A stretch of 32,008 bases of DNA, from assembly GCA_003225075.1 (NCBI GenBank), contig QIAP01000038.1, forward strand, positions 1-32,008, in the 5' to 3' direction. Shown in pieces: positions 1 through 32,008 of this stretch. Under the pieces are notes generated by a model that did no database searches, was not told where the DNA came from, and was given only the letters and a program-made list of their open reading frames with translations. The stretch comes from Acidobacteriota bacterium (GTDB lineage: Bacteria > Acidobacteriota > Terriglobia > Terriglobales > Acidobacteriaceae). Position 1 is the first letter of the stretch; the number at the start of each line of letters is the position of its first letter. The position numbers and the translations under genes are program-made.

Positions 1-127
1 GATCGGTTCTGTAGCGGGCGTGACTGCTGGCGTGGTTGCCATATGCCGCAACAATATAGCTGGGCTGGCGGTTTACGTCACTGGAGAAATCCACTGGCTG
101 GAAAGAACTGCTTTGATGTTCTTGTCC
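1..127. other. Left-edge sequence without a recognised gene
   Basis: This stretch lies downstream of the guaA stop codon. An open frame on the plus strand from position 20 runs through guaA but is only the antisense of that gene, so I do not call it. I see no clear terminator hairpin with a T-run. Confidence 0.5.
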
Positions 128-1711
128 TTACTCCCATTCGATCGTGCCTGGCGGCTTGGAGGTGATGTCGTAAACGACGCGGTTCACGCCCTTGACCTCA
201 TTCACGATGCGGCTGGAGAGTGTCTTCAATACCTCGTAGGGCAGAGGGGCCCAGTCGGCGGTCATGCCGTCTTCGGAGTGCACGGCCCGAATGGCGCACG
301 TGTAGGCGTAAGTGCGCTGGTCACCCATTACGCCTACCGACATCACCGGCAGGAGCACGGCGAACGACTGCCAGATTTTGGTATAGAGGCCGGCCTTCTT
401 GATTTCGGCGACGACGATGTCGTCGCAGTTGCGAAGAATCTCCAGGCGTTCGGGAGTGACCTCGCCGAGAATTCGCACCGCAAGGCCGGGCCCGGGAAAG
501 GGCTGGCGCTGAAGGATTTCGTCGGGCATGCCGAGGTCGCGGCCGATCTTGCGAACTTCATCCTTAAACAAATCCTTTAAGGGTTCGATCAGCTTGAGCC
601 GCATCTTCTCGGGCAGGCCGCCGACGTTGTGGTGAGTCTTAATCGTCTGCGACGGGCCGCGCACGGAACGCGATTCGATGACGTCTGGATAGAGGGTTCC
701 TTGCACCAGGTAGTCAACGCTACCCTCTTCTTTTTCGATGCGGTGGGCTTCTTCTTCGAAGACCGCAATGAATTCATTTCCGATGATCTTGCGTTTCCTC
801 TCGGGGTCGATGACACCTTGAAGTTTGCTGAGGAAGCGCTCGGTGGCATCTACCGCGACGAGGTGAAGGCCGAGATTGTCACGCAGGTTCTTCTGGACTT
901 TTTCGAACTCATCTTTGCGGAGCACTCCGTTGTTCACAAAAATCGAAGTCAGGCGCGAGGGGGCTTTTTTGTCACCGTCTCTTTTGTCACCATCTCGGAG
1001 AGCGCGATCTACCAGGGTTGCGGCGACGGAAGAATCCACGCCGCCGGAGAGGGCGCAGATGGCGCGTCCTTTGCCGACGGTCTGGCGGACGTTTTGGATC
1101 GTGGCATCGATGAAATGCTGGGCGGTCCAGTCGGGCTTCGCGCCGCAGATGTTAAGTGCAAAGTTGCGCAGGATTTCGGTGCCCAGCTTGGTGTGGTGCA
1201 CTTCGGGATGGAACTGCACCGCCCACATTTTGGTCTCTGCGTTCTCGATGGCCGCCACGGCGCTTGGAGAGCGCGCGATAAGGCGGAATCCAGGGGGCAA
1301 CTCTACAGCCTCGTCGCCGTGCGACATCCAGACTGCCAGTACTCCGGGCAAACCGCGGAAGAGTTCGGAGTCGGCTATTCGTTCGACGGTGGCGTGTCCA
1401 TATTCGCGCTTGTCGGCAGGGCGCACTTTCCCGCCTAGCGCGTGAACCATGAATTGCAGTCCGTAGCAGATGCCGAGGACGGGGACACCGAACTGGAGCA
1501 CACGCGGGTCGGCGGGGGGAGCGGCGAGGTCATAGACCGAGGATGGACCGCCTGACAGGATGATGCCCACGGGCGAATAGCTGCGGATTTCATTCAAGCT
1601 GGCGGTGCATGGGAGGACGACGGAAAAGACGTTCTGTTCGCGGATGCGGCGCGCGATGAGCTGCGAATATTGCGCGCCAAAATCGAGGACGACGATGGAG
1701 TGGGTTTCCAC
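128..1711 (-). CDS. guaA: GMP synthase (glutamine-hydrolysing)
   Basis: Converts XMP to GMP using glutamine and ATP, the last step of guanine nucleotide synthesis, in the cytoplasm. The N-terminal class I glutamine amidotransferase domain has the nucleophile Cys82 in GICYGLQ and the His168/Glu170 pair in FHPEVHH. The ATP-pyrophosphatase domain has the PP-loop SGGVDSS at 222-228. The C-terminal dimerisation domain ends in KPPGTIEWE. The open frame extends upstream to 1822, but those 37 residues do not look like the family and overlap a dispersed repeat. The GTG at 1711 gives [12 protein letters not shown] and 527 residues, close to the usual 525. No good Shine-Dalgarno is seen; a TACACT box lies about 27 nt upstream. 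An insertion of about 14 residues with the duplicated motif GDKRDGDKK (about 241-249) follows the PP-loop. Confidence 0.95.
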
Positions 1712-1784
1712 TGACGAGTGTCTCAAATCGGCAGGATAGTGTAAAGCGGAAAGGCGGCGAGGGCCAGGCGCCCCCGGCAGAGAA

Positions 1785-1823
1785 GCAGATTCCTCGCCGG
1801 CTGCGCCCGTTCGGAATGGCAAA
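1785..1823. repeat. Dispersed palindromic repeat, copy A
   Basis: A 39-base imperfect palindrome with an ATTCC half and a GGAAT half around a GC-rich centre. It aligns over its whole length with the element at 2964-3003, with about 8 differences and one gap. It sits between the stop of the membrane protein gene (1841) and the start of guaA (1711), so in the transcript it would form a hairpin in the intergenic leader. Similar ATTCCGA...GAGGAAT elements are common between genes in Acidobacteria (my recollection, not searched). Confidence 0.7.
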
Positions 1824-1840
1824 GTAGAGTCGACAACCTG

Positions 1841-2899
1841 CTACGAAGGTTGCGGAGCTGGGCCGCGGAGTGGAATGTCGCTCAGGATGTCGTCCTCTGA
1901 TGCAGGCTGGACTGGAGACCGATGAGAATCGGTTCCCACGGGCGAGATGGGCTGCATTGTGACGACGGGCTCGGGGGGAGAGTCCGGCTGCTCGATAATG
2001 CATAGGTAGGCGGCGAGGCGTCCCACGTAGAGAAAATCCGCGACCGCAAAATAAAGCAGCATCACCAGCAACACGCCGCCTAGAACAACCCCTGCGGGCA
2101 GCACACGGACAAACGCCAGTGGAAAAGCAGCAATTGTGGTCGCCACCACCAAGGCGCAAACGTGGGCCAGAAAGAACCAGAAGCCGACACTTAGTACTGG
2201 TCCCATGCGCGCGCGACAGAGATCCACGGCGGCGGAGATTGCGCCGAGTATGTCGTTGTTCTGTTCGATCAAGAAAAGTGATGCCAGAGACAAAAACCAG
2301 TTCAGCACCGACCACAGCAACCACACCAAGAGAACCAGGGGCATGAACAACAGAAAGACCAAGCCTGGCTGTGTATCAGCGGGCGCAGAGGCGAACCCTG
2401 CCAGAATGGCGGCTCCCACGCCTGCTATCGCCGTAGCCAAGGTCAAAACAACGCGCAGCAGATTCAGTCCCACCAGCGAGCGGAGAGTGGGCTTACTTTC
2501 CACAGCATGAGAACCATTGCCGGAAGGAATATTTAAGTTGCGAATGGAGAAGTAATCGAGAAGACCTCTTACTGTGGCTGCTCGCCCGAGTGCGGCTATG
2601 ATCGCCCAGCCGATCGCCAAAGCAGTCAGCAAAATGATGGCGGCAGCGGCAAAGCGAAAAGCGCTGCCATGAAAAATGTGGTTGATTGCCCGCGCAATCA
2701 AGAACGGTTGACGGCTACGCAGTAACAGAATGTCATTGACGCTAACTGGTAGCGTATCGAAGTACTCGAGTAAGGAAATGCCGAGCAGAAAGATGGCAGC
2801 AACACCGAAAGTCCAGCGCCAGGCGATTTCCGCAAGGGGGACTGCCGGCTGTTGAAACACAGCGCGGAAGCCTTCGAGTGTCGGCGAACGTTGTTTCAT
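1841..2899 (-). CDS. Multi-pass membrane protein of unknown function
   Basis: A 352-residue integral membrane protein I cannot assign to a named family. A short N-terminal cytoplasmic part is followed by roughly six hydrophobic segments (about residues 30-45, 82-105, 148-170, 180-212, 240-265 and 270-295). The C-terminal tail of about 50 residues is soluble and rich in Pro and Ser. The stretch between segments 4 and 5 (SLFLIEQNNDILGAISAAV) resembles the amphipathic region of uncharacterised DUF-type proteins in which a hydrophobic core alternates with short helices. The ATG at 2899 has no Shine-Dalgarno; a TATCCT box lies 10 nt upstream. The gene sits between leuS and guaA on the same strand, but repeats occupy both gaps and nothing links the functions. 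Confidence 0.75.
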   Translation of the reverse strand: MKQRSPTLEGFRAVFQQPAVPLAEIAWRWTFGVAAIFLLGISLLEYFDTLPVSVNDILLLRSRQPFLIARAINHIFHGSAFRFAAAAIILLTALAIGWAIIAALGRAATVRGLLDYFSIRNLNIPSGNGSHAVESKPTLRSLVGLNLLRVVLTLATAIAGVGAAILAGFASAPADTQPGLVFLLFMPLVLLVWLLWSVLNWFLSLASLFLIEQNNDILGAISAAVDLCRARMGPVLSVGFWFFLAHVCALVVATTIAAFPLAFVRVLPAGVVLGGVLLVMLLYFAVADFLYVGRLAAYLCIIEQPDSPPEPVVTMQPISPVGTDSHRSPVQPASEDDILSDIPLRGPAPQPS

Positions 2900-2963
2900 G
2901 AGATGGAACAGGATAGCTTATCGGATGCGGAGGTACCAAAATCACTTCGAGGCAGCGGCAAAA

Positions 2964-3003
2964 GCGGATTCTTCACGGGCTGACGCCCGCTCGGAAGGAC
3001 AAA
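2964..3003. repeat. Dispersed palindromic repeat, copy B
   Basis: The second copy of the element at 1785-1823, about 80% identical, again an imperfect palindrome (GGATTC on one side, CGGAAG on the other, around GGGCTGACGCCC). It begins 9 nt after the leuS stop codon, so both copies occupy the same position relative to the preceding minus-strand gene. It may act as an RNA-processing or stabilising hairpin; there is no T-run to make it a classical terminator. Confidence 0.7.
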
Positions 3004-3011
3004 CACTAGGG

Positions 3012-5573
3012 CTAGCGGATCACGATGTTCACTAGCTTACCGGGGACAAGGATTATCTTGGCAACTTGCTTACCATTCATTGCGGCGCGCACTTTCTCGT
3101 CAGCGAGAGCGCGTTCACGAACGAACTCTTCATTTGCCCCGGCAGGCACAAGTAAGCGACTGCGCAGCTTGCCATTGATCTGCACGGGGATTTCGATCTC
3201 ATCTTCTTTCGCCAATGCAGGATCGTATTTTGGCCAGGGGGCCCGGAGCAGGTTGCCCTTCTCCCCCAGCGTCTCCCAGAGTTCGTGCGCGAGGTAGGGA
3301 GCAAAGGGAGCGAGCAAGAGAATAAGATCACGGGCAAGCTCTCTTCGGAGCGGAGCTGGAAGTTCTTGCTCGCCCGGAGTTCCCTGCTCGATGCCAGGCG
3401 CGGCGTTGATCGTGTTGACCAACTCCATCAGGGCGGCGATGGAAGTATTGAAGTGCCACCGTCCCTGAAAGTCTTGGGTCACGCGTTTGATAGTCTGATG
3501 AAGTTTTCTTTGTATGGCTCGTGCTGTCGGTGACAAATCAGTGGGAACCGGCGCCTTCCAACCAGGTTCGTCTTTGTTAAAGCAAAGCTTTAAGTTTACC
3601 AATCTGAACAATCGGGCAAGGAAACGCGAGATCCCTTCCACGCCTTCATCCTGCCAATCAAGTTCGCGGTCCGGTGAGGTGGCGAAGAGCGTGTACACAC
3701 GGGCGCTGTCGGCGCCGTAACGCGCGATCATAACATCGGGTGTAACCACATTACCCAAGCTCTTGGACATCTTGGCGCCATCTTTAATCACCATGCCCTG
3801 GGTAAAGAGGCGTTGTAGGGGTTCATCGTTCGAAACTAAACCAAGATCGCGCATGACCTTGGTCCAGAAGCGCGAATAGATGAGGTGCAGAATCGCGTGC
3901 TCGACGCCGCCGATGTACTGGTCAATGAGAAACCAGTAGGCGATGTTCTTACCGTCGAATGGAGCTTTGTCATTGTGGGCGTCGGTATAGCGATAGAAAT
4001 ACCAGGACGAATCAATGAAGGTGTCCATGGTATCGGTCTCGCGGCGCGCGGGGCCGCCACACTTGGGGCAAATGGCGTTGAGAAACTCCGGCACGTGAGA
4101 GAGCGGAGAGCCGCCGGTGAGGGTGATATCAACGTTCTCCGGCAAAATGATCGGCAAATCTTTTTCGGGAACGGGTACGATACCGTCCTTGTCGCAATAG
4201 AGCATCGGGATGGGCGTGCCCCAGTAACGTTGCCGCGAGATGCCCCAATCCTTCAAGCGATAGGTAACGGTCGCTTTGCCGAAGCCGTGCTCCTCGGCGT
4301 GGCTCGTCATTTTTTTAATCGCTTCCTCACAATCCAGACCATTGAACGGGCCGGAATTTACCAGGATTCCATCCAGCGTAGTGAAAGGGAGAGGAGGCTC
4401 GACCATGGTCTCTTCCGGATTGCTGGATAGCGGCATGATCACGAGCCGAACCGGCAACTTGTATTTTTTGGCGAACTCGTAATCCCGCTCGTCGTGCGCC
4501 GGTACACTCATGATGGCGCCCGTGCCGTAATCCATCAGGATGTAGTTCGCCACCCAGATGGGCAGTTTCTCGCCGTTGAATGGATTGACGGCATAGCGGC
4601 CGGTGTTGACACCATGTTTTTCGATCGCGCCAATGTCGCCAATTTCTCTTGCTTTACGCTGCTCGGCGATTAGCTGGTCAATCTTCGCGCGCAAAGCAGC
4701 GTCATTCGCGGTCAAGTCGGCCACGATAGGATGCTGGGGCGCAAGTTGCACGGAAGTCGCGCCGTATATGGTGTCGATGCGAGTGGTAAAAACGGTGATG
4801 GTCGAGCCCGCCGCCCCTGCGGCGCCACCGAGTTGGAAGTCAACCAGGGCGCCTGCGCTGCGGCCGATCCAATTGCGCTGCATGACGCGCACTTTTTCGG
4901 GCCAGCCCTCGAGCTTGTCCAAGTCGCGAAGTAGCTCGTCTGCGTAGTTGGTGATGCGCAAAAACCATTGCTCAAGCTCGCGCTGCTCGACCAGTGTGTC
5001 CTCGTGGCGCCAGCAGCAGCCGTTTACCACCTGCTCGTTGGCCAGCACCGTGGCACATTTCGGACACCAGTTCACTTTGCTCTTCTTGCGATAGGCGAGT
5101 CCCTTCTCGTAAAACTTCAAGAAAAACCACTGGTTCCAGCGATAGTAATCGGGCAGGCAGGTGGTCACTTCGCGGGACCAGTCGTAGGCGAATCCCAGGC
5201 GCTTCATCTGCGCCTTCATGTTGGCGATGTTGCGAAGCGTCCACTCGCGCGGCGGGGTGTTGTTCTGGATGGCTGCGTTTTCCGCCGGCAAGCCAAAGGA
5301 GTCCCAGCCCATGGGATGAAGCACGTTGTAACCGTTCATCCACATGTAGCGAGCGAGGGTGTCGCCGATGGCGTAGTTGCGCACGTGGCCCATGTGCAGC
5401 GCGCCCGAAGGATAGGGCAGCATTTCGAGCACGTAATACTTCGGGCGCGTCGAAGGGGACTCGGCGCGATAAAGCGAATCGTCCTGTTGCCAGCGCTCGA
5501 ACCATTTGGTCTCGATGCGCTGGGGGTCGTAGCGCTCGTCGCGGGAGGCCACGTCTTTTTCGTCGGGCGACAT
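3012..5573 (-). CDS. leuS: Leucyl-tRNA synthetase
   Basis: Charges tRNA-Leu with leucine, a cytoplasmic class Ia aminoacyl-tRNA synthetase. At 853 residues it is close to the 860 of E. coli. The class I signature appears as [11 protein letters not shown] with HMGH at 60-63, and the second signature as KMSKS at 601-605. Between them lies the CP1 editing domain with the conserved [11 protein letters not shown] motif, and CPKC motifs occur in the zinc-binding region. A C-terminal anticodon-binding domain and a small C-terminal appendage follow. The frame is open up to 5666, but homology begins at the ATG at 5573 ([18 protein letters not shown], then IETKWFERW), so this start is preferred. No Shine-Dalgarno is seen. 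The toxin gene upstream ends 90 nt before this start. Confidence 0.96.
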
Positions 5574-5662
5574 AGAGGGTTGCTTAGATCTTGGACAATC
5601 GTTGATTTTACAACGAGGAAGGTAGAACGAGTGTGGAGCGGACACGTTGATCGCGAAAACGG

Positions 5663-5929
5663 TCAACGATATATATCCTTGCGGTGGCCTATTCTCAACA
5701 CGAGGACGGTGATCTTCTCATCCTGGATGTCACAGATAAGGCGGTAGTCGCCGATGCGATATCGCCACAGACCACCCTTATCGCCGTGAAGAGGCTTACC
5801 CCACTGTCGAGGATTGTTCGAAGGCTGCACCCGCTCCCTTAGAAAGCGAGTGATAAAGGTTTGGGCGCCTCGGTCGTGTTTCTTTATCTGTTTTTCGGCG
5901 GTGCGGGTGATCTCAATCGTCCAACCCAA
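5663..5929 (-). CDS. RelE/ParE-family toxin
   Basis: A predicted mRNA-interferase-type toxin of 88 residues. Family features visible are the N-terminal [15 protein letters not shown] helix, the central [20 protein letters not shown] core typical of RelE/ParE folds, and the C-terminal [11 protein letters not shown] strand. ParE members act on gyrase and RelE members cut ribosome-bound mRNA; the sequence does not decide between them, though the GLWRYRxGDYR motif favours the RelE/RHH-RelE group. The frame is open to 5989, but the family starts at the tryptophan, so the TTG at 5929 is chosen. This start overlaps the antitoxin stop codon by 17 nt, indicating translational coupling in a two-gene operon. 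Confidence 0.88.
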
Positions 5930-6125
5930 GGCGCCGCTCCAACTCGTCGAGTGTAATGGTGGGCTCGCGGCGCTCCAGAGCAGCAACACCTTTTAAGTAG
6001 TCTTCACGGTCTTCTAGGTACTGGCGGATGGCTTCGCGGGCATAGTAGCTCTTGCTACGGCCGGTTTCTTTGGCCAGAGACTCCAGCTTTTCTTCCAGTT
6101 CGGGTTCGAGACGGATGCCTAGCAT
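5913..6125 (-). CDS. Ribbon-helix-helix antitoxin
   Basis: A 70-residue antitoxin and transcriptional autoregulator. The N-terminal beta strand LGIRLEP followed by two helices (ELEEKLESLAKETG and SKSYYAREAIRQYLED) is a ribbon-helix-helix DNA-binding domain of the CopG/RelB type. The acidic C-terminal tail (about 45-70) would wrap around and neutralise the toxin. The stop codon overlaps the toxin start. The ATG at 6125 lies only 3 nt from the perfect palindrome at 6129-6146, which leaves no room for a Shine-Dalgarno and fits binding of the protein to its own promoter. The antitoxin-first gene order is the usual one for such modules. Confidence 0.88.
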   Translation of the reverse strand: MLGIRLEPELEEKLESLAKETGRSKSYYAREAIRQYLEDREDYLKGVAALERREPTITLDELERRLGLDD

Positions 6126-6128
6126 GGT

Positions 6129-6146
6129 TGTTAAACATGTTTAACA
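6129..6146. promoter_or_regulatory. Palindromic operator of the toxin-antitoxin operon
   Basis: A perfect 18-bp palindrome, TGTTAAACATGTTTAACA. It overlaps a TATGTT -10-like box read on the minus strand and ends 3 nt before the antitoxin ATG. Ribbon-helix-helix antitoxins typically bind such inverted repeats over their own promoter, so this is the likely autorepression site. Function is inferred from position and symmetry. Confidence 0.7.
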
Positions 6147-6263
6147 TAGCAGATTTCACGACGTTCCGCAAGATTGTTCTAGACTTTGCGCGGATCTCAC
6201 CGAATGACGAGCACGATCTGGACGATGCGGGATCTATTAGCAGCGCAGAGTTAGGGAATCCAA

Positions 6264-6431
6264 ATGAAACTTCTGAAAATTCTCAGCAAGCCAGGCGCAT
6301 TGGTAAGCGGATGGACGAGTGCAATTCTTTGTTTCAGTGCAGCTAGCGGATTCTGGCTAGCCGGGGAGCGCGGGAAAGCGATCTGCTGGACAGTGCTCGG
6401 CGCGGTCGAAGTGCTGGCGATTGTCTGGTAG
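6264..6431 (+). CDS. Small two-helix membrane protein
   Basis: A 55-residue open frame too short for most gene callers. The protein starts MKLLKILSKPGALVSGW and contains two hydrophobic segments (about 14-34 and 40-54) joined by a short charged loop (AGERGK), with a positively charged N-terminus. An AGGGA sequence 7-8 nt before the ATG could serve as ribosome binding site. It lies between the divergently placed toxin-antitoxin operon and the convergent nfo gene, 19 nt from the end of nfo. No family is recognised. The hydrophobicity pattern and the binding site support a real gene, but the short length leaves doubt. Confidence 0.5.
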   Translation: MKLLKILSKPGALVSGWTSAILCFSAASGFWLAGERGKAICWTVLGAVEVLAIVW

Positions 6432-6450
6432 CAACAATTAGTTCACTACC

Positions 6451-7380
6451 CTATTGTTTTCTGACCAGCCTTTTCAGCGCCGCAACGTTTCTTCGGTCAT
6501 CGCCGGGCTCATCGATCGGAGTTTCGGCGATGAAGGCGGCGTGGGTCAGCCGGGAATCGTTCAACAAGCGACGAAAGACTTCGTTTCCCAGTTTTCCCTT
6601 CCCTATGTGCTGGTGGCGATCGAGTTTCGAGCCGCGCTCGGCTCTTGCGTCGTTGCAGTGCCAGACACGGACATTCTTCAACCCTACAATTGCGTCAAGG
6701 TGTGCAAGAGTTAGCTGCATTCCTTCGAGACTGACGATGTCGTATCCCGCAACGTGGACGTGGCAAGTATCAATACAAGCTGCCACCGGCACAATGCCGC
6801 GCAGGCGCTCAAGTAATTCGGCAACCTGCTCGAAGGTGCCAGCGAGGGAATATTCCGCGCCCGCTGTGTTTTCGATCAGCACGGTCAGCTTCCCCTTTGC
6901 CAAGTCGAGTCTTTGTATAGCAGCGGTGATTGAGTCCGCGACACGCGCTAAGCCTTCTTCCCTGCTCGCGCCGCGGAAGGAGCCGGGATGCAGCACGATG
7001 TACTCGGCACACAACTCCAGGGCACGCTCCACTTCACCGCGAAAAGCACTAACAGCTTTCTCCAAAAACACAGGTGTCGTGCTGGCCAGATTGATCAGGT
7101 AATTGGTGTGGATCGCGAGCGGCTTCAGATCGTACCTCTGGCGCAAGCGGTTCATGATTGCGCATTGGTTACGGCTGAGATCGTATGGCCGCCACTGCCG
7201 GGGGCTGGTGGAGAAAATCTGGAAGGTATTGCATCCCAGGCGGTAGGCGCGTTCCGCCGCGTTCTCCACTCCGCCGGCAATGGAAGTGTGAATACCGATG
7301 CGGCGGGACGTCAGGCGTGGCGAGCGTTTCGGAGGAGGCGAGTTCAGGATGTCCTGCTCACGGGACATGGAACGCGGCAT
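6451..7380 (-). CDS. nfo: Endonuclease IV (AP endonuclease)
   Basis: Cleaves DNA on the 5' side of abasic sites in base excision repair, using three zinc ions in a TIM barrel. The 309-residue protein shows the family motifs: RIGIHTSIAGG at about 27-37, AIHTNYLINLAS (zinc His), YIVLHPGSFRG (zinc His), IENTAG (zinc Glu), CIDTCHVHVAGYD (zinc Asp and His), the NDARAERGSKLDRHQHIGKG block and the final AETP (zinc Glu). The first 25 residues (MPRSMSREQDILNSPPPKRS) are an extra basic tail, so ATG 7368 is a possible alternative start. No Shine-Dalgarno precedes ATG 7380, while a TATACT box lies 6 nt upstream, suggesting a leaderless message. The gene diverges from aroF. Confidence 0.92.
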   Translation of the reverse strand: MPRSMSREQDILNSPPPKRSPRLTSRRIGIHTSIAGGVENAAERAYRLGCNTFQIFSTSPRQWRPYDLSRNQCAIMNRLRQRYDLKPLAIHTNYLINLASTTPVFLEKAVSAFRGEVERALELCAEYIVLHPGSFRGASREEGLARVADSITAAIQRLDLAKGKLTVLIENTAGAEYSLAGTFEQVAELLERLRGIVPVAACIDTCHVHVAGYDIVSLEGMQLTLAHLDAIVGLKNVRVWHCNDARAERGSKLDRHQHIGKGKLGNEVFRRLLNDSRLTHAAFIAETPIDEPGDDRRNVAALKRLVRKQ

Positions 7381-7386
7381 AATAGA

Positions 7387-7392
7387 AGTATA
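7387..7392 (-). promoter_or_regulatory. Putative -10 box of nfo
   Basis: TATACT on the minus strand ends 6 nt before the nfo ATG, which would put transcription start at or next to the start codon. No matching -35 box is visible at 16-18 nt. Confidence 0.4.
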
Positions 7393-7407
7393 GCGGGAGC
7401 GGCGAGG

Positions 7408-7429
7408 AAGACGTTGCGAGCAACGTCTT
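7408..7429. repeat. Perfect inverted repeat between nfo and aroF
   Basis: Two 10-base arms, AAGACGTTGC and GCAACGTCTT, separated by GA, form a perfect palindromic hairpin. It lies between the divergent genes nfo and aroF. It could be an operator shared by both promoters or a copy of a dispersed intergenic repeat; the sequence alone does not decide. Confidence 0.75.
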
Positions 7430-7495
7430 TACCATTCGCTGGCGTTTGCCCGAACCGCGCTCGTGGCGATAAACTTCAGGTTTCGAGGGAAGATC

Positions 7496-8590
7496 ATGTT
7501 AGTTGTCATGCAGGCGCACGCCAGCGAGGAGCAGGTGCGCGCGGTTTGCCAGAAGATCGAGGCCATGGGATACCGGGCCCATGCCATGCCCGGAGCACAG
7601 CGCACTGCCATTGGCATTACCGGCAATCAAGGCGAGATCGAGCCGGGCACGCTGGAAGAGATGCTTGGAGTCCAAGAGCTCATTCGCGTCAGTAAGCCCT
7701 ACAAGCTGGTGAGCCGCGATATTAAGCAAGACAACACTGTCATCCGCTTTGCCGGCACGGAGGCGACTATCGGCGGCCCTGGGCTGGCCATTGTTGCCGG
7801 ACCCTGTGCCATAGAGAATCGCGAGCAGGCGTTTGCCGTGGCCGAGCGGGTGTGCCGCGCTGGCGCGCAGTTCTTTCGGGGCGGAGCCTATAAGCCGCGA
7901 ACTTCACCTTACTCATTCCAAGGACTGGGCGAACAGGGATTGCAGATCATGGCAGAAATCCGCCAGCAGTTTGGGATGAAGATTATCACCGAAGCCATCG
8001 ACCAAGAGTCGCTGGAATTAGTGGAGGAATATGCCGACGTGATTCAGATCGGCGCGCGCAACATGCAGAATTTCTCGCTGCTGAAGCGCGCTGGGCGCTG
8101 CAAGAAGCCTGTCCTGCTCAAGCGCGGCATGTCGGCCACGCTGGAAGAGTTTCTGATGGCGGCAGAGTACGTGATGAGCGAAGGTAACTACAACGTTGTG
8201 CTGTGCGAACGAGGAGTGCGAACTTTTGCCGACCACACACGCAACACGCTTGACTTGAGCCTGGTGCCGGCGGTGCAGCGCCTCAGTCATCTGCCCATAC
8301 TTGTGGACCCAAGCCATGGCACCGGCAAGCGGAACAAGGTGACACCACTGTCGCGAGCAGCGGTCGCGGTGGGCGCAGACGGGCTCATGGTGGAAGTCCA
8401 TCACCAACCGGACCTGGCGCTATCCGATGGGATGCAGTCACTTTATCCCGAACAGTTCGACGAATTGATGGTGCAGATTCGCCAGATCGCGCCAGTGGTG
8501 GGGCGCACCGTGCCGGGCATTGGCCGGCAAACGCCGGCGGTTACAGCCCGTCCACCACGGACCGCGGCAGCCACGCCAGCCGCGGACTGA
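7496..8590 (+). CDS. aroF: 3-deoxy-7-phosphoheptulonate (DAHP) synthase
   Basis: Condenses phosphoenolpyruvate and erythrose-4-phosphate in the first step of the shikimate pathway. The 364-residue protein belongs to the type I-beta (Thermotoga-like) group. It has an N-terminal ferredoxin-like regulatory domain (about 1-75) and a TIM-barrel with [10 protein letters not shown] (metal Cys104), [59 protein letters not shown] and a late metal-binding [14 protein letters not shown]. The N-terminal domain in this group usually gives feedback inhibition by aromatic amino acids. The ATG at 7496 follows GAGGGAAG at good spacing and matches the family start; GTG 7463 is rejected. The last 30 residues are a Pro/Ala-rich tail. 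Confidence 0.95.
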
Positions 8591-8592
8591 TC

Positions 8593-9768
8593 TTGAGAAA
8601 GTTTCTTCTCACCGTTTTTCTGCTTCCCATCGCCACCGCGGCGGGATGGTGGTACTTCCACCAACGAACCCTGCCCGATTACGGCCCCGCATATCGTGAG
8701 TATGCGTACATAAGCAATGGCGGGAGCAATACGGTGAGCGTGCTTGACCTGACTCCGACGCCGATTCCCAGCTTCAACGTAATCAAGACCATCGCCGTTG
8801 GCAGCAATCCGACTGGGGTAACCGCCAACAGCAGAAAGAATGAAATCTACGTCGTCAACACGGTCTCAAACAATGTCAGCGTGATTGACGCCGAACGGAA
8901 TCAGGTTGTGGCAACCATTGGCGTGCAGGGTAAGCCTTATTTCATCGATGTTTCGCTGGATGGCAAACGTGGCTACGTGGCTAACTCGGGTTCGGCCAAT
9001 GTGTCCGTTATTGACCTCGAAAAACGGGTGGTGCTAGGGAACGTGCGCGTCGGCACCTCGCCAGGACTGGCCAGAGTTTCTCCCGATGGTAAGACAGTCG
9101 TGGTGAGCAATCGCGCCGATAATACGATCTCCCTGATCGATACCTCCCGTCTTGTGGTCCGAACAACTCTGCCGGGTTGCCAGCAAGCAGAGGACATAGC
9201 CATCATGGCCGACTCTACAAAAGCGTTTGTCGCTTGCACTGGCGCGGGACAAGTCGCGGCGATTGACCTGAAAAACGACAGGGTTTTGGCGTTACTGGAT
9301 GTGGGGCGCACGCCGGTGCACTTGGCTCTGAAGCCCGATGGCGGCGAGTTGATAGTTTGTAACTTTGATTCAAATAGTGTGTCTATCATCGAAACCAATA
9401 ACAATGAAGTCGGCGGCAGCTACTTGATCGGGACCAAGCCGGCGCGCGCGGTATTGTCAGCCGACAGCTCCCGCCTTTACGTCAGCAACTTTGCCTCCAA
9501 TACGGTGGCGGTTTACGACATAGACAACGGCAAAGTCATCGCATCGATTTCGGTCGGCAGCCGTCCGGACGGACTGGCGCTTTCAAATAGTGAAGATTAT
9601 CTGCTGGTGCTGAATTCTCAGTCTGGTGACGTTGCAGTCGTACAGAAGCGCAAATCTACGAGGCTTGATCCTAACGAGTATTCGCTGCTGACTATGATTC
9701 CGGTGGGGGTTCAGCCGAATAACGTAGTGGTGAAATCATTCCTTGTGACCAGGTCCGCGGAAAAGTAA
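8593..9768 (+). CDS. YVTN beta-propeller repeat protein
   Basis: A 391-residue exported or membrane-anchored protein. An N-terminal hydrophobic segment (about 3-20, LLTVFLLPIATAAGW) is followed by about seven repeats of roughly 42 residues with the pattern YVxNxxSNxVSVIDxxxxxVxxxIxVGxxP, the YVTN/NHL-like beta-propeller signature; YVVNTVSNNVSVID, YVANSGSANVSVID and YVSNFASNTVAVYD are the clearest. Such propellers bind protein or other ligands outside the cytoplasm; no catalytic residues are apparent. The TTG at 8593 is 2 nt after the aroF stop, with no other in-frame start before the hydrophobic segment, so translational coupling to aroF is likely. Whether co-expression with aroF has meaning is unknown. 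Confidence 0.85.
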   Translation: MRKFLLTVFLLPIATAAGWWYFHQRTLPDYGPAYREYAYISNGGSNTVSVLDLTPTPIPSFNVIKTIAVGSNPTGVTANSRKNEIYVVNTVSNNVSVIDAERNQVVATIGVQGKPYFIDVSLDGKRGYVANSGSANVSVIDLEKRVVLGNVRVGTSPGLARVSPDGKTVVVSNRADNTISLIDTSRLVVRTTLPGCQQAEDIAIMADSTKAFVACTGAGQVAAIDLKNDRVLALLDVGRTPVHLALKPDGGELIVCNFDSNSVSIIETNNNEVGGSYLIGTKPARAVLSADSSRLYVSNFASNTVAVYDIDNGKVIASISVGSRPDGLALSNSEDYLLVLNSQSGDVAVVQKRKSTRLDPNEYSLLTMIPVGVQPNNVVVKSFLVTRSAEK

Positions 9769-9852
9769 GCAGTGCTGAGCGCAAAACCTGGGTGCCCTTC
9801 AACTAGACTTCATCCCCAATTCCAGTTAAAATCCCTATAGATCAAACGACAA

Positions 9853-9891
9853 CCGCCCGTGCACAGATTTGTGCGCGGGCGGATTTTTTTT
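9853..9891 (+). terminator. Rho-independent terminator after the YVTN gene
   Basis: A 13-bp stem (CCGCCCGTGCACA paired with TGTGCGCGGGCGG, one G-T wobble) with a GATT-type loop is followed by A and eight Ts. It ends the aroF-YVTN transcript about 85 nt after the stop codon and lies just before the next gene. Confidence 0.9.
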
Positions 9892-9910
9892 GCCCAGAAA
9901 AGGAGCCGCC

Positions 9911-10339
9911 GTGATAGACACCGTCCACTATTCCGATGTCATGGAGATTGAATCGGTGGTGAAGAAACTTGAGAGTTGCGAGTATGCCAAGGACGAATTC
10001 ACTCACGCCCGGCATCTGGCGGTTGCGGCATGGTATTCGACCCACTTCCCGGACCAGCAAGCTTTGGACAAAATGCGTTCCAGTCTGCTGCGATTCACCA
10101 AACACCACCAGGTAAAGGGCTACCATGAGACCATCACACGCTTTTGGCTCGCTCTGGTAAGAGAATTTTTACGGAGTTGTCGTGTAGATTCGAGTTTCTC
10201 CGAGCGGGTCAATGCACTGATCCAGCTATACCGCGACAAGAATGTTTTATTCGAGTTTTACAGCCGTGACCGCGTGATGTCTGACCACGCCAGAGAAGTC
10301 TGGATCGAGCCCGACCTGAAGCACCTCAGCAACCTGTAA
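9911..10339 (+). CDS. Conserved helical protein of unknown function
   Basis: A 142-residue, largely alpha-helical soluble protein. It carries the pattern FTHARHLAVAAWY...ALDKMRSSLLRF...KGYHETITRFW, which I recognise as a widespread uncharacterised bacterial family with conserved His and Glu residues (THxxHLxxA and YHETIT). The conserved histidines could bind metal, but no function is established to my knowledge. The GTG at 9911 is preceded by AGGAG at 5 nt spacing and is preferred over the longer frame from 9869, which would start inside the terminator T-run region. The gene sits alone after the terminator and converges with the bacilliredoxin gene, 6 nt apart. Confidence 0.75.
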   Translation: MIDTVHYSDVMEIESVVKKLESCEYAKDEFTHARHLAVAAWYSTHFPDQQALDKMRSSLLRFTKHHQVKGYHETITRFWLALVREFLRSCRVDSSFSERVNALIQLYRDKNVLFEFYSRDRVMSDHAREVWIEPDLKHLSNL

Positions 10340-10345
10340 CAGAAC

Positions 10346-10780
10346 TTACCGCGATTCCGAGAGCGCCTTGCCGCAAAACTTTTCGAATGCGGCTCTGAGG
10401 TTGGCAGCAATTTCGGCGGCTTCGCGGGTTTCGATGTCGCTGCGCTGCATCATGTAGACGAGCTTACCGTCACGCAGAATTCCAATCGAGGGAGACGACG
10501 GTGGGTAGCCGGTGAAATATGAACGGGCGCGATCGGTGGCTTCTTTATCTTGTCCGGCGAAGACCGTAACGCTATTGTCGGGTTTGCTGGAATGCTGCAA
10601 TGCCTGCCGGATGGCCGGACGCATGCGCCCGGCGGCGCATCCGCAGATCGAGTTCACAACGAGCATAGTCGTGCCGGGCTTTGATGCTGCCTCGTCAACT
10701 TCGGCGGCAGTGCGAGCTTCTTCAATCCCCAGCCGGGTAAGTTCTTCCCGCATTGGGACGATCATAATCTCAGGATACAT
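10346..10780 (-). CDS. BrxA/BrxB-family bacilliredoxin
   Basis: A 144-residue thioredoxin-fold protein of the YphP/YqiW family. In Firmicutes this family removes bacillithiol from S-bacillithiolated proteins in the cytoplasm. The diagnostic C-G-C active site is at 46-48 within NSICGCAAGRMRP; the rest includes the family sequences VFAGQDKEATDRARSYF and PPSSPSIGILRDGKLVYM. An AGGAG precedes the ATG. Presence of bshC at 29167-30807 in the same window supports the view that this organism makes bacillithiol, so the assignment as bacilliredoxin is coherent. The gene diverges from murB. Confidence 0.9.
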   Translation of the reverse strand: MYPEIMIVPMREELTRLGIEEARTAAEVDEAASKPGTTMLVVNSICGCAAGRMRPAIRQALQHSSKPDNSVTVFAGQDKEATDRARSYFTGYPPSSPSIGILRDGKLVYMMQRSDIETREAAEIAANLRAAFEKFCGKALSESR

Positions 10781-10862
10781 TTGATCTCCTTAGCTTCTAT
10801 TCTCCTATCTTACCTTAACGTTGTTCCCGCCGTGTCCGGAGATCGCTACTAAATCTCGCATA

Positions 10863-10868
10863 TATACT
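10863..10868 (+). promoter_or_regulatory. Putative -10 box of murB
   Basis: TATACT lies 11 nt before the murB ATG. With no Shine-Dalgarno between them, transcription would begin only a few bases before the start codon. No convincing -35 box is seen. Confidence 0.35.
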
Positions 10869-10879
10869 GGTGCCCACTG

Positions 10880-11926
10880 ATGCTGATTGAGGAAAATATT
10901 CCGCTGGCGCCGCTGACGACGTTGAAAGTGGGTGGAATCGCGCGCTACTTCGCCGCAGCGAAGACTGTTGCTGACGTCCGCCAAGCGGTTGATTACGCGC
11001 GTTCGCATGACTTTCCGATTTTCGTGCTTGGTGGCGGCAGCAATCTAGTGGTCTCTGACACGGGATGGCCTGGATTAGTGCTGAAGGTTGGCATCCCCGG
11101 CATTGAAGAGCGCAGCGAGCGTGGCAACGTTCTCTTCGAGGTTGGGGCGGGCGAAGACTGGGACAAATTTGTAGCTCGCGCTGTCGGCCGGAATTGCACC
11201 GGAGTGGAATGCATGAGCGGCATCCCCGGCAGTGTCGGCGGAACTCCGGTGCAGAATGTCGGCGCCTACGGCCAGGAAGTCGCAGAGACCATCGAATCGG
11301 TGCAGGCTTTAGACTTGAGGGACGGCGAAGTCCGCGAGCTTTGTAACGAAGCTTGCGGGTTTTCATATCGCACCAGCATTTTTAATACGACCGAGCGTGG
11401 GCGCTACATTATCCTGCGGGTCACTTATTCCTTAACGCCGGGTGGCGAGCCACGAATCGGGTACGCGGATTTGCAGAAATATTTCGCCGGCCGCAACATC
11501 ACTCCGAGCCTGGCCGAGGCACGAGATGCAGTAAGGCGAATCCGCGCCAGCAAGGCAATGCTGATTACCCCCGGCGACGAGGACTGCCGCAGTGCCGGAT
11601 CATTCTTCAAGAATCCGGTGCTCTCTGCCGAACAGTATCAAGAACTCAGCCAACGCGCCCTGGCGCGAGGCTTACAAATCCCTAGTTATCCGGCGCTTGA
11701 TGCGCAGCGAAAAGTTTCTGCTGCGTGGCTGGTGGAGCACTCAGGTTTTTCCAAGGGATACAGCAGCGGCCGGGTAGGCATTTCACGCAAACACGCGCTC
11801 GCCATTGTGAATCGCGGGGAAGCGACGGCCGCCGACGTCCTGGCTCTCAAAGAGCAGATACAGGAGCGAGTGCAGGAAATCTGGGGCATCCCGTTGGACG
11901 CCGAACCGGTGTTCGTGGGGTTTTAG
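10880..11926 (+). CDS. murB: UDP-N-acetylenolpyruvoylglucosamine reductase
   Basis: Reduces UDP-GlcNAc-enolpyruvate to UDP-MurNAc with NADPH and FAD, an early cytoplasmic step of peptidoglycan synthesis. The 348-residue length and layout match the type I (E. coli-like) group. The FAD-binding domain has VLGGGSNLVV at 49-58 and GIPGSVGGTPVQNVGAYGQE at about 114-133. Arg164 in YRTSIF and the proton-donor Ser241 in GSFFKNP are present, followed by the type I sequence HSGFSKGYSSGRVGIS and a C-terminal Glu in AEPVFVG. Other mur genes are not nearby. There is no Shine-Dalgarno before ATG 10880. Confidence 0.95.
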   Translation: MLIEENIPLAPLTTLKVGGIARYFAAAKTVADVRQAVDYARSHDFPIFVLGGGSNLVVSDTGWPGLVLKVGIPGIEERSERGNVLFEVGAGEDWDKFVARAVGRNCTGVECMSGIPGSVGGTPVQNVGAYGQEVAETIESVQALDLRDGEVRELCNEACGFSYRTSIFNTTERGRYIILRVTYSLTPGGEPRIGYADLQKYFAGRNITPSLAEARDAVRRIRASKAMLITPGDEDCRSAGSFFKNPVLSAEQYQELSQRALARGLQIPSYPALDAQRKVSAAWLVEHSGFSKGYSSGRVGISRKHALAIVNRGEATAADVLALKEQIQERVQEIWGIPLDAEPVFVGF

Positions 11927-12024
11927 GTTCAGTGTGCCCCCTTTCGTTATCCCGCTGAAGCCGATCGATCCCTGACCACGCTTCCGAGAATGCCTTTCCC
12001 GGTCTACGCGATCAGTTCACGTCC

Positions 12025-12062
12025 TGGGAACTACGCAAGAACAACCTCATTTCACGTTCCCA
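12025..12062. repeat. Inverted repeat upstream of the sigma factor gene
   Basis: TGGGAAC (12025-12031) and GTTCCCA (12056-12062) are perfect 7-base arms 24 nt apart, about 40 nt before the sigma factor start. A TTCACGT word is also repeated (12016-12022 and 12051-12057). The site could be a regulator or ECF promoter element: GGAAC resembles a -35 of ECF promoters, but no -10 partner at the right distance is visible. Confidence 0.4.
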
Positions 12063-12102
12063 AAAAAGAAATTTGAACAATTCAGGCGCATGGGCGGTCT
12101 GC

Positions 12103-12690
12103 ATGAATGAGGGCCAACAGGTGGTCGCAGGACCAGTGATTTTGAGCGAAGCTATGGCGATGGCGCAGGCGGGCGAAGATGTTCTCGAAGCCATGGTCCG
12201 TGAGCACGCGCGCCTGGTATTCCGAGTTGCTTACTCAGTGCTGCGCAACCACCATGATGCCGAAGACGCCACCCAGGAAACCTTTGTCCGCGTATTGCGT
12301 TATGGCAGGAAGTTAGGCGAGATGCGCGACCCAAAAACGTGGCTGGCACGGATCGCATGGCGGGTGGCGGTGGATCGGCGAAAGAAACCGCCGGAGGTTA
12401 GCCTGGACGACAGCGAAAACGCAATTCTGGAGCTTAGTAGTGCAACTGCGAGTGCAGATCAATTTGTGCTTGGTTCTGAAATGTCCCGACTGCTGGAAGC
12501 GCTCATTGCGGCACTGCCAGAACAACTGCGCGATCCCTTGACGCTTTCGACGGTGGAGGAGATGTCGCCGGATGATATTGCAGAAGTACTCAGAATCAAA
12601 CCGGCAGCAGTGCGATCGCGAATGTTTCGAGGGCGCGAGATCCTACGCGAGAAGTTGAGCGCCCTGCTGGAAGGCAAATATGGAGCCTAG
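12103..12690 (+). CDS. ECF-type RNA polymerase sigma factor
   Basis: A 195-residue sigma-70 family factor of the extracytoplasmic-function type. Region 2 (about 33-66) contains HARLVFRVAYSVLRNHHDAEDATQ in two parts plus ETFVRVLR, binding the core enzyme and the -10 element. Region 4 (about 140-190) contains LPEQLRDPLTLSTVEEMSPD then IAEVLRIKPAAVRSRMFRGR, a helix-turn-helix for the -35 element. Region 3 is absent, as expected for ECF factors. An upstream TTG at 12073 and a later ATG at about 12154 are alternative starts; ATG 12103 is a compromise. The next gene overlaps by 11 nt and encodes a single-pass membrane protein, which fits an anti-sigma partner. Confidence 0.9.
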   Translation: MNEGQQVVAGPVILSEAMAMAQAGEDVLEAMVREHARLVFRVAYSVLRNHHDAEDATQETFVRVLRYGRKLGEMRDPKTWLARIAWRVAVDRRKKPPEVSLDDSENAILELSSATASADQFVLGSEMSRLLEALIAALPEQLRDPLTLSTVEEMSPDDIAEVLRIKPAAVRSRMFRGREILREKLSALLEGKYGA

Positions 12691-13324
12691 AGATCATAAG
12701 CAAAATCGAGGACACAGTTTAGATCAGGTACTAGATTCGGCACTGGCGCGGTATAGCCGGGTGGAACCGCGCGCGGGGTTGGAATCCCGCATCAACGCAA
12801 ATCTTCAATCGGAGAGGGAGCGCAGGACACAGAAAGTGCGCGGTCGCCGATGGTGGGCAGTGTTGGCCTTGGTAGCAACGGCGATAGCGATCGCTATGAC
12901 AGTATGGGTGGGATCCACAAGGAAGCCGGCGTCGGGAACCCCGACGGCCGTAGCTATCAACTCTCGTCCGGCGGTACCCGATCTCAAGGGGCCATCCGAG
13001 GTAGTCAGACTGCGCTCCAATGCTGATCACGGGAGACACTTGGCGCGGGTCGGGCCTTTGTCCCGGAAATTGCAGGCGACGATTCAACCGCCCGGCGCCG
13101 CCCCACGGCGGGAGCAGTTTCCTACTCCGACTCCATTGAGCGAGCAGGAACAAATTCTGGTCCGATACGTGACCCAGTTTCGCAGGCACGCGGTAATGCT
13201 AGCGCGAGCACAAACGGAACTCTTGACGCAAGAGAGGCTCGAAGAAACGCAGCCCAGCTCGAAACCAGGCGAGCCGCGACTCAACCAGTTCATGCAAACA
13301 AGTTTCGAGCAGCAGGACAAATAA
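12680..13324 (+). CDS. Single-pass membrane protein, possible anti-sigma factor
   Basis: A 214-residue protein overlapping the sigma factor gene by 11 nt. The first 57 residues are soluble and charged, with a helical LDQVLDSALARYSRVEPRAG segment. A single membrane segment lies at about 58-78 (WWAVLALVATAIAIAMTVWV) behind an arginine-rich stop. The remaining part is low in complexity, Pro/Arg-rich, with a helical stretch near 150-190. This is the topology of an anti-sigma factor holding an ECF factor at the membrane, but no zinc-binding HxxxCxxC motif is present and I recognise no domain. The function is inferred from topology and operon position. Confidence 0.65.
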   Translation: MEPRDHKQNRGHSLDQVLDSALARYSRVEPRAGLESRINANLQSERERRTQKVRGRRWWAVLALVATAIAIAMTVWVGSTRKPASGTPTAVAINSRPAVPDLKGPSEVVRLRSNADHGRHLARVGPLSRKLQATIQPPGAAPRREQFPTPTPLSEQEQILVRYVTQFRRHAVMLARAQTELLTQERLEETQPSSKPGEPRLNQFMQTSFEQQDK

Positions 13325-13335
13325 GGAGAACATAC

Positions 13336-13869
13336 ATGCGCACAAGGATAGCGGTATGGTCGGCAATGCTGGGGTTAGCTATTGGCTGTGCGGTACAGGC
13401 GAGCTATGCTCAAGACGCGGACTCATCACCGAAGCCAACGGCAGAGCAGCGGGCGGCGACCGCCTACCGCCTGGACTTCGCTGTAAACGAAATGGAAGAC
13501 GGAAAGAAGATCAACACGCGGCAATATTCGATGAACTTGAACTCTGGCGACGCCAATAGCGTGAAGATCGGAACGCGGGTTCCAGTGGAAGCGAAACAGG
13601 GTGAGTTCCAATACATCGATGTCGGTACTAACATCTGGTGCAGATTGGAAGAACGAAGCAAAGGGCTGCTGCTGTCTATACGCAGCGAGATCAGCAACTT
13701 TGCTGTTCCCGACCAGCAAAGCCGTGGCGCCATGCCGCTATTAAGACAACTCCAGATTAACGCGAGCACAGTAGCGGTTATTGGCAAGCCCTTAGTGGTT
13801 GGCAGCGTGGATGATCCCAATTCCAAGCGGCAGTTTCAACTTGAGGTAACCACAACGAAGCTGAGATAA
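13336..13869 (+). CDS. Secreted protein, resembles a secretin-type fold
   Basis: A 177-residue protein with a clear signal peptide (cleavage likely after Ala25, SYA-QD). The mature part has YRLDFAVNEMEDGKKINTRQ, then VKIGTRVPV, FQYIDVGTNIWCRLEE, a LLLSIRSEISNFAV strand, and IGKPLVVGSVDDPNSKRQFQ near the end. The order of motifs (GxRVPV, YxDVGxNI, strand pair, GKPxVxGS) recalls the C-terminal beta domain of type II/IV secretins, but it is far shorter, and similar Acidobacteria proteins are uncharacterised (recollection). An AGGAG lies 7 nt before the ATG. It is the third gene of the sigma factor operon, 11 nt after the preceding stop. Confidence 0.7.
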   Translation: MRTRIAVWSAMLGLAIGCAVQASYAQDADSSPKPTAEQRAATAYRLDFAVNEMEDGKKINTRQYSMNLNSGDANSVKIGTRVPVEAKQGEFQYIDVGTNIWCRLEERSKGLLLSIRSEISNFAVPDQQSRGAMPLLRQLQINASTVAVIGKPLVVGSVDDPNSKRQFQLEVTTTKLR

Positions 13870-14048
13870 CAACTGGAACGGCGGTTCGGTATCCTCTCAC
13901 TCGAGAGAAGGGCACCGCCTGCCAGGGGTCAGGATGACCACGCGCATACTGGTGGGAAGGCGCCGCCCAGTTCGCGCCCCTGCATTTTTCTTTTGTGACC
14001 CAAGCATGGGAAGGTACACGATCCGGCGCAGGCGGCGGCCGTCCCTCC

Positions 14049-14744
14049 TTACCTATCGGCCAATCGCGCTGCTTCTTGAAAGATATTTACAAACATCTCG
14101 CGAGTGAGTTTGCCGGTATTTGTATTCTGATTGGACGGATGATACGAAGTCAGAAGGATTGGGCCATTCGGCATCTGGTAGCTCGCTCCGTGCCGGAAGA
14201 TATAAAGCTGCTTGCTTTTCAGGATTCCGCGACGCTTCAAATGGTTCAAATAAGCGTCGAAACCAACCCGTCCGAGGGCAACAATCACTTTTTTCCTGGT
14301 CAATCCATCTAACTCACGGTCGAGGAAAGACGTGCAGTTGGCGAGCTCCAGGGGGTGCGGCTTATTATCCGGCGGTGCGCAGCGCGCCGCCGCTGTGATG
14401 TACGCGTCCTTTAATTCAAGACCATCGCCCCGGTGGGTGGCGTTAGGCTGGTTGGCAAATCCAGTTTCATATAGCACCGGATACATAAAGTTGCCCGACG
14501 AATCTCCGGTAAAAGGACGGCCGGTGCGGTTGGAGCCATGAGCACCAGGCGCGAGGCCGAGAATGATGACGCGCGCATCGGGATCGCCAAAGCCGGGCAC
14601 GGGCTTTCCCCAATAGTCGCAATTCAGGTAGGCGCGACGTTTCTCACGCGCGATTCGCTCACGATACGTCACTAGCCGCGGACAGCGGGTGCAGGCGATC
14701 ACTTCCCGATTGAGTTGGTTGAGCCATTGCGGTAAATTTTTCAT
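14049..14744 (-). CDS. Family 5 uracil-DNA glycosylase
   Basis: Removes uracil, and in this family also other deaminated bases, from DNA in base excision repair. The 231-residue protein has four cysteines for a 4Fe-4S cluster (C18 and C21 in CTRC, C122, C137). Motif A is GLAPGAHGSNRTGRPFTGD at 63-81, in which the usual catalytic Asp/Asn of other UDG families is replaced, as in family 5 (UDGb). Motif B is SYHPSNQNTNTGKLT with His202. These features separate it from the family 4 enzymes. ATG 14744 lacks a Shine-Dalgarno. The gene diverges from tig and has no repair neighbours; nfo at 6451-7380 acts in the same pathway. Confidence 0.92.
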   Translation of the reverse strand: MKNLPQWLNQLNREVIACTRCPRLVTYRERIAREKRRAYLNCDYWGKPVPGFGDPDARVIILGLAPGAHGSNRTGRPFTGDSSGNFMYPVLYETGFANQPNATHRGDGLELKDAYITAAARCAPPDNKPHPLELANCTSFLDRELDGLTRKKVIVALGRVGFDAYLNHLKRRGILKSKQLYIFRHGASYQMPNGPILLTSYHPSNQNTNTGKLTREMFVNIFQEAARLADR

Positions 14745-14852
14745 TGGTAACCGTCAGTCAATGGTGTTCGAGCAATGACCCTCGCATCGTTTTGTGTTCT
14801 TGATGTTCATGTTGTTAGAGCCCATACGACCAACTAGTGCCTCTTCTCTCGT

Positions 14853-14882
14853 TTGACGCTGCTCGACTCCAGTCTTTACACT
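14853..14882 (+). promoter_or_regulatory. Putative sigma-70 promoter of tig
   Basis: TTGACG (14853-14858) and TACACT (14877-14882) are separated by 18 nt, five and four matches to the consensus hexamers. The expected start lies about 65 nt before the tig start codon. This could drive tig and the downstream clpP-clpX genes. Confidence 0.5.
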
Positions 14883-14954
14883 CAGACTAGCAAGTAGACG
14901 GTTCGGACCCGCTCAAAAGGACGCCTCACCCGGTTCAAGTGCGAAAGGTAAAAC

Positions 14955-16271
14955 GTGAGCCCCACCGAGACAAAAGACAGCGTCAAACGAGAAATCCAGG
15001 TTGAAATCCCGGCCGCAGAAGTCGCTCGCGAAACTGACTCGCTAATCCAAAAATACCAGAAACTCGCCCGCCTGCCGGGCTTTCGGGTAGGCCATGTGCC
15101 GGCCTCCATTATTCGTCAGCGCTTTGCCGAGGATATTAAGAGCGAAGTGGTCGAAGCCCTGGTGCCGCGCTACTTTCGCCGCGAGGCAGAAAAGTTAGGG
15201 GTGCAACCGGTATCGCAACCGCAGGTTTCCGACCTTCACATTCATGATGGTGAGCCGCTGCGCTTCAAGGCCAGCTTCGAAATCATGCCAGAGCTCAAGG
15301 TGGAAGGCTATAAGGAATTGCGGGCGGAAAGGCCGCAAATCACCATCACGGATGACGAAGTCGAGGAGGCGCTCGCCAGCCTGCGCGAGGAGCGCGCGAC
15401 ATTCGTGTCCATTGAAGGGCGTCCGCTAGGGGATGGCGACTTCGCCCAAGTTTCACTTCATGGCAAGCCGAAGGAAGCAGACCAGCCCGCGGCTTCTTCC
15501 GGAACTTCTTCAAAGCCTGGCGTGGCAGAGTCCCAGCCGGTACACATGGATGACGTTCTGGTGGAGATTGCGGGCAAGACGACGATGCCGGAGTTCACAG
15601 AGAATCTGCGCGGCGCATCGGCGGGCGACGAGCGAACCTTCGAGGTAACGTATCCGGAGGACACGTCCGACAAGCGTCTTGCGGGAAAGACTTTCACCTA
15701 TACCATTATGGTGAACTCGCTCAAGCAGAAGAATCTTCCCGAACTGGACGAAACTTTTGCAAAAGAGCTGGGCGACTTTGCCAATCTTGACGAGGTAAGA
15801 AAAAAAATCCGCGAAGGACTGGAAGCGGAGCGAACTCATGCAGCCGAGCATGTCGCCAAAGACAAACTGGTTGCGGAGCTGGTAAAACGCCATGACTTCG
15901 AAGTCCCTGAAGCTCTGGTAGACCGGCAAATTGATATTCGGCTGGAACGTGGCCTGCGCGCTCTGGCAGCGCAGGGTATGCGAGCCGAGGACATGAAGAA
16001 AATGGACCTGGCTCGTTTACGTGCCGGCCAGAGGGAGCAGGCAATCAACGAAGTGAAGGCTTCGTTGCTGCTGGGAAAAATTGCTGACGAAGAAAAAATC
16101 GACGTTAGTGATGAAGAACTGGATCACGAGATCGAAGCCTTGGCCAAGCAGTCGAAACAGACTGCGGAAGCCATTCGCGCGCGTTTGACACGTGATGGAG
16201 CGCTCGATAGAATCCGTTCTAGAATCCGCAGCGAGAAGACCCTCAACTTTCTGTATCACCAGTCTGCTTAA
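14955..16271 (+). CDS. tig: Trigger factor (ribosome-associated chaperone)
   Basis: Binds the ribosome exit tunnel and protects nascent chains; also a peptidyl-prolyl isomerase. The 438 residues fit the family (E. coli 432). The N-terminal domain has the ribosome-docking signature GFRVGHVP at 42-49. The middle FKBP-like domain (about 150-250) has FVSIEGRPLGDGDFAQVSLHG and ends TFTYTIMVNSLKQKNLPELD. A low-complexity Ala/Ser/Pro insertion (about 178-195) interrupts it. The C-terminal domain forms the helical arms of the cradle. GTG 14955 has GAAAGG upstream and is the only sensible start. It opens the tig-clpP-clpX-lon block, a gene order seen in many bacteria. Confidence 0.95.
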   Translation: MSPTETKDSVKREIQVEIPAAEVARETDSLIQKYQKLARLPGFRVGHVPASIIRQRFAEDIKSEVVEALVPRYFRREAEKLGVQPVSQPQVSDLHIHDGEPLRFKASFEIMPELKVEGYKELRAERPQITITDDEVEEALASLREERATFVSIEGRPLGDGDFAQVSLHGKPKEADQPAASSGTSSKPGVAESQPVHMDDVLVEIAGKTTMPEFTENLRGASAGDERTFEVTYPEDTSDKRLAGKTFTYTIMVNSLKQKNLPELDETFAKELGDFANLDEVRKKIREGLEAERTHAAEHVAKDKLVAELVKRHDFEVPEALVDRQIDIRLERGLRALAAQGMRAEDMKKMDLARLRAGQREQAINEVKASLLLGKIADEEKIDVSDEELDHEIEALAKQSKQTAEAIRARLTRDGALDRIRSRIRSEKTLNFLYHQSA

Positions 16272-16334
16272 CCGCGGACTACTTTCGATCCTCCTCCGAA
16301 AGCGAACCTGGTCGTCGGGGCAGGAGTGTGGCAG

Positions 16335-16943
16335 GTGAACGTGAACGATCCACGAATGATGCTGGTACCCATGGTCATCGAGTCGACGGGCCGGGGCGAA
16401 CGGGCCTATGACATTTATTCCCGCTTGCTGCGCGACAACATCATCTTCATCGGTACCCCGATCGATGACAACATCGCCAACCTGGTAATCGCCCAGATGC
16501 TGTTTCTGGCTCAGGAAGATCCCGAGAAAGATATCCAGCTTTACATTAATTCGCCAGGGGGATCGATCACCGCAGGCATGGCGATTTACGACACCATGCA
16601 ATACGTTAAGAATGACGTCACTACCATATGTATCGGCCAAGCGGCCAGCATGGCGGCATTACTATTGGCATCAGGCGAAGGTAAGAAGCGGCTGGCCTTA
16701 CCCAATTCACGCATTCTGATTCATCAGCCCTCGATGGGCGGGCTCTCTGGCCAGGCGACTGACATTGATATTCATGCCCGCGAAATCCTTCGTATGCGTG
16801 AGATTACCAATCAGTTGCTGGCCAAGCACAGCGGTCAGAAATTGGATAAAGTAGAAAAAGATGTGGAACGCGATTTCATCATGAACGCGCAGCAGGCTAA
16901 AGAATACGGAATCATAGACGATATCATCTATAAGACGAGATAG
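16335..16943 (+). CDS. clpP: ATP-dependent Clp protease proteolytic subunit
   Basis: Serine peptidase that forms a double heptameric ring and degrades proteins unfolded by ClpX. The 202-residue sequence has the catalytic triad Ser105 ([11 protein letters not shown]), His130 ([10 protein letters not shown]) and Asp180 (VERDFIM), plus the conserved [12 protein letters not shown] strand-turn. The frame is open from GTG 16326, but that codon overlaps the AGGAG ribosome binding site (16322-16326); GTG 16335 has ideal spacing and gives [16 protein letters not shown]. It lies 63 nt after tig and 121 nt before clpX. A short propeptide is expected to be removed, as in E. coli. Confidence 0.96.
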
Positions 16944-17030
16944 AGGTATGATCGGCGCACGCCGAAAATTCCTGGAGGTCTCGGCGACAAGCGGCTACTT
17001 TCTCCGATTGGCCGTTACATGCCAAGAGCC

Positions 17031-17074
17031 GGAGTGAGCCGAGCAAGAAAAAGGAGCGAGCCGAGTGAAAAACA
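17031..17074 (+). repeat. Tandem duplication covering the clpX ribosome binding site
   Basis: Two 22-base units, each starting GGAG(T/C)GAGCCGAG and continuing into an A-rich run (17031-17052, 17053-17074). The second unit supplies the GGAG Shine-Dalgarno and ends inside the clpX coding region, with its last G of GAGCCGAG being the first base of the GTG start codon. The first unit thus looks like a duplicated ribosome binding site, with a GTG-like GTGAG. Confidence 0.6.
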
Positions 17075-18348
17075 GGTCAGGCACAGAGGAGATGTTACGC
17101 TGTTCGTTCTGTCATAAGTCACAGGACGCGGTCGCCAAGCTAATCTCCTCGCCGAGCGACTACCCGCGCGCTTATATTTGCGACGAGTGCGTGGCCGTTT
17201 GTAATTCCATACTTGAAGACGACCGTACGGCGACGCCTGCAGCCTCCACTCCCAATCAGCTTCCCAAGCCACAAGAAGTCAAGACGTTTCTCGATGAATA
17301 CGTCATCGGCCAGGAACAAACCAAGAAGAAGCTGGCGGTTGCGGTTTACAACCATTACAAGCGGATCTACATGAACCGTCAGCGCAATGGCGGGGACGGC
17401 ATCGAGCTTACCAAGTCCAACATCATGCTGATCGGCCCGACTGGTACAGGCAAGACGCTGCTTGCGCAGACACTGGCTCGGATGCTGGACGTTCCCTTCG
17501 CCATCGTGGACGCCACGACTCTCACCGAAGCCGGATACGTCGGCGAAGATGTCGAAAACATCATCCTCAAGCTGCTGCAGGCAGCTGAGGGCGACGTAGG
17601 TCGCGCGCAGACTGGCATTATCTATATTGACGAGGTAGACAAGATCGGCCGCAAGGATGAGAACCCATCCATTACTCGCGACGTGTCCGGCGAAGGCGTG
17701 CAGCAAGCGTTGCTCAAGATTCTCGAGGGCACGATTGCCAACGTGCCGCCGCAAGGCGGCCGCAAGCACCCCCACCAGGAATTCACCCCGGTTGATACCA
17801 CCAACATCCTGTTCATATGCGGTGGCGCATTCGTGGGCCTCGACAAAATTGTTGGACGCCGCATAGGAAAGAAGTCGCTCGGTTTTCGTATGGGAGAAGA
17901 TAGTCCCGAAGCCAGCGCCGAAGAGGTGCAACCTAAGCAGAAATACGAACTGCTTAGCGATGTGCAGCCCGAAGACCTGATAAAGTTCGGCCTGATTCCA
18001 GAGTTCGTGGGACGTTTGCCGGTGGTCGGTGTATTGCAGGATTTGGATGAGGCTGCGTTAATCGAGATATTGACCCGTCCCAAGAACGCAATCATTAAAC
18101 AATACCAGCGTTTGTTCGAGTTCGAAAACGTCCGCCTGAAGTTCAGCGAAGATGCCCTGCGCGCCGTTGCCAGACAAGCCATGGCTCGCAAGGTAGGCGC
18201 CCGCGGGCTGCGCATGATCCTCGAAGAGTTAATGCTGGACCTCATGTTCCACTTGCCCAGCCAAAAAAAGGTGAAGGAGTTCGAAGTTACCCGCGAGATG
18301 GTAGAAAAGCGGAATGCCACACTTTCGATGATGGAGAAGGCGGGCTAG
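17065..18348 (+). CDS. clpX: ATP-dependent Clp protease unfoldase subunit ClpX
   Basis: AAA+ unfoldase that recognises tagged substrates, including ssrA-tagged ones, and feeds them to ClpP. The 427 residues start with a zinc-binding domain (C13, C16, C39, C42) for substrate and adaptor binding. Walker A is GPTGTGKT at 124-131, Walker B is [10 protein letters not shown] at about 185-194, and the sensor II region is [13 protein letters not shown]. The tripeptide LGF at 272-274 is the loop that docks into ClpP. GTG 17065 follows AAGGAG at 8 nt spacing. It sits 121 nt after clpP and before lon, as in many bacteria. Confidence 0.97.
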
Positions 18349-18440
18349 AAGCGACTAGAATCGTGGAGAATGCAATTTTCTGCATCTCTGTGATAGCAAG
18401 TTTTTTATGACAATTCTGTAGAGACGCTTGCTGGGTCACC

Positions 18441-18446
18441 TATAAT
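18441..18446 (+). promoter_or_regulatory. Putative -10 box of lon
   Basis: A perfect TATAAT lies 45 nt upstream of the chosen lon start. A -35 box at 17 nt is not convincing (GTAGAG), so it may depend on an extended or alternative sigma factor. Confidence 0.4.
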
Positions 18447-18491
18447 CGGCTAGGAAGCTTGCTCAGAAGGAACGGAGAAGAGTTGGGAGAA

Positions 18492-20903
<2,412 letters not shown>

Positions 20904-20941
20904 CTTCGGCTCTCGGTTAACAGACATCAGTTTTCGTCACG

Positions 20942-20970
20942 AAGCCCACCAACAAGTGGGCTTTTGCTTT
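20942..20970 (+). terminator. Rho-independent terminator after lon
   Basis: AAGCCCAC and GTGGGCTT form an 8-bp stem with the loop CAACAA, followed by TTTTGCTTT. It lies 39 nt past the lon stop codon. Confidence 0.8.
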
Positions 20971-21021
20971 GTCTGACTCTGCCTCTTCACCATCGTACAT
21001 TTGCTCCGGCGAATGGTCGGC

Positions 21022-21033
21022 GGTGTGCACACC
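21022..21033. promoter_or_regulatory. Palindrome upstream of the small membrane protein/engB promoter
   Basis: GGTGTGCACACC is a perfect 12-bp palindrome that ends 5 nt before the -35 box at 21039. Outer AATGGT and ACCATT words (21012-21017, 21031-21036) partly overlap it. Position and symmetry suit a dimeric regulator, but none is identified. Confidence 0.4.
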
Positions 21034-21038
21034 ATTAG

Positions 21039-21067
21039 ATGACACCTGATTTGTGCCGCAATACAAT
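21039..21067 (+). promoter_or_regulatory. Sigma-70 promoter before the small membrane protein/engB pair
   Basis: ATGACA (21039-21044) and TACAAT (21062-21067) are separated by exactly 17 nt, each a five-of-six match to the consensus. Transcription would start about 33 nt before the ATG at 21108. It lies after the lon terminator, so engB is likely transcribed separately from lon. Confidence 0.65.
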
Positions 21068-21107
21068 GAAGTGAGGGGTGAGGTGCCAAGTGTATCCAGG
21101 ACAACTC

Positions 21108-21317
21108 ATGAGCAGGGTTCCCCTCAAAGGCAGTGCCGGCTTGGTCGTTGCTGCCGGCGTCGTGGTGCTTCTTCTGATCTTTCTACCCGCCTATCGCTGG
21201 TTTTTTCTGGTCAGCGTCGGGATTGGCTTGGCAGTCGCTGCCATCCTTTACTTCTGGTACAAACATAAGCCGGTGAAGCCCGAGGATGTTGATCGGCGGC
21301 CGCTGAAGCTCGATTAA
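21108..21317 (+). CDS. Small membrane protein with two helices
   Basis: A 69-residue protein with two hydrophobic segments (about 9-27, GSAGLVVAAGVVVLLLIFL, and 31-50) and a basic, hydrophilic C-terminus (YKHKPVKPEDVDRRPLKL). AGGA lies 6 nt before ATG 21108; the frame is open from GTG 21078, but that start lacks a ribosome binding site. It directly precedes engB and shares the promoter at 21039. No family is recognised; its role beside a ribosome assembly GTPase is unknown. Confidence 0.65.
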   Translation: MSRVPLKGSAGLVVAAGVVVLLLIFLPAYRWFFLVSVGIGLAVAAILYFWYKHKPVKPEDVDRRPLKLD

Positions 21318-21410
21318 TTGATAGACCCTTGCGGGGAAGCTCATCAAATCGGGATGATTTCAACCAAGGCGAGATACGGCAAGCGCCTTGCTGATAAGAC
21401 AAGCCACTTC

Positions 21411-22019
21411 ATGAGAGTTTTGACTCGATTCATGGCTGCGGCTACCGACGCCGGCCGCTTTCCTCCTCCGGCGCTGCCCGAGATTGCTTTCCTCGGCCGG
21501 TCGAATGTTGGCAAGTCGAGCGTCATCAACTCGCTGGTCGGTACCAAACTGGCTCGAACCAGCTCAACTCCCGGTCGCACCCGTAGTATTAACTTCTTCG
21601 AAGTGCGTTGGCCGGGCAAGCCGAAACCGGAGCTTGTTTTTACCGATTTACCAGGCTATGGGTACGCGCGCCTTTCGCGCGAGGTCGTACAGGAGTGGCC
21701 CACCTTCATCGAGCCCTATTTGAAAGAGCGTTCCTGCCTTGCGCTCTGCCTGGTGCTGGTGGACGTGAACGTTCCCCCACAGCAGAGCGACCGACAACTG
21801 CTGGAATTTCTCACTGCCAGCGGACGTCCTTTCGTGATCGTTGCCACTAAGAGCGACCGTTTGTCAGGCAATCAACTGCAAAAATCGATGCAAGATCTCG
21901 CCAGGGAGTACGAGGAGGCTCGCATCGTACCCTATTCTGCCAAGACCGGCGCGGGACGAGAAGAATTGTGGCGTGAAATCAAGCTGGCGGCGGAGCGGGT
22001 TCCTGTATCGCAATCCTGA
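21411..22019 (+). CDS. engB: Ribosome biogenesis GTP-binding protein EngB (YsxC/YihA)
   Basis: Small essential GTPase that helps assemble the 50S ribosomal subunit. The 202 residues show all GTPase motifs: G1 GRSNVGKSS at 29-37, G2 region STPGRTRSINFFE, G3 DLPGYGYA, G4 TKSDRL and G5 SAKTG. Length matches B. subtilis YsxC (195) and E. coli YihA (210). The frame is open from TTG 21318, which touches the preceding stop, and ATG 21354 is also possible, but homology begins near LPEIAFLGRSN and the ATG at 21411 gives the normal N-terminus. No strong Shine-Dalgarno precedes it. It converges with the racemase gene, ending 21 nt from it. Confidence 0.92.
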   Translation: MRVLTRFMAAATDAGRFPPPALPEIAFLGRSNVGKSSVINSLVGTKLARTSSTPGRTRSINFFEVRWPGKPKPELVFTDLPGYGYARLSREVVQEWPTFIEPYLKERSCLALCLVLVDVNVPPQQSDRQLLEFLTASGRPFVIVATKSDRLSGNQLQKSMQDLAREYEEARIVPYSAKTGAGREELWREIKLAAERVPVSQS

Positions 22020-22040
22020 TTGTGAGATAAACAATCCGCG

Positions 22041-23165
22041 TCAGGCTTGTGCCATTCCCGTCCGCAGTACTTCCTTCCTTACGGTCAAACGCTCGATCAA
22101 ATCTTCGCGCACCTCGTATCCTGTTCCCGGCCTGTCACTCACTTTGATGAGACCTTGGGGCGCGACCGTGACCTCGGGCTCGATAATGTCTTCCTTCCAG
22201 TAGCGCTTGGACGCAGAAACATCGCCTGGCAACCGGAAATTCTCCAGGGTGGATAGTGCGATATTGTGTGCCCGTCCAATCCCTGATTCCAGCATCCCGC
22301 CACACCACACCGGGATTTTGTACGACTGGCAAACGTCATGGACCTTTTTTGCCTCGCTAAAGCCCCCGACACGGCCTACCTTGATGTTGATGATCCGGCA
22401 GGCTTTTGCTTCAATCGCAGCCGCCGCATCCCGTGAATGACGGATGGATTCATCCAGGCAGATTGCGGTCTTGATCTCCCGCTGTAAGCGCGCATGGTTA
22501 TGAATGTCATCATTCCACAAGGGCTGCTCCATCATCAGCAGCTTGAAGTCGTCAAACTTGCGCAGATGTTCGATGTTATCCAGCGTATACGCGGAATTGG
22601 CATCGCAACTCAGCAGGATTTCCGGCCAGCGGGAACGAATGCGGCCAAGCACATTGGTATCCCATCCGGGTTTCACTTTGACTTTGATGCGGCGATAGCC
22701 CGCCGCCAGTTCCCTCTCGACCATTTCCAGAAGTTGTTCAACGGTGTCCTGAATCCCGATTGACACTCCGCACGCAATCTCCGGTTGGGTTCCACCCAGC
22801 AACTTCCACAGAGGCTGCTTCTTCTGCTTCGCCTCGGTTTCCCAAAGTGCATTTTCCAGTGCCGCCTTGGCCATGCGATGACCGCGCACTGGGGAGAAGA
22901 GGGTTATGCAGTCCGTTGCGGAGAAGAGATTGCGCCCGAGAATAGCGGGAGCCAGGTACCCTTTGATCGTCGGCCAGGCGGTCTCAATCCACTCGTCGCT
23001 ATAAAAGGGATCTTCGCCGGCGACGCACTCGCCCCAGCCATTGATCCCTTCACTCAGCACACTCACCAGCAGGATGCGACGGCTGTAGGTGCGCCCAAAA
23101 CTCGTCTCAAAAAAATGGACGAGTGGCATGTGAATCTCCCGCAGTGTGATGGCTTCAATTTTCAT
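22041..23165 (-). CDS. menC: o-Succinylbenzoate synthase / N-succinylamino acid racemase
   Basis: Enolase-superfamily TIM-barrel enzyme of the muconate-lactonising subgroup. Catalytic and metal residues are all visible at positions matching Amycolatopsis NSAR/OSBS: Lys163 in IKVKVKPGWD, Asp188 in CDANSAY, Glu213 in MEQPLWNDD, Asp238 in CLDES and Lys262 in KVGRVGG. The motif WCGGMLESGIGRAHN is typical of the NSAR/OSBS family. Such enzymes may make o-succinylbenzoate for menaquinone or racemise N-succinylamino acids; sequence alone cannot decide. No other men genes are in the window, whereas the upstream GNAT gene is the known NSAR partner type, so racemase activity is favoured. The symbol menC is used in the family sense. 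The gene lies 45 nt after the GNAT stop. Confidence 0.88.
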   Translation of the reverse strand: MKIEAITLREIHMPLVHFFETSFGRTYSRRILLVSVLSEGINGWGECVAGEDPFYSDEWIETAWPTIKGYLAPAILGRNLFSATDCITLFSPVRGHRMAKAALENALWETEAKQKKQPLWKLLGGTQPEIACGVSIGIQDTVEQLLEMVERELAAGYRRIKVKVKPGWDTNVLGRIRSRWPEILLSCDANSAYTLDNIEHLRKFDDFKLLMMEQPLWNDDIHNHARLQREIKTAICLDESIRHSRDAAAAIEAKACRIINIKVGRVGGFSEAKKVHDVCQSYKIPVWCGGMLESGIGRAHNIALSTLENFRLPGDVSASKRYWKEDIIEPEVTVAPQGLIKVSDRPGTGYEVREDLIERLTVRKEVLRTGMAQA

Positions 23166-23210
23166 ACTTGCCCCGGGAGTAAAATCGCCGCATAAAACGA
23201 GGTGAATTAC

Positions 23211-24020
23211 TTACTTTTCACCAATCGCGGCGTACTCCCAGTTCTCCAGCCAGCGACCCAGCAAAAATTTGCCATTGCCTTTTTGATCGCGTTCATACCC
23301 CAACAGCGCAAGTCTGTCCGAGAATGCCTTTAGAAACTCTTCCCGATTACGATCTTGAAGTTCTTGAGCCCGCAAGCGACCTTCTGGCGATGCCTTCCAT
23401 TCATAAATTTCAGCCGGCACAGTTATTTCCTTTACTGGTTCAAATGTCGGCCTTGATCCGTTGCAGAGCAGTCTCAGCACCCGCTTCGACTTCAGCCACC
23501 ACTCGGCTACCAGGCGATCGGTCGGCAAGCCACCCTGAAGCGGAGAAGAGGTAATCCCGTACTGATTCACGGTGTACCGTCGCGCAATCGCGCCCAGCTT
23601 TTCTATATTCAAGTAGGCATTCTTTATCTCCAGGGGATCGAATGTCCACTCCATTAATTCAAAGTTGCGGGCCAAGGCATCGTCACGTTGAAAAAGCTTG
23701 ATGCTGCGGCCAAGTCCTGCATTACGATATTCCTTCCGCACGGCCAGCATCTGCGAGTGTAGATAAGCGTGCCCTCCGCGAGCCCCCGGCACCGCCAGCG
23801 CGAACCCGATCATCTCATCGCCCTGAAACGCGCCGATTATCTGGCCTCCAATCTTCTCTGCCACTACAAACAAACGCAGCGGCACCAGTTCGGCATCAGA
23901 GAAATTCCACACCTCTTTTTGCAGCGCGACACAGGCACGCATTTCGTCCAATTCATGACACTTGCGGATCACGATTGAACCGGTTATCGCTCTTTCTCCA
24001 GTTGCTTCGCCTGTTGCCAT
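23211..24020 (-). CDS. GNAT-family N-acyltransferase (COG3375 type)
   Basis: A 269-residue GNAT enzyme. The acetyl-CoA-binding core is IGFALAVPG...HSQMLAVRKEYRNAGLGRSIK, with the R/Q-x-x-G-x-G/A type loop RNAGLG. It is followed by the characteristic block MEWTFDPLEIKNAYLNIEKL, GAIARRYTVNQYG and LPTDRLVAEWW that defines the COG3375 group, which is longer than usual GNATs. Members next to NSAR/OSBS genes have been shown in Geobacillus to succinylate D-amino acids (established literature, recalled), hence a likely succinyl-CoA donor. ATG 24020 overlaps the mazG stop region by 37 nt, implying translational coupling; a later GTG at about 23972 is less likely. Confidence 0.87.
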   Translation of the reverse strand: MATGEATGERAITGSIVIRKCHELDEMRACVALQKEVWNFSDAELVPLRLFVVAEKIGGQIIGAFQGDEMIGFALAVPGARGGHAYLHSQMLAVRKEYRNAGLGRSIKLFQRDDALARNFELMEWTFDPLEIKNAYLNIEKLGAIARRYTVNQYGITSSPLQGGLPTDRLVAEWWLKSKRVLRLLCNGSRPTFEPVKEITVPAEIYEWKASPEGRLRAQELQDRNREEFLKAFSDRLALLGYERDQKGNGKFLLGRWLENWEYAAIGEK

Positions 24021-24904
24021 AAGGATTCCAGCTCTTCCATCGAAGCCTGCTGCGGCTCACGTCCGGCAGCGCTTAATTGTTCTTCGATCCATTGAAAGCG
24101 CCGCTTGAACTTGCGGTTCGTCTTCCGAAGCGCCGACTCGGGGTCGAGTGAAAGATAGCGCGCTATGTTTACCAGGACAAAAAACAGATCCCCGACTTCC
24201 TCCTCCAGCTTCCCGCGCAGCTCTTCGGGAATTTGCAGCCTGCCTGCACCGGCAATACCTTCGTTCTTCGACTGTAAACCTGCAGTCGGAAGTTTCTCGA
24301 GTTGTTCTTGCAATTCTTCCGTTTCTTCCTCCAACTTTTCGAATAGGCCATCCAGGTTCGGCCAGTCGAAGCCAACATGCGCAGCACGAGAGCTCAGTTT
24401 GTAGGCCTCAAGCAACGCCGGAATCGCCGCCGATACGCCCGCCAGCACTGAATGCTGATTTTCAGGGCGCTCTCCCTGCTTACCTCCTCCTGCCTGCAAA
24501 CGCTTCTTTTTCTCCTCTGCCTTAAGCGCTTCCCAGTTGCGTAAGACATCCGAAGAGGTCTCCGCCTTGACGTCAGCAAACACATGCGGATGGCGGTCTA
24601 CCAGTTTGCTTGAAAGCCTGTCCAGCACCTCGTCGATGGAAAACATACCCTGCTCGTTGGCCATCTGGGAATAAAACAGCACTTGCAGGAGCAGGTCGCC
24701 CAGCTCGCCCGTCAATTCTTTCCAATCTCGGTTATCGATAGCTTCCAGAACTTCGTAGGTTTCCTCTAACGTGTAAGGCTTGATGGAATCGAATGTCTGC
24801 TCCCGGTCCCAGGGACACCCCCCAGGCGCCCGTAAACGTGCCATGATTGAGACGGCGCGCTCGAAGCGCTGGCCGGTGGGACTGGATGATGTGAAGTCGG
24901 TCAT
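23984..24904 (-). CDS. mazG: Nucleoside triphosphate pyrophosphohydrolase MazG
   Basis: Hydrolyses (d)NTPs to NMP and pyrophosphate, removing aberrant nucleotides and lowering ppGpp-related pools. The 306 residues carry two MazG domains. The first has EETYE (about 47-51) and ELGD (67-70) as metal-binding motifs; the second has EEETEELQEQ and LEEEVGDLFFVLVNIARYL. The sequence between the domains and inside the second includes an insertion of about 25 residues (TAGLQSKNEGIAGAGRLQ) compared with the 263-residue E. coli protein. The frame is open to 25054, but the ATG at 24904 gives the family start. The gene is first of the mazG-GNAT-menC minus-strand unit. Confidence 0.93.
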   Translation of the reverse strand: MTDFTSSSPTGQRFERAVSIMARLRAPGGCPWDREQTFDSIKPYTLEETYEVLEAIDNRDWKELTGELGDLLLQVLFYSQMANEQGMFSIDEVLDRLSSKLVDRHPHVFADVKAETSSDVLRNWEALKAEEKKKRLQAGGGKQGERPENQHSVLAGVSAAIPALLEAYKLSSRAAHVGFDWPNLDGLFEKLEEETEELQEQLEKLPTAGLQSKNEGIAGAGRLQIPEELRGKLEEEVGDLFFVLVNIARYLSLDPESALRKTNRKFKRRFQWIEEQLSAAGREPQQASMEELESLWQQAKQLEKER

Positions 24905-25004
24905 CGTAAACACTGTAAATGAGTTAAGCGGAAGCGGGCAACGGAGAACGGTACAAGCCCCCAGCGCCTGCAAATAAATAGCTAATAGGCATAGATATTG
25001 GACG

Positions 25005-25059
25005 ACCCTGTAGCTCCTGTGTTCTGACGGGAGGAGCACCCTTAGCAGTGGCACAGGGT
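25005..25059. other. Nested inverted repeats, possible structured leader
   Basis: Outer arms ACCCTGT (25005-25011) and ACAGGGT (25053-25059) enclose inner arms GCTCCT (25013-25018) and AGGAGC (25032-25037). The element lies 115 nt upstream of glpD and 100 nt upstream of mazG. It matches no riboswitch class I know. It could be an operator or an RNA element, on either strand. Confidence 0.4.
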
Positions 25060-25173
25060 ATTACCAGGTTGCACCAAGGTCATCTTCCCCTAAGGCGATT
25101 TGGGAGGCAGACTAAGATGGACGGGCGGGCCCCGCGGCTCGAGAATCTACCCAGAGATATCTGATTGGAAACT

Positions 25174-26814
25174 ATGAACCTCCCCAGCAAAGCGCGGCCA
25201 CCGCTCGACGGCGAGCGTTTTCAGGTGGTGGTCATCGGCGGCGGCATCAATGGGGTTGCCATTGCGCGCGAGTGTGCTCGCGGCGGGCGTCGCACGTTGT
25301 TGCTGGAGCAACATGACTTCGGCTCCGGCACTACCAGCCGGTCCACCCGAATTATTCATGGCGGACTGCGCTACCTGGAGCATGGCGAAATCGGCATGGT
25401 ACGCGAGGGACTTCGGGCGCGCGGACGGCTGCTGCAAGAGCGGCCCCATCTGGTTCATCCCGTGCATTTCCTGCTTGCCCTCAACGACAATAGTCGCCGC
25501 AGTTCTCTCGCGGTACGCACCGGGCTGTGGCTCTACCGGCGGCTGGGCGGAACGCTAGGCGCTACCAGTTCGGATATGGATAAGAAGAAGCTCGAACAAT
25601 GGCTTGACTCGGGGCATCAATGGTCAATTTTTAACTTTGAAGATGCCCAATGCGAGTTTCCTGAGCGCCTGGTGGCGGAGTGGCTGGTCGAAGCCGTGCA
25701 AGCTGGCGCAGTCGCGCGCAATCATACCCAGGTGCTGGCAGTGGACGTGATTCATGGCAAGGTTCGCGGAGTGCTGATGCGAGACCTGCTGACTGGGAAA
25801 GAAGAGCGCATCGAAGCCACCTGGGTGGTCAATGCCACCGGGCCGTGGGCGGACCGCCTTTGCCAGCGTTCTTCGATTCGCACTTCTCGGCCGATGCTGG
25901 GTGGCGTACGCGGATCGCACATCGTGCTTCCGCGGTTTGCAGGAGCGCCGGGCACGGCTCTGTACGCGGAGGGCATGGATGGCCGGCCGATCTTCGTGAT
26001 TCCCTGGAATGAGCAGATCCTGGTCGGCACTACGGAAATCCCTGATACCAGCGACCCCGGAAAAACGCAGCCGACCAGCGAAGAGATCGAATATCTGCTA
26101 AATTCACTGGCCGGGCTTTTCCCGCGTTCCAAGATATCGTCACACGACATACGTTACGCCTTCGCGGGAATACGTCCGCTGCCGTTCTCTCCCAAGCGGG
26201 ATCTTTCCTCGATCACCCGGCGACACTTTCTCCACGATCACACTGACGATCACGTAGTGCGCATGCTCTCGGTAATTGGTGGAAAGTTGACTACCGCCGC
26301 GGACCTGGCCAGGGATTGTGCGCAGAAAATCGGCGGCCGAGCGCGGACGGCGCCCGGTCTCGCCCTATTATCGGACGATACGCTCGATCCCCTGTTGGAC
26401 AACTGGGTGCTCGACATTGCACAGGCGGGCGCAGTGAGTGAGACCTCGGCGCGCGGCATTGTGGAATGGCACGGCCGCCGCGCTCTGGATATCGCCCGGA
26501 TCGCGTTAAGCAGCGCGGACATGCGCGCGCCCTTGTGCGCACATACCGAACATATTGTGGCCGAGGCAGTGGATGCATTCTCAAATCAGTGCGCGGTCAC
26601 CCTGGCAGATGTTCTATTGCGACGCGTGCCGGTGGCGTGGGGAAATTGCTGGTCGCAGTCCTGCAGCCGCGAGGCTGCTCTGCGAGTCGGCGCCGTGATG
26701 GGATGGTCCGATATGCAGACTGCTGCCGAACTGGAAACCGTCGAAGTAGAACGAGCTGCATTGCTACGCAAACCACAAGTGGTGAATGCTCCGCTTGAGG
26801 CTGCGGCGGATTAG
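25174..26814 (+). CDS. glpD: Aerobic glycerol-3-phosphate dehydrogenase
   Basis: FAD-dependent membrane-associated enzyme that oxidises glycerol-3-phosphate to dihydroxyacetone phosphate and passes electrons to quinones. The 546 residues start with the dinucleotide-binding motif VVVIGGGINGVAIARE (18-33), followed by the family motif SGTTSRSTRIIHGGLRYLE. Further hits are VNATGPWAD, the FVIPWNEQILVGTTE segment and the GGKLTTAADLARD block near the C-terminal domain. ATG 25174 has GGA upstream; TTG 25165 is an alternative start three codons earlier. The neighbour ugpQ, converging 20 nt downstream, makes the substrate glycerol-3-phosphate. Confidence 0.94.
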   Translation: MNLPSKARPPLDGERFQVVVIGGGINGVAIARECARGGRRTLLLEQHDFGSGTTSRSTRIIHGGLRYLEHGEIGMVREGLRARGRLLQERPHLVHPVHFLLALNDNSRRSSLAVRTGLWLYRRLGGTLGATSSDMDKKKLEQWLDSGHQWSIFNFEDAQCEFPERLVAEWLVEAVQAGAVARNHTQVLAVDVIHGKVRGVLMRDLLTGKEERIEATWVVNATGPWADRLCQRSSIRTSRPMLGGVRGSHIVLPRFAGAPGTALYAEGMDGRPIFVIPWNEQILVGTTEIPDTSDPGKTQPTSEEIEYLLNSLAGLFPRSKISSHDIRYAFAGIRPLPFSPKRDLSSITRRHFLHDHTDDHVVRMLSVIGGKLTTAADLARDCAQKIGGRARTAPGLALLSDDTLDPLLDNWVLDIAQAGAVSETSARGIVEWHGRRALDIARIALSSADMRAPLCAHTEHIVAEAVDAFSNQCAVTLADVLLRRVPVAWGNCWSQSCSREAALRVGAVMGWSDMQTAAELETVEVERAALLRKPQVVNAPLEAAAD

Positions 26815-26834
26815 GTCCAGGTTTCAGGTCGGTG

Positions 26835-27485
26835 TCAGGCCAATTTTCCTTTCAAAATACCTACTAAGAGCTCGGTGTCATCTGAGATGATCGCGTCCAC
26901 TGCCCAGTCTGCGAACCGGCGCATTGCATCTCTTTCATTTACCGTCCACACAAAGACGCTTTTACCACTGTCGTGAACCTCCTTAATCAAGTTGCGATGT
27001 ACCAGGTCGTGCCTGGGAATGACGTACTGGACGGGCAGTTCGGGCCACCGCCTCAAGTGGTCTGCCCGGTCGCAAATGAAACCGAGGGGAAGCCGGGAAT
27101 CACGGGAACGAAGTGCACTCAGGATTTGCGGCAGAAACGACGAGACTACAAACCTTTTCGGCACATGCCGCCGCAGCGCGGCTAGTACCGCATCTTCCAA
27201 GCCAACGACTTTCAATTCGATATCCAGGAAAGCTTGCTGAGCATAGCGGGCAACCACGTCTTCGAGTAGCGTGAGATTGAGATCGGAGCGATTCGCACGC
27301 GCGATATTGCTGCCGCAAAATTGGGCATCATGACAGATGACGGGAAAGCTGTCGCTGGTGAGACGAACGTCAAACTCGAAACCGTCGCAACCGTGCTGGA
27401 GCGCCAGGTCGAAGGATTCGATGGTATTTTCGGAAACGCTTTTAGTAGCGCGGGCTCCGCGATGACCGAGGAGTAGAGGGAGCAT
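26835..27485 (-). CDS. ugpQ: Glycerophosphodiester phosphodiesterase
   Basis: Hydrolyses glycerophosphodiesters to glycerol-3-phosphate and an alcohol. The 216-residue TIM-barrel (typical cytoplasmic UgpQ size) has His8-Arg9 in LLGHRGA, ENT at 19-21, GFEFDVRLTSD with Glu37 and Asp39, and CHD at 51-53, the expected catalytic and metal residues. No signal peptide is present, so it probably acts in the cytoplasm on lipid-derived diesters. It converges with glpD. The product glycerol-3-phosphate can enter glycolysis through GlpD, so the two form a functional pair on opposite strands. Confidence 0.92.
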   Translation of the reverse strand: MLPLLLGHRGARATKSVSENTIESFDLALQHGCDGFEFDVRLTSDSFPVICHDAQFCGSNIARANRSDLNLTLLEDVVARYAQQAFLDIELKVVGLEDAVLAALRRHVPKRFVVSSFLPQILSALRSRDSRLPLGFICDRADHLRRWPELPVQYVIPRHDLVHRNLIKEVHDSGKSVFVWTVNERDAMRRFADWAVDAIISDDTELLVGILKGKLA

Positions 27486-27545
27486 TGGAATTCATTGTAG
27501 GCGAGGCGGAACGCCATCATCAGCAGCACTATGGAACGTGAGCAC

Positions 27546-27854
27546 TCAATCTAAATCGAAATCGCGTATAGGTTTGCCGGTGTCGGGACTTTCTTTGGCG
27601 CGCTTTACGGCTTCCTGGAATTTTTTCTCCAGCAGATCTGAGGCATGCTTCTGGTTCTCGACAGACTGGCGGAAGACCGATTCGCGGCGGGTATCCTGCT
27701 CCCTCATCGCACGCGCGGCTGCTTCCATATCGGCGAAGGTCTTCGGTTGCACCGCCGCGGTATGAGCAATCACACCCTTGGTAGACGAATCCACCTTCAG
27801 CAACGCGCCGCAACACGGGCAGGTGACCTCGAACGCTGGCGTGTCCTTCCCCAT
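27546..27854 (-). CDS. Small zinc-ribbon-like protein of unknown function
   Basis: A 102-residue soluble protein. The N-terminus holds CPCC (C12, C14, C15) in EVTCPCCGALLKVD, a zinc-ribbon-like half-site. The rest is a charged, helical region of coiled-coil character (MEAAARAMREQDTRRES to EKKFQEAVKRAKES). I recall similar small proteins in Acidobacteria beginning M-K-D-T-P-A-F-E-V-T-C-P-C-C, with no known role. Starts at 27866 and 27878 are open too; the ATG at 27854 gives the conserved N-terminus but lacks a clear ribosome binding site. It lies 72 nt from the next minus-strand gene. Confidence 0.6.
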   Translation of the reverse strand: MGKDTPAFEVTCPCCGALLKVDSSTKGVIAHTAAVQPKTFADMEAAARAMREQDTRRESVFRQSVENQKHASDLLEKKFQEAVKRAKESPDTGKPIRDFDLD

Positions 27855-27925
27855 GTAGCAAATCATACTCCAAAACATGCACTCGATGCCTCGAAGCGCC
27901 GGTTCTGAGATCGGGGCGCCGGGAC

Positions 27926-28126
27926 TCAGTGAGCCCGAAGTTTGATGGGCAGGACTTTGAATAGATACAGCATCTCCCAGCCGAGGAGAAAGAACGATGC
28001 GATTACTACCATAATTGCGAGCAGCTCGCCGAAATTCAGGCGGTTGCTGCGGGTGGGATCAAGCCTGCGGGCCCCCAAACTCAAGATGTTGAGCGTCGCA
28101 AAACCGAAGACCAACGCCCAAAGCAT
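27926..28126 (-). CDS. Small two-helix membrane protein
   Basis: A 66-residue protein with two hydrophobic segments (about 2-18, LWALVFGFATLNILSLG, and 34-57) and a basic loop between them (ARRLDPTRSNR). A GGTGAT sequence at 9 nt spacing precedes ATG 28126. The open frame runs up to 28351, but that part has no membrane character or ribosome binding site, so it is left out. No family is recognised. It may be co-transcribed with the zinc-ribbon-like gene downstream. Confidence 0.55.
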   Translation of the reverse strand: MLWALVFGFATLNILSLGARRLDPTRSNRLNFGELLAIMVVIASFFLLGWEMLYLFKVLPIKLRAH

Positions 28127-28301
28127 GTTGTAGACATCACCCTTTTTCCCGGGATACTGAAACAGGAATAGGGAGTTTGCCAACACCCCCGATTGCAGGC
28201 GAGAGCGGAGGGCGACTGTTTGGCGCCTGCCCACGCTAAGAGTGCACGCGAGACCGGCAAGAAAACGAAAGCAATCCATAGATGAATTGAGACTGCGATT
28301 C

Positions 28302-28319
28302 GGGGACAGCAGTGTCCCC
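28302..28319. repeat. Short hairpin repeat GGGGACA-GCAG-TGTCCCC
   Basis: Perfect 7-bp arms around a 4-nt loop with no T-run on either strand. The GGGGACA...TGTCCCC sequence resembles short dispersed palindromes often found between genes in this phylum (recollection). Confidence 0.6.
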
Positions 28320-28395
28320 ATGGGACCGACGACTCCGGCGTCACCAATCAAAGGCGTAGATATTACTCTTTTTGGAAGGCCACGTCAGCTTCAGA

Positions 28396-28426
28396 GTTTT
28401 ACTGGCAAAAATAGAGGGAGTAAAAC
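28396..28426. repeat. Inverted repeat upstream of the HAD gene
   Basis: GTTTTACT (28396-28403) and AGTAAAAC (28419-28426) are perfect 8-base arms with a 15-nt gap, 55 nt before the HAD start. Possible operator. Confidence 0.4.
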
Positions 28427-28480
28427 AGACCAGCGAGCGCACGAGCTAGCCCCGTTCCGCGACCAATTACAATCGTTCCT

Positions 28481-29155
28481 ATGCCCCGTAGCCCGAAATC
28501 AATCTTCTTTGATGTTGGGAATACTCTTCTTTTTCCCAGTCGGCGACGCATCCTGGCTCCATTGCACGCCCGCAAGGTGGTGCCCACAGCGGAGCATCTG
28601 CGGGCGCTGGAGCGACGAACCAAACGAGAATTCGACGTGATGATGGAGGGAAAGACCGGGGCAGACCACAGCTTCTGGTTTATTTTCTACTCCCACCTGC
28701 TGGAAGACCTCGGCATTGATGACGAGAATCTGCGAAATAGCCTGGTGGAGGCCACACGCATGTCCGCGAACTGGGATGTAATCAAGCCTGGCACGTGCGA
28801 GGCGTTGCAGAAAATTGGACGCCGCTATCGCATTGGGGTGATCTCAAATGCTGACGGAAAGATTGCCGAGATTCTCCAGCATTGCGGCATCTACGGCTGC
28901 TTCATGAGCATTACAGATTCTGGAATCGTGGGCAAGGAAAAGCCGCATCCGGCAATCTTCGAGGCAGCAATGCAGGCACTGGATGCACACCCGGAGGAGA
29001 GCTTGTACGTCGGGGATGTTTATTCCGTAGATTATCTGGGCGCGACCCGGGCGGGCATGCAGGCACTGCTGTTTGATGTTGCCGGTGCATACCGGGAATC
29101 TGGACTGCCGCGAGTGGAATCGCTGGAACAATTGCAAGAGAAGTTGGGCATCTGA
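28481..29155 (+). CDS. HAD-superfamily hydrolase
   Basis: A 224-residue haloacid-dehalogenase-like phosphatase, cytoplasmic. Motif I is FFDVGNTLLF with nucleophile Asp11; the second acidic residue of the classical DxD is replaced by Gly, as in the FDVGGTL subset of the family. Motif II is VISNAD, motif III the Lys in GKEKPHPAIF, and motif IV YVGDVYSVDYLGA. The helical cap lies at about 30-95. The substrate cannot be read from the sequence; phosphosugars or nucleotides are typical. There is no Shine-Dalgarno before ATG 28481, but a TACAAT box ends 7 nt upstream, which suggests a leaderless message. It converges with bshC, ending 11 nt from it. Confidence 0.87.
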   Translation: MPRSPKSIFFDVGNTLLFPSRRRILAPLHARKVVPTAEHLRALERRTKREFDVMMEGKTGADHSFWFIFYSHLLEDLGIDDENLRNSLVEATRMSANWDVIKPGTCEALQKIGRRYRIGVISNADGKIAEILQHCGIYGCFMSITDSGIVGKEKPHPAIFEAAMQALDAHPEESLYVGDVYSVDYLGATRAGMQALLFDVAGAYRESGLPRVESLEQLQEKLGI

Positions 29156-29166
29156 GTTCCCGGAAC

Positions 29167-30807
29167 TTACAGCGTTATTATCTGGTGGTCGTGACAAGAA
29201 GTGTGGACGGTCTCGTACAGATTTTGCAGTAGCTCTGTTCCATAGCGCGCAACAAAGTAAATGCCGGCAATCTCGCGCTCCTGTAGCGCCTCCTGGGGAT
29301 AGAGCATGTTGCTGAGGAATTCGGCGTGACGTCCCGCTGTTTCGCTACGTCGAAGTTCGGCACGCGCAGCGCGGGCGCGTAACTGCTGTAGTTGATACTG
29401 CATTTTGGAGCCGGCGTTCTCTGCGGCCTCGACCAGGCTTTGGTCCAGGCGGGCAAGGGATTCACGAACGGTCTTAATAGATTTCTCCACACTGGAGTTG
29501 GCGCTGTCGAAGGCAGCCTGGAGTTCATCAGGCAAAATGCGTGCCGCCAAATTTTCCCGGAGCCTGTCCGGGCCAATAAATACTTCCGGAAAAGCAAGAT
29601 GGTACCGTTCCAACAAGCGCTGGGCTTTCGATTCGACGATCGTGGCCGAAAAACGTGGCAGGATGGGCGTGATTCGTCCGAGAAGTGCCTGGTATACGAC
29701 CGCAGCCTGCGCGAAGTATGCAACTTCGGCGGCGCCGCCGATGTAGGCCAGAGTGGGGAGCAGATAATCCTGCACCACCGGACGCAGCAAAACGTTAGGG
29801 CTGAACTCCTCTGGCGAGCCTGCAATGTGCTGCAACAGTTCAGCCTGAGAAAGTTTCTCGTCCCCAACTACAAATTCATTACTCCCAGATCCCCCGTTTG
29901 GCCGGCGATGCACCGGCACGCGTGAGCCATGCCGCAAAGTAAATAGCAACGTGGAAGAAGGTGTAACTTTCACCTGCTGGTGGTATCCCGCCGCTTCAAG
30001 CGCTTTACCGCGTTCCAGCAAAGCATCATCGAGCTCCGCCGCACGTTCGCCGGCGGCGCGGAAGATCGGCTCGGCAACGGCGTGCAGCTCCTCGTCCGAG
30101 GCGTCCAGCAGAATGACTCCCCAATCCCCGAAGAGGCGCGTGAATAGCCGTGCAAATGCTCTGCCCATGGTCTCGCCGGTACGATAAGTCTCACGCAGAA
30201 AATTTGTAGCCCCGCCATCGCCGAGGAGTTCGCTGGCGGTTTTAACGATGGATTCAATCTCCGGGGCGAAACTCACCGTGCTAACAGGCGCATCTGAAGG
30301 GCCTTGAGCGGGTGCAATCAGCTTCACCAGAGAACCGTCAGCGGCAGGAATGGATGCGTGATTTACCTCATCCAGATCATGGTCTTCAGTGGCCAGCCAG
30401 AATACGGGAACGCACTCGACCCCAACGGCAGTTGCTTCCACCGCCACCTTGATTGCGCTCAGCGCTTTGAAAATTGAGAACAACGGGCCGCCGAATAATC
30501 CGACCTGCTGTCCCGTCACGAGGGCGGCTGCGCCCGCACGCAGGCGGGCAATGTTCTCGATGGTCTTCGGCGAAGCGCTCCAACTTTTGTTCTGGCGCTC
30601 GAGGATGGCGGAAACGCGGGCGCGGCGGCCAGGGTCATAACGCACGGCGGCTGTTTCGTCTTTCAACCATTCCTGAATGTGGGGAGCCCGCGAATAGAAC
30701 TGCTGCACTTTGGGAAAATCGTAGAGAAAGTCGGAGAAAAGCTGCGTAGTGTGCGGTATTTGGCTGAAAGGCAAACACTGCGCCTTCACCGGCAATTCTC
30801 CTGACAT
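29167..30807 (-). CDS. bshC: Bacillithiol biosynthesis cysteine-adding enzyme BshC
   Basis: Adds cysteine to glucosaminyl-malate in the last step of bacillithiol synthesis (established for Firmicutes). The 546-residue length fits the family. The signature LVTGQQVGLFGGPLFSIFK and the ATEDHDLDEVNH segment are present in the N-terminal half, and a long helical region follows at about 400-480. The frame is open from 30846; ATG 30807 (MSGELPVKAQCLPFSQIP) starts at the family N-terminus. No Shine-Dalgarno is seen. bshA and bshB are not in the window. The bacilliredoxin at 10346-10780 supports a working bacillithiol system. It converges with the HAD gene. Confidence 0.92.
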   Translation of the reverse strand: MSGELPVKAQCLPFSQIPHTTQLFSDFLYDFPKVQQFYSRAPHIQEWLKDETAAVRYDPGRRARVSAILERQNKSWSASPKTIENIARLRAGAAALVTGQQVGLFGGPLFSIFKALSAIKVAVEATAVGVECVPVFWLATEDHDLDEVNHASIPAADGSLVKLIAPAQGPSDAPVSTVSFAPEIESIVKTASELLGDGGATNFLRETYRTGETMGRAFARLFTRLFGDWGVILLDASDEELHAVAEPIFRAAGERAAELDDALLERGKALEAAGYHQQVKVTPSSTLLFTLRHGSRVPVHRRPNGGSGSNEFVVGDEKLSQAELLQHIAGSPEEFSPNVLLRPVVQDYLLPTLAYIGGAAEVAYFAQAAVVYQALLGRITPILPRFSATIVESKAQRLLERYHLAFPEVFIGPDRLRENLAARILPDELQAAFDSANSSVEKSIKTVRESLARLDQSLVEAAENAGSKMQYQLQQLRARAARAELRRSETAGRHAEFLSNMLYPQEALQEREIAGIYFVARYGTELLQNLYETVHTSCHDHQIITL

Positions 30808-31111
30808 GGTTGGGTCGCGGGATTCATGCGCTGATGATCGCCCCATTCTACAGGCTGGTTTCGTAGATCAGATGCCGCAAACCACAGGGAGATGCAAAAC
30901 AAGCACTCCGCAATGAGCACCCCGCGGCAGCAGTCATTCAGTAGCCAACGCAGTTCTTGATGGTCCGTTAAGGTGCTCGTTGGCTGGCTGAATGCTGAGT
31001 GCTCGCGCGCGACCAGCCACTGCCCTTTCACATCTAATCAACTGTTTGACTTCCGACTGTTTGACCCCTAAAGTTGGAAGTAGCTCTTTGCAATATGGCC
31101 ATCCCACCAGT
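30808..31111. other. Region between bshC and the tmRNA gene
   Basis: About 300 nt containing no convincing gene. The stretch 30930-31020 is rich in short inverted words (CATTCAGTAGCCAACG / CGTTGGCTGGCTGAATG: GCCAACG pairs with CGTTGGC, and CATTCAG with CTGAATG). TTTGAC occurs twice near 31048 and 31061, and TATGGC at 31095-31100 lies 11 nt before the tmRNA 5' end, but no strong promoter can be assigned. Confidence 0.5.
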
Positions 31112-31480
31112 GGGGGCGTCACGGCTTCGACGGAGATGCTTGCGGCCAAGAGGCATGCCGGGGTGCACACACCCGTAATCGTGGGCAAAATGATAATTGC
31201 CAATCAACAGATGGCATACGCTGCTTAATTAGTTAAGTAGCCGTCCTCCGCGGCTTTGCCCGTGGGCTGCGGTAAGGACGTCGCACAGCGGGCTGGCCTT
31301 CTCTGCTACGTCTGGGCAGGAGGGCGAGACTTTCAGGCTAGCGGCTTGCGTTTCTTGTCCGTTCTGAGCGACGGCCGCGAACGTCCTGGGGTAATGCCCA
31401 GGGCATGAACCGGACTAAGCATGTAGGCTCTTGACCAGTAACATTTTCGGACGCGGGTTCGACTCCCGCCGCCTCCACCA
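31112..31480 (+). ncRNA. ssrA: Transfer-messenger RNA (tmRNA, ssrA)
   Basis: Rescues ribosomes stalled on broken messages and tags the nascent peptide for proteolysis. The 5' end GGGGGCG pairs with the 3' CGCCTCC, with encoded CCA (31478-31480). The tRNA-like start GGGGGCGTCACGGCTTCGAC is the tmRNA hallmark, and GGACGCGGGTTCGACTCCCG gives the T-loop arm. The tag frame begins at GCC 31199 and reads ANQQMAYAA followed by TAA (31226-31228), ending in the AA required for ClpXP and Lon recognition. The ClpX and Lon encoded in this window are the expected proteases. Length 369 nt is typical. Confidence 0.95.
31199..31228 (+). other. tmRNA tag reading frame
   Basis: Nine sense codons encode ANQQMAYAA, then TAA, with a second in-frame stop nearby (TAG at 31232-31234). 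The frame and C-terminal AYAA fit tags of related bacteria. The resume codon GCC is chosen because ATAATT precedes it and the length is standard; GGC upstream is a less likely alternative. Confidence 0.75.
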
Positions 31481-31645
31481 AAATACTCCGACAAACTTCA
31501 TCCAGTTCGATTCCTTAGTTGACTTCAAAACTAGTTGTGACTAAGCTTCAAAACCGCTTTGTAGGGGCTCGTGGATCGCGTTCCCACAGCCCTGACACTG
31601 CGACCCTCGCCCTACGTCTAAAAAATCAACTAAAGGAGCAGCTCC

Positions 31646-32008
31646 GTGGACACTTCTCGATTTAATTCCCGGTTGCGGGCATCAGGCTTTATCACCGGGC
31701 TCATGACGTGCAGTCTGTTGTTGCTGCCAGCTCCGCCAGCTCTTGCTAGCACGGCCGTGCGGAAATCAGTGTTGGCGATCACGCGGTCTCACCTCCAGTA
31801 CGTGACATGCCCACGCACACCGAATTGCCTGGCCACCGCGTCAAGCCGCTGCACGTTCTTCCCCCGTTGAGCCGGGCAGTGGCACCAACTGATGGTGCAC
31901 TGCAAACATCATTTACCACAGCAGGGGCGACAACGGCCGGTCTCAATTTCGCGGGTGTGGGTAATGGAGACTATGGATTTACTCGCAATGCTGCGCCCCC
32001 CGATACCA
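31646..32008 (+). pseudogene. Secreted protein gene, apparently frameshifted and cut off by the window
   Basis: GTG 31646 follows GGAG at 7 nt spacing and encodes a signal peptide, with hydrophobic core GFITGLMTCSLLLLPAPPA and cleavage probably after ALA. The frame closes with TGA at 31868-31870 after 74 residues. From about 31750 another frame (codons starting at 31750+3n) is open to the right edge and reads HAVSPPVRDMPTHT, then LNFAGVGNGDYGFTRNAAPP, a sequence that looks like the mature part of a secreted Acidobacteria protein. The two frames join by one missing base (or two extra) between 31750 and 31867. This is either a true frameshift or a sequence error. Function is not recognised; the rest lies outside. 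Confidence 0.6.

Follow-up and report, generated by a model that had tools for sequence, protein, structure and literature searches.

A conserved acidobacterial operon encoding an ECF sigma factor, a putative membrane anti-sigma factor and a short secretin homologue

Introduction

What is a protein that resembles part of a secretion channel doing directly behind a sigma factor gene and the gene for a membrane protein? The question is raised by a stretch of 32,008 nucleotides (referred to here as the window) from Acidobacteriota bacterium GCA_003225075.1, contig QIAP01000038.1 positions 1-32,008, forward strand. Three genes, all on the + strand, encode an ECF sigma factor, a single-pass membrane protein (gene 2, protein 2) and a secreted protein of 177 residues (gene 3, protein 3), for which we use the name mini-secretin. 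A first-pass annotation of the sequence had described this trio as an operon, and had suggested structure prediction and a survey of relatives as ways of following it up. Here the locus is analysed using sequence profiles, structure prediction and comparison with related genomes.

Organisation of the operon

The three genes are closely packed. The start of gene 2 overlaps the end of the sigma gene by 11 nt (12680 versus 12690), and a gap of 11 nt separates gene 2 from gene 3 (13324 versus 13336). The first-pass annotation had the reading frames overlapping or lying within 11 nt of each other, and its coordinates are borne out. If the sigma gene begins at the GTG proposed below, the trio spans 12121-13869. 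The genome carries one copy of it; a second match (E 0.575, with four stop codons) was taken as noise. Coordinates of the features are given in Table 1.

Table 1 Features of the operon and its upstream region. Coordinates are those of the window; residue numbers refer to the predicted proteins.
Feature	Position	Strand	Details or basis
Inverted repeat, 7 nt, TGGGAAC/GTTCCCA	12025-12031/12056-12062	+	
ECF-type promoter-like element, TTGAACA-N16-GGTCTG	12073-12101	+	Alignment of 18 loci
-35 of the element, GAACA	12075-12079	+	
-10 of the element, GGTCTG	12096-12101	+	
ECF sigma factor gene	12121-12690	+	Proposed start GTG 12121; GAGGG at 12109-12113
Alternative sigma starts	ATG 12103, TTG 12073	+	
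Protein 2, putative single-pass membrane anti-sigma factor, 214 aa	12680-13324	+	AF2 model, family profile, NF052375
Protein 2, predicted N-terminal anti-sigma domain	about aa 1-55		
Protein 2, predicted transmembrane helix	about aa 56-78		
Protein 2, predicted disordered linker	aa 83-132		
Protein 2, predicted periplasmic helices	within aa 155-190		
Protein 2, tail motif FPTPTPLSEQEQIL, proposed docking site	13118-13159 (aa 147-160)	+	Core motif counts in trio tails
Protein 3, secreted mini-secretin, 177 aa	13336-13869	+	AF2 model, Foldseek, VIA, family profile
Protein 3, candidate signal peptide	about aa 1-25		
Protein 3, predicted secretin beta-domain	13456-13866 (aa 41-177)		

The identity of the first gene is clear from Pfam, which finds both Sigma70_r2 (6.4e-16, 58.3 bits) and r4_2 (6.8e-14, 51.7 bits) above cut-off. 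By these matches the product is an ECF sigma factor of the sigma-70 family, with regions 2 and 4 present.

The upstream region

An alignment of 18 loci shows a consensus just upstream of the sigma gene, [CT]GAAC[AG]-N16-G[AGT]TCT[TG]. With a spacer of 15-17 nt this pattern is found in 22 of 55 distinct upstream regions, compared to a shuffled mean of 0.045 of 55, and is missing from the remaining 33; 18 of the 22 are the loci that were used to draw the pattern, leaving four that were not (L018, L031, L044 and L056). Within the window, which belonged to the drawing set, there is one match against 0.05 expected. The conserved ECF-type promoter is the likely control element of the operon.

The same element bears on the start of the sigma gene. 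ATG 12103 sits one base past the conserved -10-like element, and a transcript from this promoter should therefore begin downstream of it. An in-frame GTG or TTG lies 17-20 nt past the -10 in all 17 aligned loci that were checked by script, and by eye in an eighteenth, L079; of the same 17, 11 have an in-frame ATG immediately past the -10. The start is thus probably GTG 12121, correcting ATG 12103. A second promoter pattern, written for a sister clade, had no match in the upstream regions. It may be noted that the words GAGCG, CGTCTGT and TAGAAG are common upstream of the sigma gene in several loci of this clade (in L033-L050), possibly as a diverged promoter.

A scan of the window's own genome with YYGAACRN16GDTCTK gave 11 matches versus 5 for the reversed control, and five further genomes gave 14, 25, 19, 17 and 17 matches versus 9, 10, 18, 11 and 1. 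Since the pattern exceeds its control in all six genomes, the sigma regulon may be wider than the operon. In the own genome, each of the other ten matches falls in a stop-to-stop frame longer than 100 codons, on either of the two strands, a weak indication that they lie inside genes. None of these ten has an ORF of at least 80 codons starting within 75 nt behind the pattern; the operon is the only match that does, so that gene 3 could be the main product. This would suit a reading in which the mini-secretin is a mere regulated output of the released sigma factor, a protein of the periplasm or cell surface that plays no role in sensing. We consider this a possible explanation, short of an even chance, and return to it below.

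The first-pass annotation had also pointed to a 7-base inverted repeat upstream of the operon. The repeat is real, and its exact pair was found in none of 100 shuffles. Among all the fetched loci, the pair is present only in copies of the window itself, and a second 7-nt inverted repeat lies within the same 204 bases. The repeat is for these reasons given no weight; it was rejected as an operator, and is probably incidental.

Conservation of the trio

Relatives of gene 3 are present in 29 of 100 related genomes. A gene 3 profile, which also catches full secretins, matched at least 241 of 396 genomes of the phylum. The named relatives, at 24 loci, belong to Acidobacteriaceae, Candidatus Sulfotelmatobacter and Terriglobia MAGs, and some of these loci duplicate contigs already present among the numbered genomes (L065 and L003 are one such pair).

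Once duplicates and three full-length secretins (>500 aa) are removed, the fetched loci contain 89 distinct gene-3-type domains. For 72 of them an ECF sigma match lies on the same strand no more than 2.2 kb upstream, and 69 of these matches score at least 80 bits. Gene 3 of L084 is broken and enters both the 89 and the 72 twice, so that counting by locus gives 71 of 88. In L084 the contig ends within the sigma match, and in L140 the match is a fragment of 21 bits. None of 40 control loci, which were chance pattern matches covering 117 kb, contains an ECF sigma match. The first-pass annotation had suggested looking for the trio in relatives, where unlinked genes would have refuted its proposal; what is found there is linkage.

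In the clade of the window, the usual order is murB, the trio, a uracil-DNA-glycosylase-like gene and tig (names from sequence). Ten relatives for which the 100-genome search had given no gene 3 match were searched for murB. Five of them have murB and the glycosylase-like gene close together on a single contig, separated by 106, 144, about 290, 766 and 1128 nt. In these five, tblastn at E 1e-3 detected none of the trio genes, and a more permissive look at four of them gave only noise. The two longest gaps (766 and 1128 nt) contain other ORFs. As five relatives have no trio gene at all next to murB, the trio is present or absent as a whole at this site, which argues against the mini-secretin being an output only. 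The trio is a linked, conserved unit in soil Acidobacteria.

Of the 17 domains with no sigma match, four are at contig ends and one is a 61-codon fragment. This leaves 12 real exceptions, some in near relatives (L013, L020, L026, L028 and L121) and others in other families (L131-L134, L137, L138 and L141). These genes are intact and have no neighbouring sigma gene, and the domain must therefore have other uses; the existence of such members is a point in favour of the output reading. The mini-secretin domain family is wider than the trio. The proteins of L131, L132, L133, L134, L137, L138 and L141 are short secreted mini-secretins from other acidobacterial families, in varied contexts. A further mini-secretin with no sigma neighbours, at L116:3179-3748 (G092), lies immediately behind a murA-like gene and ahead of a rhodanese-like one (names from sequence).

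The third protein

Searched by itself, protein 3 of the window gives no matches in the PDB and none of significance in Pfam. Its family is more informative. A 27-member family profile (A1) gave ten matches in the PDB, all ten being secretins, with a best E of 8.7e-6; a profile of the close short relatives alone gave a weak match (E 1.7). L004, L027 and L029 were excluded from A1, L071 and L084 from A4, and L066, L070, L071, L082 and L084 from A5.

AlphaFold2 predicts eight strands for the mini-secretin, with a pLDDT of 80.6. Foldseek gave 32 matches to this model at E<=1e-3, and every one is either a secretin or a chain from a type II/III secretion or pilus complex; chains whose titles omit the word secretin are taken to be secretins. 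In VIA the same secretin set occupies ranks 1-28 (Z 14.8 to 9.8, the best having rmsd 3.1 over 130 aligned residues), and is followed by an unrelated designed protein at Z 8.6. The viral structure library gave one unnamed match at E<=1e-3. RseB is absent among the matches listed by Foldseek and VIA, where the lists are filled by secretins. The resemblance to the secretin beta domain that was noticed in the first-pass annotation is therefore real homology, by profile and by structure comparison, and the structure prediction it called for leads to secretins. On this basis protein 3 is a secretin homologue, with a predicted secretin beta-domain fold.

It is however a reduced one. The Pfam Secretin cut-off is passed by L010, L012, L036 and L143, the last being a short trio member that scores 28.9 versus a cut-off of 27.5, and not by the window protein. 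Family matches to this profile stop at or before position 126, while full secretins reach 169, and the missing segment (about 127-169) would include the lip and amphipathic-loop region. According to part of the text of PMC6532946, a highly conserved amphipathic helical loop adjoins the membrane-spanning lip in secretins. A regular expression for the lip-loop was rejected as unusable; it was absent from all 50 family rows, yet also missed three real secretins on which it was tried. Compared with the secretins of PF00263 (GspD, PilQ, RcpA and phage pIV), the mini-secretin shares the predicted beta-domain fold and the conserved VG-xx-VP ... DVG pattern, but the window copy has no N-domains and offers no evidence of a channel. 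It is probably unable to form the usual membrane-inserted channel.

Where did such a protein come from? The N-domains, absent from the window protein, have left traces in the family: Secretin_N is kept in several relatives, and in A1 the short forms make up the window protein and 18 of the 26 other rows, the remaining 8 having a full or partial N-terminal extension. The trio member L010 retains a region equal to N0-N1 of a full secretin, the N0 label being our assumption. Over 174 aa this region shares 61% identity with the TPR-secretin-cohesin protein of the window's own genome; with the next secretin it shares 28% over 144 aa. Similarly, against the five secretins of the window's own genome the family profile scores 63.2 bits for the TPR-secretin-cohesin protein and 32.2 for the next, and the profile of close short relatives, searched against a small set of secretin loci from that genome, places it first at E 1.1e-11, the next being at 1.4e-4. 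The phylum's own TPR-secretin-cohesin protein is thus the probable ancestor of protein 3. The mini-secretin differs from it in having no TPR, N-domain or cohesin and in a shortened beta-domain; L010, compared to the full secretin of the window's own genome, has lost 73 residues from the stretch linking N1 to the VG-xx-VP strand, and another 27 ahead of the last strand. In the window's genome the TPR-Secretin_N-Secretin-Cohesin protein is encoded at G000:C46 by an open frame of 787 aa at 81186-83546 (780 aa as read at L123:1708-4047), as one of five secretin genes, and two relatives of 761 and 861 aa are found in related genomes.

This kinship raises the idea that the mini-secretin co-assembles with a full-length secretin, such as the TPR-secretin-cohesin protein, and caps or modifies the channel under control of the sigma factor. 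The predicted beta-domain does still superpose on secretins, and the closest relative is the very protein it would join. Against this, a full secretin has about 27 more residues ahead of its last strand, and co-assembly leaves the tail motif of protein 2, described below, unexplained. We regard it as improbable. The N0-N1-equivalent region kept by L010 brings to mind a FecI-FecR-FecA-like arrangement, in which an outer-membrane protein signals to the anti-sigma factor through an N0/STN-type domain, N0 and STN being presumably related. Such a region is lacking from the window protein and from 18 of the 26 other A1 rows, and gene 3 has no TonB-dependent barrel, its 177 residues being taken up by a signal peptide and one beta-domain; this explanation is very improbable.

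The membrane protein

The AlphaFold2 model of protein 2 is weak as a whole (mean pLDDT 68.1, pTM 0.27), with helices at 9-26, 34-78, 155-166 and 168-190, and the tail is modelled as two well-predicted helices behind a disordered linker. The membrane helix, like the signal peptide of protein 3, was judged by eye or from models.

No domain above cut-off is found by Pfam. A zinc finger or class I zinc anti-sigma domain is ruled out by the translation, which contains no cysteine; the class I zinc motif is given as Hx3Cx2C in an excerpt of PMC7406223. The protein-2 family profile had two weak and unrelated matches in the PDB, and Pfam matches of the family are mixed and all sub-threshold. The NCBIfam model NF052375, 'anti-sigma factor', gives a weak match of 25.5 bits to protein 2 (cut-off 100), and matches 18 of 20 of its close relatives at E<=0.1, the best at 4e-8. 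The short two-helix cytoplasmic part right before the transmembrane helix in the model is shared with CnrH-CnrY and class II anti-sigma pairs, but protein 2 of the window has no Pfam CnrY match. Among the distant trios, the protein in this position has a weak CnrY match in L142 (E 0.015) and a weak zf-HC2 match in L135 (E 0.05), both below cut-off.

A further clue is the company that this domain keeps. The N-terminal part or transmembrane helix of the protein-2 profile also matches beside an ECF sigma gene in ten loci with no gene 3 (L102, L105-L111, L113 and L114). To judge from these matches, it is very probable that protein 2 is an anti-sigma factor. The first-pass annotation had ascribed to gene 2 an anti-sigma topology with no zinc or other known anti-sigma domain. 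Both parts hold: the model has a single hydrophobic helix and the N-terminal domain is tied to ECF sigma genes, and there is no cysteine and nothing above the Pfam cut-off.

A tail motif that accompanies gene 3

The periplasmic tail of protein 2 (aa 80-214) carries the motif FPTPTPLSEQEQ. The core of the motif, P-[LPIVMF]-[ST]-x-[QE] and two further positions, is present in 42 of 58 distinct trio tails, versus none of 7 non-trio tails and a mean of 0.6 of 58 in shuffled sequences; the pattern was written after inspecting the tails, and the related sequences in these counts are not independent. It is missing from 16 of the 58. The 7 non-trio tails are those of the ten non-trio loci that passed a hydrophobicity filter. 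L076 is counted as having no gene 3 only because its contig ends inside gene 3. A looser form is found in 49 of the 58 trio tails and in none of the 7 others (12.1 in shuffles). For a second, strand-like motif the numbers are 18 of the 58 and 1 of the 7, with 4.07 in shuffles.

The periplasmic tail itself was found in none of the ten sigma-linked loci without gene 3. Conversely, L112 was found mainly by its protein-2 tail, and has a gene 3 that the initial gene-3 genome search had missed. The co-occurrence of tail motif and gene 3 favours a partner role for the gene 3 product, and speaks against its being an output only.

A possible RseB-like module

On the basis of these observations, the closest known parallel is the RpoE-RseA-RseB system (MucA-MucB in Pseudomonas). 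As far as the literature sections used here describe it, that system has the same order of sigma factor, single-pass anti-sigma factor and exported third protein, has an anti-sigma factor whose periplasmic part contains helices, and has an autoregulated promoter, as is proposed here for the trio. A passage in PMC8103513 states that the RpoE operon encodes RseB and that RseB binds the periplasmic part of RseA, and one in PMC7400510 that MucA and RseA bind MucB and RseB mainly via a helix. The two differ in that protein 2 has no recognisable RseA domain, and that MucB has two domains, the N-terminal one being a half beta-barrel (PMC7400510, same passage), whereas the third protein of the trio has a predicted secretin beta-domain.

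We hypothesise that the trio is an autoregulated, envelope-sensing ECF sigma/anti-sigma operon with a dedicated, RseB-like periplasmic third component, and put the chances of this at about even. The sigma factor would transcribe its own operon from the GAAC-N16-G(A/G/T)TCT promoter, and the N-terminal domain of protein 2 would hold it at the inner membrane. Protein 3 would be exported and fold as a single stripped secretin beta-domain, which would dock in the periplasm onto the conserved, helical protein-2 tail, in the manner of RseB/MucB. In response to a putative signal, this binding would control the degradation of protein 2, and hence the release of the sigma factor. Site-2-type proteases are present in the own genome and equally in all 14 control genomes, and so provide no evidence for the proteolysis step.

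It is because the order and topology of the trio are those of RpoE-RseA-RseB, and because the tail tracks gene 3, that we rank the mini-secretin as a periplasmic partner of the anti-sigma factor above its being a mere output; evenly balanced as the case for a partner is, it is the reading we prefer. A more specific version is that a stripped secretion-channel subunit has been recruited as a periplasmic sensor that shuttles between secretin-like partners and the anti-sigma tail, and so reports on the state of assembly of secretins or the outer membrane. This is speculative, and on balance unlikely. If it were true, the phylum would have an envelope-stress system with a sensor of independent origin from RseB.

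No description of a secretin domain in a sigma/anti-sigma operon was found in the open-licence literature, as covered by titles and the openings of abstracts. What appears to be new is a three-part sigma/anti-sigma module with a new kind of third part, although the main ECF classification may mention it. The analysis gives many unannotated acidobacterial genes a kinship to truncated secretins and a place in a conserved regulatory unit. It also suggests a route by which an envelope-sensing module could arise from a secretion-channel subunit.

Other features of the window

Downstream of the trio and ahead of the glycosylase-like gene, at about 13940-14045, is a GC-rich non-coding stretch that looks similar by eye to one in the murB-glycosylase gap of G001 (L188). 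The stretch in the window showed no folding excess as a downstream RNA structure (z -0.19). Further along, at 31112-31480, the window contains a tmRNA gene (Rfam RF00023, 188.6 bits).
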